Assembly: GCA_017459865.1 (NCBI GenBank)
Contig: JAFUCD010000002.1
Span: 124,001 to 188,000, forward strand
Length of the DNA: 64,000 bases
Source of the DNA: Oscillospiraceae bacterium
Lineage (GTDB): Bacteria; Bacillota_A; Clostridia; Oscillospirales; Oscillospiraceae
Reading direction: 5' to 3'
The notes beneath the pieces were generated by a model. That model made no database searches and was not told where the DNA came from. It saw only the letters and a program-made list of their open reading frames with translations. Each line of letters begins with the position of its first letter. The stretch's first letter is position 1. A program made the translations under genes and the position numbers. This document shows positions 1 through 64,000 of this stretch, piece by piece.

Positions 1-365
1 CGGTGCGCTCCCGCTGCGAGCTGCTGCAGCTGAACGCCGCGTCCGATCCCGTGCCCGAGGAGGCGCTCGCTCTGGCGCGCGCATATCTCCGGGCGCTCGC
101 TGACGGAAAGCGGTCCGTGCTGATCCGCTGGAGCGTTGAGCGGGAGAAGGACGACTATGACGCCGTCCGCGCCCTGTTCGCCGCGCTGCGTCGGCTCACC
201 GCCGCGTCGCTCGCGGGCGAGGACCTTCTGCCGGAGCGCACGGCCCTTGCGCTGCTGGAGCGGCTGGATCAATGCGAGCGCTTTTTGGGCGCGAATGTGG
301 GCCTGAAGCATATTTTCGGACTGCTCTCCCTGCCGTGCGGCACGGAGACAGATAAACAGAATTGA
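1..365 (+). CDS. holB: DNA polymerase III delta-prime subunit, C-terminal fragment
   Basis: Only the last ~120 codons are in the window, read in frame from base 3. The residues are a leucine- and alanine-rich helical stretch, as expected for the C-terminal collar region of a clamp-loader subunit; the ATPase-like part lies upstream and cannot be seen. The call rests mostly on context: in Firmicutes holB directly precedes the PSP1-domain gene ricT, and here only 10 bases separate the TGA from the ricT start. The protein would help load the beta clamp during replication. tmk, the usual upstream neighbour of holB, is at the far end of this window instead. Family assignment is an inference. Confidence 0.6.
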   Translation, partial: VRSRCELLQLNAASDPVPEEALALARAYLRALADGKRSVLIRWSVEREKDDYDAVRALFAALRRLTAASLAGEDLLPERTALALLERLDQCERFLGANVGLKHIFGLLSLPCGTETDKQN

Positions 366-375
366 GGAATCATCA

Positions 376-1671
376 TTGACGGAAGTTATCAGTGTCAAAT
401 TTAAAAACCGCGGGAAGAACTATTACTTCGACCCCTGCGGCGTCAAGGTCGAGACGGGCGCGACCGTGATCGTGAACACCTCGCGCGGTCTTGAGGCGGC
501 GCAGTGCGTGAAGGGCAATCACGAGGTCGAGGACAACGAGGTCGTGCAGCCGCTGCGCACGCTCGCCCGCATCGCCACCGAGGCCGATCTGCGCGTGCTG
601 GACATCAACCGGAAGCGCGAGCAGGAGGCGCTCGGGATCTGCAGACAGAAGATCGAGGAGCACGGTCTGGACATGAAGCTCGTCGACGTGGAGTGCAGCT
701 TTGAGGGCAACAAGATCCTCTTTTTCTTCACGTCGGATGGGCGCGTGGATTTCCGCGAGCTCGTGAAGGATCTTGCCTCTGTGTTCCGCAGCCGCATCGA
801 GCTTCGGCAGATCGGTGTGCGCGACGAGGCGAAGATGCTCGGCGGCATCGGGATCTGCGGCCGCCCCTATTGCTGCAATCAGTTTCTCACGGATTTCCAC
901 CCCGTCTCCACCAAGATGGCGAAGGTGCAGTCCATGAGCCTGAACCCCGCCAAGATCTCCGGCGCCTGCGGCAGACTCATGTGCTGCCTGCGCTATGAGC
1001 AGCAGGCGTATGAGGAGCTGGTCAAGGCCGTGCCGAAGGTCGGTGCCTTTGTGGAGACGCCCGCGGGCTACGGCGTCGTCACGAGCGTGAACATCCTGCG
1101 CTCGTCGCTCAAGGTGAAGCTCGACGGCGACGGAGATCCCGTGCTGAAGAGCTATCTTGCCGACGAGATCGCCGTCATCCCGGGCGGCAGACCGAAGCCC
1201 GGCGAGCCGCTGCCGCAGCTGCTGAAGGACCGTCCGAAGCCCGTCCGCGAGCCCGAGGAGCCGGAGGACGACTGGATCGCGCCCAGTCTCTTCGGCGAGG
1301 AGCCGGAGCCCCCGGCGGCGGAGCAGCCGAAGAAAAAGCGCTCCCGCCGTTCGCGCGGCGGCAAGAAGTCCGGCGACGCCGCCAGGCGTCCCGAGCAGGA
1401 GGCACCCGCAAAGGAGCCGTCCGAGAAGCCCGCGCAGCCGGAAAAGAGCGAAAAGCCCGCCGGCGCCAAGCGCTCCCATCGCGGCGGCAGACGCCACCGC
1501 TCGGCAGCCAAAGCCGACGGCGGCGCCGCGCAGCAGCCCAAGGAGCCCAAAGAGCCCGCGCAGCCGAAGCCCTCCGCCGAGCAGGGACAGAAAAAGCCGG
1601 GGAACAACGGCGGCCGCTCCCGCCGCAAGCGCTCCCACCGTCCGAAGGGCGACCAGAACAAAGCCGAATAA
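376..1671 (+). CDS. ricT: PSP1-domain protein RicT/YaaT
   Basis: 431 residues. The first ~270 match the RicT (YaaT, PSP1 domain) family, which in Bacillus forms the RicA-RicF-RicT complex that affects RNase Y-dependent mRNA maturation and sporulation/biofilm phosphorelay. Diagnostic Cys-rich segments are GICGRPYCCNQF (about residue 160) and GACGRLMCCLRYE (about 195), the likely iron-sulfur ligands of the family. From about residue 275 the protein becomes a long disordered Pro/Glu/Lys/Arg tail with RRSRGGKK-type basic clusters, longer than in typical homologues and suggestive of RNA binding (inference). The start is a TTG, chosen because GAGGAA lies 6 bases upstream and no ATG fits. It follows holB closely, so they are probably co-transcribed. 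Confidence 0.93.
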   Translation: MTEVISVKFKNRGKNYYFDPCGVKVETGATVIVNTSRGLEAAQCVKGNHEVEDNEVVQPLRTLARIATEADLRVLDINRKREQEALGICRQKIEEHGLDMKLVDVECSFEGNKILFFFTSDGRVDFRELVKDLASVFRSRIELRQIGVRDEAKMLGGIGICGRPYCCNQFLTDFHPVSTKMAKVQSMSLNPAKISGACGRLMCCLRYEQQAYEELVKAVPKVGAFVETPAGYGVVTSVNILRSSLKVKLDGDGDPVLKSYLADEIAVIPGGRPKPGEPLPQLLKDRPKPVREPEEPEDDWIAPSLFGEEPEPPAAEQPKKKRSRRSRGGKKSGDAARRPEQEAPAKEPSEKPAQPEKSEKPAGAKRSHRGGRRHRSAAKADGGAAQQPKEPKEPAQPKPSAEQGQKKPGNNGGRSRRKRSHRPKGDQNKAE

Positions 1672-1673
1672 AG

Positions 1674-1724
1674 AAGACAAGCCATGCGACGGGTCGGAAA
1701 GCCTGTTGCATGGCGTCTTTTTTT
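1674..1724 (+). terminator. Rho-independent terminator after ricT
   Basis: Stem GCCATGCGAC / GTTGCATGGC, extended by AAGAC/GTCTT, is followed by a run of seven or more T. It begins just after the ricT TAA. Confidence 0.85.
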
Positions 1725-1811
1725 GCGGATCGATGTCCCCAAAACCAGATTTTGACACATATACTTAATGAGTGCTGTTTCGGGATCACCCCCCCGATCA
1801 GAGCAGCACGA

Positions 1812-1855
1812 GACCGGCGCGGCAAGCTTTGCTCTTCCTTCTTGCCACGCCGGTC
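1812..1855. other. Inverted repeat downstream of the DUF4177-type gene
   Basis: GACCGGCG.GGCAAG pairs with CTTGCC.CGCCGGTC around a 14-base loop. It lies between the convergent ends of ricT and the minus-strand gene. The T-run is on the plus-strand side only (CGTTTTG) and is short, so it is a weak or backup terminator at best. Confidence 0.5.
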
Positions 1856-1865
1856 GTTTTGTCCT

Positions 1866-2387
1866 CTAGTTGAATTTCACAAAGCGCTCCAAAATCAGAA
1901 TGTTCTGGTCGATGGTGGCGTTTGTTCCGGTCGTAAAGCCGTAGATGCCCGCGGAGCTGCTGTTCTGGCCGACTTCATTGGCGAACGCACACCGCAGACG
2001 CCATCCGTCCAGCGCGAGGTCGTTCAGCTGGTGCACGATTGCCGCGGGATCCACATTCCCGGTCTGGGCGTCATAGATCTGTACCACGCGGTATTCATAG
2101 TATCCTTCGTAGCCCTGGCTTTTCAAATTGGACAGGCGGGTCTGGCGGTGCGTCTCCTGCCGCTGCATCTGCTCGTACTCCTCGCGCTGCTGTCGCGCGG
2201 CTTCCTCCTGCTGCCATTCGCGCTCCGCCGCGTCTTCCTCAAGCTCGACCGCGTTGACAGGACGTCTGCTGAGCTCCTCGCGGATAATGGCAAGCTCCTC
2301 CGGTGTGTACAGCTCCTGTTGGTCCTCTAAAATCAGCAGCAGGTCCGCTGTCGGCGTCTGCCGGATCTCATTTATGAATTGCTCCAT
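1866..2387 (-). CDS. DUF4177-like small protein with coiled coil
   Basis: 173 residues, soluble, no signal peptide. Residues ~55-95 are a highly charged Glu/Gln/Arg stretch predicted to form a coiled coil. The C-terminal part contains YYEYRVVQIYD, then LNDLALDGWRLR and a final ILERFVKF strand, the layout of DUF4177 (a short beta-alpha-beta domain with a conserved GW). Function of the family is unknown. Start ATG has GGAGGCG about 9 bases upstream. It lies 44 bases downstream of the lipoprotein gene on the same strand and may be co-transcribed with it. Confidence 0.65.
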   Translation of the reverse strand: MEQFINEIRQTPTADLLLILEDQQELYTPEELAIIREELSRRPVNAVELEEDAAEREWQQEEAARQQREEYEQMQRQETHRQTRLSNLKSQGYEGYYEYRVVQIYDAQTGNVDPAAIVHQLNDLALDGWRLRCAFANEVGQNSSSAGIYGFTTGTNATIDQNILILERFVKFN

Positions 2388-2431
2388 GGATCATACGCCT
2401 CCGTAGATTTCAATATTGGAACAGATGAGCT

Positions 2432-2902
2432 TTATCTGTCCGTGTCTCCGGGCAGATACGGCGCGAACAGCTCGTCCCACGGCGTGTCGCCGCAGTAGTC
2501 CGCGTGGTCATAGTGATAGCCGGGATTTTGATAGGAGAACAGCCCTGTTTCCCCGATCAAGTCATAGGCGCCGTCGGGATATCGGACGCAGAACACATAG
2601 CCCTGCAGATCGCAGCCGCCGTCCGCGGCCGCGGGGATCAGCAGCGTCTCGCGCGTATAGCGCAGCCCTTCCAGCGTCTCACAGAGCTTCGGGACCGCGG
2701 CGGCGTCCACCGAGCAGAGCGGCTCGTTTTCCTCCGTGAATTCGTGCAGATCGTGCTCATCGTAGCGGAGCTCGGTCCGGTAGATCTCAATGGTCTGCAC
2801 TTCAGCCGCCTTGCCCGAGAGCTCCGGCGTCGTGGGCAGCCTCACGCACCCTGTGCACAGCAACAGCAGCGCCGTGAGCAAAAGCGCCGTGATCCGTTTC
2901 AT
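2432..2902 (-). CDS. Putative small lipoprotein of unknown function
   Basis: 156 residues. The N-terminus is a classic lipoprotein signal: MKR, a hydrophobic core, then the lipobox LCTGC with the acylated Cys at residue 19, so the mature protein should sit on the outer face of the membrane. The rest is acidic and tyrosine-rich (for example PGYHYDHADYCGD near the C-terminus). I recognise no catalytic motif or named family. Start ATG is preceded by GGGGGA. The downstream DUF4177-like gene follows at 44 bases. Confidence 0.7.
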   Translation of the reverse strand: MKRITALLLTALLLLCTGCVRLPTTPELSGKAAEVQTIEIYRTELRYDEHDLHEFTEENEPLCSVDAAAVPKLCETLEGLRYTRETLLIPAAADGGCDLQGYVFCVRYPDGAYDLIGETGLFSYQNPGYHYDHADYCGDTPWDELFAPYLPGDTDR

Positions 2903-3022
2903 AATACAGAGTCCCCCTTGATGTGATGGTGCAATTATAGCATAATGCGGCCGGAAAGGGAAGCGGCCCGGACGGGACGCGGCGGGCGGTTCAGAGAAAT
3001 CGGAAGAATCCGAAAAAAAGTC

Positions 3023-3051
3023 TTGATTTTTTCGTACCCTTACGTTATAAT
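3023..3051 (+). promoter_or_regulatory. Sigma-A promoter of the tRNA cluster
   Basis: TTGATT, 17 bases, TATAAT, ending 56 bases before tRNA-Arg. It is the only strong promoter ahead of the Arg-His-Gln-Lys cluster. Confidence 0.85.
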
Positions 3052-3107
3052 AGTCAAGCCGCTAGAGAGAGGGTATTGAATTTCAATGCTTTTCGGGGTT
3101 TCGATAT

Positions 3108-3184
3108 GCGCCAATAGCTCAGCAGGATAGAGCAACTGCCTTCTAAGCAGTAGGCCGGGGGTTCGAATCCCTCTTGGCGTGCCA
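3108..3184 (+). tRNA. tRNA-Arg (anticodon TCT)
   Basis: 77 bases including encoded CCA. Acceptor GCGCCAA/TTGGCGT (first pair G-U), anticodon stem ACTGC/GCAGT, loop CTTCTAA giving TCT, T-arm GGTTCGAATC. First of four tRNAs in the cluster; reads AGA codons. Confidence 0.97.
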
Positions 3185-3189
3185 AATAT

Positions 3190-3266
3190 GGTGGGTATAG
3201 CTCAGTTGGCAGAGCACCGGATTGTGGTTCCGGGTGTCGAGGGTTCGAGCCCCTTTACCCACCCCA
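3190..3266 (+). tRNA. tRNA-His (anticodon GTG)
   Basis: 77 bases counting the extra 5-prime G(-1) typical of tRNA-His, opposite C73. Acceptor GTGGGTA/TACCCAC, anticodon loop TTGTGGT, CCA encoded. Five bases after tRNA-Arg. Confidence 0.97.
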
Positions 3267-3270
3267 CAAA

Positions 3271-3299
3271 AAGGGGATTGGGAGTGATCCCAATCCCTT
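3271..3299 (+). other. Perfect hairpin between tRNA-His and tRNA-Gln
   Basis: AAGGGATTGGGA-type arms with a GTGA loop, and only TATAAT after it rather than a T-run. It may be a processing or attenuation structure within the tRNA transcript, or an inefficient terminator. Confidence 0.55.
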
Positions 3300-3312
3300 A
3301 TAATATGCACGG

Positions 3313-3386
3313 TGGGACGTAGTGTAACGGTAACACACCAGACTTTGACTCTGATATTGTGGGTTCGAGTCCCGCCGTCCCAGCCA
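3313..3386 (+). tRNA. tRNA-Gln (anticodon TTG)
   Basis: 74 bases, acceptor TGGGACG/CGTCCCA, anticodon loop CTTTGAC giving TTG, discriminator G, CCA encoded. The first anticodon-stem pair is a C-A mismatch in my fold; the rest is regular. Confidence 0.95.
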
Positions 3387-3539
3387 CGGCGTCGGATCGG
3401 GCTTGCTCCACTTCGCAGCCGGGCAAAGGCTTCGCCTGTGCCCGCCGGCTTCGTATCCGCGCCCCCGATCCTCCTTTCAAAAACAAATTCAAGATTGAAT
3501 TTGTTTTTGTTATGATTTGATTGGCACAAAATCGGACAT
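3387..3539 (+). repeat. Structured repeat R, copy 1
   Basis: Spacer between tRNA-Gln and tRNA-Lys. It holds box 1 (CCACTTCGCAG), hairpin I (3420-3444, CGGGCAAAGGC/GCCTGTGCCCG), box 2 (GTATCCG followed by CCTCCTTTC, 3453-3478) and hairpin II (3478-3509, CAAAAACAAATTC/GAATTTGTTTTTG). The same order of boxes and hairpins, with different arm sequences, is found at 33242-33365 and 48902-49080. The part from box 2 through the tRNA is duplicated at 4590-4757. Confidence 0.75.
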
Positions 3540-3615
3540 GCCCCAGTAGCTCAGTCGGCAGAGCACCTGCCTTTTAAGCAGGGTGTCCGGGGTTCGAATC
3601 CCCGCTGGAGCACCA
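3540..3615 (+). tRNA. tRNA-Lys (anticodon TTT), copy 1
   Basis: 76 bases, anticodon loop CTTTTAA giving TTT, CCA encoded. Acceptor GCCCCAG faces CTGGAGC, so position 3-70 is a C-A mismatch; the identical copy at 4682 shares it. The mature sequences of the two copies are the same. Confidence 0.96.
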
Positions 3616-3618
3616 ATG

Positions 3619-3653
3619 AAAAACCTGTAATTCCAAGGAATTGCAGGTTTTTT
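3619..3653 (+). terminator. Terminator of the tRNA cluster
   Basis: AAACCTGTAATTCC / GGAATTGCAGGTTT around AAG, then a T-run. Directly follows tRNA-Lys copy 1. Confidence 0.9.
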
Positions 3654-3921
3654 CTATGTGTTCAAGTATGGTGGTTTATCACCAATTAGACCCAAATTCA
3701 GGGATTAAAGCTGGTGCTAAAAGATGCTCTGTATCTAAAAGTGGGGCTAATATTAATTTTATGTGTGTTATATTGAAAATGCGGTGGATATGTAATATAA
3801 TGTAAATACAAATATTGTTCTGAGAAGGCAGGCTTGACAAAGCTGAAAGTCTGAGCAGGCGATGAGAGGATTAATATTAACGAAAACGTGAACTATGATT
3901 GCGTGTTGAGAAGGTGAAGAG
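3654..3921 (+). other. AT-rich intergenic stretch ahead of the inserted gene
   Basis: Markedly richer in A and T than the flanks and without a convincing reading frame. Besides the promoter at 3773-3801 nothing recognisable is present. Its composition matches the following gene, so both probably arrived together. Confidence 0.5.
3773..3801 (+). promoter_or_regulatory. Promoter of the zinc-ribbon membrane protein gene
   Basis: TTGAAA, 17 bases, TATAAT. It lies 120 bases upstream of the start codon, leaving a long leader. Confidence 0.65.
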
Positions 3922-4371
3922 ATGTCAGATAATGGTTTTTCGTTAGATAAGATTTTTGACGATCCGGGTGAAAAGCTGAAAAAGCTTGCAAAAATTCTAT
4001 TTATTATCAACTGTGTTGCGGCTGTAATTTTAGCTTTATCATTCGGGTTTGAGGAAACATATTATGAGCATACAGAATTTCGTGCGGGGTTGTTTTTTAT
4101 GTTCATGATCGGAATTCCTCTTGCATCTTATGTCGAATGTCTGTGTCTTTATGGATTTGGAGTATTGATTGATGCCGCTCAGCCGCACAAGGGATTAAAG
4201 AAAAACGATAAAACTGCGAAAACAGAACCATCGGAAACACAACCGGAAGCAGAGACTGCTGAGCTGCCGTCCGGATGGATTGCTTGCCCAAAGTGCGGCT
4301 GTCAGCAACCCTCGAATCGCTACAAATGCCTGTCCTGCGGACATGCATTCGACAACATTAAATTGCAATAA
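3922..4371 (+). CDS. Small membrane protein with C-terminal zinc ribbon
   Basis: 149 residues. Two hydrophobic segments (about 24-43 and 55-86) are followed by a charged linker and a C-terminal zinc ribbon, CPKCGC then CLSCGHAF, so the ribbon probably faces the cytoplasm. No named family recognised. Start ATG is preceded by GAAGGTG. Codon use is clearly AT-richer than that of the surrounding genes, and the gene lies between two identical tRNA-Lys copies and beside a broken DUF1846 remnant, all signs of an inserted or duplicated segment. Function unknown. Confidence 0.7.
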   Translation: MSDNGFSLDKIFDDPGEKLKKLAKILFIINCVAAVILALSFGFEETYYEHTEFRAGLFFMFMIGIPLASYVECLCLYGFGVLIDAAQPHKGLKKNDKTAKTEPSETQPEAETAELPSGWIACPKCGCQQPSNRYKCLSCGHAFDNIKLQ

Positions 4372-4376
4372 TATGC

Positions 4377-4422
4377 ACAACACCCACAGAAAATGTCGAA
4401 TGGCATACTCTGTGGGTGTTGT
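4377..4422. terminator. Hairpin after the zinc-ribbon gene
   Basis: Perfect 14-base stem ACAACACCCACAGA / TCTGTGGGTGTTGT with an 18-base loop, 5 bases after the stop codon. No T-run follows, so termination strength is uncertain. Confidence 0.6.
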
Positions 4423-4442
4423 GATTTCAAAAGCTTTATTTA

Positions 4443-4591
4443 TGAAACAGCTCTTATTCTGGAAGCGCGGCTCGTAGGTGATGTTTACCTTGAGCTTACG
4501 GAAGACGTTTTCGCCGATGTAGGAGAGGAGCACAGTCGAGTGCGCCTCGCACCCCGCGAGCTTCTCCAACTGCTGCATGACGATCTCGGCC
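4443..4591 (-). pseudogene. Truncated 3-prime remnant of a DUF1846 gene
   Basis: Read on the minus strand this encodes AEIVMQQLEKLAGCEAHST and then GENVFRKLKVNITYEPRFQN, nearly identical to the C-terminal ~50 residues of the intact DUF1846 protein at 6399-7883. There is no start and no upstream part. At its 5-prime side the homology stops abruptly at about 4591, inside GATCTCGGCCTT, where sequence of repeat R copy 2 begins. It is therefore a chimeric junction left by recombination, diverged enough (several silent and conservative changes) not to be very recent. Confidence 0.85.
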
Positions 4592-4681
4592 TTCGTATCC
4601 GCGCCCCCGATCCTCCTTTCAAAAATAGATCCGCGAGCAAATTTGTTTTTGTTATGATTTGATTGGCACAAATTCGGACAT
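4590..4681 (+). repeat. Structured repeat R, copy 2 (partial)
   Basis: Matches 3447-3539 almost base for base from CTTCGTATCCG onward, including TTATGATTTGATTGGCACAAA just before the tRNA. Box 1 and hairpin I are missing, and the left arm of hairpin II has decayed while the right arm (AATTTGTTTTTG) is kept. Confidence 0.8.
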
Positions 4682-4757
4682 GCCCCAGTAGCTCAGTCGG
4701 CAGAGCACCTGCCTTTTAAGCAGGGTGTCCGGGGTTCGAATCCCCGCTGGAGCACCA
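4682..4757 (+). tRNA. tRNA-Lys (anticodon TTT), copy 2
   Basis: Same 76-base mature sequence as the copy at 3540, including the C3-A70 acceptor mismatch. It shares the upstream ~90 bases but not the downstream flank. No promoter is visible close by, so it may depend on read-through. Confidence 0.95.
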
Positions 4758-4759
4758 GA

Positions 4760-4793
4760 AACCGAGACCGCCATCGGCGGCCTCGGTTTTTGC
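4760..4793 (+). terminator. Terminator after tRNA-Lys copy 2
   Basis: AAACCGAG.CCGCC / GGCGG.CTCGGTTT with an ATC loop, then TTTTT. It also lies just beyond the stop codon of the minus-strand gene that follows. Confidence 0.88.
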
Positions 4794-4797
4794 ATGT

Positions 4798-6273
4798 TCA
4801 GCCTGGATTTGCCAGCGCTTCGGGCTGCCGGAGCGCCTGCTCCAGCAGCCTTGGCTGGTCCGGCTGCAGCTGGCGAAAGCGCTCGATCGTCTCCGAAAGA
4901 TCCTGCGCGAAGCGCGCGGTCGGCTGTCCGGCGCCGGAATAGAACATCCGCTGGAGACAGTTCTCGCTGCCGAGCGCGAGCTCGATCAGCCAGCGCCGAA
5001 TACTCTCCTCCGGATCGCGGAAAAAGGCTCTGTCGAGCATATAAAAGCTCTCCCCGTCGCAGACGTCTCCCCAGTCGTCGAGATCGTCCCCGCGGCGATG
5101 CACATAGAGCTTGCCCTTGGCCTGCCCAACGCTGTAGGTGTTCCAAATGGGTGAGGTCTCGTCTGGCTTCGTGATCATGAGCGGCGTCTCGTGGATGAGC
5201 CGGATGTGCGGGAACGGAGGCTGGACCATCGGCACATAGTCCGCGGGGCTGAGCTCGACCGGCTGCGCGTAGCCATAGCGCATAATGAGGAGCGAAAAAT
5301 CGTCCGCAAACCGGAGCGTGTGCGGCTCCCCGTCGCGGAGCGCGGCAAAGAGCGCTGCGTCCGCGCATCTCACCAGATCCGTCAGATCCGCCCGGATGGA
5401 CCGCTCCGAATCCCGGAAGAAAAATGCGTGCGGCAGGCGGTAAAACGCGTCCCCGGCAGGAGCGTCCGCGTGCCGGTGCAGCAGCAGCCCGCCGCCGGAT
5501 TTTCCGACGCTGTATCGGCTCTCCCGCGCGGCGTGCTCCGTGATCAGCAGGACGGCTTCGTCCGTCAAAGCGATCCCGTCGGCGCGTTCCGGCGTCAGAT
5601 ATACATAGGGCAGGAAGTCCTCGAGCGCCGTCTCCGTGCCTGTGGGATCCAGGATGCGGCATTCCGCGGCGTCGAGCTCCAGCAGCAGCGACGGCAGGCG
5701 CTTTCGGATCGCGGCGGCGACGCGGTCCGCGTCCCGGTCCCAGAAGAAGTCGCGCGCGATGGGCGCTTCGCCCTCCACGGTCTGCAGGCGTCCCGCGCCC
5801 CTGCCGCCTTTCTTTTGCAGCGCGCCCTGCCAGCGCAGCATCAGACGCCCGCCGTCCGGCTGCACCGACAGCCGCAGAACGCCGGGGCGCCGCTCCGCTT
5901 TTCGCTTTGGGCGGGAAAGCGGCAGCGCATAAGCGTCGATCACGCCGGAGAGCTCCAGCAGGAAGGCTGCCGCGAACAGGACGCTCAGGACGACCCGGTC
6001 CTTCAGGCACTCATAGAAAAACAGCAGCGCGCTGAGCGAGAGGGAAGCGGCAAAGCCGAACGCCCGCTGCCCGCGGCCGTCCTCGGCGCGCAGCCTGCAT
6101 ACGCCCCAGCCCGCGGCGGATGCAAGCGTCAGGATCAGCAGGCTCCACAGCACGCCGGATGCCATGCCGCCGGCGGCGAGGATCGGGATCAGATACCGCT
6201 TTGTCTCGACCGTGGCAAACAGGATGCATACGCAAGCAAGGGACAGGACAAGAAGTCGGTTACTTTGCCGCAT
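4798..6273 (-). CDS. Membrane protein with three internal repeats, unknown function
   Basis: 491 residues. Four hydrophobic segments fill the first ~115 residues (roughly 7-22, 27-55, 70-90 and 95-114), followed by a basic linker and a large soluble part. The soluble part is built of repeats: NTYSVGQAKGKLYVHRR...SFYMLDRAFFRDPEESIRRWL (about 377-430) matches SRYSVGKSGGGLLLHRH...AFYRLPHAFFFRDSERSIRADL (about 252-297), and a weaker first unit, ARDFFWDRDADRVAAAIRK, starts near 172. Start is the ATG at 6273 because AAGGAG sits 8 bases upstream; a GTG nine bases earlier overlaps that site and is unlikely. No family recognised; it may be a surface-sensing or enzyme-associated domain array (speculative). 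Confidence 0.75.
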   Translation of the reverse strand: MRQSNRLLVLSLACVCILFATVETKRYLIPILAAGGMASGVLWSLLILTLASAAGWGVCRLRAEDGRGQRAFGFAASLSLSALLFFYECLKDRVVLSVLFAAAFLLELSGVIDAYALPLSRPKRKAERRPGVLRLSVQPDGGRLMLRWQGALQKKGGRGAGRLQTVEGEAPIARDFFWDRDADRVAAAIRKRLPSLLLELDAAECRILDPTGTETALEDFLPYVYLTPERADGIALTDEAVLLITEHAARESRYSVGKSGGGLLLHRHADAPAGDAFYRLPHAFFFRDSERSIRADLTDLVRCADAALFAALRDGEPHTLRFADDFSLLIMRYGYAQPVELSPADYVPMVQPPFPHIRLIHETPLMITKPDETSPIWNTYSVGQAKGKLYVHRRGDDLDDWGDVCDGESFYMLDRAFFRDPEESIRRWLIELALGSENCLQRMFYSGAGQPTARFAQDLSETIERFRQLQPDQPRLLEQALRQPEALANPG

Positions 6274-6353
6274 CGTCAGCACTCCTTCGTGGCGGAAAAT
6301 TCCGTTTTGACAGACGCTGCCTGTCCGGACGCCACATAAGATAACGATAAGAC

Positions 6354-6390
6354 GAAAAAATGCCTCCGCATGTTCCGTGCGGAGGCATTT
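6354..6390 (-). terminator. Terminator of the DUF1846 gene
   Basis: AAATGCCTCCGCA / TGCGGAGGCATTT with a 7-base loop. On the minus strand the hairpin is followed by TTTTTT. Confidence 0.9.
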
Positions 6391-6398
6391 GACGATTA

Positions 6399-7883
6399 TT
6401 ATCCGTGAAACAGCTTCTTGTTCTGGAAGCGCGGCTCGTAGGTGACGTTCACCCTGAGCTTGCGGAAGACGTTTTCATCGACGTGGGAGAGGATGACGGT
6501 CGAGTGCGCCTCGCAGCCGGCGAGCTTCTCCAGCTGCTGCATGGCGATCTCGGCCTTGGGGTCCGTCGCGGCGCAGATGGAGAGCGCGATCAGCACCTCG
6601 TCGGTGTGCAGGCGCGGGTTGCGGTTGCCGAGATGCGCGGTCTTCAGATGCTGGATCGGCTCGATGATCTCGGGGGAGATGAGCGTCACGTGGCGGTCGA
6701 TCTCGCCGAGATGCTTCAGCGCGTTTAAGAGGCACGCGGCGCTGGCGCCCAGCAGATCCGAGGTCTTGCCCGTGATGACGGCGCCGTCCGGCAGCTCGAT
6801 CGCGACGGCGGGGTTTCCCGTCAGCTCGGCGCGGCGCAGCGCGGCGGCGATGACCGGGCGCTCGTCGGTCGTGATATCCAGCTGGCTCATCAGCAGCTCC
6901 TGCTTGTGCACCTCGTCCTTCGAGGCCAGCCCGCGGCGCATCTGGCACGCGGTGTCATAGTAGCGGCGGATGATCTCGCGCCGGGAGGCCGCGCGGCACG
7001 CGGCGTCGTCTGAGATGCAGTTGCCCGCCATGTTCACGCCCATGTCCGTGGGGCTCTTGTAGGGGGACTTGCCGTAGATGCGCTCGAACATCGCGTTCAG
7101 CACCGGGAAGATCTCCACGTCGCGGTTATAGTTCACGGTCGTGACGCCGTAAGCCTCGAGGTGGTAGGGGTCGATCATGTTCACGTCGTCGAGATCGACG
7201 GTCGCGGCCTCATAGGCGACGTTCACGGGATGGTGCAGCGGGAGATTCCAGATCGGGAAGGTCTCGAACTTGGCGTAGCCCGCGCGCACGCCGCGCTGGT
7301 GCTCGTGGTAGAGCTGGCTTAAACACGTCGCCATCTTGCCGCTGCCGGGGCCCGGCGCGGTGACGACGACGAGCGAGTGGCTCGTTTCGATGTAATCGTT
7401 TCTGCCGAAGCCGTCCTCGCTCACGATCAGCGGGATGTCGGAGGGATAGTCGGGGATGATATAGTGCCGGTAGACGCGGATGCCGAGCTGCTCGAGCCTC
7501 TGCTGGAACTTCTCCGCCGCGCGCTGACCGCGGAAGTGCGTAATCACGACGCTGCCGACAAACAGCCCACAGCCCTTGAACGCGTCGATGAGGCGCAGCG
7601 TGTCGTCGTCATAGGTGATGCCGAGATCGCCGCGGCGCTTGCTGCGCTCGATGTCGTCGGCGGAGATCGCGATGATGATCTCGGCGTCCTCCTTCATCTG
7701 CATCAGCATTTTCACCTTGCTGTCCGGCTGGAAGCCGGGCAGCACGCGCGAGGCGTGGTAATCGTCAAAAAGCTTGCCGCCGAACTCCAGATACAGCTTG
7801 CCGCCGAAGTACTCGATCCGCTCGCGGATCTTCTCCGACTGCATCTGCACATACTTCTCGTTGTCAAATCCCAACTGCTGCAT
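6399..7883 (-). CDS. DUF1846 domain protein
   Basis: 494 residues, typical full length for the DUF1846 family, a conserved Firmicute/Actinobacteria protein whose structure is known but whose function I do not know to be established. Start is the ATG of MQQLGFDNEKYVQMQ, preceded by AGAGGAG; in-frame codons up to 7940 are non-coding leader. Visible features are GFDNEKY at the N-terminus, a glycine-rich APGPGSGKM loop near residue 195 that resembles but does not match a Walker A motif, and the ending VTYEPRFQNKKLFHG. A decayed copy of its last ~50 codons is at 4443-4591. It is transcribed alone, with its own terminator. No clear promoter seen. Confidence 0.93.
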   Translation of the reverse strand: MQQLGFDNEKYVQMQSEKIRERIEYFGGKLYLEFGGKLFDDYHASRVLPGFQPDSKVKMLMQMKEDAEIIIAISADDIERSKRRGDLGITYDDDTLRLIDAFKGCGLFVGSVVITHFRGQRAAEKFQQRLEQLGIRVYRHYIIPDYPSDIPLIVSEDGFGRNDYIETSHSLVVVTAPGPGSGKMATCLSQLYHEHQRGVRAGYAKFETFPIWNLPLHHPVNVAYEAATVDLDDVNMIDPYHLEAYGVTTVNYNRDVEIFPVLNAMFERIYGKSPYKSPTDMGVNMAGNCISDDAACRAASRREIIRRYYDTACQMRRGLASKDEVHKQELLMSQLDITTDERPVIAAALRRAELTGNPAVAIELPDGAVITGKTSDLLGASAACLLNALKHLGEIDRHVTLISPEIIEPIQHLKTAHLGNRNPRLHTDEVLIALSICAATDPKAEIAMQQLEKLAGCEAHSTVILSHVDENVFRKLRVNVTYEPRFQNKKLFHG

Positions 7884-8058
7884 GATAAACTCCTCTTTAC
7901 ACAAGATGCTGTAGGTTCCTTCGCGCATGATTCTCAACAAATAGTTATTTTACAACAATCGGCGGTCAATGGCAACGGTAAAATTCACTTAAATTCGGCA
8001 CGGTCTGACGAAATCTTTGTCTGCCGGACAGAAATGCCCGGAGTGTCATTTTGTTTGC

Positions 8059-8087
8059 TTGACAGAAAAATCCAGAGCAATTATACT
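8059..8087 (+). promoter_or_regulatory. Promoter of the sigma-factor operon
   Basis: TTGACA, 17 bases, TATACT, 94 bases upstream of the start codon. It is a housekeeping-type promoter, so expression is not obviously autoregulated by the ECF sigma factor. Confidence 0.75.
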
Positions 8088-8181
8088 GATGTTTGGCGCT
8101 GTCTGCCTGCATCGGACGCCGGACAGCGGGAAATGGGAACATCAAATCAGAGAATGTGGGAGAATGTGAGTTTCGAAGATC

Positions 8182-8676
8182 ATGAGCTTGACGGTCGAAC
8201 AAGAGGCGTTTATCTCCGCCCTGTTTCATGAAATGTATAAAAAGCTCTGCACCATCGCGTATTCCGCGCTCGGGAGTCTGATGCTGGCGGAGGAGGCGGT
8301 GCAGGAGGTCTTCTGCATCGCCTGCAAAAAGCCGCACGCGATCCTCTCCAGCCGCAACCCGCGCGGATGGCTCGTCCGGACGCTGCACTATGTGGTCTGC
8401 AACATGAAGCGCACGCGCACGCATCAGGAGCGGCTGATCGCGGCGGCGGAGAACGAGCCGCGGGAGCGGATCTACCGGGATGACTATACGGATGTGGAAT
8501 ATTCCGATATGCTCTCGGAGGAGGAGTATCGGCTCTTTCGCGAGGTCGCGGTCGAGCAATGCAGCATGCGGGAGGCGGCAGAGGAACGCGGGATCTCCGT
8601 GGAGGCGTGCAAAAAACGCATCCAGCGCATCCGCCGCAAGCTGCAGCTGCAGTTCGCCGAGGATCGGGATGCCTGA
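8182..8676 (+). CDS. ECF-type RNA polymerase sigma factor
   Basis: 164 residues, the size of an extracytoplasmic-function sigma factor. Region 2 is seen in LMLAEEAVQEVFCIAC and the following NPRGWLVRTLHYVVCNMKR (about 32-80); region 4 with its helix-turn-helix is MREAAEERGISVEACKKRIQRIRRKLQ (about 130-157), written here in part as SVEACKKRIQRIRRKL. It would direct polymerase to a small regulon in response to an envelope signal. The ribosome site before ATG 8182 is weak (GAAG). The gene is followed after at most 50 bases by a membrane protein with the layout of a cognate regulator. Confidence 0.85.
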   Translation: MSLTVEQEAFISALFHEMYKKLCTIAYSALGSLMLAEEAVQEVFCIACKKPHAILSSRNPRGWLVRTLHYVVCNMKRTRTHQERLIAAAENEPRERIYRDDYTDVEYSDMLSEEEYRLFREVAVEQCSMREAAEERGISVEACKKRIQRIRRKLQLQFAEDRDA

Positions 8677-8725
8677 GATGCGTTCGCATGACAAAAACGT
8701 CCGATCGCTCGATCGGATCGGGGGG

Positions 8726-9562
8726 ATGGAGCCGATGTCACAATCTGATAAGACATCCGTCGACCAGGAGACCTTGCGCGCCGCAACGACGCCGGAGCTG
8801 CACGCGCTGCTGAAAAAGACCTTTGACACCTCCGGGGGCTCGGAGTATGAACGCACGCTGTGCCTCCGGATCGCCGAGGAACTGGAGCGGCGCGGCGAGG
8901 GCGCAAACGTTGACGCCGACGCCGCGTGGGCGCGGTTTTCCGAGACGATGCTGGACCGCACCGAGACGCCGCCGGAAGCAGCGCGCAGACCCGCCCGCCG
9001 CCGTTTGCGCAGCGCCGCGGCGCTGGCAGCGATGCTTGCGGTCGTGCTGCTCGGCGCCGGCTGCCTGCATGCCCGCGCCAACGGGACCACGATGTGGGCC
9101 AGATTCGCCGGGTGGACGCGCGAGACCTTCAGCTTCGGCACACGCGCGCAGAGCGCGGAGCCGGATTTTCCCGCGCAGCTGGAGGAGCTCGAGGCTTACC
9201 TGCAGGCGTGCGCCGCGCCGCTGGATTCGATGCTGCCGCGCAATCTCCCCGAGGGGTATGCCGCGGAGAGCACGCTCTGCGACGTGCGCGAGGACGCCAC
9301 GGTCTATCTCTGCCAGCTCACCAACGGGCAGGACAGCATTCTGATGGAATACCGGACGCTCGCCGACGGGAACGACGGCGGGATCTACGAAAAAAACGAC
9401 GCCCCGCCCGAGGAGTACGCCACGGCACAGCGGACCTACTTTGTGTTTGAGAATGTGGACCTGCTGACGGCGGTGTGGAGCGTGGAGGACTTTGAGTGCG
9501 CGATCATGAACGTCGTGTCGCACGATGAGCTGATCAAAATGCTCGACTCCATCGCCGGATAA
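8726..9562 (+). CDS. Membrane protein paired with the ECF sigma factor (DUF4367-like)
   Basis: About 278 residues. An acidic cytoplasmic N-terminal part (~75 residues) is followed by a basic stop and one membrane segment, AAALAAMLAVVLLGAGCL, then an extracytoplasmic domain with LPEGYAAES, VYLCQLTNGQDSILMEY and a late YFVFENVDLLTAVW stretch, the pattern of DUF4367-type anti-sigma-like proteins. By position and topology it is the probable partner or anti-sigma of the gene before it; no zinc-binding HxxxCxxC motif is visible, so it is not a ZAS-type factor. The start is uncertain: ATG 8726 (GGGGGG upstream), ATG 8735 or ATG 8678 are all in frame. Confidence 0.7.
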   Translation: MEPMSQSDKTSVDQETLRAATTPELHALLKKTFDTSGGSEYERTLCLRIAEELERRGEGANVDADAAWARFSETMLDRTETPPEAARRPARRRLRSAAALAAMLAVVLLGAGCLHARANGTTMWARFAGWTRETFSFGTRAQSAEPDFPAQLEELEAYLQACAAPLDSMLPRNLPEGYAAESTLCDVREDATVYLCQLTNGQDSILMEYRTLADGNDGGIYEKNDAPPEEYATAQRTYFVFENVDLLTAVWSVEDFECAIMNVVSHDELIKMLDSIAG

Positions 9563-9570
9563 CGGATATC

Positions 9571-9613
9571 ACAAACGCCATTGCAGCCTCATGTTGCTGC
9601 AATGGCGTTTTGT
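9571..9613. terminator. Bidirectional terminator between the sigma operon and nfo
   Basis: CAAACGCCATTGCAGC / GCTGCAATGGCGTTTTG with an 8-base loop, between convergent genes. T-rich on the plus-strand side. Confidence 0.85.
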
Positions 9614-9615
9614 GC

Positions 9616-10446
9616 TCACGTCCGCAGCGTGCGCAGCAGGCGGATCTCCTCGGCGTAGCCCGCGTCCTCGTTCGGCGTTTCGAGGATGAACGGAAGCGTT
9701 CGCAGCGCGGGATGGTTGATGATGCGTGCGATCGCATCGAGCGGCATCGTGCCCTCCACGATGCGCGCGTGGCGGTCCTTGCGTGCGCCGCAGGGATTTT
9801 TGCTGTTGTTCAGATGCACGGCGCGCAGGCGCTGCAGCCCCACGACGCGGTCGAACTCCGTCAGCACGCCGTCGAGATCGTGCACGATGTCATAGCCCGC
9901 GTCCCAGATGTGACAGGTGTCGAGACAGACGCCCATTTTCTCCGACAGCGCGACGCCGTCGAGGATCGCGCGCAGCTCCTCGAACCGTCCGCCGACCTCG
10001 CTGCCCTTGCCCGCCATGGTCTCCAGCAGCACGGTCGTCGTCATCTCCGGGAACAGGCATTCGTTCAGCACGCCGATGATCTTCTCAATGCCGACCGCGG
10101 CGCCCTGTCCGACGTGGCTGCCGGGATGGAAATTGTAGCATTGCCCGGGCGTGAGCTCCATTCGCTGCAGATCCTCCCGCATGGCGAGGCGCGCGAACTC
10201 CTGCACATGCGGCTTTTCGCCGCAGGGGTTCATCGTATAGGGCGCGTGCGCGACGAGCCGGTCGATGTCCTTCTCGCGGCAGAGCGACAGAAACGCCTGC
10301 GCGTCCGCGGGATCCGCCGCCTTGGCGCTGCCGCCGCGCGGGTTGCGCGTGAAGAAGGCGAGCGTGTTCGCGCCCAGCGCGACCGCCCGCTGTCCCATGG
10401 CGAGATAACCGCCCGACGAGGAAATGTGGCATCCGATCTGAAACAT
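9616..10446 (-). CDS. nfo: Endonuclease IV (AP endonuclease)
   Basis: 276 residues, full length. Family signatures in order: IGCHISSSGG at the N-terminus, YNFHPGSHVGQ (~104), LLETMAGKGSEVG (~143), MGVCLDTCHIWDAGYD (~173), AVHLNNSKNPCGARKDRH (~212) and FILETPNE near the end. These supply the His, Glu and Asp ligands of the trinuclear zinc site of the TIM barrel. The enzyme nicks DNA 5-prime of abasic sites in base excision repair. In the conserved HLNDSK motif this protein has HLNNSK. Start ATG has AGAGAGG upstream. It is divergent from the metallopeptidase gene with only 69 bases between the start codons. Confidence 0.97.
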   Translation of the reverse strand: MFQIGCHISSSGGYLAMGQRAVALGANTLAFFTRNPRGGSAKAADPADAQAFLSLCREKDIDRLVAHAPYTMNPCGEKPHVQEFARLAMREDLQRMELTPGQCYNFHPGSHVGQGAAVGIEKIIGVLNECLFPEMTTTVLLETMAGKGSEVGGRFEELRAILDGVALSEKMGVCLDTCHIWDAGYDIVHDLDGVLTEFDRVVGLQRLRAVHLNNSKNPCGARKDRHARIVEGTMPLDAIARIINHPALRTLPFILETPNEDAGYAEEIRLLRTLRT

Positions 10447-10459
10447 GGCGTGACCTCTC

Positions 10460-10488
10460 TTGCATCGTGTGATATACTGGTATTATAC
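10460..10488 (+). promoter_or_regulatory. Promoter of the YgjP-like gene
   Basis: TTGCAT, 17 bases, TTATAC. A TATAAT also appears on the other strand here, so the short intergenic space probably serves nfo as well. Confidence 0.55.
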
Positions 10489-10515
10489 AGATCTTCTGAC
10501 AGAAAGGGAAGAGCC

Positions 10516-11028
10516 ATGACGGAATTTGAACTGATCCGCTCCGACCGGCGCACGCTGGGGCTGCAGGTGAAGGACGGCCGCGTGATCGTGCGCGCACCGC
10601 GCCGCGTGAGCGAGAAGCAGATCCGCGCCTTCGTCGCCGCGCATGAGGAGTGGATCGCCGGGGCGCTGAAAAAGCAGCGCGCCCGCGCCGAAGCCCACCC
10701 CGAGCCGACCGAGGCGGAGCGCAGGGCGTATATCCGAAAAGCAAAAGAGGTCCTGCCCGGGCGCGTGGCTCACTACAGCCGGATCATGGGGCTGTACCCG
10801 ACCGCCATCCGCATCACGAGCGCGAAGACCCGCTTCGGCAGCTGCGGCAGCAACGGACATGTATGCTTCTCCTGGCGGCTGATGCAGTACCCCGATGAGG
10901 CGATCGACTATGTCGTCGTGCACGAGCTGGCGCACTTGAAGCACATGAACCACAGCCCCGCGTTCCACGCGCTGGTCGCGAGCGTCCTGCCGGATCACAA
11001 GCAGCGCAGAGCGCTGCTGCGCAAGTGA
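10516..11028 (+). CDS. YgjP-like zinc metallopeptidase (DUF45)
   Basis: 170 residues, the size of the YgjP/DUF45 (SprT-like) family. The metal site is the HExxH helix in YVVVHELAHLKHMNHSPAFH (about 137-156), where a third His (NHSPAFH) completes the zinc ligands. Other hallmarks are the N-terminal RSDRRTLGLQVKDG strand pair and TRFGSCGSNGHVCFSWRL. The substrate of most members is unknown. Start ATG 10516 was chosen because AAAGGGAAGAG lies just upstream; a much longer in-frame extension runs antisense through nfo and is not believable. Confidence 0.9.
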   Translation: MTEFELIRSDRRTLGLQVKDGRVIVRAPRRVSEKQIRAFVAAHEEWIAGALKKQRARAEAHPEPTEAERRAYIRKAKEVLPGRVAHYSRIMGLYPTAIRITSAKTRFGSCGSNGHVCFSWRLMQYPDEAIDYVVVHELAHLKHMNHSPAFHALVASVLPDHKQRRALLRK

Positions 11029-11053
11029 AAGCGCCGACTCTCAACATTCCGTC

Positions 11054-11082
11054 TTGCAATTTGCCGGATACGCGCGTATAAT
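11054..11082 (+). promoter_or_regulatory. Promoter of the 79-residue zinc-ribbon gene
   Basis: TTGCAA, 17 bases, TATAAT, 54 bases before the start codon. Confidence 0.75.
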
Positions 11083-11136
11083 TGACGCGTAAGAGGAAAA
11101 GCGAAAAACTTGATCGATCAATAGGAGGTATTTACT

Positions 11137-11376
11137 ATGAAATGTCCCAAGTGCGGCGCGGATATGCACATCGACGAGCACCGCAGATATGCGCTGAATA
11201 TGTGCTATGAGTGCGGCTACATCGAGGGTCGTATGAACGACTCTCAGATCGGTGAGACGAACTACAAGCACATGCAGAAGCTCAGCCCCGGTGAGACCGC
11301 CGCGTTTCTTGCAAACGGGCTCGGCATTGACCGCAAAAAGGTCAACGAATTCCTGGACGCCCGCTTCACGGAGTGA
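11137..11376 (+). CDS. Small zinc-ribbon protein, unknown function
   Basis: 79 residues with MKCPKCGADM at the N-terminus and MCYECGYIEG at ~28, two CxxC pairs that should bind one zinc. The rest is polar and helical, ending DRKKVNEFLDARFTE. It has its own near-consensus promoter, a perfect AGGAGG site and a strong terminator, so it is a well-expressed single gene despite its size. No named family recognised. Confidence 0.8.
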   Translation: MKCPKCGADMHIDEHRRYALNMCYECGYIEGRMNDSQIGETNYKHMQKLSPGETAAFLANGLGIDRKKVNEFLDARFTE

Positions 11377-11398
11377 TCATCCGGTCCCCAAATAATAC

Positions 11399-11437
11399 TG
11401 CCGGTTCGCAGCATTGCGAACCGGCGGTGTTTTTTTA
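11399..11437 (+). terminator. Terminator of the 79-residue gene
   Basis: GCCGGTTCGC / GCGAACCGGC with a 6-base loop, then GGTG and seven T. Confidence 0.9.
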
Positions 11438-13177
11438 CCAATCCAGCCCCTGCGCCCGGCACAGGGCTGCGAACGCACCGTCCTGCGCGATGAGGTCTGC
11501 GGGCCTGCCCTGCTCGATCACGCGGTGACCCTCGATCACGGCGACGCGGTCGGCGCTGCGGATCGTGGAGAGACGATGCGCGATGATCAGCGTCGTTCGC
11601 CCCGCGCTGAGCGCGTCCAGCGACGCCTGGATGTGCTGCTCGGTCACGGAGTCCAGCGCGCTCGTCGCCTCGTCGAGGATCAGCACGGGCGGGTTTTTCA
11701 GGAAGACGCGTGCGATGCTGAGCCGCTGCTTCTGCCCGCCGGAGAGCATCACGCCGCGCTCGCCGACGAAGGTATCGTAGCCGTCCGGCAGCGCCATGAT
11801 CTCGCTGTGGATCTCGGCGCGCTTTGCCGCCGCGATGATCTCCGCGTCCGTCGCGTCCGGTCTGCCGTAGCGGATGTTCTCCCGGATCGTGTCGGCGAAG
11901 ATGAACACGTCCTGCTGCAGCACGCCGATGTGCCGGTGCAGCGAGCGCTGCGTCACGCTGCGCACATCCTGCCCGTCGAGCAGCACAGCCCCCGAAACGA
12001 CGTCGTAAAAGCGGGGGAGAAGTTGACATAATGTAGTTTTGCCGCCGCCGGTCGCGCCCACGACGGCGAGCGTCTCACCCGGCGCGATGGCAAGGTCGAT
12101 GTGCTCCAGCACGGGCACCTCGTCGCGATAGCGGAAGCAGACGTCGCGAAACTCCACGCTGCCGCGCACGCGCTCGAGCGGCTTTGCGTCCGGCGCGTCC
12201 TGCACGGCACTCGGCGTGCGCATAAGCTCCAGAAAGCGCTGGAAGCCCGCCATGCCGTCGGTGAACGTCTCCATGAAGTTCACGAGCGTGCGGATCGGGG
12301 TGACGAACGTCGTGACATACAGCGAGAATGTGATCAGATCGATATAGTCCATGCGCCCGCGCATGATGAAGAACCCGCCTAGCGCGATCACGACGACCTG
12401 CAGCGCGGAGGTGGTGAACTCCATCATGCTCATGAACGAGCCCATCGCGCGGTACCATTCCTTTTTGCTGCCCTTGTAGCGCTCGTTGCTGGCGCTGAAT
12501 TTTTCGATCTCGAGGTCTTCGTTGGCAAACGCACGCGCCGTACGCACGCCGGAGATGCCGGACTCGATGACGGCGTTGATCTCCGCCTGCTGCTGCTTGA
12601 CGGCGATGTTCGCGCGGTTCATGCGCTGCCGCTGCGTCAGCGACAGCCAGATGAACAGCGGCACCAGGATCAGCAGCACCAGCGCCAGCTCCCAGCGGAT
12701 CGTGAACAGGACGATGATCGCGCCCGTGAGCGTCACGAGAGCGATGAGGATGTTCTCCGGGCCGTGGTGCGCGACCTCCGTCACGGCGAAGAGATCGGAG
12801 GTCATGCGGCTCATGAGCACGCCCGTGCGGTTGCGGTCAAAAAAAGAAAAGCTCATGCACTGCAGATGCTCAAACAGATCCGCGCGCATGTCCGCCTCCA
12901 TATACACGCCGCAGCGATGGCCGACCACGGTCACGACATAGCGCAGCACCGCCTTGATGACGTAGGCGCCGAACAGGATCGCCATCACGGTGAAAAACGC
13001 CTGATACCGTGCGTCCGGCAGGAGAGAGCGCATCGCCTGACGCGACGCGAGCGGGAACGCGAGATCCGCCAGACTCGAGAGCAGCACGCACAGCATGTCG
13101 ATCGCGAGCAGCCGCCAATGCGGGCGATAATATGTCAAAAACACCGCCAGAGTGCCTTTTGAAAAGTCTCGTTTCAT
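11435..13177 (-). CDS. ABC exporter, fused permease and ATPase
   Basis: 580 residues, one half-transporter with an N-terminal six-helix membrane domain (about 1-310) and a C-terminal nucleotide-binding domain. ATPase motifs are all canonical: Walker A VGATGGGKTTL, signature LSGGQKQRLS, Walker B VLILDEATSALDS and IAHRLSTIRSADR. It therefore probably works as a homodimer, exporting a lipid, peptide or drug; the substrate cannot be read from sequence. Start ATG 13177 follows GAAGAAGG; a TTG at 13207 is less likely. It is a single gene with its own promoter. Confidence 0.93.
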   Translation of the reverse strand: MKRDFSKGTLAVFLTYYRPHWRLLAIDMLCVLLSSLADLAFPLASRQAMRSLLPDARYQAFFTVMAILFGAYVIKAVLRYVVTVVGHRCGVYMEADMRADLFEHLQCMSFSFFDRNRTGVLMSRMTSDLFAVTEVAHHGPENILIALVTLTGAIIVLFTIRWELALVLLILVPLFIWLSLTQRQRMNRANIAVKQQQAEINAVIESGISGVRTARAFANEDLEIEKFSASNERYKGSKKEWYRAMGSFMSMMEFTTSALQVVVIALGGFFIMRGRMDYIDLITFSLYVTTFVTPIRTLVNFMETFTDGMAGFQRFLELMRTPSAVQDAPDAKPLERVRGSVEFRDVCFRYRDEVPVLEHIDLAIAPGETLAVVGATGGGKTTLCQLLPRFYDVVSGAVLLDGQDVRSVTQRSLHRHIGVLQQDVFIFADTIRENIRYGRPDATDAEIIAAAKRAEIHSEIMALPDGYDTFVGERGVMLSGGQKQRLSIARVFLKNPPVLILDEATSALDSVTEQHIQASLDALSAGRTTLIIAHRLSTIRSADRVAVIEGHRVIEQGRPADLIAQDGAFAALCRAQGLDW

Positions 13178-13222
13178 TCCGGGTTTCCTTCTTCCATAGA
13201 TTAACAATCTTCGACTGAAATC

Positions 13223-13251
13223 AGTTTATCGATTTGTACAGTTTCTGTCAA
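13223..13251 (-). promoter_or_regulatory. Promoter of the ABC exporter gene
   Basis: On the minus strand TTGACA, 17 bases, TAAACT, ending 46 bases upstream of ATG 13177. Confidence 0.75.
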
Positions 13252-13300
13252 GCGGAATCAAAATAATAATAATTATGTCAATTAAACTCGCTTTTTTTCA

Positions 13301-13329
13301 TTGACCAAAGGGGGGTTTCATGGTAATAT
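13301..13329 (+). promoter_or_regulatory. Promoter of the VanY-like gene
   Basis: TTGACC, 17 bases, TAATAT, about 60-90 bases upstream of the possible start codons. Confidence 0.65.
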
Positions 13330-13421
13330 AAAGTACATTATGGAAACTAAGCAACCACTTTCTGCCGCTTGGGGAGAGGCCCGAGCGCGGTGTGGTTCGT
13401 AAATATTGGGTTGTGAGTCCT

Positions 13422-14189
13422 ATGTCAAAGACGAAATATCCGATTTGGGGCATTGCGCTGATCTTTCTGGTGTTTGTGCTCGGTCTGCTGCTGCTCGTGC
13501 GCACCCGGGCCGTGCGGGAGGAGAGCAGCGTGCTCGTCTCGCCCGTGCCGACCTATTATGTGTTCCCGAGCATGGCGGTCTCGCCGTCGCCGGCGGTCAC
13601 GCCGAAGCCGACGCCCGAGCCCGACGCGCTGCCGCGCATCGATGTCGACAGCTGGCAGTACGTGCTGGCGAGCGCGGCGAGCCCGATCGGCGATTATGAG
13701 CCGCCGGAGCTGACCATGGTGGAGAACGGACAGCAGTTCGACAGCCGCGCCGCCGTGAGCCTGCAGAACTTCATCGCCGACGCCCGCGCGCAGGGACTGA
13801 ACGTCTGCCTGTCCTCGGCGTATCGGGATTATTATACGCAGCAGTTCCTCTATAACCGCAAGGTCGACCAGCTCGGAGGCGACAAGGAGGCCGCCGCCCG
13901 CATCGTCCTGCCCCCCGGCACCAGCGAGCACCAGCTCGGTCTGTGCGCCGATATCACCGATCAGTTCTATGAGGTGAAGGACGAGTCGCTCGAGAACACC
14001 GCGATGTTCCAATGGATGCTGGAGCACTGCGCGGAGTACGGCTTCATCCTCCGCTATCCGCAGGACAAGCAGGATATCACCGGTGTGATGTATGAGCCGT
14101 GGCATTTCCGCTATGTCGGCGAGGAGGCCGCGCAGTACATGGTCGCACACAACCTCTGCCTGGAGGAGTTTCTTGCGCTGTACGCGTAA
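13422..14189 (+). CDS. D-alanyl-D-alanine carboxypeptidase, VanY/M15B type
   Basis: 255 residues from ATG 13422. A membrane anchor (WGIALIFLVFVLGLLLLV) is followed by a Pro-rich spacer and an M15B peptidase domain with LSSAYRDYYTQQFLYN, the zinc motif SEHQLGLCADI and EPWHFRYVG, so the catalytic domain faces outward and trims D-Ala from peptidoglycan stem peptides. The zinc ligands are the His and Asp of SEHxxxxxxD and the His of EPWH. The start is uncertain: a GTG at 13392 adds ten residues, and neither has a strong ribosome site. Own promoter and terminator. Confidence 0.92.
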   Translation: MSKTKYPIWGIALIFLVFVLGLLLLVRTRAVREESSVLVSPVPTYYVFPSMAVSPSPAVTPKPTPEPDALPRIDVDSWQYVLASAASPIGDYEPPELTMVENGQQFDSRAAVSLQNFIADARAQGLNVCLSSAYRDYYTQQFLYNRKVDQLGGDKEAAARIVLPPGTSEHQLGLCADITDQFYEVKDESLENTAMFQWMLEHCAEYGFILRYPQDKQDITGVMYEPWHFRYVGEEAAQYMVAHNLCLEEFLALYA

Positions 14190-14198
14190 CGCGATCCC

Positions 14199-14232
14199 AA
14201 CACCCGGAGTCAATCGAATCCGGGTGTTTTTT
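14199..14232 (+). terminator. Terminator after the VanY-like gene
   Basis: AACACCCGGA / TCCGGGTGTT with a 10-base loop, then TTTT. Confidence 0.9.
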
Positions 14233-14256
14233 CAGCCTGAGACATCCAAAAAAGCA

Positions 14257-14285
14257 TTGAACTCGACTGAAAAATGTGATACCCT
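14257..14285 (+). promoter_or_regulatory. Probable promoter of the Spx/ArsC operon
   Basis: TTGAAC, 17 bases, TACCCT. The -10 is poor; position just after a terminator supports it. Confidence 0.45.
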
Positions 14286-14317
14286 GATAACATTCCCGAA
14301 CGGAGGGACGAAAAGCG

Positions 14318-14668
14318 ATGCAAGTATTGTGCTATGCCAAGTGCTCCACCTGCAAAAAGGCGCTGCAATGGCTCGATGCACAGGGCGTTTCCTATGACCT
14401 GCGCGATATCAAAACCGAGAATCCCACCGAGGCGGAGCTGCGCGCCTGGCATGAAAAGAGCGGACTGCCGCTCAAGCGCTTTTTCAACACCAGCGGCATG
14501 CAGTATCGCGCGCTGGAGCTGAAGGACCGCCTGCCCGGAATGACGGAGGATGAGCAGCTTCGGCTTTTGGCAAGCGACGGCATGCTCGTCAAGCGTCCGT
14601 TGCTCGTGGACGGAGACGCCGTGCTCGTCGGCTTCCGGGAGGCTGACTGGGCGCAGGCGCTCGGCTGA
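14318..14668 (+). CDS. Spx/ArsC/MgsR-family thioredoxin-fold protein
   Basis: 116 residues, the typical length. The N-terminus VLCYAKCSTCKKALQWL carries the CxxC redox switch of the Spx/MgsR-like branch, and KRPLLVDGDAVLVGFREADW is the conserved C-terminal segment of the ArsC-like fold. It may be a redox-sensing RNA polymerase partner or a thiol reductase; sequence alone does not separate these. GGAGGG is 10 bases upstream of ATG. Fourteen bases separate it from the next gene, so the two are co-transcribed. Confidence 0.88.
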   Translation: MQVLCYAKCSTCKKALQWLDAQGVSYDLRDIKTENPTEAELRAWHEKSGLPLKRFFNTSGMQYRALELKDRLPGMTEDEQLRLLASDGMLVKRPLLVDGDAVLVGFREADWAQALG

Positions 14669-14682
14669 TTCGGGAGGAAGAA

Positions 14683-15390
14683 ATGAACTGTCGTTACTGC
14701 GGCGCGCCCATGCGGGACGACGCCGTGCTCTGTACCGCGTGCGGCAAGCTGACGCCGGAATTTGAGCGCACCTATCGGCGCCCGGATCCGACGGTTGGCG
14801 CCGCGCGCACACCGAACGTCTATCGCAGCTACAGCCCGGAGGTCCCCGCCTCACCGGTCTATCGCAGCGCGAAGACGCCCGATCCCGCCAAGACGCACAA
14901 CAAGCTCTCCATGCAGCCGCGGCAGCTTCTGCTGCTCGTGATCGGCGCGATCGTTGCGTTCGGGCTGCTCTCGATCCTGCTCGGCGCGATCCTGCCGGAG
15001 GAAACGACCGAGGCATACCGCGAGGCGATCGAGGCCGAGCCCGGCGCGGTCTCGGATTATGCGGCGCTGGTGGACGCGTACCTCGACGCCTGTGCCGAAA
15101 ATGACGTGTCCGCTGCGCATGCGCTGTTCGCGCCCGCCGTGCGGCAGGAGCTCGCGGAGGAGGATCCGTACACGGAATACTATGGGATGGAAGTCGAATC
15201 GTATCATGTGACGGACGTATATCCCCACAGCGACGCAGACGCCGCGGGTGTGGGCTTCCTGCTGGACGAGACCGTCGACGCCTATACCGATGTGGAGGTG
15301 TATGTGCGCTGTGCAGATGACGAGGACAGGCTTCTGGACTTTGAGCTCGTGCAGATCGACGGCACATGGTATCTTTATGATATTTGGTAA
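14683..15390 (+). CDS. Zinc-ribbon membrane protein with extracytoplasmic domain
   Basis: 235 residues. MNCRYCGAPM and VLCTACGKL form an N-terminal zinc ribbon, a polar linker follows, then one membrane segment (LLLLVIGAIVAFGLLSILLGAIL, about 86-107, given partly) and an outer domain of about 125 residues resembling small cystatin/NTF2-like domains (ALVDAYLDACAENDVSAAHALF ... TWYLYDIW at the end). The layout recurs in Clostridia but the function is unknown. GGAGGAAGAA precedes the ATG. It lies between the Spx-like gene and the SLH L,D-transpeptidase in one apparent operon, suggesting an envelope role. Confidence 0.75.
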   Translation: MNCRYCGAPMRDDAVLCTACGKLTPEFERTYRRPDPTVGAARTPNVYRSYSPEVPASPVYRSAKTPDPAKTHNKLSMQPRQLLLLVIGAIVAFGLLSILLGAILPEETTEAYREAIEAEPGAVSDYAALVDAYLDACAENDVSAAHALFAPAVRQELAEEDPYTEYYGMEVESYHVTDVYPHSDADAAGVGFLLDETVDAYTDVEVYVRCADDEDRLLDFELVQIDGTWYLYDIW

Positions 15391-15417
15391 TATTCAATAT
15401 AGAGGAGAAGCAATACT

Positions 15418-17373
15418 ATGAAAAAACGTTACATTGCTTTGCTGCTGGCGCTCCTGAGCGTGTTCTCGCTGGCGTTTGCGGCCATGCCGGCTTCCGCGGC
15501 GGGATCGGACAACGCCGCCGTGCCGATGGAGACAACGCCGGCCGATCCGGGCGAATCCCCCGATCCGGGCGAGTCTCCCGATCCGGGCGAATCTCCTGAC
15601 CCGGGCGAATCCCCCGAGCCGGACGAATCCCCCGAGCCGGACGAGTCTCCCGAGCCGAGCGAGCCGCTGAAGCCCGCCGGACCGTGGTACGAGGACGCGA
15701 TGAATTATGCCGTGCAGGAGGGTCTGCTCAAGGGTGACGACAAGGGCAATCTGAACCCGGAAAAGAGCGCCACCCGCGCCGAGGTCATCACGATCCTGAT
15801 GCGCATCTTCCGCAACACCCAGACCAAGGGCCTGTCGCACTATCTCGACATGAACACGTCCGACTGGTTCTACAAGGACATGTGCACGGCGGCGGCGATG
15901 AATGTTCTCAACGGCTACACCGACCGCACGATGCGCCCGAACGCGCCCATCACGCGCGAGGAGGCGTTTGCGCTGATCGCGCGCGTCTTCGCCATCAGCA
16001 GCGGCGATACTTCGTCTCTGGACCGCTTCTATGACAAGGGCAGCGTCGGCGAATGGGCGCAGCCCGCGCTTGCCGGCATGGTCGAGCAGGGCATCCTGAA
16101 CGGCGACGGCTATGCGCTGCACCCGAAGGACCAGATCACCCGCGCCGAGATCGCGCAGGTGCTGTATAATCTCAACATCACCATCACGGACGATCCCGCG
16201 GAGATCCCCGAGGACGGCATCGTGGTCTACCACGGTAAGCAGCCTGTGGACATCGAGGGCTTCAAGGGCAAGCTCTTCCTCGGCGGCGGCTGCGGCAGCA
16301 GCGCGACCGTGAACGGCAGCGCGCCGGAGGCGGGACTTTATGTCCGCACGGACCCGGGCGCGACCGTGACGCTCAACGGCACCGTGAAGGAGACGCGGCT
16401 GCTGAGCGCGAACACGAAGCTCGTCGGTCCCGGCAACGCCGGCAGCGTGGAGCGCGCGGCGGTGGACTGCACCGTCTCCTGCGCCAACACGGGCGTCACC
16501 AATACTTATGACCGCAGCATCTACGGCGCGAAGATGTATGGCTCGGGCGTAACGGCGCTCACGCCGGAAAACCGCACCGTCACCTTCACGCTGACCATCG
16601 ACGGCAGCGGCTGCGACTATTCGACCAAGCCCAACGGCCGCTGGGCGATCCTGACCTGGACGAAGAATGGCGTGCAGGCCGGCACCAAGCAGGTCTGGCT
16701 CGGCTATTCGCCCACGACGGAGACCTTCACGGTTTCCGAGCCGCTGTGGACGCCCACGCTCTCCGGCTCGCATGACTATCACTTCATCCTGCTTTACGGC
16801 ACGGACATGCTGGCGGCGGACGTCTCCGTTCCGATCCAGAACTACACCGCCGCGGAGTATCAGCAGCTCCAGTCCCGCAGCTATCCCTATCAGATCGAGG
16901 TCGTGCGCAACCAGTGCACGGTGCTGATCTATGGTCAGGACAAGGCCGGCAACTATAACATCCTCTACCGCGTCTGCGTCTGCAGCCCCGGCTACGCCAC
17001 GCCGCTCGGCACCTTCCGCACGCCGCAGAAGATGCGCTGGCACCCGCTGATGGGCGGCGTCTGGGGACAGTACTGCACGCAGATCTACGCCGGATATCTG
17101 TTCCACTCCGTGTACTATCATACGTCCGACCCGAGCACGCTCTATGCCAGCGCCTATAACCAGCTCGGCACCATCTGCTCACACGGCTGCGTGCGTCTGA
17201 CGGTGGCGGACGCCAAGTGGATCTATGACAACTGCCGCCTCGGCACGGTCGTGCGGATCTACGACAGCAGCTGGCTCCCGGTCCCGAAGCCCACCGCGCA
17301 GAAGATCCCCTACAGCGGCGTGCTCAGCGGCTGGGATCCCACCGACCCCGACCCGCGCAACCCCTGGCATTAA
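15418..17373 (+). CDS. SLH-domain L,D-transpeptidase (YkuD)
   Basis: 651 residues. Signal peptide (MKKRYIALLLALLSVFSLAF, cleavage likely after ASA near 29), then a Pro-Glu-Ser-Asp repeat linker (43-84), three SLH units (about 88-262: WYEDAMNYAVQEGLLKGDD, YTDRTMRPNAPITREEAF, LNGDGYALHPKDQITRAE), a middle beta-rich region and a C-terminal L,D-transpeptidase domain. The catalytic motif is SHGCVRL with nucleophile Cys591 and His589. It should sit on the wall through SLH binding to secondary polymer and form 3-3 cross-links or attach proteins. GAGGAG precedes ATG. Last gene of the 14318 operon. Confidence 0.92.
   Translation: MKKRYIALLLALLSVFSLAFAAMPASAAGSDNAAVPMETTPADPGESPDPGESPDPGESPDPGESPEPDESPEPDESPEPSEPLKPAGPWYEDAMNYAVQEGLLKGDDKGNLNPEKSATRAEVITILMRIFRNTQTKGLSHYLDMNTSDWFYKDMCTAAAMNVLNGYTDRTMRPNAPITREEAFALIARVFAISSGDTSSLDRFYDKGSVGEWAQPALAGMVEQGILNGDGYALHPKDQITRAEIAQVLYNLNITITDDPAEIPEDGIVVYHGKQPVDIEGFKGKLFLGGGCGSSATVNGSAPEAGLYVRTDPGATVTLNGTVKETRLLSANTKLVGPGNAGSVERAAVDCTVSCANTGVTNTYDRSIYGAKMYGSGVTALTPENRTVTFTLTIDGSGCDYSTKPNGRWAILTWTKNGVQAGTKQVWLGYSPTTETFTVSEPLWTPTLSGSHDYHFILLYGTDMLAADVSVPIQNYTAAEYQQLQSRSYPYQIEVVRNQCTVLIYGQDKAGNYNILYRVCVCSPGYATPLGTFRTPQKMRWHPLMGGVWGQYCTQIYAGYLFHSVYYHTSDPSTLYASAYNQLGTICSHGCVRLTVADAKWIYDNCRLGTVVRIYDSSWLPVPKPTAQKIPYSGVLSGWDPTDPDPRNPWH
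15544..15651 (+). repeat. 18-bp tandem repeat in the SLH transpeptidase gene
   Basis: Six head-to-tail copies of a unit like GATCCGGGCGAATCCCCC (later copies begin GAGCCGGAC), plus a decayed seventh to 15669. They encode DPGESP/EPDESP units of the linker. In-frame length changes by slippage would lengthen or shorten the spacer between wall anchor and signal peptide. Confidence 0.95.
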
Positions 17374-17389
17374 AAGAAAAGCACGAACC

Positions 17390-17419
17390 AAAAAAGGACG
17401 GAGCGATCCGTCCTTTTTT
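17390..17419 (+). terminator. Terminator of the SLH transpeptidase operon
   Basis: AAAAAAGGACGGA / TCCGTCCTTTTTT with a GCGA loop. Confidence 0.93.
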
Positions 17420-17449
17420 GCGCATCCGTATCCGACAGTACCGATTCGT

Positions 17450-17478
17450 TTGACGGAAATGGACGACTTGTGTATAAT
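17450..17478 (+). promoter_or_regulatory. Promoter of the 130-residue Cys-rich gene
   Basis: TTGACG, 17 bases, TATAAT, 61 bases before the start. Confidence 0.85.
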
Positions 17479-17538
17479 AAGGATCAGAGGCTGTTCGGAT
17501 CATTCCGAACAAATCGGAGAGAGAAAGGAAACGAGAAA

Positions 17539-17931
17539 ATGAACAGCAACAGCACAAACAAGCCCAATTGGGTCGTGATCATCTCCGCGCTGTTGATCAC
17601 AGCCGGTATCCTTGCGTCCTGCTTTGGGTCCAGCGGATCCAGCGGCGGCGGAAGCGGGCGTACGGCGACCTGCAAGTCCTGCGGACGCAGCTTTCCCGCG
17701 GGAGACTCCGGCGGAAACTATATGAGCATCGCCAGAACCGGCATGTGCAAGAACTGCTACAACAATTACCAGTGGGGCAAGGACGCCATCGGCGCGGAAG
17801 CAAGGCCGGACGTGCTCGGCGGTAACTGTGACGAAGCGGTGCATGCCTTCAGCGTCTCTGCCGTCTGGGCGGAATGCGTTTGGGACCACAGCCTCCTGTG
17901 CCTGATGCCCTCGTTTGCAGACGCGGCGTAA
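17539..17931 (+). CDS. Membrane-anchored Cys-pair protein, C-terminus unusual
   Basis: 130 residues from ATG 17539, which follows AAAGGAAAC; earlier in-frame codons overlap the promoter region and are not used. One membrane segment (WVVIISALLITAGILASCF), a Gly/Ser linker and a zinc-ribbon-like pair CKSCGRSF ... MCKNCYNNYQWGKDA. Similar small proteins normally end soon after that last motif. Here ~45 more residues follow with a different, Ala/Val/Cys-rich character (SVSAVWAECVWDHSLLCLM), which may be an out-of-frame extension after loss of a stop. Function unknown. Confidence 0.65.
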   Translation: MNSNSTNKPNWVVIISALLITAGILASCFGSSGSSGGGSGRTATCKSCGRSFPAGDSGGNYMSIARTGMCKNCYNNYQWGKDAIGAEARPDVLGGNCDEAVHAFSVSAVWAECVWDHSLLCLMPSFADAA

Positions 17932-17944
17932 CCTATAAGTGCGA

Positions 17945-17985
17945 ATACACCCTGCAGCGTGCCGGAGCTGCAGGGTGTATCTTCT
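17945..17985. terminator. Terminator between convergent genes
   Basis: Perfect 14-base stem ATACACCCTGCAGC / GCTGCAGGGTGTAT with an 8-base loop, then CTTCTTGT on the plus strand. Confidence 0.8.
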
Positions 17986-18010
17986 TGTCCGAAAGTCCTG
18001 AGCGGAACGG

Positions 18011-19081
18011 TCACACGATGATGAGCTCCTTCGGCGAGTGCGTCAGGACCTCGGCGCCGTCCTTGGTCAGGTGCATGACGTCCTCGATGCGGACGCCGAA
18101 GCGGCCTGGGATGTAGATGCCGGGCTCCGCGGAGCAGACCGTGTGCTCCGGCATGGGGAACTGGTTCGTCGGCGTGCAGTTCGGCGCCTCGTGGATGTCG
18201 AGCCCCAGACTGTGCCCGAAGCTGTGCGTGAAGTATTCGCCGTAGCCCGCCTCGGTGATCACGTCGCGGGCGGCGCCGTCGATCGCGGCACCGCTCACGC
18301 CCGCGCGGGCGATCGCGATGCCGGCGAGCTGTGCGCGCAGCACCGTGTCATAGACGGTGCGCATCTCGTCCGTCACGTGTCCGACGGCGACGGTGCGCGT
18401 CATGTCGGAGCAGTAGCCGCCCTTGAGACAGCCGAAGTCCATCGTCACGAAGTCGCCCGCCTGCACCTTTGCGTCAGAGGGCACGCCGTGCGGCATGCTG
18501 CCGCGCGCGCCCGCGACGACGATCGGATCGAAGGAGTTGCCCTCCGCGCCGCGCAGCAGCATCTGGTAGACGAGCTCGGCGGCGATCTCCCGCTCCGTCA
18601 CACCCGGGCGGATGCGCTTGAGCACCTCGGCGAAGGCAGCGTCGGTGATGTCCTGCGCCGCGCGCAGATACTCCAGCTCGTGCGGCTGCTTTTCCGAGCG
18701 GAGGCGGTTGAGAATGCCCTGCGCGTTCTGCAGCGGGCAGCCCAGCAGCTTTTCATACATGGTGAACTGCTGATGCGTCAGACAGCCGTCCTCGGCGCCG
18801 AGCCTGGTGATGCCGTGCGTCTCCAGCAGCTGCTTCAGGATCGCGCGCGCGGGGTTCTCCTGATTGCAGAGCAGCACCTCGGCGCTGTCCCCGATGGCGG
18901 CGCGGCACGCCTCGATATAGCGCCCGTCGATGATCACGTATGCCTGCTCCGGCGTGATGAGCACCACGCCGTCCGAGGAGGGGAAGCCAGTGGCATAATA
19001 GCGGTTCTTGCTGTCGATGAGCAGCAGCGCCTCCAGCTCCGCCGCCGCGATCGCGTTACGAATTCGTTCCAGATTTTGCAT
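18011..19081 (-). CDS. M24 family aminopeptidase (Xaa-Pro peptidase type)
   Basis: 356 residues: an N-terminal creatinase-like domain (ALLLIDSKNRYYATGFPSSD) and a C-terminal pita-bread domain. Metal ligands are seen in FVTMDFGCLKGGYCSDMTRT (two Asp), HSFGHSLGLDIHE (His), VCSAEPGIYI (Glu) and GVRIEDV (Glu). It removes N-terminal residues ahead of proline. Start ATG 19081 (MQNLERI) follows GGAGGAAAGG; the frame open up to 19162 overlaps the divergent promoter. It is divergent from dacA, about 140 bases between starts. Confidence 0.94.
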   Translation of the reverse strand: MQNLERIRNAIAAAELEALLLIDSKNRYYATGFPSSDGVVLITPEQAYVIIDGRYIEACRAAIGDSAEVLLCNQENPARAILKQLLETHGITRLGAEDGCLTHQQFTMYEKLLGCPLQNAQGILNRLRSEKQPHELEYLRAAQDITDAAFAEVLKRIRPGVTEREIAAELVYQMLLRGAEGNSFDPIVVAGARGSMPHGVPSDAKVQAGDFVTMDFGCLKGGYCSDMTRTVAVGHVTDEMRTVYDTVLRAQLAGIAIARAGVSGAAIDGAARDVITEAGYGEYFTHSFGHSLGLDIHEAPNCTPTNQFPMPEHTVCSAEPGIYIPGRFGVRIEDVMHLTKDGAEVLTHSPKELIIV

Positions 19082-19148
19082 AAGTGTTCCTTTCCTCCCG
19101 GCGCCGGGACAAAAACCAAAAAGAATCCAAAAGATTCGATTTTTGGCA

Positions 19149-19177
19149 TTGCTTTTCGACACCGAAGAAATTATAAT
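19149..19177 (+). promoter_or_regulatory. Promoter of the DacA-type gene
   Basis: TTGCTT, 17 bases, TATAAT, 46 bases before ATG 19224. Confidence 0.65.
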
Positions 19178-19223
19178 AACAAAAGGTCATGCAATACTAT
19201 ACCACATTTCGTCGGAGAAGCGT

Positions 19224-20843
19224 ATGAAAAATACTAAATTTTTATCCCTGATCTGTCTGCTTTGCATTTTGTTCTCCCTTTTTACGCCGGCACTTGCCGT
19301 CAGCTACGCCCCGGAGAGCACCACCGCGACAGAGACCGATGGGACGGATGCGACAGAAGCTCCGGAAAAAACGGACGCGTCAGATGACGGGGAGACGTCG
19401 GACGACGCGAACACGTCCTCGGACGCCGAGGCGCTGACGACGGAGCCCGCCGGTCAGAAGGCGGGGGACTACTATGCCGGCATCGGCACGGTCGACGCCC
19501 CCCAGATCTCGGCGCGCAACGCGCTGCTGATCGATCTGGAGACGGGCACGACGTATTTTTCACGCGATCCGGACGCGCGCGCCTATCCCGCGAGCCTGAC
19601 GAAGATCCTCACCGTGCTGCTCGCCGTGGAGGCGATCGAGCGCGGCGACCTCGATCTCAAGCAGGAGATCACCGCCGGGGAGGACTGCCTGCAGGGACTC
19701 GATGAGCAGTCCAGCACCGCGGGCATCGTGCCCGGCGAGACCATGACGCTTGAAAACTATCTCTACTGCGCCATGATCTCCTCCGCGAACGAGGCCTGCA
19801 ACGTCATCGCGACGACGGTCTCCGGCAGCATCGACGCCTTTGTCGAGCGCATGAACAGCCGCGCCGTGGAACTCGGCTGCACGGATACGCACTTTGTCAA
19901 TCCCCACGGCATGCCGGACGACGACCACTATACCACCGCCTCGGATCTGGCAAAGATCACGCAGGAGGCCATGCAGCACGATCTGTTCGTCACGGTCTGC
20001 AACACGCTCAGCCGCACGATCCCCGCGACGAACAAGTCCGATACGCGCGAGCTGCAGAACACCAACGGTCTGATCAACAGAAATTCCGTCATGTATCCCG
20101 GCTACTACTATGAGCCGGCGGCCGGCGTCAAGACCGGGCACACGAACGCCGCGGGCTACTGCCTGGTCTCCACAGCCCTGAAGGACGACATCCACATGCT
20201 CTGCATCGTGCTCGGCGCGGGGGAGGGCACGCGTGACAACGGCACCGCGGACTACTACAGCTTCACCGATTCCATCACGCTCTACCGCTGGGTGTTCGAT
20301 CACTTCAGCCGCCAGACCATTCTCGGCAGCACCGAGCTTGTGGGCAGCGTCCACGTCGAGCAGGGCAGCGATACCGACAGCGTCGCCCTGCGCCCGCAGA
20401 ACGATATCATCGCCGTGCTCCCCAACGGCGTCTCGCTCAGCGAGTACGAGCGCAAGATCACCGTCTATTCCGAGCGCGACAACGTCACGCTCACGGCGCC
20501 GATCTCCGCCGGAGAGGTGCTCGGCGAGATCTCCATCGAGAAGGACGGCGTCGTCTATGGCACCGCTCCGCTGGTCGCTACGGTCGATGTGGCGGTCGCG
20601 CGCGGCGCTGTGCTGCGCTCCGGACTGCGTGCGTTTTTTGCCCATCCGGTCGTGATCGGTATCCTGCTCGTTGCGATCGCCGTGATCGTGCTGTACATCA
20701 TGATGCTCGTGCGCTATCACAAGCGTCAGAAGGCGCGCAAGCGCGCCGCTGCCCGCGCCCGCCGCGAGGCCAGCGCCAGACGGGAGCACCAGGCGCGCGA
20801 TGAGATCCTGCGCGAGCTTACGCGGGATACGCGCGGACGCTGA
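19224..20843 (+). CDS. D-alanyl-D-alanine carboxypeptidase, DacA/PBP5 type (S11)
   Basis: 539 residues. Signal peptide (cleavage likely after ALA, ~25), an acidic Thr/Asp/Glu linker to ~80, then the penicillin-binding fold with SxxK in YPASLTKIL (Ser124, Lys127), SxN in ISSANEACN (Ser187, Asn189) and KTG in GVKTGHTNAAG. A PBP5-like C-terminal beta domain is followed by a membrane segment (VVIGILLVAIAVIVLYIMML) and a long Arg/Ala-rich cytoplasmic tail, more elaborate than the usual amphipathic helix. It trims pentapeptides in peptidoglycan. ATG 19224 follows CGGAGAAG. Confidence 0.94.
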   Translation: MKNTKFLSLICLLCILFSLFTPALAVSYAPESTTATETDGTDATEAPEKTDASDDGETSDDANTSSDAEALTTEPAGQKAGDYYAGIGTVDAPQISARNALLIDLETGTTYFSRDPDARAYPASLTKILTVLLAVEAIERGDLDLKQEITAGEDCLQGLDEQSSTAGIVPGETMTLENYLYCAMISSANEACNVIATTVSGSIDAFVERMNSRAVELGCTDTHFVNPHGMPDDDHYTTASDLAKITQEAMQHDLFVTVCNTLSRTIPATNKSDTRELQNTNGLINRNSVMYPGYYYEPAAGVKTGHTNAAGYCLVSTALKDDIHMLCIVLGAGEGTRDNGTADYYSFTDSITLYRWVFDHFSRQTILGSTELVGSVHVEQGSDTDSVALRPQNDIIAVLPNGVSLSEYERKITVYSERDNVTLTAPISAGEVLGEISIEKDGVVYGTAPLVATVDVAVARGAVLRSGLRAFFAHPVVIGILLVAIAVIVLYIMMLVRYHKRQKARKRAAARARREASARREHQARDEILRELTRDTRGR

Positions 20844-20863
20844 CCGAATGACATTATTTTCAT

Positions 20864-20894
20864 AAAAAGCTGTCTCTTGGGAGGCAGCTTTTTT
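20864..20894 (+). terminator. Terminator of the DacA-type gene
   Basis: AAAAGCTGTCTC / GAGGCAGCTTTT with a short loop, then TTTT; one G-U type pair. Confidence 0.85.
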
Positions 20895-20943
20895 GCTGCG
20901 GCAAAAATCCTTAAAATATTTACATCTTTTTCAAAATGACGAC

Positions 20944-20972
20944 TTGAAAGTGCTTAACAATCATGTTATAAT
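20944..20972 (+). promoter_or_regulatory. rex promoter with internal inverted repeat
   Basis: TTGAAA, 17 bases, TATAAT. Between the two boxes lies TAACA-ATCA-TGTTA (20955-20968), an inverted repeat overlapping the -10 edge and well placed for an operator. Its half-sites point the opposite way to the usual clostridial Rex box (TTGTTAA...TTAACAA), so Rex autoregulation is only a possibility. Confidence 0.7.
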
Positions 20973-21038
20973 TCTATCGATTTTGTGAGAAAACGCGAAT
21001 GAACATCCAAAATATGTCATTTTGCGTGGGAGGGCACC

Positions 21039-21710
21039 GTGAAACGTATCAAAGTATCGAATAATGTCATCAGAAGAATGCCGCGCTACCTGCGCAAGCT
21101 GGATGATCTGAGCGCTGCCGGTGTGGAGCGCATCTCCTCCGGTGAGCTGGGGCGTCAGATGGGGCTCACACCGTCCCAGATCCGTCAGGACTTCAGCTGC
21201 TTCGGCGAATTCGGGCAGCAGGGATACGGGTACAACGTCATTGCGCTGCGCGGTGAGATCGCGAAGATCCTCGGTATGGACCGCAGCTATACCGCCGTGC
21301 TCGTCGGCGTCGGCAACATCGGTCATGCGCTGATGGAGAACTTCTGCTTTGAGCAGTATGGCTTCACGCTCCGGGGCGCGTTCGATATCAACCCCGATCT
21401 CGTGGGCAAGGAAGTGCATGGCGTCGCCGTCCATAACTTCAGCGAGCTGAACAACGTGCTCGGCGAGCTGCAGCCGGATGTGGCGGTGCTCTGCGTCCCG
21501 AAGAGCATGGCGAACCCGATCGCGAACGAGGTCGCAAAGGCGGGCGTGCCCGCGATCTGGAACTTCACGAACATCGAGCTCCAGTTCGAGGACGAGGCGC
21601 CGATCATCGAGAACATCCACTTCTCTGACAGCCTGCTCACGCTCGGCTATTATCTGGCGGAGAGCATGGACGAAGCGGCTGCCCGCGCCGCGCGCAGCAA
21701 TCACGCCTGA
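21039..21710 (+). CDS. rex: Redox-sensing transcriptional repressor Rex
   Basis: 223 residues, normal length. N-terminal winged helix (IRRMPRYLRKLDDLSAAGV, then GLTPSQIRQDFSCFGEFGQQ) binds operator DNA; the Rossmann domain has VLVGVGNIGHALMEN for NADH/NAD+, GAFDINPDLVGK, and DVAVLCVPKS; the swapped C-terminal helix ends the protein (FSDSLLTLGYYLAE). Rex represses fermentation and respiration genes when NADH/NAD+ is low. The start is GTG, with GGAGGG 7 bases upstream. mnmE follows after 63 bases and a hairpin. Confidence 0.97.
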   Translation: MKRIKVSNNVIRRMPRYLRKLDDLSAAGVERISSGELGRQMGLTPSQIRQDFSCFGEFGQQGYGYNVIALRGEIAKILGMDRSYTAVLVGVGNIGHALMENFCFEQYGFTLRGAFDINPDLVGKEVHGVAVHNFSELNNVLGELQPDVAVLCVPKSMANPIANEVAKAGVPAIWNFTNIELQFEDEAPIIENIHFSDSLLTLGYYLAESMDEAAARAARSNHA

Positions 21711-21726
21711 ACCCAAATGTGCTTAC

Positions 21727-21752
21727 GGGGCTGCCTCAACGGAGGCAGCCCC
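21727..21752 (+). terminator. Hairpin between rex and mnmE
   Basis: Perfect GGGGCTGCCTC / GGAGGCAGCCCC with an AAC-type loop, followed by ATCGTTTTC. A partial terminator; read-through to mnmE is likely because no promoter fits in the remaining 20 bases. Confidence 0.7.
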
Positions 21753-21773
21753 ATCGTTTTCTGGAGGGATCTC

Positions 21774-23141
21774 ATGTCTGATACCATTGCCGCCATCGCG
21801 ACCGGAAACGTCGTCTCGGCGATCGGGATCCTGCGCGTCTCCGGGGAGGAAACGCTTGCGGTGATCGACCGGGTGTTTTTCCCGGCGAACGGCAGACCTA
21901 TGTCCGAGTCGCGCGACCGCCAGCTGGTCTATGGCGCGCTGCGGGATGAGACCGGCGCGACGCTGGATCTCTGTCTCTGCACGATCAGCCGCGCGCCGCA
22001 CAGCTATACCGGCGAGGACACCGCCGAGCTGCAGTGCCATGGATCGCCCACGGTGCTGCGCGCCGGGCTGCAGGCGCTGTTTGCGGCCGGAGCGCGGCAG
22101 GCGCTCGCGGGCGAGTTTTCCAAGCGCGCCTTCTTGAACGACCGAATGGATCTCACGCAGGCGGAGGCCGTCATCGATCTCATCCATTCCGAGACCGCCG
22201 AGGCGGCGAAGAACGCCGCCGGTCAGCTTGCCGGCGCCGTCACGCGCAGGGCGGGGGACATCTACGCCGCGCTCACCGACATCGCCAGCCATTATCACGC
22301 CGTGATCGACTACCCCGATGAGGACATCCCGGCGTTCCGGCTGCAGGCATACAGCGAGACGCTCTCGGACGCCGTCGATACGCTCTCGCGCCTGCTGCGC
22401 ACGTTCTCGCGCGGGCAGCTTCTGCGAGAGGGCGTGCCCGCCGTGATCCTCGGACGTCCGAACGCCGGCAAATCCTCGCTGCTGAACGCCCTTCTGGGCT
22501 ATGACCGCGCGATCGTCACGGACATCCCGGGCACGACGCGCGATACGCTCTCTGAGCGCGCGACGCTCGGCGGTGTGCTGCTGCGCCTGACGGACACCGC
22601 CGGGCTGCGCGAGACGCTCGACCCCGTGGAGTCCATCGGTGTGGCGCGCGCACGCTCCGCCGCAGCGTCGGCGCAGCTCGCCATCGCGGTGTTCGACGCC
22701 GCTGCCCCGCTCACGGAGGACGACCGCCGGGTGATCGAAGCGGCGATGCAGACGGAAAAACGCATCGCGGTATTGAACAAATCCGACCTTTCCATCGTCC
22801 TACAGCCGGAGACCTTTGCGGCGGACTTCGATCGCGTCGTGACCGTCTCCGCCCGGGAGCAGACCGGGCTGGAGTCGCTGGAGGCAGCCGTGCGGGAGCT
22901 GTTCCCGCTGCCGGAGGTCCCGGCGGGGGAGATCCTCACGAATGCCCGCCACGCCGACGCTGTGCGCCGCGCGCTGGAGTCGCTTCAGGCGGCGCAGGAG
23001 GCGATCGCCCTCGGCGTCACGCCGGACGCCGTGCTCACGGAGTGCGAGACGGCCATGGCCGCCATCGGCGAGCTCACCGGCGCGTCCGTGCGCGAGGACA
23101 TCACGCAGCGCATCTTCGCGCGGTTTTGTGTCGGCAAGTGA
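21774..23141 (+). CDS. mnmE: tRNA uridine-34 modification GTPase MnmE
   Basis: 455 residues, full length. The N-terminal domain has the SGEETLAVIDRVFF and APHSYTGEDTAELQCHG signatures that bind the folate donor; the G domain has GRPNAGKSSLLN (G1), DIPGTTRD (G2), DTAGLRE (G3) and NKSD (G4); the C-terminus ends in IFARFCVGK, the conserved CxGK. With MnmG it makes cmnm5U34 in several tRNAs. CTGGAGGG precedes ATG 21774. The gene is usually near mnmG, rnpA and yidC; none is here, so it has been relocated next to rex. Confidence 0.97.
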   Translation: MSDTIAAIATGNVVSAIGILRVSGEETLAVIDRVFFPANGRPMSESRDRQLVYGALRDETGATLDLCLCTISRAPHSYTGEDTAELQCHGSPTVLRAGLQALFAAGARQALAGEFSKRAFLNDRMDLTQAEAVIDLIHSETAEAAKNAAGQLAGAVTRRAGDIYAALTDIASHYHAVIDYPDEDIPAFRLQAYSETLSDAVDTLSRLLRTFSRGQLLREGVPAVILGRPNAGKSSLLNALLGYDRAIVTDIPGTTRDTLSERATLGGVLLRLTDTAGLRETLDPVESIGVARARSAAASAQLAIAVFDAAAPLTEDDRRVIEAAMQTEKRIAVLNKSDLSIVLQPETFAADFDRVVTVSAREQTGLESLEAAVRELFPLPEVPAGEILTNARHADAVRRALESLQAAQEAIALGVTPDAVLTECETAMAAIGELTGASVREDITQRIFARFCVGK

Positions 23142-23208
23142 ATATCACTTGCTTTTTTCCATGGCATGACGGATAATGAAAGGAAACATCCGGTTGGGGA
23201 GGGATGAT

Positions 23209-24777
23209 ATGAAAGCCAGACATCTGCTTGCGGCGGGGCTTGCGCTGCTCATGCTTTTGAGCCTGACCGCCTGCACCGGCGGACAGCCGCAGCCGAGCGC
23301 GGAGCCGCTGGAATCGACGCCTGTATCGGTCGAGTCGCCCTCCGCGGTGGTGGAGACCGGCTTTTCCCCGGAGACGCAGCAGGCCCTGACGGATCTGGTG
23401 CGGCTTTACGGCAAGGGCAGCCCGGACTATGACGGCACGGCCTATGCCGTCTGCGACTTTGACCATACGCTCTCGTTTTTCGATATCACGTCTCAGTGCA
23501 GCGTCTATCAGCTGCGCACGATGGCTTTCGCGCTCGATCCGGAGGGGCTGCAGACGGCGCTTGCCTCTGCCCCGGATACGGTCGGTGAAGAAAACGCCGA
23601 CTGGATCGCGGATATCACGGCGGCATATTCCTATCTGTATGAGACCTACGGCCCCTTTACGGCCGCCGGCGTCGATGAGGAGACCGCCGCGGTCATGCAG
23701 GCGGACCCCGAGTGGGTCGAGTTTGCCGCGAAGACGCGCGCCTTTTTTGACCATACCGCGCCCGCACGCGCGGGAGGCGCGTTCGCGCTCTGGTGGTATG
23801 CCGGCATGACGGAGCAGGAGGTCTATGATCTTTTCTATCGCGCCTGCGCGGTCTATCAGACTGTGGAGACGCGGCGCCTCACCTGGACCTCTCCCGCCGA
23901 GCTCGAGTCCCGGGTCGGCGTCGTGGAGTGCTCGTTCACGGACGGCCTGTCCGTCCCGGAGGAGGTGCGGGTGCAGCTGCGCGCTTTGCGCGACGGCGGC
24001 ATCGACGTCTGGCTCTGTGCCGCGTCCCCTGCGGACGGCGTGCGCGCGGCGGCGGACGCCTTCGGACTCAGCGATGCGGTCACAGGCGTCGTCGGCATGA
24101 CGCAAAGGCAGGTCGAGGACGTCTATGTGGCGGAGGCTGCGGACGCGCCCGGCTGCGCTTATGAGATCGCGGAGGACGGCGCATGGACGCGCCTGCCGGA
24201 TAGCGTGTATACCGTACCGGGCATGGAGGGCACGGTCACGGTGATCGAGGATCTGCTCATGCCGCGCTATGACGGGCACGGGCCGATCGCCGGGCTGATG
24301 GACGCCGAGAGGGACTTCAACTTCTGCACGGAGTTTGCCTCGCTCAAACTGGTGATCTGCTTCAACCGCGCCGGCGGCAGTCTCACCGACGGTGCCGGTC
24401 TGATCGCCGTCGCGGCGGTGTATCAGCGCGACACGCTGGGCTATGACCTCGCCGGGGCGAATGAGGAGGGCGACACGCTCTACATCCTGCAGGGCAGGGA
24501 CGAGAACGGGCTCCGGACGCTGCGCGCCTCGGACCACACGCTCCGGCTCGGCGCGCAGGAGGCGAGCCTTTTCGTCGACGAGGACAATCAGCTCCTGCTG
24601 GACTACGCGTCGTCGCACCGGCTCTCCACGCGCCAGCTGATCGACGGCTTCTGCATCCGGACGCCTGCCAGGGATCTCGGCAATCTCCTCGGCGTGGATC
24701 TGGGGCACCTTGAGAGTTACAGCGGCTATCACAGCATCGCCGACCAGACCCCGCCGGCGGACGACGCCGCGGCATAA
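23209..24777 (+). CDS. Secreted lipoprotein with HAD-like phosphatase domain
   Basis: 522 residues. Lipoprotein signal MKARHLLAAGLALLMLLSL with lipobox LTAC (Cys22). The mature part has HAD motif I, VCDFDHTLSFFD (Asp-x-Asp-x-Thr), a helical cap, and motif II in VWLCAASPADGV, so it resembles phosphoserine-phosphatase-like HAD enzymes acting outside the cell. ATG 23209 follows GGGGAGGG and is preferred over ATG 23176. The late region (MPRYDGHGPIAGLMDAERD and after) probably supplies motifs III/IV. Substrate unknown; phosphate scavenging is a guess. It lies 67 bases after mnmE and ends with a strong terminator. Confidence 0.8.
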   Translation: MKARHLLAAGLALLMLLSLTACTGGQPQPSAEPLESTPVSVESPSAVVETGFSPETQQALTDLVRLYGKGSPDYDGTAYAVCDFDHTLSFFDITSQCSVYQLRTMAFALDPEGLQTALASAPDTVGEENADWIADITAAYSYLYETYGPFTAAGVDEETAAVMQADPEWVEFAAKTRAFFDHTAPARAGGAFALWWYAGMTEQEVYDLFYRACAVYQTVETRRLTWTSPAELESRVGVVECSFTDGLSVPEEVRVQLRALRDGGIDVWLCAASPADGVRAAADAFGLSDAVTGVVGMTQRQVEDVYVAEAADAPGCAYEIAEDGAWTRLPDSVYTVPGMEGTVTVIEDLLMPRYDGHGPIAGLMDAERDFNFCTEFASLKLVICFNRAGGSLTDGAGLIAVAAVYQRDTLGYDLAGANEEGDTLYILQGRDENGLRTLRASDHTLRLGAQEASLFVDEDNQLLLDYASSHRLSTRQLIDGFCIRTPARDLGNLLGVDLGHLESYSGYHSIADQTPPADDAAA

Positions 24778-24790
24778 CAGGATACATGCA

Positions 24791-24824
24791 ACGGGCGCAG
24801 CCAACCTGGCTGCGCCCGTGTTTT
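24791..24824 (+). terminator. Terminator of the HAD lipoprotein gene
   Basis: ACGGGCGCAGCC / GGCTGCGCCCGT with a 5-base loop, then GTTTT. Confidence 0.88.
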
Positions 24825-24841
24825 ATGCTTTGGGGCTTTGG

Positions 24842-27800
24842 TTATTTCATATCCCGATACAGGAACGTCACAATCTGCGCTCTGGTGCAGGGGTTGTCGG
24901 GACTGAACGTCGTCGCGCTCGTGCCCTGCGTGATGTTCTTCGACACCGCCCAGAGGACCGCGCTGTAATAATACTGCCCGTTGGCGACGTCCGCGAACGG
25001 ATTCGTGCCGCTCGCCTGCGGCTGTCCCTCCGCGCGCCAGAGGAAGGTCACGACATGCGCGCGGGTGCAGGGATCGTTGGGAGAGAACGTTGTGTCGCTC
25101 GTACCGAGCGTGATGCCCTTCTCAACTGCCCAGAGGACCGCCTTGTAGAAATAATCCGAGGTCGCGACGTCGCTGAACTTGTTCGCCGTGCTCGTCGGCT
25201 CCGGCTCGCCCATCGCGCGCCAGAGGAAGGTCACGACCTGCCCGCGCGTGCAGGTGGCGTCGGGGGAGAACGTCGTGTCGGAGGTGCCCTTCGTGATCTG
25301 TGGGACATGGTTCACCGCCCAGAGGACGGGATCGTAGTAATATTCGCCTGTCGGGACGTCGGTGAACGGATTTGTCGGCGCGGCCGGCGTGACGTCCGAT
25401 TTTGCGGTCGTAAAGATATAATCCTGGCTCTCCGCCTCGCCGGACTGCTCAAGCGTCACATAGGTCCGATAGACATAGACCGTGTCCGGTTTCAGCCCGG
25501 TGAGCGTGACCGTGCGCTCCGTCACCGTCTCGCCAGCGGGGATGGTCTCGGCAACGGACGCGGCAAGCTCCCGGTCGGACGCATCCTCAAGCGCTGTCAC
25601 GCCATAGGCGACGATCGCCTCGCCGGTGGCGTTCTCCGCCCGAAGCGGCAGCGTCGCTTGATCTGGTCCGATGACGCAGCCTGAGGCCTCCGGATCGCTG
25701 GTCACCAGAACATCAAAGAGTTCGGGCTCGACCTGCACCGTGAAAGTGACGACGTCGCTGTCATTCATGCCCATGCAGAATGCGCGGGTGGTGAACGTGG
25801 TCGTCGCGTCGGCATGCAGGACGCCGTCCGTCAGGACCGGAGAGGCTTCGGTCGGCACCGAGCCGTCGGTGGTGTAGCGGATGACGGCGCCCTCGGTCGG
25901 GGCGTCGACCGCGACGACTGCCGCGCCGTTTTCGTCCGGCTCCGTCGACGCATAGACCGGGTTATCCACGGTAGACTCATAAATGAAGATAGGCTCGACC
26001 GTCAGATCCTCCCGGACATCCCACCATTTGGACTCTGTGCTCCAGGACAGGAATTCCATGCCCACAGCCGTGGGGGTCTCCTCCGGCAGGAGCACGCAGG
26101 CGCCATACGGCACGTTCTGCTCAGAGAAGATGCTGCCATCCTCATTCAGGAGCTTCACCGTGAAGGTCACGTCCTCATACATCGCCGCAATGACCATGCT
26201 GCCGCTGACGAGACTTCCCGCCGGGCTGCTCCAGCCGGTGAAGCGCTTGCCCTCCGCGGCGCGGTCCGCCGGGAAAGCCAGCTCGCTGCCGTAGGGCAGC
26301 ATGGCGAGATCGACGATCTTGTTGTTCGCCCAGTCGACGAAGACCACGGGGCAGAGCTGCGGCGCGGCGACCGCGGTGACCACGGTATCACGCGTGATGC
26401 ATGTGAAGCTGCGGTCCCAGGAGACCGTGCAGCCCTCCTGCTCCGGCAGAGCGGGCGCGGAGGCGTCAGACCCCTCGGCGACGGTCTGCGTATCGATGGT
26501 TTCACCCGCGAGATCGCGGAATACAACGGTGTATTCCGGCTTCGGCGCTTCGATGACCTCGACGTTGTTCAGCAGCCCGTCGGCGGTCGCGACGCCGAAG
26601 GAGACGATATAGCTGCCGGTCTCGGTGCTGATCTCCTCGCGCGGGATGAACGAGACGGAGTAGCTGCCGCCGGAGCCCAGCGTGATCTCGCCGATGTACT
26701 CCAGCTGATCCTCGGTCGGGTCGATGTTCTTGTCCTTGTAGACCATCACGACCGCGGTCTTGCCGGAGAGATCCTGCGGAGTGCTGTCCAGACTGCCGGA
26801 GACCGTATAGCGCGTGCCGCTGAGCTCCTCCTCGCCCAGATAGGGCTGCTCGGAGGCAGTCTCGACGACCTCCAGCGTGCGATAGCGGCTGACCGTGCGC
26901 GTGCGCACGTCGCGCGTGCCGGAGGCGGTGACCGGCGTGTCGCTCCAGGTGGAGTAGTCGCCCCAGCGGACATAGGTGTAGTTCGTGGTCGCGGTGCGCG
27001 TCCGATAGCGATACTGTGTCGCCGTGCCCCAATAGTAGTAGGAGCCTGCGCCCTTGGCGCACTTCGTCAGCCCGTCGGTGATGGAGTAGCCAGTGGAGCT
27101 GGTGCGGGAGACGGACTTCTTGCTTGTGAAGTACAGCGTGTGCGGTCCGTACTTCCCGTAGGAATAAGAGGTGGACGGGGCAATGTTTCCGCTGCCGTCA
27201 CAGTAGTGCTGATACACGTACACCGTGCGCGTCTCGACGGCCTTGGTGCTGCTTGCGGTCTGCTTGGTGGTGCTCCAGCCGCTCCAGCTGCCCCAGGCGC
27301 CGTAGGTCACGCTGGAGCCTGTCTGCGTCCAGCCCATGCCCGGCTCGCTTGCGGCGAGATTTGCGTTTGTGCTTGTCGTCGTGATCTGGTCGCGATAGGA
27401 ATACTGCGTCTTCTCTTCCGTGTCCGCGCCCTCGGGCGGCGTCGCGGTGCTCCAGTCGCTCCAATCGCTCCAATAGGAGACGGCTTCCGCCTGCTCGACG
27501 GAGACCGCCGCCGCGGCGCGCGCGGCATAGGGACCGCCGGTGCGGTTTTCGTGTACGCTGTCGTTTGCCAGCAGATAGACCTCCGCCGAGACGCCTACCC
27601 CCGTTGCGGAAACGCTGATCTCGCGGGAGAAGGGCGTCTCGTTCGCCGGGATGGTGACGGTCTCGATCTTCGTCGCGACGACCTTGTCGTTCGAGGTCTT
27701 GATGACGGAGACCAGCTTGCCGTTCAGATCCGCGCTGCCGGAGTTGACCGCCGAGACCGAGAGCGTATAGCCCTTCGCGTCCGTGCTGCGGACCGCGCGG

Positions 27801-29671
27801 TCGAGCGACAGATACACCGGTAGATCCGGCGTGCTCCAGGTGTAGGTGGGGGAGAAGGTGACGCTGCCGTTTACGGCGAGATAGCTGTCGCCCTCGCCGG
27901 AGCGTACGCTCCAGGCCGTGAAGGTATAGCCCGTGCGCGCGGGCGGCGTCGGGACGCTTTTCACGCCTGCTCCGTACTCCACGGTCTCCTGCGACAGGAG
28001 ATTGCCGTCCGCGTCCAAAAAGCGGACGGTATAGGTGTTCGGCGTATAGGACGCGGTCACGACCGTGTCGCGCGTGACGGCGCTGTAGCCGCCGTTCCAG
28101 CGGTTGAAGGTGTGTCCCGTGCGCGTGGGTGCGGCGGGCGGCTCGGCGTCGCCGCCGTATTTCACGCTCTGCACCGAGAGCTCCGTGCCGTCATAGTCCT
28201 GGAAGGTGACGGTCACGTTCGGCATGACCGTGATCTTCACGGGCACGCTGTCGGCGCTGTTGAATTTGAAGTTTTCCGCTCGCACGGTCACGGCATATTC
28301 CCCGGGCTCGGTCATGGTCACGGAGAGCAGTGCGTGCTCCGTCGTGCCGGTCAGGTAATCCGCGCCGTCCTTCGTGATCGTGTAGCGATAGGTCTCCGCA
28401 AGGGGATCGGCATTCCAGCGCACCATCAGCGGATCGCCCATGCCGATGCGCTCGGCACACTGCGCGCTGCGGCTGACCTGCGGCGTTGCGGGGATCGCGC
28501 TCTTACAGGTGACCGAAGCGGCGCTGCTGTTCGCCATGCCGCTCTTCGCCGCGATGGCCTTGACCGTGGTCGCCTCCTGCACGGTGAACTGCCCGGTGTA
28601 TCGCGTCGAGGCTGTGGTGGGCGCGCTGCCGTTCGTCGTGTAATAGAGCGTCGCGCCGGCGGGACCCGTGATCGTGACGCGATAGCCCGTCTCGGACGCC
28701 TGGCAGTCGATCGTCGGCGCGGCGCAGGCGTTCACCGTGAAGGTCTTGGACAGGGCGCTGCTGTCGAGCATCCCGGCTTTCATGGCGACCGCCTTGATCG
28801 TTGTCGTGGATCCGAGCGTGATGGCGCCGGTATATTTGGTCGATTTGTTCGTCGGCGTGCTGCCGTTCGTCGTATAATAGATCGTCGCGCCGGAGGTCGC
28901 CGTGGCGAGCGTTACCTTCGTGCCGCCGACGAAGTTTTCCGTTTTGTAGGAGATATTCGCGACCGGGCTCGGCGGGGTGCCGATGGTATAATAGTAGGCG
29001 GTCGTATAGGCGGACGCGGTCCAGTAGCCAATTTTATCGGCATCCACTTCTTTACTGCTGTTTGTACCGCCGAGCAGCATTTTGGCGACAGCCGCCCCAT
29101 CCTTGTTCTTCCCCGTGGGCGTGGCGGACTGGTTTTTGCCGTTATAGTAATACATGGCGGAGCGCTTGATGCTGCCGCCGGAATCGGAGATGATCGGCGT
29201 CTTGTATTTCAGGGAATCCACGCGCGAGACGTAGGTCTGGTGTCCGGATTTCTCCAGGATCACATAATAGCCCTGATTGATCAGACTCTGGATCAGATTG
29301 ACGCGCTCCGCTGCGGTCTTTCCGCTCAGAGAGACCGACTTGCGGGTCACCTTCACGCCCTGACCCTTGAGGTATTCCATCATCTTGTCGCCGGTGTTGC
29401 CGCGCTCATTGATCCCGCTCAGGAAGCCGTCGTTCTTCTTCATCCAGGAATACCAGCTGTCCGGATTAAAATCCTTTGGGACGACCCCGGCCTCCTTCAT
29501 GAGCTTGGCCTGTGCGACGAGCCGGCAGCCCTTTTTCATGCTCTCTACGCCGCTCGCGCCCTGGCTCCAACGGCGCCAGTCGGACGTATAGCTGTGCGCC
29601 GCCTGCGCCCCGACGGGCAGCAGCGAAACCAGCATCACAGCGCAAAGCAAAGCAGCAAACAATCGTTTCAC
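24842..29671 (-). CDS. Giant secreted C39-like peptidase / repeat / SLH protein
   Basis: 1609 residues. Signal peptide to ~25. Residues 40-230 resemble a papain-like C39 peptidase, with Cys49 (KKGCRLVAQAKLM) and His144 (SGHQTYVSRVD) as likely catalytic pair. Chitobiase/CHB_HEX-type repeats follow (GATIYYTTNGSTPTNKST ~262, GATLYYTTNGSAPTTAST ~340), then InlB-like repeats (TRTGHTFNRWNGG, ARTGYTFTAWS), Trp-Ser modules (YWSDWSDWSTATPP ~735, GAWGSWSGWSTT ~791, WGDYSTWSDTPV ~903), more beta modules, a fibronectin-like domain and three SLH units (~1434-1609). Start is GTG with GAGGTG upstream. It should be a wall-anchored surface protein; target unknown. Confidence 0.9.
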   Translation of the reverse strand: MKRLFAALLCAVMLVSLLPVGAQAAHSYTSDWRRWSQGASGVESMKKGCRLVAQAKLMKEAGVVPKDFNPDSWYSWMKKNDGFLSGINERGNTGDKMMEYLKGQGVKVTRKSVSLSGKTAAERVNLIQSLINQGYYVILEKSGHQTYVSRVDSLKYKTPIISDSGGSIKRSAMYYYNGKNQSATPTGKNKDGAAVAKMLLGGTNSSKEVDADKIGYWTASAYTTAYYYTIGTPPSPVANISYKTENFVGGTKVTLATATSGATIYYTTNGSTPTNKSTKYTGAITLGSTTTIKAVAMKAGMLDSSALSKTFTVNACAAPTIDCQASETGYRVTITGPAGATLYYTTNGSAPTTASTRYTGQFTVQEATTVKAIAAKSGMANSSAASVTCKSAIPATPQVSRSAQCAERIGMGDPLMVRWNADPLAETYRYTITKDGADYLTGTTEHALLSVTMTEPGEYAVTVRAENFKFNSADSVPVKITVMPNVTVTFQDYDGTELSVQSVKYGGDAEPPAAPTRTGHTFNRWNGGYSAVTRDTVVTASYTPNTYTVRFLDADGNLLSQETVEYGAGVKSVPTPPARTGYTFTAWSVRSGEGDSYLAVNGSVTFSPTYTWSTPDLPVYLSLDRAVRSTDAKGYTLSVSAVNSGSADLNGKLVSVIKTSNDKVVATKIETVTIPANETPFSREISVSATGVGVSAEVYLLANDSVHENRTGGPYAARAAAAVSVEQAEAVSYWSDWSDWSTATPPEGADTEEKTQYSYRDQITTTSTNANLAASEPGMGWTQTGSSVTYGAWGSWSGWSTTKQTASSTKAVETRTVYVYQHYCDGSGNIAPSTSYSYGKYGPHTLYFTSKKSVSRTSSTGYSITDGLTKCAKGAGSYYYWGTATQYRYRTRTATTNYTYVRWGDYSTWSDTPVTASGTRDVRTRTVSRYRTLEVVETASEQPYLGEEELSGTRYTVSGSLDSTPQDLSGKTAVVMVYKDKNIDPTEDQLEYIGEITLGSGGSYSVSFIPREEISTETGSYIVSFGVATADGLLNNVEVIEAPKPEYTVVFRDLAGETIDTQTVAEGSDASAPALPEQEGCTVSWDRSFTCITRDTVVTAVAAPQLCPVVFVDWANNKIVDLAMLPYGSELAFPADRAAEGKRFTGWSSPAGSLVSGSMVIAAMYEDVTFTVKLLNEDGSIFSEQNVPYGACVLLPEETPTAVGMEFLSWSTESKWWDVREDLTVEPIFIYESTVDNPVYASTEPDENGAAVVAVDAPTEGAVIRYTTDGSVPTEASPVLTDGVLHADATTTFTTRAFCMGMNDSDVVTFTVQVEPELFDVLVTSDPEASGCVIGPDQATLPLRAENATGEAIVAYGVTALEDASDRELAASVAETIPAGETVTERTVTLTGLKPDTVYVYRTYVTLEQSGEAESQDYIFTTAKSDVTPAAPTNPFTDVPTGEYYYDPVLWAVNHVPQITKGTSDTTFSPDATCTRGQVVTFLWRAMGEPEPTSTANKFSDVATSDYFYKAVLWAVEKGITLGTSDTTFSPNDPCTRAHVVTFLWRAEGQPQASGTNPFADVANGQYYYSAVLWAVSKNITQGTSATTFSPDNPCTRAQIVTFLYRDMK

Positions 29672-29692
29672 GAAGCATCACCTCTTATTGGA

Positions 29693-29721
29693 ATTGTACC
29701 ATCTCTTTCCGGAGCATGCAA
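29693..29721 (-). promoter_or_regulatory. Promoter of the giant SLH protein gene
   Basis: On the minus strand TTGCAT, 17 bases, TACAAT, 22 bases upstream of the GTG start. Confidence 0.7.
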
Positions 29722-29782
29722 GAAGAAAGCAATCTTTCCGCTCCGCTGCAGAACCGGATGCGTTGTTATTCATGCGGTGGAA

Positions 29783-29862
29783 GCGGCGGCCCACGGGTGG
29801 CCGCCCTACAAGATGCGGCTGACCGGGTTTACGCGCCGTAGGGCGGGGACCTGTGCCCCGCC
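29783..29862. repeat. REP-like palindromic element
   Basis: GGCGGCCCACGGGTGGCCGCC and GGCGGGGACCTGTGCCCCGCC hairpins face each other through CCCTAC ... GTAGGG. The GTAGGGCGG-type arms recur at 35743, 38126 and 46127. Confidence 0.75.
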
Positions 29863-29949
29863 GTTTCACGGTCACCGACGCATCACCGTCATGCACGCAA
29901 AAATTCCCGGCGCGGGTTCTCCGCGCCGGGCTGCGTCATGCTTGCTTCT

Positions 29950-30252
29950 TTACTTCATGTCCCTGTACAGGAACGTCACGATCTGCGCTCTGGTGCAGGG
30001 ATTATCGGGACTGAACGTCGTCGCGCTCGTGCCCTGCGTGATGTTTTTCGATACCGCCCAGAGGACCGGGTCGGTATAATACTGACCGTCCGGCACATCC
30101 GTGAAGGGGTTCTCCGGCGCGGCTTCCTCGGCGTACGTCGCCTCCAGCGTGACATCATACTGCCATTCGTGCCAATAGGTACCGTCGATGCTCAGATACG
30201 AGACGATGTAATCCCCGTTTTCGTCCGGTTCATCGACTTCAATATTGTTACG
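29950..30252 (-). pseudogene. Decayed SLH-protein gene, 3-prime end only
   Basis: Encodes about 100 residues, NNIEVDEPDENGDYIVSYLS onward, ending in a single SLH unit (NPFTDVPDGQYYTDPVLWAV ... TRAQIVTFLYRDMK) that is nearly identical in DNA to the last SLH unit of the giant protein at 24842. No start codon, signal peptide or second SLH unit; upstream the homology ends at about 30252 against unrelated sequence. It is the leftover of a paralogue of the giant protein, cut off by rearrangement. Confidence 0.75.
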
Positions 30253-30266
30253 GATGGCTTTTGCCC

Positions 30267-30413
30267 GAGCGCGCCGCAGCCAAGCGGCAAAACAAAAAAG
30301 CATGGAGGCTCTCTGAGCGCGAGCAAGCAATTGTGCGCAAGCTCGGCGAGGGGTACTTCCGACCTTTGACGCCGGAGGATGGAAACCAGACCTCGCTGTT
30401 TGCGCATGAGTAG
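30267..30413 (+). pseudogene. Fragment of an unrelated reading frame beside tRNA-Pro
   Basis: A 48-codon open stretch without start, reading ERAAAKRQNKKAWRLSERE and ending in PEDGNQTSLFAHE. Its composition is protein-like and it abuts the SLH remnant. I cannot name it. It lies just beyond the 3-prime end of tRNA-Pro, where integrated elements usually enter, so it may be the last scrap of one (inference). Confidence 0.3.
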
Positions 30414-30465
30414 CAATAGAGTAGCAATAGCACAATTATTTGAACCAGAGAGAGCTGGAATCTCC

Positions 30466-30516
30466 AAAAAAGAAAGACTCACAAACGCTGAAAAATCAAC
30501 GCTTGTGAGTCTTTTT
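30466..30516 (-). terminator. Terminator of tRNA-Pro
   Basis: AAAGACTCACAAACGCTGA / TCAACGCTTGTGAGTCTTT (two G-U pairs), T-rich on the minus strand after the hairpin. Confidence 0.88.
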
Positions 30517-30517
30517 C

Positions 30518-30593
30518 TGGTCCGAGTGAGAAGATTCGAACTTCCGGCCTCTTGAACCCCATTCAAGCACGCTACCAACTGCGCTACACCCGG
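30518..30593 (-). tRNA. tRNA-Pro (anticodon GGG)
   Basis: 76 bases with encoded CCA. Acceptor CCGGGTG/CACTCGG, anticodon stem CTTGA/TCAAG, loop ATGGGGT giving GGG, T-arm AGTTCGAATCT. Single gene on the minus strand. Confidence 0.96.
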
Positions 30594-30705
30594 TCACCAA
30601 TCTTTATTGCTCAAATAATATAGCATACCCTTCTCAAAATTGCAAGGACTTTTTTACAAAATTCAGAATTCCTTCACCCTCGCCGGAAAAAATGTGAAAT
30701 ACAGC

Positions 30706-30734
30706 TTGTCAAACGGTATGAAATCGTGTAAAAT
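30706..30734 (+). promoter_or_regulatory. efp promoter
   Basis: TTGTCA, 17 bases, TAAAAT, followed in the leader by a small ACCGCC/GGCGGT hairpin. Confidence 0.75.
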
Positions 30735-30801
30735 ACACTAGATGTACAATACCGCCGAATGGCGGTCTGAACGGATAAATATTTTTTAGGAGGATCCTAA
30801 T

Positions 30802-31365
30802 ATGATCACTGCAGGCGATTTCAGAAACGGCGTGACCTTCGAGATGGACGGCAACGTCATGCAGGTCGTGGAGTTCCAGCACGTCAAGCCCGGCAAGGGC
30901 GCGGCCTTTGTGCGCACCAAGATGAAGAACGTCATCACCGGTGCCGTGACCGAGACTTCCTTCAACCCCACCGCGAAGTTCGAGGAAGCCACCATTGAGC
31001 GCGTGACCATGGAGTACAGCTATAACGACGGCAACCTGTACTACTTCATGAATCCCGAGACCTACGAGCTCGAGCCCATCGACGAGAGCGTCCTCAATGA
31101 CAACTTCAAGTTCGTCAAGGAGAACATGGAGTGCGTGATCTCCTCCTATAAGGGCAAGCCCTTCAACGTCGAGCCGCCCACGTTTGTCGTGCTCGAGGTC
31201 ACCCAGACCGACCCCGGCTTTGCCGGCAACACCGCCACGAACGCCACCAAGCCCGCCACGCTGGAGACCGGCGCCGAGATCAAGGTCCCGCTGTTCATCT
31301 CCGAGGGCGAGCGCATCCGCGTCGATACCCGCGTCGGCGAGTATCTGGAGCGCGCGAAGGACTGA
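30802..31365 (+). CDS. efp: Elongation factor P
   Basis: 187 residues, normal length, three beta-barrel domains. The loop at residues 30-38 is VKPGKGAAF; the Lys there is the residue that in other bacteria is modified to rescue ribosomes stalled on polyproline. No EpmA/EpmB-type or rhamnosylation genes are nearby; the PGKGAA context is the Lys type. TTAGGAGG precedes the ATG. The protein would help translate the Pro-rich tails seen in several neighbours, such as ricT. Single gene with own promoter and terminator. Confidence 0.98.
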
Positions 31366-31380
31366 CAGAGAATCCAATCA

Positions 31381-31417
31381 AAAAGACCGATGATCGAAAT
31401 GGTCATCGGTCTTTTTT
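31381..31417 (+). terminator. efp terminator
   Basis: AAAAGACCGATGA / TCATCGGTCTTTT with a 9-base loop and a long T-run. The minus-strand ABC gene ends at the same point. Confidence 0.92.
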
Positions 31418-33216
31418 TATCCGAGAACGGAGCTTGTCGCCTCGTCCTCATACTGCCGCGTATAGAGCCTGTAATACACGCCCCTGGCCTGCATCAGCTC
31501 CGCGTGCCTGCCCCGCTCGACGATCCTGCCGTCCTTGACGACGAGGATCACGTCCGCGTCGCGCACGGTGCTCAGCCGGTGCGCGATCACGATCGAGGTG
31601 CGCCCGCGGATGATCGTGTCGATGGCGGACTGGATCTGCTGCTCCGTGATCGTGTCGACGGAGGCGGTCGCCTCGTCCAGCACGAGGATCTTCGGATCGG
31701 CGAGGATCGCGCGGGCGAAGCTGATGAGCTGCTTTTCGCCCGTGGACAGCAGGTCGCCGCCCTCGCCGACGTCGGTGTCGAGCCCGTCCTCGAGCCGGTC
31801 GACGACGCCCCTGGCGCTCACCAGCTCCAGCGCGCGGTCGATGTCCGCCTCGGTCGCGTTCGGGTTGCCGTAGAGAAGGTTTTCGCGGATCGTGCCGGAG
31901 AACAGGTGCGGCGTCTGCAGCACATAGCCGATGGCGCTGTGCAGCCAGAGCTGCGAGCGCTCTCTGGCGTCGCGCCCGTCGATGAGCACGCGCCCCTCGG
32001 TCGGCTCATAAAAGCGGCAGACGAGGTTTGCCAGCGTCGATTTGCCCGCGCCGGTCTCGCCCACGATGGCGAGATTCGTGCCGAAGGGGATGTGGAGGTC
32101 GAAATGCTCGAGGATCTTCTCGTCGCCGTCGGGATACCGGAACGTCACGTCCTCGAACGTGATGTCGCCGCGAATGGGCTCCCAGTTTTCTTTTCGCGGC
32201 GTGAAGCTGTCGCCGTAGAGCGCGATGACGGCGTCGGAGTCCTGCACGTCGGGCTCTGTTCCGAGCAGCTTCATCAGCCGCTCGATGTTCACCTGCGTCG
32301 TGATCAGATCCGAGATCGCGTCCACGACCCAGCGGATCGGCTCCATGAGCCCCTGCGCGTAGGACATGAACATCGAGAACGTGCCGATCTGGGTCTTGGC
32401 GATCACGCCGCCCTTCCAGAGCACCAGCGCGAGGGCGAGGGAGGAGGCGAAGTTCATCGTCACGCTGAACGCGCCGCGCAGCCGGGACGCCCGCACGCTC
32501 TTGCGGTACATGCGGGAGGTGTCGGCCACGAAGTCGGCCTGCATCGTGTCCTCGATGACGAGTGTCTTGATCGTGCGCGCGCCGGTGATGCCCTCGTTGA
32601 AATTGGCGGTGATCTCGGAGTTGATCTCGCGGATCTCGCGGTTGGCCTTCGTGAGTCTGCGCTCAAAGAACGCAAACAGCAGCGCCGCGATCGGCAGCAC
32701 CGCCAGAACATACAGTGCGAGCCGCGCGTTGATCGACAGCATCACGATCACCGCGCCCACGATGTAGCCCAACTGCCAGATGCTCTCCAGCAGCGTCCAG
32801 GACAGGAGCGTTCCGATGCGCTGCGTGTCCGACATGACGCGCGCGTGGATGTAGCCCACGCTGTTCTGGTTGAAGTAGGAAAACGACAGCGTCTGCAGAT
32901 GGTTGAACGCGGTGTTGCGCAGATCCTTGTCCACGCCCACCTCGATCGCCATGCTGAAATAAGCGGAGATGTAGTTCATGACCGCGCCGCCCACGATCAG
33001 CAGCACATAGAGCAGCACGAACACGACGATCGTGTCCAGCGTCCCGCCGCCGATGAAGTGGTTCAGGGCATAGCGCTGGAACAGCGGCACACCGGTGTCC
33101 ACCAGACTGCCCACGAGACAGCCCAGCACCATGATCAGCACGGCTTTTTGATAGTTCTTCAGATAGGGGAGGAGCTTGTTGAAGCCGAAGAACTTCAGCC
33201 CGGTCGATGTTTCCAT
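31417..33216 (-). CDS. ABC exporter half, BmrD/YheH-like
   Basis: 599 residues: six membrane helices (about 25-310) and a C-terminal ATPase. Walker A is VGETGAGKSTL and Walker B ILVLDEATASVDT with the catalytic Glu present, but the signature is LSTGEKQL rather than LSGGQ. The upstream gene has the reverse pattern, so the two should form an asymmetric heterodimer like BmrCD, a multidrug exporter of Bacillus. Start ATG follows GAAAGG. Only ~100 bases, occupied by repeat R copy 4, separate it from its partner. Confidence 0.9.
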   Translation of the reverse strand: METSTGLKFFGFNKLLPYLKNYQKAVLIMVLGCLVGSLVDTGVPLFQRYALNHFIGGGTLDTIVVFVLLYVLLIVGGAVMNYISAYFSMAIEVGVDKDLRNTAFNHLQTLSFSYFNQNSVGYIHARVMSDTQRIGTLLSWTLLESIWQLGYIVGAVIVMLSINARLALYVLAVLPIAALLFAFFERRLTKANREIREINSEITANFNEGITGARTIKTLVIEDTMQADFVADTSRMYRKSVRASRLRGAFSVTMNFASSLALALVLWKGGVIAKTQIGTFSMFMSYAQGLMEPIRWVVDAISDLITTQVNIERLMKLLGTEPDVQDSDAVIALYGDSFTPRKENWEPIRGDITFEDVTFRYPDGDEKILEHFDLHIPFGTNLAIVGETGAGKSTLANLVCRFYEPTEGRVLIDGRDARERSQLWLHSAIGYVLQTPHLFSGTIRENLLYGNPNATEADIDRALELVSARGVVDRLEDGLDTDVGEGGDLLSTGEKQLISFARAILADPKILVLDEATASVDTITEQQIQSAIDTIIRGRTSIVIAHRLSTVRDADVILVVKDGRIVERGRHAELMQARGVYYRLYTRQYEDEATSSVLG

Positions 33217-33241
33217 GGAATAAACCTTTCACGTTTCTTTT

Positions 33242-33365
33242 TACAAATCCGAATCCGACAAAGGAGGATTTGGATTTGAAAGGAAGAAGGAGGGAACGGA
33301 TACGGAGCTTTCGCGGCTCTTACGAAAACCGCGGAAGCGCAGTGGAGTGAGCTTCTTCTGACGCC
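33242..33365 (-). repeat. Structured repeat R, copy 4
   Basis: On the minus strand: box 1 CTCCACTGCGC, hairpin I CCGCGG...CCGCG (33312-33333), box 2 GTATCCG ... CCTTTC, and hairpin II (33244-33279, CAAATCCGAATCC/GGATTTGGATTTG). It overlaps the last ~15 codons and the stop of the upstream ABC gene. Box sequences match copy 1 at 3387; arm sequences do not, but both stems are kept. Confidence 0.7.
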
Positions 33366-35167
33366 GATTGTATTTCGCAGATCTGCTGATACACGCCGCC
33401 GGCGTTTTTCAGCGTCTCATGCGTGCCCTGCTCAGTGATGCGCCCGCGCTCGAGGACGATGATCTGATCGGCCTTCGAGAGCGTCGTGATGCGGTGGGAG
33501 ATGAGGATGATGGTCGCGCTGCCGAAGCGCTGCTCCAGCGCGGCGCGGATCCTCGCGTCGGTCTCGGTGTCCACCGCGGAGAGGGAGTCGTCAAAGATCA
33601 GGATCGGCGTGTCCTGCGTCAGCGTGCGGGCGATGGCGGCGCGCTGCTTCTGCCCGCCGGAGAGCGTCACGCCGCGCTCGCCCACAAAGGTGTCATAGCC
33701 CTTGGCGAAGCTCTGCACCGTCTCGTCGAGACAGGCAGCGCGCGACGCCTCGCGGATGCGTTCGGGCGGCATGGCGGCGTTCGTGATGGCGATGTTCTCC
33801 GCGATCGTGCGCGAGAAGAGATACGGCTCCTGCAGCACCATGCCGATGCTGCGGCGCAGGTGTCCGGCTTCGATGTCCCGGATGTCCGTGCCGCCGATCG
33901 TGATGCGCCCGCTGCCTTCGGGGAGGTCATAGAGCTTGTCCAGCAGGAGCATCAGCGTGCTCTTGCCGCTGCCCGTGCCGCCGAGGATGCCGAGCGTCGT
34001 GCCCGCAGGGATCGTGCAGCAGATATCGTGCAGCACCTCGCCGCCGCTTTCATACGAAAACGAGACGTGGTCGAAGCAGATGTCGCCGTCCATCGGAGGC
34101 TGCAGCGCCTTGCCGTGCTCGCGCTCTTCCTCGGCGCGCATGATATAGGCGATGCGGTCGACGCTGACGCCGGCCTTGCTCATCTCGGAGATCATGCGTC
34201 CCAGCATGCGGATCGGCCATGTCATCGCGGCGCCGTAGGAGAGGAAGGCGATGTATTCGCCCGCCGTCATCTCGCCGCGGAGACACAGCACGGAGCCGAA
34301 CACCACGATCAGCAGGATCTGCACGCCGGAGAGCACGTCGCCGACGCTCCAGAACTGCGCCATCGGGCGCGCGAGCTTCATCCAGAGCGAGGTATAGTAT
34401 TCGTTTTGCCGCTCGAAGCGGTCGCGCTCGTATTTCTCGCGTCCGAACGCGCGCACCACGCGCACGCCGGTGAGATTCTCCTGCGCCATCGCAGAGAGCA
34501 CGCCCTCGTTCTCGTCCGCGTCGAGGAAGGCCTCGCCGATCTTCCGGTGGAAGTAAAACGAGCGCAGGATGATGTAGGGCACCGGGATCATCGCGATCAG
34601 CGTGAGCTTTCCGTTCATCGCGAGCATGAAGCCGAGCGAGAGCGCCAGCATCACCACGATGCGGAAAATGCTCGTCATCTGCTCGGAAATGAAGCCCTTG
34701 AGCGTCTCAATATCGGAGGTGCAGCGCTGGATGATGTCGCCCGTGCGGTGCCTGGCGTGCCACGCGTAGGGCAGGCGCTCGATGTGCCCGAAGAGCGTGT
34801 CGCGCATCGTCTTGGTCAGACGCTCGGCGCCCTTCGTGTTCGCGACGCGGAAGAGATACTGCGCCGCCACCTTCACCGCCGCGACCGCGAGGATCGCGAG
34901 CGCCAGGATCCAGATGTGTGCGCCGAGATAGGCAAAGCCGCCCGCGCGCTCAGCAAGCCGCATGGCAAAGGCGGGAAGCTCTGCCTCCCTGCCGCCGAGG
35001 GCGTTGTCCACCGCGACGCGGACGATCTGCGGTATGACCATGTCGCCGAGCGCCGCGACCGCCGCCGCCACCATGCTGATGAGAAAATTCAGCCTGCTGC
35101 CGCGCAGGAACGACCAGAGAAATGTTCGGTTGTACGCCTTTTCGGCCTTGGTCTTTTTCGTTTCCAT
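33320..35167 (-). CDS. ABC exporter half, BmrC/YheI-like
   Basis: 615 residues: membrane domain (about 20-330) and ATPase. Walker A is LGGTGSGKSTL and the signature LSGGQKQR is intact, but Walker B reads ILIFDDSLSAVDT, with Asp in place of the catalytic Glu. That substitution marks the degenerate site of heterodimeric exporters such as BmrC. The last residues, SEEAHSTALPRFS, are encoded by repeat R copy 4 and are probably an acquired tail. The ATG lies 8 bases after the stop of the LOG gene with only a weak ribosome site, so translation is probably coupled. Confidence 0.92.
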   Translation of the reverse strand: METKKTKAEKAYNRTFLWSFLRGSRLNFLISMVAAAVAALGDMVIPQIVRVAVDNALGGREAELPAFAMRLAERAGGFAYLGAHIWILALAILAVAAVKVAAQYLFRVANTKGAERLTKTMRDTLFGHIERLPYAWHARHRTGDIIQRCTSDIETLKGFISEQMTSIFRIVVMLALSLGFMLAMNGKLTLIAMIPVPYIILRSFYFHRKIGEAFLDADENEGVLSAMAQENLTGVRVVRAFGREKYERDRFERQNEYYTSLWMKLARPMAQFWSVGDVLSGVQILLIVVFGSVLCLRGEMTAGEYIAFLSYGAAMTWPIRMLGRMISEMSKAGVSVDRIAYIMRAEEEREHGKALQPPMDGDICFDHVSFSYESGGEVLHDICCTIPAGTTLGILGGTGSGKSTLMLLLDKLYDLPEGSGRITIGGTDIRDIEAGHLRRSIGMVLQEPYLFSRTIAENIAITNAAMPPERIREASRAACLDETVQSFAKGYDTFVGERGVTLSGGQKQRAAIARTLTQDTPILIFDDSLSAVDTETDARIRAALEQRFGSATIILISHRITTLSKADQIIVLERGRITEQGTHETLKNAGGVYQQICEIQSASEEAHSTALPRFS

Positions 35168-35175
35168 GTGATCCG

Positions 35176-35691
35176 TTACAATCCTAACGTTTCCGGCGTC
35201 TCCACCCGGTACAGTTCTTCCAATTCGGAGTACAGAAACCCGCCGGACTCCATCATGCGCAGGCAGTCGAGCAGCCCGTCAAAAAATCCGTTCACGTTGT
35301 AAATGACGATCTCGGCGTCCAGCCGGTCGGAGGCCTTCATCGCGAGGATGCTGAACAGCTCGTCCAGCGTCCCGATGCCGCCCGGCACGGCGATGAACCG
35401 GTCGGACAGCTCGATCATTCTGTCCTTGCGGTCGGAGAGCTCCTCCGTGCGGATGATCTCGTCGAGGTGCGGATAGTTTTCCGTTTTCTCCTCCAAAAAC
35501 CGCGGCACGACGCCGATGATCCGCGCGCCCGCGTCGTGAAAGCCGTCCGCGACATTGCCCATCAGCCCGCCGCCGTAGGCACCGAAGACGAGCGTGTGTC
35601 CCTCCGCACCGAGCTTCCGCCCGAGCGCGTAGACCGCCTTCGAATAGTCTTCGCCCACATCGCAGGACGCCGCAAACACACAGATCTTCAT
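35176..35691 (-). CDS. LOG/TIGR00730 family Rossmann protein
   Basis: 171 residues. Signatures VFGAYGGGLMGNVADG and the phosphoribohydrolase motif VPGGIGTLDELFSIL place it in the LOG family, which in characterised members cleaves the base from nucleoside monophosphates such as cytokinin riboside 5-prime-phosphate; physiological role in clostridia is unclear. GGAGGCG precedes ATG. It is first in an operon with the two ABC exporter halves. Confidence 0.92.
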   Translation of the reverse strand: MKICVFAASCDVGEDYSKAVYALGRKLGAEGHTLVFGAYGGGLMGNVADGFHDAGARIIGVVPRFLEEKTENYPHLDEIIRTEELSDRKDRMIELSDRFIAVPGGIGTLDELFSILAMKASDRLDAEIVIYNVNGFFDGLLDCLRMMESGGFLYSELEELYRVETPETLGL

Positions 35692-35742
35692 CTATCGCGC
35701 CTCCGTTCTCTCGTATAGGCGAACACTGCCCGCCGGGTTTTC

Positions 35743-35765
35743 GTAGGGGCGGATATCATCCGCCC
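35743..35765. repeat. Short palindromic element P
   Basis: GTAGGGGCGGAT then ATCATCCGCCC, a near-perfect palindrome. The same 23 bases occur at 46127-46149. Confidence 0.85.
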
Positions 35766-35781
35766 ACTTTGTAATGCATAA

Positions 35782-35810
35782 ATTCTATCATATCCGAGCG
35801 GCTTTCACAA
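35782..35810 (-). promoter_or_regulatory. Promoter of the LOG-ABC operon
   Basis: On the minus strand TTGTGA, 17 bases, TAGAAT. Palindrome P lies between it and the start codon. Confidence 0.6.
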
Positions 35811-35905
35811 CACCTGAAAATCCTGAAAAACGTCGCGCCGTTTTTGCACAGACTCCCGGCGTCTTATTAATAAAGTAGGACCACGGAAAGGAAGGCGCGG
35901 ACCCC

Positions 35906-36122
35906 ATGAAAAAGAAGCTTGCGATCCTGCTGCTGGCGGCGCTGCTGGTTCATCGTGCTCGCCCTCGTGTCGTTCACGCTGCGCATCAATGATTTTGCCG
36001 TCGGGCTGCCGGCCGGCGCGATCATCTGGTGGTGCATCCGCGTCTCGGCGATAAGGAAAACTTCCGACCCCGCCGCACCGCCGCTGACCTGCACCGACGC
36101 CTCGCGCGATCCTTGGGAATAA
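35906..36122 (+). pseudogene. Small membrane protein gene with a frameshift
   Basis: ATG 35906, after GGAAAGGAAGG, begins MKKKLAILLLAALLV and then runs into an early stop in that frame. The continuation appears in another frame as FIVLALVSFTLRINDFAVGL and then PAGAIIWWCIR up to TAA 36122. One indel near 35947-35952 (CTGGTTCATC) would restore a ~70-residue two-segment membrane protein. Either a pseudogene or a base-calling error. Confidence 0.6.
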
Positions 36123-36128
36123 GAAAAC

Positions 36129-36162
36129 AACAACACCACTTGCGGCTGCAGGTGGTGTTGTT
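36129..36162. terminator. Shared terminator of convergent genes
   Basis: AACAACACCACTTGC / GCAGGTGGTGTTGTT with a GGCT loop. It overlaps the stop codon of the minus-strand gene at 36161. Confidence 0.8.
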
Positions 36163-36520
36163 ATTTAGAAATGTTTTCCTTCGCGGTGTTGATGGAGGCG
36201 ATGAGGATGCGCTTGATTTCTAAACAGTCATGAAGAAGAGAATCTCGCATTTCGTTATCAATGAAATCAGAGAGGGCAAGAAGCTTGATCCAATACTCTG
36301 TTTCTGCGGTTTCTTTCAATGCAATATGTAGTTTGGATATAAAGTCAGCTCTGCTCTGCCCATAATTTGCTTCGTTTATATTTGCACCAATACTTGTGCC
36401 GCTGCGCACGATCTGTTTGGAAATGATCGTTTCCTTTTTACTTTTGAGCAGAAATTGATAAAGCTTTACGATTCTGGCTGCAAATAGAATGGATTTGTCG
36501 ATAAGCTGATTCTCTTTCAT
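36161..36520 (-). CDS. Four-helix-bundle protein (23S rRNA IVS family)
   Basis: 119 residues, entirely helical, matching the S23/IVS four-helix-bundle family: AARIVKLYQFLLKSKKE, IVRSGTSIGANINEANYGQS, FISKLHIALKETAETEYWI. The hallmark RSGTSIGANINEA is intact. Members were first found inside intervening sequences of 23S rRNA genes and often travel as small mobile inserts; molecular role unknown. Much AT-richer than its surroundings. GGAGGTG precedes ATG. It lies beside tRNA-Leu with AT-rich inverted repeats between them. Confidence 0.93.
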   Translation of the reverse strand: MKENQLIDKSILFAARIVKLYQFLLKSKKETIISKQIVRSGTSIGANINEANYGQSRADFISKLHIALKETAETEYWIKLLALSDFIDNEMRDSLLHDCLEIKRILIASINTAKENISK

Positions 36521-36547
36521 GCCAGCACCTCCGCAGAACTATAAAAC

Positions 36548-36652
36548 AATTATTCATTATTCATCAGCAAGGCGACTTCATCTTTCATTATTCATTGCGA
36601 AAATCCTGCTTGAAATGAATGATGAATATTGAATAATGAAGAATGAATAATA
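36548..36652. repeat. AT-rich inverted repeat beside the IVS-family gene
   Basis: TATTCATTATTCATC (about 36551) is mirrored by GATGAATATTGAATA (about 36621) and further AATGAATAAT copies. CGAAAATCCTGC is also present twice, at 36598 and, within the tRNA-Leu terminator, at 36658. No gene in this stretch. Confidence 0.6.
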
Positions 36653-36657
36653 CAAAA

Positions 36658-36692
36658 CGAAAATCCTGCCACTTGAGTGACAGGATTTTCGC
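36658..36692 (-). terminator. Terminator of tRNA-Leu
   Basis: CGAAAATCCTGCCACT / AGTGACAGGATTTTCG around TG, then TTTTG on the minus strand. Confidence 0.88.
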
Positions 36693-36694
36693 TT

Positions 36695-36779
36695 TGGTGC
36701 GAGAGATGAGACTTGAACTCACACGTCGGTTGACACACGCCCCTCAAACGTGCCTGTCTACCTATTCCAGCACTCTCGC
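36695..36779 (-). tRNA. tRNA-Leu (anticodon GAG)
   Basis: 85 bases, class II with a long variable arm, acceptor GCGAGAG/CTCTCGC, anticodon stem CACGT/GCGTG, loop TTGAGGG giving GAG, CCA encoded. Confidence 0.95.
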
Positions 36780-36864
36780 ATACGCGCCTTCAAGCGCAAA
36801 AGTTATTATAGCAGGTTTTTTGAGAATGTCAACAGCTATTTTACACTTTTTTCTTTTTCCCGTG

Positions 36865-38097
36865 TCAGCGCGCGGCGTCGGCGGACGGTGGGGCGCTGCC
36901 GCCGCATCGCTTCAGCTCCTGAATGAGCAGGATCGCGAGCCAGCCGAGCGCGAGGATCAGCACCAGCGCGCCGCGGTCCATCGTGTGCAGATAGCGCATT
37001 TTGAGGTATGCGTGATAGCCCAGCAGAGAGGCGTATTCGCAGCCGAGCGCGATCGGCGCGAGCCACAGCTCCGTACACGCGAGCACGAGCGTCATCATGT
37101 CCGCGCAGAAGAAATACCGGTCGTGCATGTGCGGCAGGAAAAACGGCACGGCGATGCTCATGATCACGGCGCAGAGCAGCAGCACGCGGTCGTTGAGCGA
37201 CCTGCGATAATACCAGACGACGAGCGCGAGCAGCACGAGCACGAGCGCCGCCGCGACGATGCCCACGCGGGAGGCCGTCTCCGCGTTTTGGATGTAGCGG
37301 AAGAAGGCGAAGACGGAAGGGGAGTTGTAGTTCAGGGCGTCGCCGATGCTGCCCGTCTGCTGGAAGCCCACCGTGAGCGCATCGAAAAGCCCGCGCCCGG
37401 CAAGCACAGCCGGGAGCACCAGCACGAGATTCACCAGGGGAAACGCCGCGAGGTGATACCACTTGAGCTTCCCCGCGATCCAGAACAGCAGCAGCATCGG
37501 CAGCAGGAACACCGCCTGCAGCTTGAAGGCGAAGGCCGCGCCCATCGCCGCGACGCCCGCCCACGGTCTGTCCGCGAGGATCAGCCACAGCCCCAGCAGT
37601 AGCAGCGCCGAATAGATGCTGTCGCATTGCCCCCAGAGCGATCCGTTGAGCACCACGGTGGGCCAGAACAGCACGAGGAAAAACGCCAGCAGCTTCCGCC
37701 AGGCGCGGTCGGTGAAGCGCCCGACGAGCTGCATCGCGCTGAACGCGAGCACAATGTCAAAAAAGACGCTGATCAGCTTGATCCAATAGAGGTCGCGCAG
37801 CCCCGCGCCGGAAAAGAGCGCCAGCAGCGTGAGATAGGGGACATTGTAATTCCCGACCGGCATACCCAGCGCCTGCACGCCGCCGTTTGCGCGGAACCAG
37901 TCGACCCAAACGGCGAGAAAGTCCTGATAGTCCAGCGTCTCATAGCTGAGCAGCGCGCCGCGCAGCGCAAATGCCAGCGCCGTCAGGGCGACCGCGATGA
38001 GCCATGCACGCGCGTTCTTCAAGACGCCGGATGCATACAGCAGGCCCATCGCGCACAGAGCCTCTGCTATTAAAATAAGAAAGACGGAAATGGTCAT
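36865..38097 (-). CDS. GT-C type membrane mannosyl-/glycosyltransferase-like protein
   Basis: 410 residues with about ten membrane helices. The first outer loop holds LDYQDFLAVWVDWFRANGG, with the acidic residues expected of GT-C enzymes using polyprenyl-phosphate sugars. Later come GSLWGQCDSIYSALLLLG and LPHMHDRYFF, both typical of the PIG-M/Gpi18/GT87-like group. It probably transfers a sugar from a lipid carrier to an envelope glycan (inference). Start ATG 38097 (MTISVFL) follows CGGAGAAAAC; the frame open to 38256 runs through a palindromic repeat and the rpoB promoter. Confidence 0.8.
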   Translation of the reverse strand: MTISVFLILIAEALCAMGLLYASGVLKNARAWLIAVALTALAFALRGALLSYETLDYQDFLAVWVDWFRANGGVQALGMPVGNYNVPYLTLLALFSGAGLRDLYWIKLISVFFDIVLAFSAMQLVGRFTDRAWRKLLAFFLVLFWPTVVLNGSLWGQCDSIYSALLLLGLWLILADRPWAGVAAMGAAFAFKLQAVFLLPMLLLFWIAGKLKWYHLAAFPLVNLVLVLPAVLAGRGLFDALTVGFQQTGSIGDALNYNSPSVFAFFRYIQNAETASRVGIVAAALVLVLLALVVWYYRRSLNDRVLLLCAVIMSIAVPFFLPHMHDRYFFCADMMTLVLACTELWLAPIALGCEYASLLGYHAYLKMRYLHTMDRGALVLILALGWLAILLIQELKRCGGSAPPSADAAR

Positions 38098-38125
38098 TTT
38101 GTTTTCTCCGATTATTGCAAAAGTT

Positions 38126-38204
38126 GTAGGGCGGGTTGCGTCAGCGCCCGCCGCTTGCGCCGTGTGCCTGACGACCATGGCGGGCGCTTTGCGACCCGCC
38201 CTAC
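38126..38204. repeat. REP-like long palindrome upstream of rpoB
   Basis: GTAGGGCGGGTTGCG ... GCGCCCGCC on the left and GGCGGGCGC ... GCGACCCGCCCTAC on the right form a long imperfect hairpin with a ~17-base apex. Same GTAGGG outer arms as the elements at 29783 and 46127. Occupies most of the space between the GT-C gene and the rpoB promoter. Confidence 0.8.
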
Positions 38205-38256
38205 GCTGTGTGCCCGGGAACTGCTGCAAAAAATAAGAAAAAACGCAGGCTGGCAC

Positions 38257-38286
38257 TTGACAATGCCGCCCGCGAGATGGTATAAT
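38257..38286 (+). promoter_or_regulatory. Full-consensus promoter of rpoBC
   Basis: TTGACA, 18 bases, TATAAT: both boxes perfect. It leaves a ~145-base leader before the TTG start. A dedicated promoter fits the absence of upstream ribosomal-protein genes. Confidence 0.9.
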
Positions 38287-38437
38287 GTCTTGCTATGTCT
38301 CTAAGATGCAGGGGCGCATGCCCCCAACATCATCTGTATGTATTGTACAAGATGCCGCATCAAAAAGCAACAGCATTTCGAAAGTTTGTATCAACTTAGC
38401 CGGGTGTTCAAAACTCATCAGAAAAGGAGTGTTCGCT

Positions 38438-42166
<3,729 letters not shown>

Positions 42167-42169
42167 TTC

Positions 42170-45898
<3,729 letters not shown>

Positions 45899-45900
45899 GT

Positions 45901-46000
45901 CACCGAAAATGCGCTCTGCGCATTTTCCGGTGAGGGAATGCACTCCGCATCTGTGTCTCGGCCTCAAAAGCTTACGCTTTTGAGCGAGAGACACAGATGC
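45901..46000. repeat. Paired perfect hairpins after rpoC
   Basis: Hairpin 45901-45932 (CACCGAAAATGCGC, TCT, GCGCATTTTCCGGTG) and hairpin 45947-46000, whose arms GCATCTGTGTCTCG ... CGAGAGACACAGATGC enclose CTCAAAAGC-TTAC-GCTTTTGAG. They precede the true terminator. GAATGCACTCCGC between them loosely resembles box 1 of repeat R. Confidence 0.7.
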
Positions 46001-46012
46001 TCCGTGAGCAGT

Positions 46013-46048
46013 AAAAATGCCGCCCGGCAAAAGCCGGACGGCATTTTT
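46013..46048 (+). terminator. rpoBC terminator
   Basis: AAAAATGCCGCCCGGC / GCCGGACGGCATTTTT with AAAA at the apex. Confidence 0.9.
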
Positions 46049-46060
46049 GATTGGATTCTT

Positions 46061-46119
46061 TTCGCGTCTGCGGACGCGAACTCTGCGAGGCATGTTTCCA
46101 GGGACGGTAACCCGGAAAA
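46061..46119. other. Two further hairpins downstream of the MBOAT gene
   Basis: TTCGCGTC-TGC-GGACGCGAA (46061-46080) and TTTCC.GGG ... CCC.GGAAA (46096-46119). They may end the minus-strand MBOAT transcript. Confidence 0.55.
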
Positions 46120-46126
46120 CAGAGCC

Positions 46127-46149
46127 GTAGGGGCGGATATCATCCGCCC
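46127..46149. repeat. Short palindromic element P, second copy
   Basis: Same 23 bases as 35743-35765, just after the MBOAT stop codon. Identity at two distant intergenic sites marks it as dispersed. Confidence 0.85.
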
Positions 46150-46160
46150 GCTTTCTTCGC

Positions 46161-47564
46161 TCAGAATCGGAAGTAGATGAATGGGTTGAACGCCTCGTTG
46201 ATGAGCACCGCGATGCAGAGCAGGAGCAGGGCGAGGCAGACCACGTTCAGCACCAGCGCGCCGAGGGCGGTCTCGCCCATGCGCTCTGTGGGGCGGCGCA
46301 GGATCGGGAACGCGAACAGCACCCCCGGGAGGAGCATCAGCGCGAACGGCAGCGCGTCGGTGTGATACTGCGCGAAGGTGATCCACTTCGTCGGGCGGAA
46401 GACGAACAGGCTCTGCAGCGCAAAGCCGAGCTCGGACATGCTCGTCCGCTCAAAGAGCACCCAGCCCAGCGTGACGAGCACCATCGTGATCAGCCAGCGC
46501 AGCACGCCCGGCACGCGCGCCAGCACGCGCTCCGGGATCGCCTTTTCCAGCAGCAGCAGCGCCGCGTAGTAGAGCCCCCACAGCACGAAGTTCCATGCCG
46601 CGCCGTGCCAAAGTCCGGTCAGCGCCCAGACGATGAGGATGTTGCGTACCCATTTCACACGGCTCACGCGGTTGCCGCCGAGCGGGATGTAAACGTAATC
46701 GCGGAACCACGTCGACAGCGAGATGTGCCACCGCCGCCAGAACTCCGTGATCGAGCGGGAGACATAGGGGTAGTTGAAGTTTTCCGGGAAATGAAACCCG
46801 AACAGACGCCCCAGCCCGATCGCCATGTCGCTGTAGCCGGAGAAATCATAATAGATCTGCAGCGTGTAGCACACGGCGGCGAGCCAATAGGCGCCCGTGC
46901 CGAACACGGCGGGGTCGCCGGCGTAGACGATCTCGGCGATTCGGGCGGCGCTGTTGGCGATCAGCACCTTTTTGGCAAGCCCCCGGATGAAGCGCCGGAT
47001 GCCCGCGCCCGCGTCGTTCCAGCTCTCGCGGCGCGCTGTCAGCTCGCGCTCCACGGTCTCATAGCGGACGATCGGGCCCGCGATCAGCTGCGGGAAGAAG
47101 CTGACATACAGCAGCAGGCGTAGGTAGCGTCTCTGCAGCGACACTCTGCCGCGATAGAGATCAATGTTGTACGAGAGGATCTGGAAGGTATAAAAGCTGA
47201 TGCCGATCGGCAGGACGGGGGCCTCGACATTGCCCAACGCCGGGATCAGCGGCGCAAGCGTTTGGCACACAAAGCCGAGATATTTGAAGACTGCGAGATT
47301 TCCGATCAGAAGCGCCGTAGTGACGCCGAGCACCCATCTGCGTGCGCGCGCGCCGCGCTGCCGCGCCAGCAGCAGGCCGCCGAGCCAGCTTTCCAGCGTC
47401 GCCAGCAGGAGCAGCAGCACATACACCGGCTCGCCCCACGCATAGAACAGCAGGGAGGCGACGAGCAGGACGGCGTTGCGCCACAGCCGGTTCGGGATCA
47501 GAAAATACAGCGCCGCCGTGATCGGGAAAAACGCAAACAGGAAGGTCAGGCTGCTGAATACCAT
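46161..47564 (-). CDS. MBOAT family membrane O-acyltransferase (AlgI/DltB-like)
   Basis: 467 residues with about eleven membrane helices, standard for AlgI-like MBOAT proteins. Family landmarks are VLPIGISFYTFQILSYNIDL, LQIYYDFSGYSDMAIGLGRL, FWRRWHISLSTWFRDYVYIP and LTGLWHGAAWNFVLWG, the last with the putative catalytic His. Such enzymes move acyl (usually acetyl) groups across the membrane for transfer to exopolysaccharide or wall polymers. Start ATG lies 3 bases after the stop of the DHHW gene, with GGAGGG inside that gene; the two form one unit. Confidence 0.95.
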   Translation of the reverse strand: MVFSSLTFLFAFFPITAALYFLIPNRLWRNAVLLVASLLFYAWGEPVYVLLLLLATLESWLGGLLLARQRGARARRWVLGVTTALLIGNLAVFKYLGFVCQTLAPLIPALGNVEAPVLPIGISFYTFQILSYNIDLYRGRVSLQRRYLRLLLYVSFFPQLIAGPIVRYETVERELTARRESWNDAGAGIRRFIRGLAKKVLIANSAARIAEIVYAGDPAVFGTGAYWLAAVCYTLQIYYDFSGYSDMAIGLGRLFGFHFPENFNYPYVSRSITEFWRRWHISLSTWFRDYVYIPLGGNRVSRVKWVRNILIVWALTGLWHGAAWNFVLWGLYYAALLLLEKAIPERVLARVPGVLRWLITMVLVTLGWVLFERTSMSELGFALQSLFVFRPTKWITFAQYHTDALPFALMLLPGVLFAFPILRRPTERMGETALGALVLNVVCLALLLLCIAVLINEAFNPFIYFRF

Positions 47565-47567
47565 GGG

Positions 47568-48734
47568 TCAACCCTCCACGAGGAAATCATCGAACAGGAA
47601 ATAGTCGATGTTTCCGATAAACAGCACGGAGTCGATTTCATGCGCGGCGACATACTCGGAAAACAGGAACGGCGCGCCCGTGTCCTCCTCGTATGCGCGC
47701 AGATCCACGGCGTACAGGTTTTCAAAGTGCCCCGCCAGCAGCTTCAGGATCGCGTTGTCGAACGAGTCTCCGATCACGAGCAGATTGCCCGCGCCGGCGT
47801 TCTCGGTGTGGAATGCGACCTCGCCGAAGTCGAAGCCGTAGAAGCCGCCGTAGGAGACCGTGCCGAATTCCTCCTTGTCCCAGGGGATCATCTGGCGCCC
47901 GTAGTCGGCGGGACCAACGCCGTTCACCACGACGGTCGCGCTCGGAAAGGCGAAGGTGTACACGTCGAACGGCTCGTGGTAATAGTCGCCCGCGCCGCTG
48001 CTCATCGCCTTCGCGCCGCAGAAATCGTCCTCCATGTGCTTCGTGCCCGTGGGACGGAGCGGATCGGACTTGCCGAGCAGCTGCAGCAGCTGCAGGTAGC
48101 CCGCGTAGGAGCCGAAGCGGTTCCAATGGTGGTCGGTCCGGTAGAAGTTCTGCCGGAAATCCTCAAAGCTGCGCACCGGGAAGATCGCCTTCTGCGTGTC
48201 CGGCAGCCACAGCTGCGAAAGAAGCTCCGTGGAAAAGCCGGTCCGCGCGCCGGTCTCAAAATCCATGTCGGTATCTTTTTCAATATAAAAAACGTAAAAC
48301 GTCAGCTCCGGATGCTCGGAGATGATGCCGTTGAGATTCGCGGCGCGGCGGGAGATCTCGCCGAGCTTTGCTTCCGGATAGACCGGCGCGTACACGACGT
48401 CGCCGTGAAACAGCAGCAGATCGTTGAACTGATAATAGACGTCCGGTCTTGCCGCGCTCTCCGCCATGAGCACCTCCAGCGTGACGGCGCTCAGTCCGGT
48501 CTGGTAGTATTCTTCGAGCCGCTGCGCGCCGGGCAGCTGGTCGTGCAGGGCGGACTCCAGCGTGTCCTGATATGCGCCGGAGAGCGCGTCCGGCGCGGAA
48601 AACACCGGCAGCGCGACAGCGGGACGGTTTTCATAGCCGTTGCGCGTGCGCGGCGTCAGGATCGCAATGACCATTGCGCCCAGCAGCGCCGCCACCACCG
48701 CGGCTGCAAACAGCCCGTTTAGGATCTTCTTCAT
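47568..48734 (-). CDS. DHHW-motif extracytoplasmic protein (AlgJ/AlgX-like partner)
   Basis: 388 residues: one N-terminal membrane anchor (LFAAAVVAALLGAMVIAIL), then an SGNH-like outer domain. The namesake motif is FYRTDHHWNRFGSYAGY (~170), and LLVIGDSFDNAILKLL (~320) provides the GDS serine. Members work with an MBOAT partner, accepting the acyl group and placing it on a polysaccharide. Start ATG 48734 follows GAGGGAATGT; the frame open to 48827 passes through repeat A. Translationally close to the MBOAT gene. Confidence 0.9.
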   Translation of the reverse strand: MKKILNGLFAAAVVAALLGAMVIAILTPRTRNGYENRPAVALPVFSAPDALSGAYQDTLESALHDQLPGAQRLEEYYQTGLSAVTLEVLMAESAARPDVYYQFNDLLLFHGDVVYAPVYPEAKLGEISRRAANLNGIISEHPELTFYVFYIEKDTDMDFETGARTGFSTELLSQLWLPDTQKAIFPVRSFEDFRQNFYRTDHHWNRFGSYAGYLQLLQLLGKSDPLRPTGTKHMEDDFCGAKAMSSGAGDYYHEPFDVYTFAFPSATVVVNGVGPADYGRQMIPWDKEEFGTVSYGGFYGFDFGEVAFHTENAGAGNLLVIGDSFDNAILKLLAGHFENLYAVDLRAYEEDTGAPFLFSEYVAAHEIDSVLFIGNIDYFLFDDFLVEG

Positions 48735-48770
48735 ACATTCCCTCGGTGATTGCTTGATAAACATGATTTT

Positions 48771-49140
48771 CAGTATGTCGACAAAGTGTCGACATACTGA
48801 CGCGTCGCCAGTATGTTTGCTCCGCAAACAGCAATCTGTCTAAAAAAGCAAACTTTTTTAGACAGATTGCGGCGACAATGGATTGAAATCGAGGCGGCCT
48901 TAGCGTCAGACCGGGCGCGCTTCATTCCGCAGCTGCGCTTACGCGCACCGACTCCATATCCGCTTCCCCGGCCTTCCTTTCCAACATGCACATGCCTGTG
49001 CATGTTGGTGAAGGAGGAATGACTTTCGCCGTCATCCATAAGAGGTTCTGCCTCTTATGGTGACTTGCGCAAGTCATTCCGACGCAGCTCCCCGCTGCTC
49101 TGTTTCATAAGTCAACAGCATGGGTTTGTCTACAGTCTGA
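48771..49140 (-). repeat. Structured repeat A, copy 1 (with nested R)
   Basis: Read on the minus strand it runs TCAGACTGTAGACAAACCC, CAGAGCAGCGGGGAGCT, then an inserted block (repeat R copy 3), then AAGGCCGCCTCGATTTCAAT, then three hairpins: H1 48831-48870 (GCAATCTGTCTAAAAAAG arms), H2 48814-48830 (TGTTTGC-GGA-GCAAACA) and H3 48771-48799 (CAGTATGTCGACA-CTT-TGTCGACATACTG). The same order is found in the other orientation at 57785-57981. It fills the space between the DHHW and DtxR genes; no gene is seen. Confidence 0.85.
48902..49080 (+). repeat. Structured repeat R, copy 3, inside repeat A
   Basis: Box 1 CATTCCGCAG, hairpin I TGCGC-TTAC-GCGCA (48934-48947), box 2 ATATCCG ... CCTTTC, hairpin II CCAACATGCACA-TGCC-TGTGCATGTTGG (48981-49008), then GGAATGACTT ... 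AAGTCATTCC enclosing CCATAAGAGG...CCTCTTATGG. It interrupts the A copy exactly where copy 57785 is continuous. Confidence 0.7.
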
Positions 49141-49185
49141 TTTTCCCATAAAAAGCGGGTGCTTTTTATGGGAAAAGTCGTTTGA
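49141..49185. other. Hairpin at the end of the DtxR gene
   Basis: TCCCATAAAAAGC-GGGT-GCTTTTTATGGGA, flanked by TTT and AAAAG. It lies 3-prime of the minus-strand DtxR gene and is its likely terminator. Confidence 0.6.
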
Positions 49186-49191
49186 GGCTTG

Positions 49192-49560
49192 TTACTGCCC
49201 GCGGTGCAGATGCTCCTTGAGCTTGGAGAAGGTCTCGTCCGAGATGTCGTGCTCGACGCGGCAGGCGTCCTCCTCGGCGACCTCGGGGGTCACGCCGATG
49301 GAGATCAGCAGCTCGGTCAGCAGCGTGTGGCGCTCATAGATCTTCTCCGCGACCTCCCGCCCGGCGTCTGTCAGATAGAGAAAGCCCTCCCGGTCGACCG
49401 TGATATATTCGCCCTGCTTCAGGAGACTGACGGCGCGGCTGACGCTGGGCTTGGAGTAGCCCATGTATTCCGCGACATCTATGGAGCGCACATAGCGCTG
49501 GCGCTGGCTCAGCACCAGGATGGTTTCCAGATACATTTCGCCGGATTCCTGCAGGCGCAT
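49192..49560 (-). CDS. DtxR/MntR-family metal-dependent regulator
   Basis: 122 residues: an N-terminal winged helix (RSIDVAEYMGYSKPSVSRAV, recognition helix near 35) and a dimerisation/metal domain, VEHDISDETFSKLKEHL, with EEDACRVEHD holding the Cys, Glu and His ligands usual for this group. It lacks the C-terminal SH3-like domain of DtxR, so it is the short MntR-like form. It is divergent from feoA-feoA-feoB, whose leader holds repeated GCTAAC sites, making it the obvious candidate regulator of ferrous iron uptake (inference). AAAGGATG lies upstream of ATG. Confidence 0.93.
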   Translation of the reverse strand: MRLQESGEMYLETILVLSQRQRYVRSIDVAEYMGYSKPSVSRAVSLLKQGEYITVDREGFLYLTDAGREVAEKIYERHTLLTELLISIGVTPEVAEEDACRVEHDISDETFSKLKEHLHRGQ

Positions 49561-49639
49561 AAGAGATCATCCTTTCCGATCCAAGGCCGCGAGTCCGCGG
49601 ATTGCGGCAGGCGGCGCATTGAACGATGCGTTTTTTATT

Positions 49640-49668
49640 AAATTACCATAGAATGTACAAAAATGCAA
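49640..49668 (-). promoter_or_regulatory. Promoter of the DtxR-type gene
   Basis: On the minus strand TTGCAT, 17 bases, TAATTT. Confidence 0.55.
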
Positions 49669-49802
49669 GCTTTCCGGCGCGCAAAGCCATCAATTTCGCG
49701 CCGAAACGTCTGTCCGAATGGATCCGCTTAGAAATTTCCGATCGGAGCAGACGCCGAGGGCGTGAAAAAAGAAAAAAACATGATTTTTCTGTCGTCAGAC
49801 GC

Positions 49803-49831
49803 TTGACAAACAGAGGAAGAGTGTGTATAGT
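49803..49831 (+). promoter_or_regulatory. feo operon promoter
   Basis: TTGACA, 17 bases, TATAGT, about 135 bases upstream of feoA. The long leader carries the repeated operator-like sites listed next. Confidence 0.85.
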
Positions 49832-49837
49832 TATCTA

Positions 49838-49944
49838 AGGTTAGTTTGCGCTAACAAGCGACGAAGCAGATCCGTCGGCAGCGCGCTAACATACTTTTTA
49901 ACCCACAAGTAAGCAAACGCTAATTTAAAATCAGCGACGCTAAC
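49838..49944 (+). promoter_or_regulatory. Cluster of GCTAAC/GTTAG sites in the feo leader
   Basis: Just after the start point lies GTTAG-TTTGCG-CTAAC (49840-49855), resembling a DtxR-type box (TTAGGTTAG...CTAACCTAA consensus) with a wider gap. Further GCTAAC or GCTAAT sites are at 49885, 49919 and 49939, the first three spaced 34-35 bases apart. Likely operators for the divergent DtxR-family protein. Confidence 0.65.
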
Positions 49945-49968
49945 TTGATGCATGAGAGGAGACACGGT

Positions 49969-50181
49969 ATGCTTCCGCTTACGCTTGCAAATACCGGAGA
50001 AAAGAGCCTGATCGTGAAGGTCGGCGGTTCGCCAGAGGTGCGCGCGCATCTGGCAGATCTCGGCTTCGTGGTCGGCACGCCGGTCGCGGTGATCAACACC
50101 ATCGGCGGCAACGTTATCGTAAACATTATGGACACGCGTGTTGCGATCAGCAAGGAAATGGCGCAGAAGATCTATATCTGA
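49969..50181 (+). CDS. feoA: FeoA, first copy
   Basis: 70 residues, an SH3-like beta barrel with LPLTLANTGEKSLIVKVGG and ADLGFVVGTPVAVINTIGG, ending ISKEMAQKIYI. FeoA binds FeoB and supports Fe2+ import. ATG 49969 follows AGAGGAG; an ATG 24 bases earlier has no ribosome site. First gene of the feo operon, 44 bases before the second feoA. Confidence 0.94.
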   Translation: MLPLTLANTGEKSLIVKVGGSPEVRAHLADLGFVVGTPVAVINTIGGNVIVNIMDTRVAISKEMAQKIYI

Positions 50182-50225
50182 CGCCCGACGCGCTCCATGT
50201 TTTTCTAAGAAGGAGGATCAACTGC

Positions 50226-50465
50226 ATGAAAACTTTGAAGCAGACGAAGATCGGCGAGACCGTCAAGGTCGTCAAGCTGCATGGTGAGGGCGCGGTCAAG
50301 CGCCGCATCATGGACATGGGTCTGACCAAGGGCACCGAGGTCTATGTCCGCAAGGTCGCGCCGCTGGGCGATCCGGTCGAGGTCACCGTGCGCGGCTATG
50401 AGCTCAGCCTTCGCAAGGCGGACGCCGAGATGGTCGAAGTCGAAGACGTAAAGGCCAAGCAGTAA
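50226..50465 (+). CDS. feoA: FeoA, second copy
   Basis: 79 residues, same fold, with GEGAVKRRIMDMGLTKGTEV and the ending RGYELSLRKADAEMVEVED, the more canonical FeoA of the two. Tandem feoA genes ahead of feoB are common in clostridia. AAGGAGG precedes ATG by 9 bases. 40 bases before feoB. Confidence 0.96.
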   Translation: MKTLKQTKIGETVKVVKLHGEGAVKRRIMDMGLTKGTEVYVRKVAPLGDPVEVTVRGYELSLRKADAEMVEVEDVKAKQ

Positions 50466-50505
50466 CACCCGTTGATCAATTGTTGAGGAAAGTGAGGCAT
50501 AATTT

Positions 50506-52764
50506 ATGAATCTGCGCATTGCCCTTGCGGGCAACCCGAACAGCGGCAAAACCACGCTGTTCAACGCGCTGACCGGTTCCGCCCAGTTCGTGGGCAACTG
50601 GCCGGGCGTCACGGTGGAGAAGAAGGAGGGCAAGCTCAAAAAGCACTCCGACGTCATCATCACCGACCTTCCGGGCATCTATTCGCTCTCTCCCTACACG
50701 CTGGAGGAGGTCGTGGCCCGTAACTATCTCATTCAGGAGCGTCCCGACGCGATCCTGAACATCATCGACGGCACGAACCTGGAGCGCAACCTCTATCTCA
50801 CGACGCAGCTTGTTGAGATCGGCATCCCCGTGGTCGTGGCCGTGAACATGATGGATCTCGTAAAGAAGAACGGCGACCAGGTCAACATCTCCGCGCTCTC
50901 CAAGGAGCTCGGCTGCAAGGTCGTCGAGATCTCCGCGCTGAAGGGCACGGGCGTTTCCGAGGCTGCCGAGGCCGCCATCGCGGCCGCCAAGGGCACCAAG
51001 ACCGTGCCGCAGCACACGTTCTCCGGCGTCGTGGAGCACGCCATCGCCCACATCGAGGAGGCGATCGTGCATGATCTGCCCGAGGAGCAGCAGCGCTGGT
51101 ACGCCATCAAGGTGTTCGAGGGCGACGACAAGGTCCTGCAGCAGCTCAAGCTCGACGACAAGACGCTCTCGCATGTGAAGGGCGACATCGAGGCGGCGGA
51201 GAAGGAGCTCGACGATGACGCCGAGAGCATCATCACCAACGAGCGCTACAACTACATCGCCTCCATCATCGGCAAGTGCTATAAGAAAAAGAACAAGGGC
51301 GCGCTGTCCACGTCCGACAAGATCGATAAGGTCGTCACGAATCGCTGGCTCGCGCTGCCCATCTTCGCGGTGGTCATGTGGCTGGTCTACTGGGTCGCGA
51401 TGGGCCCCTTCGGCAGCTTCCTCACCGACTGGACGAACGATGTGCTCGGCGGCGCTTGGCTCACAGACGGCTCCCGCGCGATCCTCGAGGGCTGGGGCGT
51501 CTCGAGCTGGCTCGTCGGTCTGATCTCCGACGGTATCCTCGCCGGCGTCGGCGCGGTGCTCGGCTTCGTGCCGCAGATGCTCGTTCTGTTCTTCTTCCTC
51601 TGCATCCTGGAGGACTGCGGCTACATGGCGCGTATCGCGTTCATCATGGACCGTATCTTCCGCAAGTTCGGCCTGTCCGGCAAGTCCTTCATCCCGATGC
51701 TCGTCGGCACCGGCTGCGGTGTGCCGGGCGTCATGGCTTCCCGTACCATCGAAAACGAGCGTGACCGCCGCATGACGGTCATGACCACCTGCTTCATCCC
51801 CTGCGGCGCGAAGATGCCGATCATCGGCCTCATCGCGGGCGCGCTGTTCGGCGGCAGCGGCACGGTCGCCGTCTCCGCTTACTTCATCGGCGTCGCCGCC
51901 ATCATCATCTCCGGCATCATGCTCAAGAAGACCAAGATGTTCGCCGGCGATCCGGCTCCGTTCGTCATGGAGCTCCCGGCCTACCACGTCCCCTCCCTCG
52001 GCAACGTCCTGCGCGGCACCTGGGAGCGCGGCTGGTCCTTCATCAAGCGCGCCGGCACCGTTATCGTCATCGCCTCCATCATCATCTGGGCGCTCTCGAG
52101 CCTCGGCTCTGTCAACGGCAAGTTCGGCATGGTCGATGATCTCTATGAGGACGAGACTCTCGTCACCGAGGAATATGTCCAGACCGTCGCGGACAAGATG
52201 GGCATCACCGCCGACGAGGTCACCCCGATGGACGACTCCATCCTCGCCGCCGTCGGCAACGCTGTCTCCCCGATCTTCAAGCCCCTGGGCTTCGGCTCCT
52301 GGAAGCCGACCGTCGCCACCGTGACGGGTCTTGTCGCGAAGGAGGAGGTCGTCGGCACCTTCGGCGTCCTGTATAACTACGAGGCCGAGACCGAGGAAGA
52401 CGAGCTCGACGAAGAGGGCTCTCAGATCTGGAAGAACGTCGAGGACGACTTCAACAGCTTCTCCAATGGTCACGGCAAGCTCGCGGCCTACGCCTTCATG
52501 ATCTTCAACCTCCTGTGCGCGCCTTGCTTCGCGGCCATGGGCGCCATCAAGCGCGAGATGAACAACCGTAAGTGGACCTGGTTCGCCATCGGCTACATGT
52601 GCGTGTTCGCGTATGTCGTTGGTCTGATCGTGTATCAGCTCGGTCTGCTCTTCACGGGCGGCACGCAGGTCGTCGGCCTGATCATCGCGCTCATCCTGCT
52701 GGCCTGCATCTGCTATCAGCTCTTCCGCCCCTATAAGGAGGCCCAGAAGCTGACGGTGGAGTAA
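50506..52764 (+). CDS. feoB: Ferrous iron transport protein FeoB
   Basis: 752 residues. Cytosolic G domain with GNPNSGKTTLFN (G1), TDLPGIYSLS (G3) and VNMMDLV in place of the usual NxxD (G4), then a helical GDI-like domain to ~265 and a membrane domain with two Gate repeats; MLVGTGCGVPGVMASRTIE and FIPCGAKMPIIGLIAG carry the conserved Cys/Gly gate motifs. It imports Fe2+ under anaerobic conditions. A variable acidic loop (ETEEDELDEEG) precedes the last helices. GTGAGG precedes ATG. Followed by the Cys-rich partner gene. Confidence 0.97.
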   Translation: MNLRIALAGNPNSGKTTLFNALTGSAQFVGNWPGVTVEKKEGKLKKHSDVIITDLPGIYSLSPYTLEEVVARNYLIQERPDAILNIIDGTNLERNLYLTTQLVEIGIPVVVAVNMMDLVKKNGDQVNISALSKELGCKVVEISALKGTGVSEAAEAAIAAAKGTKTVPQHTFSGVVEHAIAHIEEAIVHDLPEEQQRWYAIKVFEGDDKVLQQLKLDDKTLSHVKGDIEAAEKELDDDAESIITNERYNYIASIIGKCYKKKNKGALSTSDKIDKVVTNRWLALPIFAVVMWLVYWVAMGPFGSFLTDWTNDVLGGAWLTDGSRAILEGWGVSSWLVGLISDGILAGVGAVLGFVPQMLVLFFFLCILEDCGYMARIAFIMDRIFRKFGLSGKSFIPMLVGTGCGVPGVMASRTIENERDRRMTVMTTCFIPCGAKMPIIGLIAGALFGGSGTVAVSAYFIGVAAIIISGIMLKKTKMFAGDPAPFVMELPAYHVPSLGNVLRGTWERGWSFIKRAGTVIVIASIIIWALSSLGSVNGKFGMVDDLYEDETLVTEEYVQTVADKMGITADEVTPMDDSILAAVGNAVSPIFKPLGFGSWKPTVATVTGLVAKEEVVGTFGVLYNYEAETEEDELDEEGSQIWKNVEDDFNSFSNGHGKLAAYAFMIFNLLCAPCFAAMGAIKREMNNRKWTWFAIGYMCVFAYVVGLIVYQLGLLFTGGTQVVGLIIALILLACICYQLFRPYKEAQKLTVE

Positions 52765-52801
52765 GCACCATCCAAAGCATTTCGGAAAGGAGTGAATTTC
52801 C

Positions 52802-52969
52802 ATGCTGACCTGGCTCAGCGCACATCTGATCGACCTTGTTCTCATCGTCGTCGTGGCGCTCGTTGTGGGACTCATCATTCGCGGCATGATCCGCGATAAG
52901 AAGGCGGGAAAGTCCTCCTGCGGCGGCGACTGCGGTTCCTGCGGAACAAGCTGTAACCACCACATTTAG
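52802..52969 (+). CDS. FeoB-associated Cys-rich membrane protein
   Basis: 55 residues, MLTWLSAHLIDLVLIVVVAL at the start (one membrane helix) and a C-terminal tail SSCGGDCGSCGTSCNHH with four Cys. This is the small FeoB-associated protein found in Firmicutes in the place of FeoC; the Cys/His tail may bind Fe2+ or an iron-sulfur cluster. AAAGGAG is 9 bases upstream of ATG, 37 bases after feoB, and the operon terminator follows. Confidence 0.92.
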   Translation: MLTWLSAHLIDLVLIVVVALVVGLIIRGMIRDKKAGKSSCGGDCGSCGTSCNHHI

Positions 52970-52981
52970 CAAGTACCATCA

Positions 52982-53014
52982 GGGAGGCGCGCCGATTGCG
53001 TGCCTCCCGTTTTT
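52982..53014 (+). terminator. feo operon terminator
   Basis: GGGAGGC.GC / GC.GCCTCCC hairpin and GTTTTT. Confidence 0.85.
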
Positions 53015-53022
53015 CAAAATCC

Positions 53023-53043
53023 TTGGTTTGCGTTTGCTAACCG
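53023..53043 (+). promoter_or_regulatory. feo-like operator upstream of the ABC/FtsX genes
   Basis: GGTTTGCGTTTGCTAACC, sharing the TTTGC..GCTAAC wording of the feo leader and ending as GGTT...AACC. Suggests the transporter is in the same regulon. No clear -35/-10 pair is visible here. Confidence 0.5.
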
Positions 53044-53069
53044 CAGACGCATCGGAAAGGAGCATTTTT

Positions 53070-53768
53070 ATGCTGCTTCAATTACGCGACATCCGAAAAT
53101 CCTTCGGTGAGGGCGAGAGCCGCACCGAGGTCCTGAAGGGTATCTCCTGCGACATTCCATCCGGAAGCATCTGCGTACTGCTGGGGCCGTCCGGCTCCGG
53201 CAAGTCCACGCTTTTGAATATCATCGGCGGCATCGAGACGCCGGACACCGGCAGCATCTTCATCGGCGGACAGGTGCTCGGAAGCCTGAGCGAAAAGGAG
53301 CTTGCGCTCTATCGCCGCCGCCATCTGGGCTATGTGTTCCAGAGCTACAACCTGATCCCGAATCTCACCGTGCGTGAGAACGTGGAGGTCGGCGCATACC
53401 TCGGCGAGGATCCGCTGCCGGTGGACGACCTGCTGCGGACGCTCGGCCTCTGGGACCACCGCAACAAGATCCCCGCGCAGATCTCCGGCGGCGAACAGCA
53501 GCGCACGGCGATCGGACGCGCCATCGTGAAAAATCCGAGCGTCCTGCTCTGCGATGAGCCCACCGGCGCGCTGGACTATGCCACGAGCAAGGAGATCCTG
53601 CAGCTCATCGAGCGCGTCAATCAGCAGTATCACTGCACAGTCGTGCTCGTCACGCACAACGATGCCATGCGCGGCATGGCGGACGAGGTCATCCGACTCA
53701 AGGACGGCGTGATCCGCGAGCATGTGCGCCATCTGACGAAGCTCAGCGCCGCGGAGCTCAGCTGGTAA
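53070..53768 (+). CDS. ABC transporter ATPase (MacB/LolD-like)
   Basis: 232 residues. Walker [15 protein letters not shown]-loop [12 protein letters not shown], signature [13 protein letters not shown], Walker [14 protein letters not shown] and the switch His in VTHND. It is the MacB/LolD type that pairs with an FtsX-like permease, the next gene 12 bases on. ATG 53070 follows GGAAAGGAG. Because such pumps use mechanical strokes on extracytoplasmic substrates, peptide or antimicrobial handling is likely; a link to iron is inferred only from position and the upstream site. Confidence 0.94.
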
Positions 53769-53780
53769 GGGGGCGGGCGT

Positions 53781-56015
53781 ATGAAAGACCCCATCCGCAA
53801 GCGCTTTTTGCGGGAGCTGCGGGACGACGCGGGCAAATACATCGCGCTCTTTCTCTTTCTCGCGCTCACGATCGGGCTCGTCTCCGGCTTCATGGTGGCC
53901 GACGGCAGCATGATCCGCGCGTATGACGAGAGCTTTGAGAAGTATCAGATCGAGGACGGGCACTTCACCGTCGCGGCGCCTGTGGACGATGCGGTCCTGC
54001 GGGCGCTGGAGGAGCAGACCGGTGTGACGTTCTATTCGCTCACGAGTGTGGACCGCGATATGACGAACGACCACACGGTGCGCTTTTACCGGCAGCGCGC
54101 GGACGTGGACCGCATCTGCCTCATGCAGGGCGACTTCCCGGCGCGCTCAGGCGAGATCTGCATCGACCGCCTGTATGCCGAGAACAACGACCTTGCCGTC
54201 GGCGATACGCTGACGGTCTCGGACCGGGCGTACACGATCACCGGGTTCGTCGCGTTTTCGGACTACAGCGCGTTGTTCAAAAACAACACCGACATGATGT
54301 TCGACGCCAACAAGTTCACGGTCGCCCTCGTGACGGACGCGGACTTTGACGCGCTCGGGGACGTCGGCAAGCGCTATACCTATGCGTGGAAGGACAGCCG
54401 GAGCTTCCGGGACGAGACGGCGGAGCGCGACCGCGGGGCGGAGCTGCTCTCGGCGTTCGCCGCGAGCCTGCCGCTCACGGACTTCGTGCCGCGGTATCAG
54501 AATTTTGCCATCAACTTCACCGGCGACGACATGGGCAGCGACCGCGTCATGATGCTGACGATCCTGTATATCATGATGGTGATCCTCGGGTTCGTCTTCG
54601 CCGTCACGACGCGCGGCACGATCGAGCAGGAGGCGTCCACGATCGGTACGCTCAAGGCCTCGGGCTACTCCAACGGCGAGCTGCTGCGCCATTACCTCAC
54701 ACTGCCGACGCTCATCACGCTCGCTGCCGCCGTGGCGGGCAACGTGCTGGGCTACACCTGTATGAAGGATCTGGTCGTCCGGATCTACTACCACAGCTAT
54801 TCGCTCCCGACCTATACCACGGTCTGGAACGGCAACGCGTTTTTGCTCACGACGGTGATCCCGCTGGTGATCATCCTTGTGCTGAATGTGCTCGTCATCT
54901 CGGGCGCGCTGCGGTATTCGCCGCTGGATTTCCTGCGCCACGAGCTGACGCGGCGCAAATCGCACGACGTGGTCAGACTCAGCCGCGGCTCGTTCCTGTC
55001 GCGCTTCCGCACGCGCGTCATGCTGCAGAATCTCTCGGGCTATCTCACGCTGCTGATCGGCATCGCGTTCGTGACGGTGCTGCTGGTGTTCGGCATGATG
55101 TTCCGCCCGCTGATGGACCACTTCAAGGAAGACGTCGTCTCCTCCATGATCGCGGAATACCAATATGTGCTCCGCACACCGGTGGAAACGAGCGTCTCCG
55201 GCGCCGAGCCGTACTCCCTGTCAGAGCTCGAGTATGACGGCTGGGAGAAGATCATGGTCTATGGCGTGCAGACCGACTCGCGCTATATCCCCGGCGTCGA
55301 GACCGGCAGGATCCTGCTCTCCGACGGCTTTATGGAGAAATACGGCATCAAGGTCGGCGACAGCATCCGGCTGGAGGCGCCGTACGAAAACAAGAGCTAT
55401 ACCTTCAAGGTCGGCGGCAGCTATCACTATCCGGCCAGTCTGACCGTGTTCCTCTCCGAAGAGGACTTCAACAAGACCTTCGAGCGCGAGCCCGGCAGCT
55501 TCAACGGCTATCTGTCCGACGCTAAGCTCACGGACTTGCCCGAGGAGGCGGTCAGCAACACGATCACGCAGTCGGATCTGACCGTCATGGCGGACCAACT
55601 GGACGACTCGCTCGGGATGATGTTCCCGATGTTCTGCGGGTTCGGGTTCGTGATCTATGTGCTGATGGTGTATCTGCTCTCGAAGATGATCATCGACCGC
55701 AACGCGCGCAGCATCTCCATGCTGAAGATCATGGGCTATCACGACGGCGAGGCGGGCATGCTGTATAACCGCGCCACCGCGCTGGTCACGGCGGTCTCGC
55801 TGCTGCTCGCGATCCCGTTCACCGTGCTGCTGATCAAGGTGATCTACTATGCCATGATGAAGGAATACGCCGGGTGGCTGACGTTCTATGTCGCGCCGTG
55901 GGTGTACCCGGTGAGCTTCGCGTTCGGCGCGGTCGGATTCGCGCTCGTGAGTCTGCTGCTCATGCGGCGCGTGCGTAAGATCCCGCTTTCGGTCGCATTG
56001 AAAAATATTGAATGA
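53781..56015 (+). CDS. FtsX-like ABC permease
   Basis: 744 residues. One membrane helix near the N-terminus (IALFLFLALTIGLVSGFMV), a ~210-residue outer domain, a first FtsX block of three helices (~255-385), another helix and outer domain (~430-600), and a second FtsX block ending in VGFALVSLLLMRRVRKIPLS. It is the permease for the preceding ATPase. Ribosome site GGGGGCGG. The AraC regulator starts 12 bases later, so the three genes form one unit. Confidence 0.9.
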   Translation: MKDPIRKRFLRELRDDAGKYIALFLFLALTIGLVSGFMVADGSMIRAYDESFEKYQIEDGHFTVAAPVDDAVLRALEEQTGVTFYSLTSVDRDMTNDHTVRFYRQRADVDRICLMQGDFPARSGEICIDRLYAENNDLAVGDTLTVSDRAYTITGFVAFSDYSALFKNNTDMMFDANKFTVALVTDADFDALGDVGKRYTYAWKDSRSFRDETAERDRGAELLSAFAASLPLTDFVPRYQNFAINFTGDDMGSDRVMMLTILYIMMVILGFVFAVTTRGTIEQEASTIGTLKASGYSNGELLRHYLTLPTLITLAAAVAGNVLGYTCMKDLVVRIYYHSYSLPTYTTVWNGNAFLLTTVIPLVIILVLNVLVISGALRYSPLDFLRHELTRRKSHDVVRLSRGSFLSRFRTRVMLQNLSGYLTLLIGIAFVTVLLVFGMMFRPLMDHFKEDVVSSMIAEYQYVLRTPVETSVSGAEPYSLSELEYDGWEKIMVYGVQTDSRYIPGVETGRILLSDGFMEKYGIKVGDSIRLEAPYENKSYTFKVGGSYHYPASLTVFLSEEDFNKTFEREPGSFNGYLSDAKLTDLPEEAVSNTITQSDLTVMADQLDDSLGMMFPMFCGFGFVIYVLMVYLLSKMIIDRNARSISMLKIMGYHDGEAGMLYNRATALVTAVSLLLAIPFTVLLIKVIYYAMMKEYAGWLTFYVAPWVYPVSFAFGAVGFALVSLLLMRRVRKIPLSVALKNIE

Positions 56016-56027
56016 GGACGGTGCCCC

Positions 56028-56909
56028 ATGAACCATCTCTATCCAACGCAGACGCACGAGCCCACGGGCACCCGGATCTTTCCGGGCGTCACGCTGGCCT
56101 ATCATGAGATCGCGGAGCCGGACGCCGTCGTGACGCGGCCCGCTGTGCGCGATATGCTGGAGATCGACTACTGCCGCGACGGCAGGGGGGAGTTCCGCAT
56201 GGGCGAGGACTTCTATTATCTCTCGCAGGGGGACCTGTCCGTGACGCGCCGCACGGGCGCGGGCGTGAGCGTCGATTTTCCGCTCGGGCACTACACCGGC
56301 ATCACGATCTGCGTCGACCTGAAGCAGACGCCGATGCGCTTTTCCGGCATCCTCGACGACGTGAACGTCGAGCCGCGGCTGCTGTGCGAGAAATACAGCG
56401 TGGATGAAAAGGCCTTCGTCGTGCGCTCCAACGCCGCCCTGTCCCACATCCTCTCGGAGCTGTATCAGGTGCCGGAGTCCATCCGCACGGGCTATCAGAA
56501 GCTGAAGGTGCTGGAGCTGCTGCTGTTTTTAAGCGGCATGGATCTCACGCCCGACGTGCTCGAGCGGCAGCGTCTGAACCCGAATCAGGCGGCGCTGGCG
56601 AAGGACATCAACGCCTATCTCGCCGCGCATCCCGAGCGGCGCATCACGGTCGAGCAGCTCTCTGAGCGCTTTCACGTCTCCGGCACGCTCATCAAAAGCA
56701 GCTTCAAGGCCGTATATGGGACGTCCATCTACGCCTTCACCAAGCAGCAGAAGATGCGCGCCGCGGCGGAGCTCCTGAGCGCGGGCAACACCACCGTGCT
56801 GGAGATTGCCGGGCGGTTCGGCTATGACAACGCCAGCAAATTCGCCAGCGCCTTCCGCAGCGTCATGGGCATGACGCCGAACGAATACCGCGCGGCGAAC
56901 CGCGCATAA
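56028..56909 (+). CDS. AraC-family transcriptional regulator
   Basis: 293 residues: an N-terminal cupin-like sensing domain and a C-terminal double helix-turn-helix (ITVEQLSERFHVSGTLIKSS, then TTVLEIAGRFGYDNASKFAS, ending GMTPNEYR). The DNA-binding half resembles the PchR-like group that often controls iron or siderophore genes, but the ligand is unknown. It is encoded in an operon with the ABC/FtsX transporter it may regulate. GAGGACGG precedes ATG. Confidence 0.93.
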   Translation: MNHLYPTQTHEPTGTRIFPGVTLAYHEIAEPDAVVTRPAVRDMLEIDYCRDGRGEFRMGEDFYYLSQGDLSVTRRTGAGVSVDFPLGHYTGITICVDLKQTPMRFSGILDDVNVEPRLLCEKYSVDEKAFVVRSNAALSHILSELYQVPESIRTGYQKLKVLELLLFLSGMDLTPDVLERQRLNPNQAALAKDINAYLAAHPERRITVEQLSERFHVSGTLIKSSFKAVYGTSIYAFTKQQKMRAAAELLSAGNTTVLEIAGRFGYDNASKFASAFRSVMGMTPNEYRAANRA

Positions 56910-56926
56910 GCGGACAAAACACTTAC

Positions 56927-56958
56927 AGGAGATCGTTTCCGACGATCTCCTTTTTTTT
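56927..56958 (+). terminator. Terminator of the ABC/FtsX/AraC operon
   Basis: AGGAGATCGT / ACGATCTCCT with a 5-base loop and eight T. Confidence 0.93.
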
Positions 56959-56961
56959 CGG

Positions 56962-56990
56962 TTGACGAATGCGGCGCGGTTCGGTAAGAT
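56962..56990 (+). promoter_or_regulatory. Promoter of the YhhN gene
   Basis: TTGACG, 17 bases, TAAGAT, 36 bases before ATG. Confidence 0.75.
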
Positions 56991-57026
56991 GGAGGCAGGA
57001 GAATCGTTCGGAGAGGAGGACCGGGT

Positions 57027-57704
57027 ATGACCGGTATCGCGATCGTGTTCACGCTCCTGTGCCTGGGGCTCGGCGCGCTCTATGTCGCGGCGTGTGAAAA
57101 GCGGCGCTATGGCCGCGCCTTCTGGCTCAAGGGGCTGGCGGGACTGTGCTTTGTGGCGGTCGGGCTCTCGCTTGCCATGGAACAGGCGGGGCTGGAGTAT
57201 CCGCGGCTGATCTTCTTCGGGCTCGTGGTCGGGCTCGTCGGCGACCAGCTGCTGGCCCTGCGTTATCTGCATCCGGAGCGCGGGGAGGCGTTTTTCGTCT
57301 CGGGCGCGATCGCGTTCGCGCTGGGGCATGTGCTGTATCTGCGCGCCATGTGGGGACTCGACAGCGGCGCGTGGCTGTTTGCGTTTTTGCTGCTGGCGTT
57401 CGGGCTCGCGCTGGCGTACTATTATCTGCTGCGGCAGGAGCTCGACGCCGGCAGACTTCTGGCGCCGGGGCTGGTTTATATCGCGCTCGTGGTCGCGGTT
57501 GCCGCCATGGCGACGGCGCTGCTCATCCGCGGGCAGGGCATTCGTGCGCTGCTGCTCACGCTCGGCGGCGCGGCGTTCGCCGTGAGCGACTGCATCCTCA
57601 CGGTCCGCAGCTTCGGCGGGAAAAAGACCCTGGCCCAAAGTGTGATCGTGCATGCGGCTTACTATGCCGCGCAGCTGCTGATCGCGTGGAGCATCGCCGC
57701 CTGA
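57027..57704 (+). CDS. YhhN/TMEM86-family membrane protein (lysoplasmalogenase-like)
   Basis: 225 residues with about eight membrane helices. Family residues are in FFGLVVGLVGDQLLALRY (Asp), FFVSGAIAFALGHVLYL (His), LGGAAFAVSDCILTV (Asp) and VIVHAAYYAAQLLI. Animal TMEM86 proteins hydrolyse lysoplasmalogens; clostridia make plasmalogens, so that role is plausible here but unproved. GGAGAGGAGG precedes ATG. Single gene. Confidence 0.9.
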   Translation: MTGIAIVFTLLCLGLGALYVAACEKRRYGRAFWLKGLAGLCFVAVGLSLAMEQAGLEYPRLIFFGLVVGLVGDQLLALRYLHPERGEAFFVSGAIAFALGHVLYLRAMWGLDSGAWLFAFLLLAFGLALAYYYLLRQELDAGRLLAPGLVYIALVVAVAAMATALLIRGQGIRALLLTLGGAAFAVSDCILTVRSFGGKKTLAQSVIVHAAYYAAQLLIAWSIAA

Positions 57705-57784
57705 AAAGACCGGAAAAGTGGGTTTTCAAACCCGATCCATCCGAACTTTTTTCGGTTTTCAAACCGGATAGAGAACCGAGTTAG

Positions 57785-57981
57785 TCAGACTGAAGACAAA
57801 CCCATGCTGCTGACCTATGGGACAGAGCAGCGGGGAGCTCGAGGGGCAAGGCCGCCTCGATTTCAATACATTGCCGCCGCAATCTGTCTAAAAAAGTTTT
57901 GCTTTTTTAGACAGATTGCTGTTTGCGGAGCAAACATCTCGGCGGCGCCTCAAGGTGTCGACACTTTGTCGACACCTTGAG
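57785..57981 (+). repeat. Structured repeat A, copy 2
   Basis: Uninterrupted copy: TCAGACTGAAGACAAACCC, CAGAGCAGCGGGGAGCTC, AAGGCCGCCTCGATTTCAAT, then H1 57879-57919 (CAATCTGTCTAAAAAAG arms), H2 57920-57936 (TGTTTGC-GGA-GCAAACA) and H3 57949-57981. H3 is CTCAAGG+TGTCGACA on the left and its exact complement on the right, whereas copy 1 has CAGTA in place of CTCAAGG, also complemented on its other arm. Confidence 0.85.
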
Positions 57982-58182
57982 TTAGTCCGTGCTTAACAGG
58001 GGTTCTATCACCGTTTCGCTCCATGTTGCAAAATTGTCAAAGTCCCGGATCCGTTGCGATGCGGGACTTTCTTCTTCCGTGTCACCCGGACGTCCGGTGC
58101 TATAGAGAGACAGTATAGTACAAAACAGGAAAAAACACACACAGAAAGAAGGACAGAAACAGGACGCGCCGCGGACAGCGCG
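57982..58182. other. Intergenic stretch between repeat A and the SLH hydrolase gene
   Basis: No gene seen. It contains hairpin 58039-58070 (AAAGTCCCG / CGGGACTTT, terminator-like on the plus strand with CTTCTT after it) and a CCGGACGTCCGG palindrome at about 58087. Confidence 0.5.
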
Positions 58183-58222
58183 CAAAAATGACCCGGCCGG
58201 GGAGGTGTTCCCCAGCCGGGTC
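58183..58222 (-). terminator. Terminator of the SGNH-SLH gene
   Basis: GACCCGGCTGGGGA / TCCCCGGCCGGGTC with a 5-base loop, then ATTTTTG on the minus strand. Confidence 0.9.
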
Positions 58223-58234
58223 TTAGCTTGTTGT

Positions 58235-59935
58235 TCAAAGGGTCATGAAGCGGGTCAGGATCGCGGCGAGCTGTGCGCGGGTGGCGTTGCCCTTGGGCTG
58301 GAAGGTGCCGTCCGGCATGCCGCTTACGATGCCGTTCTCCGCCGCCCAGGCGACTGCCGGACGGGCGTAGGCGCTGATGGAGGCGTTGTCCTTGAAGCGG
58401 CTCAGATCGGTGCTGCTCGCGGGGGAGCCTGCGTAGCGGTACAGCATGGACACCAGCTGCTCGCGCGTGATCGGCGCGTTGGGATCGAAGGCGGTCGCGG
58501 ACACGCCGTTCACGACCTCGTTCTTGTATGCCCAGACGACCGCGTCACGATACCAGTCTGCGGTGAGATCCGTGAAGGGGCAGGCGGCTTTGTCTGCGTC
58601 GGAGACAGCAGGGGAGTCTGCCATGCGGTAGAGGACGGTCGCGAACTGCGCGCGCGTGGTCGTGCCCTTCGGGTCAAACGTCGTCGAGGTCATACCGTTC
58701 ATGATGCCGTTTTCCCAGACGAAGTACACGTCATCATAGAACCAGTCTGCGGGCTTTACGTCCGTGAACGGGAACGTCTTCACGGGCTGGGGATCCGCAG
58801 GCGTGGGATCAACGGGCGTCGGGTCCGAAGACGCGGGATCGGGCTCCGTGCCGCGCTCTGGCAGCACGGCGAGGATTTGCTTGGCCATAAAGGCGTGCCC
58901 CTCGATGCTGGGGTGGCAGGCGGTCAGGATGCGGCCGACAAAGGCGCTGTCCGTGATCGGCACCGTATCAAGAAGATCGGTGCCCATTACGTCGGCATAG
59001 AGATAACCGAGTCTGCTTGCCTGTTGGCGCATGAACGCGTTTGCGCCGATGACCATTGTGTCCACGGCCTTGCCAATCGTTATCATGGAATTATCCGTCA
59101 GCTTGGCCTTGTTCATCGGGTTATACAGGCCTACGACGACCAACGTCGCATCAGGATTCAGACGCTGAATATCCTGAATCAGCGGTTCCCAGTTCTGGAA
59201 GAAGTGCTGGTAGCCGTGGTTCATTTTCTCCACAAACGTCTGGACGACGGTGGACATTTTGTGCACGGTGTTTGCCGTCTGGAACAGAATGTCCAGTGCC
59301 TGACCATAGCTTTCCTGCTCGCCCATGAGTTGCTTCATGCGCTCGACATAGGGGGACTCCGTTTCATCGTACAGCACGGCCATAGTCTGAAGCACGGCGT
59401 AGAGGATGACGTCGTTCTCGCCAACCTCCAGCGTAATGAGATCAGCCTTTTGCACCTGATCGCGATAGAAGCGCTGCAGGGCTCCCTCACCGTAATAGTC
59501 CTTGAGCATGTTATAGACTGCGTCAGAGACCCCGGGGTTCGGCTCGTCGGCGCTGGTGCGCCCGGCAAGCCACGTGTCATAGGCGTTCATGCCGTTGAAG
59601 GACATGCATACCTCGTCGCCCTCAAAGTCGTCTTCGAGCAGCCAGCGCAGTTCCTCGGTGCGCGTGCCGACATGAGCGATCGGAATGAGCTCCGCGCCGG
59701 TCGCGTCGGCCACAAGCGCGTGATAGGCCACGTCAACCCGCTCGTAACAGTAGGTCTTGGGCGCGTAGTCACCGAAGCCGGCGGCGATGCTGTCACCCAT
59801 GCAGACATAGGTGTCGTAGTGGCGGACGTTGTCGGCGTTCGCCGCGCCTGCGCCGACGCTCAGGATGCCGAAGAGCATCACGAGGATCAGCAGCGCGGAC
59901 ATCGCCCGCCCGAGAGCGGTTTTGGTTGCTTGCAT
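58235..59935 (-). CDS. Secreted SGNH/GDSL hydrolase with three SLH domains
   Basis: 566 residues. Signal peptide (cleavage near GAGAANA, ~33). SGNH esterase domain (about 40-360) with block I VCMGDSIAAGFGD (Ser), block III EVGENDVILY (Asn), and block V ACHPSIEGHAFMAKQI (His). A Pro/Asp/Thr linker (PTPVDPTPADPQPV) leads to three SLH units (FTDVKPADWFYDDVYFVWEN, FTDLTADWYRDAVVWAYKN, FKDNASISAYARPAVAWAAE). It should be a wall-anchored esterase, perhaps removing acetyl groups from wall polymer or diet glycans. AAAGGAG precedes ATG. Confidence 0.92.
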   Translation of the reverse strand: MQATKTALGRAMSALLILVMLFGILSVGAGAANADNVRHYDTYVCMGDSIAAGFGDYAPKTYCYERVDVAYHALVADATGAELIPIAHVGTRTEELRWLLEDDFEGDEVCMSFNGMNAYDTWLAGRTSADEPNPGVSDAVYNMLKDYYGEGALQRFYRDQVQKADLITLEVGENDVILYAVLQTMAVLYDETESPYVERMKQLMGEQESYGQALDILFQTANTVHKMSTVVQTFVEKMNHGYQHFFQNWEPLIQDIQRLNPDATLVVVGLYNPMNKAKLTDNSMITIGKAVDTMVIGANAFMRQQASRLGYLYADVMGTDLLDTVPITDSAFVGRILTACHPSIEGHAFMAKQILAVLPERGTEPDPASSDPTPVDPTPADPQPVKTFPFTDVKPADWFYDDVYFVWENGIMNGMTSTTFDPKGTTTRAQFATVLYRMADSPAVSDADKAACPFTDLTADWYRDAVVWAYKNEVVNGVSATAFDPNAPITREQLVSMLYRYAGSPASSTDLSRFKDNASISAYARPAVAWAAENGIVSGMPDGTFQPKGNATRAQLAAILTRFMTL

Positions 59936-59976
59936 AAGTATTCTCCTTTACATTTTGATGCAGATTGTCATTGATA

Positions 59977-60005
59977 ATTGTACAATGATGGAAAAATTAT
60001 TGCAA
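59977..60005 (-). promoter_or_regulatory. Promoter of the SGNH-SLH gene
   Basis: On the minus strand TTGCAA, 17 bases, TACAAT, 42 bases before ATG. Confidence 0.8.
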
Positions 60006-60046
60006 GAACCTTTACAAATATTTTATATGTGTATATTTTATATATG

Positions 60047-60082
60047 CAAAACCCTCTGCGATCAGAGCATCGCAGAGGGTTT
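60047..60082 (-). terminator. tadA terminator
   Basis: AAAACCCTCTGCGAT / ATCGCAGAGGGTTTT with a 6-base loop; T-rich on the minus strand. Confidence 0.85.
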
Positions 60083-60105
60083 TGTACAGATCAGAGCGTG
60101 CCGCG

Positions 60106-60561
60106 TCATTCGCGCAGCCCGGAGAAGAATTCGGAGAGGACCGCGGCGCATTCCCGTTCGCAGACGCCGCCGTAGATGGCGGGATGGTGCCCGTAGCGCT
60201 CCTCGAACAGGTTCAGGACGCTGCCGCAGGAGCCGAAGTTTGCTTCCTTCGCGCCGTAGACAACCGTCGGAACGCGCGCGTTGATGATCGCCCCGGCGCA
60301 CATGGGGCAGGGCTCGAGCGTCACATAGAGCGTGCAGCCGGTGAGGCGCCATGTGCCGCGCGCGGCGCACGCCATGGCGATGGCCTCCATCTCGGCGTGG
60401 GCGTCGGCGCGGTGCGTCTCCTCGCGGCGGTTGCGCCCCGTGCCGATCACGCTGCCGCCCTCGTCGACGACGACGCACCCGACCTGCACCTCGCCCGCCG
60501 CGGCGGCCTCCCGCGCCAGAGCGAGCGCCAGACGCATATAGTGTTCACGATCATGCTGCAT
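60106..60561 (-). CDS. tadA: tRNA adenosine-34 deaminase TadA
   Basis: 151 residues. Zinc motif 1 is DAHAEMEAI with the catalytic Glu, motif 2 is TLEPCPMCAGAI; the family segments GAKEANFGSCGSVLNL and N-terminal MRLALALAREAAAAGEVQVG are present. It converts A34 to inosine in tRNA-Arg(ACG). GAGG is upstream of ATG. It lies on the minus strand downstream of pta, separated by ~215 bases of hairpins. Confidence 0.95.
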   Translation of the reverse strand: MQHDREHYMRLALALAREAAAAGEVQVGCVVVDEGGSVIGTGRNRREETHRADAHAEMEAIAMACAARGTWRLTGCTLYVTLEPCPMCAGAIINARVPTVVYGAKEANFGSCGSVLNLFEERYGHHPAIYGGVCERECAAVLSEFFSGLRE

Positions 60562-60580
60562 TTTGATCAGCCTCGCAGAG

Positions 60581-60765
60581 TTTCTTCGCTCGCAAGCGAA
60601 GAAAAAGAATTAGATAGATTTTTGCCCCGGAGCTTTGCTTCGGGGCAAAAATACTTCTCGCGTAATGGAATGTTCTATCGTTCAAAATCCCTGGATTTTG
60701 AAGCCTAGAACATGGAATGAAGTGCAATCCTTTTCAACCAAAACCCGCAAAGCGGATTTTGGTTG
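60581..60765. repeat. Row of four perfect hairpins between tadA and pta
   Basis: 60581-60604 (TTTCTTCGCT/AGCGAAGAAA), 60618-60652 (ATTTTTGCCCCG/CGGGGCAAAAAT), 60671-60712 (TGTTCTA...TTCAAAATC/GATTTTGAA...TAGAACA) and 60735-60765 (CAACCAAAACCCGC-AAA-GCGGATTTTGGTTG). Nothing coding. The last is nearest the pta stop and may terminate it. Confidence 0.75.
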
Positions 60766-60777
60766 AGGCGCACGCCG

Positions 60778-61779
60778 TTAGGCCAGAGCCGCCGTGATGA
60801 TGGACATCTGATAAACTTCCTCCGCGTCGCAGCCGCGGGAGAGGTCGTTGATCGGCGCGTTCAGACCCTGCAGGATCGGGCCGTAGGCCGCGAAGCCGCC
60901 CAGACGCTGCGCGATCTTATAGCCGATGTTGCCCGCCTCGATGCACGGGAAGATGAAGGTGTTGGCGTGGCCCGCGACGGGGGAGCCGGGGAACTTCAGC
61001 TGGCCGACAACGGGGGAGACGGCGGCGTCGAACTGCATCTCGCCGTCGATCTTCAGCTCGGGATCGAGCTGCTTGGCGATCTCGGTGGCGTCGTGGCTGA
61101 GCTGCACGGTGCCGCCCTTGCCGGAGCCCTTCGTGGAGAAGGAGAGCACGGCGACCTTCGGGTCGACGCCGAAGACCTTGGCGGTCTTCGCGGTCTCGAT
61201 GGCGACCTCGGCCAGCTTCTGCGCGGCGGAGAACTTCACTTCGCCGGTGGCCTTGTCCACGGTGTCCTGATAATCGATGTTGATCGCGCAGTCGCCCATG
61301 GCGAGGATCTCTTCACCGCGGACCATGATGAAGCAGGAGCTCACGAGGTGGGCGCCCTTCTTGGTCTTGATGAGCTGCAGCGCCGGACGCACGGTGTCGG
61401 CGGTGGAGTAGGTGGCGCCGCCCAGCAGCGCGTCGGCCACGCCCATCTTCACGAGCATCGTGCCGAAATAGTTGCCCTTCTGCAGATTGGCCTTGCACTC
61501 CTCGGGGCTCATCTTGCCCTTGCGCAGCTCGACCATCGTGTCGACCATCGCGTCCATCTCAGGATAGGTCGCGGGATCGAGGATCTCCAGACCCTCGATG
61601 TCGAAGCCGCCCTTCTCGGCGGCGGCCTTCACCTCGTCGACGTTGCCGACGAGCACGGGGGTCAGGAAGCCGCCCTGCTTCAGACGCGCGGCGGACTCCA
61701 GGATGCGGGCGTCGGTGCCCTCGGTATAGACGATCTTGCGGGGATTGGCTTTCAGAATGTCAACCAGATTTTCAAACAT
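60778..61779 (-). CDS. pta: Phosphate acetyltransferase
   Basis: 333 residues, the short PTA form without extra N-terminal domains. Hallmarks include KIVYTEGTDARILESAARL, VADALLGGATYSTADTVRPA, TKKGAHLVSSCFIM, AVLSFSTKGSGKG, GEMQFDAAVSP and the ending GLNAPINDLSRGC. It interconverts acetyl-CoA and acetyl phosphate in acetate fermentation. ATG 61779 follows GGAGGAATAC. ackA, its usual partner, is not next to it here. Confidence 0.97.
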   Translation of the reverse strand: MFENLVDILKANPRKIVYTEGTDARILESAARLKQGGFLTPVLVGNVDEVKAAAEKGGFDIEGLEILDPATYPEMDAMVDTMVELRKGKMSPEECKANLQKGNYFGTMLVKMGVADALLGGATYSTADTVRPALQLIKTKKGAHLVSSCFIMVRGEEILAMGDCAINIDYQDTVDKATGEVKFSAAQKLAEVAIETAKTAKVFGVDPKVAVLSFSTKGSGKGGTVQLSHDATEIAKQLDPELKIDGEMQFDAAVSPVVGQLKFPGSPVAGHANTFIFPCIEAGNIGYKIAQRLGGFAAYGPILQGLNAPINDLSRGCDAEEVYQMSIITAALA

Positions 61780-61841
61780 GATGTATTCCTCCAATTTGCT
61801 GATCTGCGCCGCGGGTGCGCGGCGGCTGTTCACATTGTACA

Positions 61842-61870
61842 AGTTTAACACCACCGCCGCATATTTTCAA
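61842..61870 (-). promoter_or_regulatory. Possible pta promoter
   Basis: On the minus strand TTGAAA, 17 bases, TAAACT, 62 bases before the start codon. Confidence 0.5.
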
Positions 61871-61930
61871 CCCCATCCCGGCAATTTCGCAGAAAATCCG
61901 GTGCCTTCGCGACCGGCTCCGTCTGACAAC

Positions 61931-61963
61931 GAAAAAGGCTTGCCCTTTATCAGAGCAAGCCTT
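61931..61963 (-). terminator. rpmB terminator
   Basis: AAGGCTTGC / GCAAGCCTT with an 11-base loop; TTTTTC follows on the minus strand. Confidence 0.88.
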
Positions 61964-61988
61964 GTTCGGTGCATGGTATGCAATTACA

Positions 61989-62177
61989 TCACACAGCGCG
62001 GGTGACCTTTCCGCTGCGCAGGCAGCGGGTGCAGGCGTAGACGTGCTTGGGGCTGCCGTCCACGATGGCTTTCACGCGCTTGACATTGGGCTTCCAGGTG
62101 CGGTTGGAGCGGCGGTGAGAGTGGCTCACTGCGATACCGAAGGAAACGCCCTTATCGCAAAACTGACACTTTGCCAT
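61989..62177 (-). CDS. rpmB: 50S ribosomal protein L28
   Basis: 62 residues, bacterial L28 with N-terminal MAKCQFCDKGVSFGIAVSHS, SNRTWKPNVKRVKAIVDG and C-terminal CTRCLRSGKVTR. Both CxxC pairs are kept, so it is the zinc-binding (C+) form; under zinc limitation many bacteria switch to a C-minus paralogue, not seen here. TAAGGAGGTG precedes ATG. Single gene. Confidence 0.97.
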   Translation of the reverse strand: MAKCQFCDKGVSFGIAVSHSHRRSNRTWKPNVKRVKAIVDGSPKHVYACTRCLRSGKVTRAV

Positions 62178-62224
62178 GGTGCTGAAGCACCTCCTTACTG
62201 GATTGTCTGCAAAACAGCTTTACT

Positions 62225-62253
62225 ATAATAACAGATGAAGCGACCAATTGCAA
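62225..62253 (-). promoter_or_regulatory. rpmB promoter
   Basis: On the minus strand TTGCAA, 17 bases, TATTAT. Confidence 0.8.
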
Positions 62254-62306
62254 GTAAAATTATGATTTTCTTTTTGAAAAGCGAAACTAATTTCTGTGAA
62301 AAGCGC

Positions 62307-62335
62307 TTGCGCGCGTTGTGGATGCGGTGTATAAT
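62307..62335 (+). promoter_or_regulatory. Promoter of the sirtuin operon
   Basis: TTGCGC, 17 bases, TATAAT, 58 bases before ATG 62394. Confidence 0.75.
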
Positions 62336-62393
62336 AATATGAATCTTTCTGTAAACAGCGGCTTTTGCACTACCCGGAAAGGAGCGGAACGAC

Positions 62394-63110
62394 ATGGACG
62401 CAGCCATTCAGGCGCTCAAGCGCATCGTGGACGAGAGCGACAACATCGTCTTCTTCGGCGGGGCGGGCGTCTCCACCGAGAGCGGTATCCCGGACTTCCG
62501 GAGCGTGGACGGACTGTACAACCAGCAGTATAAATATCCGCCCGAGACCATCCTCAGCCATTCCTTCTTCGCGCGGTATCCGGAGGAATACTACGAATTC
62601 CACCGCGCCAAGCTCGTCGTGGACGGCGTGCAGCCGAACCGCGCGCACTTAAAGCTCGCCGAGCTGGAGCGCGCCGGCAAGCTCAAGGCCGTCATCACGC
62701 AGAACATCGACGGCCTGCACCAGGCCGCGGGCAGCAAAAACGTGCTGGAGCTGCACGGCAGCATCCTGCGCGCCTACTGCTCCCGGTGCGGCAGACCGCA
62801 CCCCGCCGACGTGATCAACCACGGCGAGGGCGTGCCGAAGTGCGACTGCGGCGGCGTGATCCGCCCGGACATCGTGCTGTATGAGGAGAGTCTGGACGAA
62901 AAGGTGCTCGAGACCTCCATCCACTATATCCGCCAGGCGGATGTGCTCATCGTCGGCGGCACGAGTCTGGCCGTGTATCCCGCGGCGGGACTCATCAACT
63001 ACTATCGCGGTGACAAGCTCGTGCTCGTCAACCGCAGCGCGACCCCATACGACAGCGTGGCGAATCTGGTCGTCCACGCGAAGATCGGGGACGTGTTCTC
63101 TCAGCTGTAA
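62394..63110 (+). CDS. Sir2-family NAD-dependent protein deacylase
   Basis: 238 residues. [19 protein letters not shown] binds [15 protein letters not shown] and VLELHGS carry the Asn, Asp and catalytic His; zinc is held by YCSRC ... [21 protein letters not shown] closes the Rossmann fold. It removes acetyl or related acyl groups from lysines, in clostridia plausibly reversing acetyl-phosphate-driven acetylation, which makes its closeness to pta suggestive but not proof of linkage. AAAGGAG precedes ATG. First of three close genes with tagA/wecG-like and tmk. Confidence 0.96.
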
Positions 63111-63147
63111 GGCATTTTATTATGTAAACCAACTACGGAGGAAGCTT

Positions 63148-63885
63148 ATGCGGATCGATGTCATGGGCGTTGGGTTCGACAGTCTCACGATGGAGGAGGC
63201 GATCGACCGCGCCAAGACGCTGATGGCGGAGCGGCGCTCTGCCTATGTCGTCACACCGAACCCCGAGATCGTGATGGTCTGCCGCGCGCAGCCGGAGGCG
63301 ATGCGGGCGGTGCGCGCCGCGGATCTTGTGCTGCCGGACGGCGTGGGCGTCGTATACGGCGCGCGTATCCTCGGCAACCCCTTGAAAAGCAAGCTCCCCG
63401 GTATCGACTTTGCGCAGGGGCTCATGGCGGATATGGCGCAGGCGGGCAAGCGGGTGTTCCTGCTCGGCAGCAAGCCCGGCGTCGCCGAGACGGCGGCCAA
63501 GCGGCTCTCCGAGCGCTATCCCGGGCTCGTCATCGCCGGGACGCACGACGGCTATTTTCAGGACGACGCGCCTGTGATCGAGGCGGTGAACGCCTCTGAG
63601 CCGGATCTGCTGCTCGTGTGTCTCGGCGCGCCGAAACAGGAGCTCTGGATGCAGCGCAACCAGAAGCAGCTCTGCGTCGGGCTCATGGCGGGTCTCGGCG
63701 GCAGTCTGGACGTCTTCGCTGGCAACGTCAAGCGCGCGCCGAAGGCGTTTCAGCGGCTGGGTCTGGAGTGGCTGTATCGGCTCCTGAAGGAGCCCAAGCG
63801 CATCGGCCGCATGATGAAGCTGCCGAAATTCCTCTTCGCCTGCATCGGGCGGAAGCTGAAGGGCCGGAGGAACGACCATGGATAA
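63148..63885 (+). CDS. WecG/TagA/CpsF-family glycosyltransferase
   Basis: 245 residues. YVVTPNPEIVMVCR, DLVLPDGVGVVYGAR, DGYF near 130 and CLGAPKQELWMQRN are the signatures of this GT26 family, which adds N-acetylmannosamine(uronate) to lipid-linked GlcNAc in teichoic acid or enterobacterial antigen synthesis. A basic C-terminus (GRMMKLPKFLFACIGRKLKG) should bind the membrane. ATG 63148 follows GGAGGAAGC. tmk overlaps its end by 8 bases. Confidence 0.95.
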   Translation: MRIDVMGVGFDSLTMEEAIDRAKTLMAERRSAYVVTPNPEIVMVCRAQPEAMRAVRAADLVLPDGVGVVYGARILGNPLKSKLPGIDFAQGLMADMAQAGKRVFLLGSKPGVAETAAKRLSERYPGLVIAGTHDGYFQDDAPVIEAVNASEPDLLLVCLGAPKQELWMQRNQKQLCVGLMAGLGGSLDVFAGNVKRAPKAFQRLGLEWLYRLLKEPKRIGRMMKLPKFLFACIGRKLKGRRNDHG

Positions 63886-64000
63886 AGGAAAGCTCATCGT
63901 TTTGGAGGGCATCGACGGCAGCGGCAAGTCCGCGCAGTACCGCCGTCTGAGCGCCCGCTTCGAGCAGGAGGGCGTCGATTTTCACAGCATCGTCTTCCCG
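63878..64000 (+). CDS. tmk: Thymidylate kinase, N-terminal part
   Basis: The first 41 codons are visible. MDKGKLIVLEGIDGSGKSAQ has the P-loop with the DGSGKS form of thymidylate kinase, which makes dTDP from dTMP. GGAGG precedes the ATG, which overlaps the end of the glycosyltransferase gene. The gene continues beyond the window. In most Firmicutes tmk is close to holB; here they lie at opposite ends of this window. Confidence 0.93.
   Translation, partial: MDKGKLIVLEGIDGSGKSAQYRRLSARFEQEGVDFHSIVFP

Follow-up and report, generated by a model that had tools for sequence, protein, structure and literature searches.

Repeat A is very probably a miniature non-autonomous transposable element of the IS1182 type, which targets palindromes, with the target hairpin becoming duplicated, and in which the pairing of the right-end palindrome, H3, is kept. 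The sequence comparisons are best explained by a new family of IS1182-type MITEs; its relatives have terminator-like hairpins as targets and often duplicate them, and its end palindromes are kept by compensatory change. The DNA sequences themselves show the copies and their inverted repeats, the covariation, the choice of hairpins as targets and, in the relatives, the duplication of the hairpin.

Two copies of the element, A and B, were located in opposite orientation in the window (the whole stretch of DNA that was analysed, 64,000 nt), and a search of the window for further copies revealed no third. The features of both are collected in Table 1. By blastn the two copies are 90.9% identical over 55 bp (57785-57839 against 49140-49086) and 91.3% identical over 127 bp (57848-57974 against 48901-48776). 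Both contain, in this order, the left end, P1, the M region, the helix around H2 and the small hairpin, and H3, which is a perfect palindromic hairpin in each. The description in the earlier note, of two oppositely oriented copies sharing segments and three hairpins, was thus borne out by the alignment and by the fold. The predicted structure of copy A is far more stable than that of shuffled sequences, with a z score of -10.8 when folded as RNA and -12.5 when folded as DNA, none of 200 shuffles being as good in either case. An nhmmer profile of 17 aligned copies, which includes both window copies, recovered copy A with an E value of 2e-50. For one protein of the window, the 120 matches listed of 5729 bore names no closer than distant Ruminococcaceae or Ruminococcus (52-53% identity), so that the host is at best uncultured kin of these.

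Table 1. Features of element copies A and B in the window
Feature	Position	Strand	Remarks
Element copy A (TCAG...TTGA)	57785..57980	+	196 bp, MITE-like
Left terminal inverted repeat TCAGACTGAAGACAAACC	57785..57802	+	Family form TCAGACTGTAGACAAACC; copy A differs from TCAGACTGTAGACAAACC by one base
P1, left subterminal hairpin	57801..57834	+	MFE fold; one double change between A and B
Most conserved 43-nt core, including hairpin M (57839-57860)	57825..57867	+	17 aligned elements
Helix enclosing H2 (57879-57919) and small hairpin (57920-57936)	57872..57947	+	Fold; one C-G to T-A double change between A and B
H3, right-end palindrome, holding the right terminal inverted repeat	57949..57981	+	Final base belongs to the flank
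Left copy of 9-bp direct repeat GAGTTAGTC	57778..57786	+	Candidate short target duplication; final two bases overlap the element end
Right copy of GAGTTAGTC	57979..57987	+	Flank comparison
Element copy B (TCAG...TTGA)	48770..49140	-	371 bp; 184 bp replaces 8 bp within hairpin M
H3 of copy B	48770..48800	-	Palindromic hairpin
H2 of copy B	48831..48870	-	Hairpin
Terminator-like hairpin with perfect 16-bp arms	49141..49176	-	Abuts B on the left; not repeated past its right end

When copy B was placed on the fold of copy A, 57 of the 75 pairs were unchanged, four were changed on one side, five were changed on both sides with pairing retained, eight were broken and one fell in a gap. Three of the double changes affect consecutive pairs of H3 (57953-57977, A-T to G-C; 57954-57976, G-C to T-A; 57955-57975, G-C to A-T), which confirms the earlier claim that the H3 arms had changed with compensation; the remaining two are in the helix enclosing H2 (57874-57945, C-G to T-A) and in P1 (57815-57820). 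Four of the broken pairs lie in hairpin M, which holds the 184-base insert of copy B, one in P1 and one at the tip of H2, while the last two include a flanking base, one of them involving position 57784 and the other being the outermost pair of H3 (57949-57981). The hairpins which had been called H1 and H2, and said to be the same in both copies, correspond to H2 and the small hairpin of Table 1, and their arms are indeed identical. The insert itself (48902-49085) is hairpin-rich DNA with short inverted ends (GCGTC/GACGC) and is perhaps a nested element. A different hairpin-bearing insert is present at the same place within M in three copies of another genome (L112, L158 and L160).

Relatives of the element were identified in other genomes. 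A scan of genome contigs with an 18-mer pattern gave 64 stretches, one of which, in the uncultured Clostridiales genome RUG221 (L020), was a true relative (89% identical over 197 bp); the other 63 matched copy A by blastn over 29 bp or less and were rejected. The same pattern had no match in viral contigs, and a similarity search of plasmids with copy A found none. The sole phage match was to an unannotated human-faecal scaffold labelled as an UNVERIFIED bacteriophage (MT838946.1, positions 2877-2920; L219), which is 93% identical to 44 nt of the core and is possibly mislabelled bacterial DNA. In the taxonomic family of L020, 21 of 400 genomes (that of L020 included) gave a match with an E value of 1e-5 or better, two candidates being scored per genome. 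Allowing one mismatch, the left end CAGACTGTAGACAAACC occurred 81 times in ten of these 21 related genomes, the reversed control giving no occurrence, so that the element is by no means limited to the two copies of the window; G180, G192 and G092 are the copy-rich genomes. For 48 of the 78 left ends found with up to two mismatches, among them both window copies, a right end could be recognised; for the other 30 it could not. The multi-copy element is about 140-370 bp in length and does not contain a transposase gene. The relatives form two subfamilies, one of the window's type and a second one. From about position 1500 of L106, a copy of the element is interrupted by what appears to be another transposon, the open reading frame of which we take to be TnpV-like.

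The second subfamily provided 33 aligned copies in which pairing could be followed over 40 pairs in four helices. Cells were paired in 98.2% of cases, compared with 91.9% in shuffled and 42-51% in slid alignments, although many of the sequences are close kin within one genome (mean identity 89-94%) and the cells are not independent events. Double changes were found at 20 of the 40 pairs, as against 5.0 in shuffled alignments, and this number was reached in none of 500 shuffles; the arms of the relatives have therefore diverged with compensation. By helix, double changes affect eight of 15 pairs in H3, seven of 11 in H2 and five of 11 in M. The outermost pair of H3 fails in nine of the 33 copies, which is to be expected because it reaches into flanking DNA. 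The alignment comprises 33 of the 48 complete copies, those omitted being the two window copies, six of the core-i type (L065, L086, L104, L112, L158 and L160), three longer forms (L080, L127 and L167) and four with doubtful or different ends (L092, L119, L101 and L126).

The covariation of hairpin M also bears on an alternative in which selection acts on a structured non-coding RNA, or on a regulatory element of the 3'-UTR, and mobility comes second; read-through from the upstream gene would transcribe the P1-M-H2 interior, which would function as an RNA. This is considered unlikely. In its favour, the mean pairwise identity among 17 aligned window-type elements is 88% in the 43-nt core and 51% in the parts on both sides, but these elements were picked largely by their core matches and the contrast is thus partly built in. 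The two subfamilies have little sequence in common and a similar architecture, and covariance model R1, built from the interior of 22 of the 33 second-subfamily copies, crossed between them once (L084, E value of 0.0013); it found the element in only that one of the 20 window-type sources among the 27 searched, and the reverse model, R2, reached the other subfamily only with E values of 0.07 (L087) and 8.2 (L103). It is plausible that the interiors of the two subfamilies share ancestry. A search of 394 genomes of the order with R2 under strict filters gave three matches with an E value of 0.001 or better. With Rfam 15 the window showed six tRNAs and no other family at the gathering threshold, and seven relatives, searched with E values up to 5, gave 16 matches which were all under the gathering score. 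The orientation of the flanking genes gave no usable signal, spurious open reading frames being abundant. Of the two proposals in the earlier note, that of a mobile element maintained as a palindrome is supported by the IS1182-type inverted repeats, the many copies and the duplicated flanking hairpins (28 of 46 copies); that of a structured RNA could not be established by the Rfam searches, although the base-paired interior may serve as an RNA. A further and rather more doubtful proposal is that the interior serves as a module, either a functional structured RNA or a cruciform that binds protein, and has become joined to different IS1182-type ends on repeated occasions, spreading as a self-sparing mobile 3'-UTR. 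If so, it would hop into terminators, duplicate them, spare the host gene and join the 3' end of many host transcripts.

In the flanks of the copies listed, a recurrent arrangement was observed, namely a hairpin, the element and the same hairpin again, often followed, as judged by eye, by a run of T. At least 12 identical bases were shared by the left and right flanks in 30 of 48 copies (30 of 46 when the window copies are excluded), whereas none of 2256 mismatched flank pairs had as many. A hairpin of at least nine pairs abuts 36 of 45 left ends and 35 of 44 right ends, compared with 3.1% of 2000 random positions. Comparison of the hairpins of 46 copies (44 relatives and the two window copies; L092 and L119 were excluded here and from the abutment count) revealed 24 direct duplications of the whole hairpin and four more which were scored as duplications but have a loop that is inverted or altered. 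Ten copies had two different flanking structures, a class that includes weak structures such as that of window copy A, and four had a hairpin at the left only and four at the right only, these one-sided cases including stops at contig ends (L100, L120 and L145). In L137, L138 and L167, and marginally in L114 (0.85 against 0.82), the stems of the flanking hairpins are alike and one loop is the reverse complement of the other, which suggests that the loop was inverted after insertion.

Homologous recombination between terminators, or duplication of a whole intergenic region, could in principle have spread the element together with its flanking hairpins. In L099 (period of 222) and L076 (period of 149) hairpins alternate with element copies in tandem arrays, which would agree with such a process, as would the ten of 46 copies with two different flanking structures. 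However, the sequence of the target hairpin varies between sites and yet matches on the two sides of a single site, and in the clear cases the duplication stops at the ends of the element, which makes this explanation very improbable overall, although it may apply to the arrays.

A clean duplication of a whole hairpin was not seen at either of the window copies. The 9-bp repeat which flanks copy A was equalled or bettered in 32 of the 2256 mismatched flank pairs, and the 7-bp repeat at copy B was reached by 267 of them. When the flanks of copy A were joined and folded, a weak hairpin was obtained which ends 4 nt before the insertion point and is absent on the right, while copy B has its perfect terminator-like hairpin at the left end only. 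It is plausible that the two are older or altered insertions and not clean examples. A search for empty sites in genomes of the genus gave no site close enough to count; the gene adjoining the insertion was present in three of three genomes for one insertion and in three of seven for another, carriers included. Two candidates (L204 and L209) have, by eye, one hairpin of different sequence, and a third (L205) ends at a contig end.

The IS1182-type DDE domain (Pfam PF13751) was detected in 107 of the 400 genomes of the family, 96 of them above the cut-off, and in four of the 21 element-carrying genomes, the copy-rich genomes G180, G192 and G092 not being among these four. Thirty-two IS1182-type gene loci were inspected for element-like ends, which were found on both sides of seven (L172, L193, L195, L196, L199, L200 and L202), on one side of six and on neither side of 19. 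Of the seven, four (L172, L193, L199 and L200) were compared with NCBIfam model NF033551 (IS1182 family transposase, cut-off 270) and scored 389-401 bits; L171, which does not have element-like ends, scored 370 bits in the same comparison. Three of the seven two-ended loci (L193, L199 and L200) are flanked by a duplicated whole hairpin, with flank matches of 29, 30 and 29 bp, respectively, where 42 mixed controls gave 8 bp at most. In ISfinder, the direct repeats given for IS1182 are long and variable. A flanking hairpin was found at the right only in L172. L195 (1142 bp and apparently shortened), L196 and L202 have two different terminator-like flanking hairpins and are possibly the products of recombination or of adjacent deletion.

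The ends of these insertion sequences resemble those of the miniature element in structure, since in 11 of 14 a hairpin starts 8-15 nt inside the end, compared with 6.3% of 3000 control positions in the same elements, and H3 occupies the same place in the miniature element. In sequence, a truncated IS1182-type element in L173 has an end identical to the family left end TCAGACTGTAGACAAACC at 16 of 18 positions, and L195 and L196 each have one end that matches it at 15 of 18. The right end matches that of L193 at 15 of 18 positions in the relatives and copy B and at 14 of 18 in copy A. No autonomous element with exactly the TCAGACTGTAGACAAACC end and no identical partner was found. Comparison of the 32 loci with both window copies and 33 MITEs of the second subfamily gave a single match, of 29 bp at an end; because the match is limited to that end, the MITEs tested did not arise from the elements seen by simple internal deletion. 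In another alternative, a Y1 transposase (IS200/IS605-type, RAYT) mobilises palindromes of the REP/BIME kind. These would likewise be palindromic, intergenic, present in opposite orientations and close to terminator-like hairpins, but they are a scarcely credible explanation for an element whose two ends carry terminal inverted repeats and whose flanks hold long target duplications, the enzymes found with similar ends being DDE transposases of the IS1182 type. We know of no REP elements with inverted-repeat ends or target duplications.

For the miniature IS1182-type element the following mechanism is proposed. An IS1182-family DDE transposase would be supplied in trans and would recognise ends composed of the terminal inverted repeat and a subterminal hairpin (P1 on the left, H3 on the right). 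The target would be a palindrome, usually a terminator-like hairpin, and strand transfer may take place at both feet of this hairpin, or of a cruciform, to be followed by gap repair which would leave a whole hairpin on each side. With a hairpin on both sides, the host gene would therefore keep one, and such insertion would explain how the elements build up beside genes with no loss of terminator hairpins. The arms of H3 would co-vary because pairing at this end is maintained more strictly than the letters themselves, which would explain why the end palindromes change letters and yet stay paired. The transposase, the cruciform step and the arrival of copies A and B by the same route are what we infer.

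Among the matches listed in the open-licence literature, the titles and opening lines of abstracts contain no description of this element family or of terminator-duplicating MITEs. In the sections available of a review of MITEs, which hold no occurrence of IS1182, the elements QMITE2, BOX, RUP and SPRITE are similarly short and mostly intergenic, with stem-loop transcripts or terminator-like parts, but none is described there as related to IS1182 or as duplicating a target terminator (PMC10969869). There are also two MITEs of Methanosarcina acetivorans, of 160 and 169 bp, for which the available part of the source lists the IS1182 element ISMac2 as partner (PMC3852290). These are also short non-autonomous elements with an IS1182 partner; they differ in belonging to another domain of life, in having direct repeats of apparently 4 and 0 bp (the column order being deduced) and not a whole hairpin, and in that no structured interior is described in that part of the source (PMC3852290).

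The preference of IS1182 elements for hairpins is already published. According to a review cited in the available text of both PMC5678879 and PMC4923244, some members of the family target palindromes. The targets of IS1272, a member of the IS1182 family, are inverted repeats, which it is reported to replace without duplicating the target (PMC5678879, in the part available), and IS1272/TnSha1 of Staphylococcus inserts at hairpins, including terminators, with deletion of the target (PMC4923244, likewise). The elements described here share with IS1272/TnSha1 the family, the hairpin or terminator targets, the lack of a fixed target sequence and insertion at the hairpin base (both sources, in the same parts), and differ in being gene-less and about 140-370 bp long. 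Hairpin loss of the IS1272 type, with no duplication, does not agree with the 28 of 46 copies that are duplicated; the other 18 do not decide. A further difference is that, where IS1272 removes or replaces the target hairpin, as described in the sections seen, these elements often duplicate the whole of it. In the available text on IS1272, duplication of a whole hairpin is drawn only as a hypothetical pathway b (PMC5678879), and the relatives reported here would provide many natural cases of a transposon type that follows this branch. The branch point between duplicating and removing the hairpin could be tested directly with the IS1182 transposases of these bacteria.
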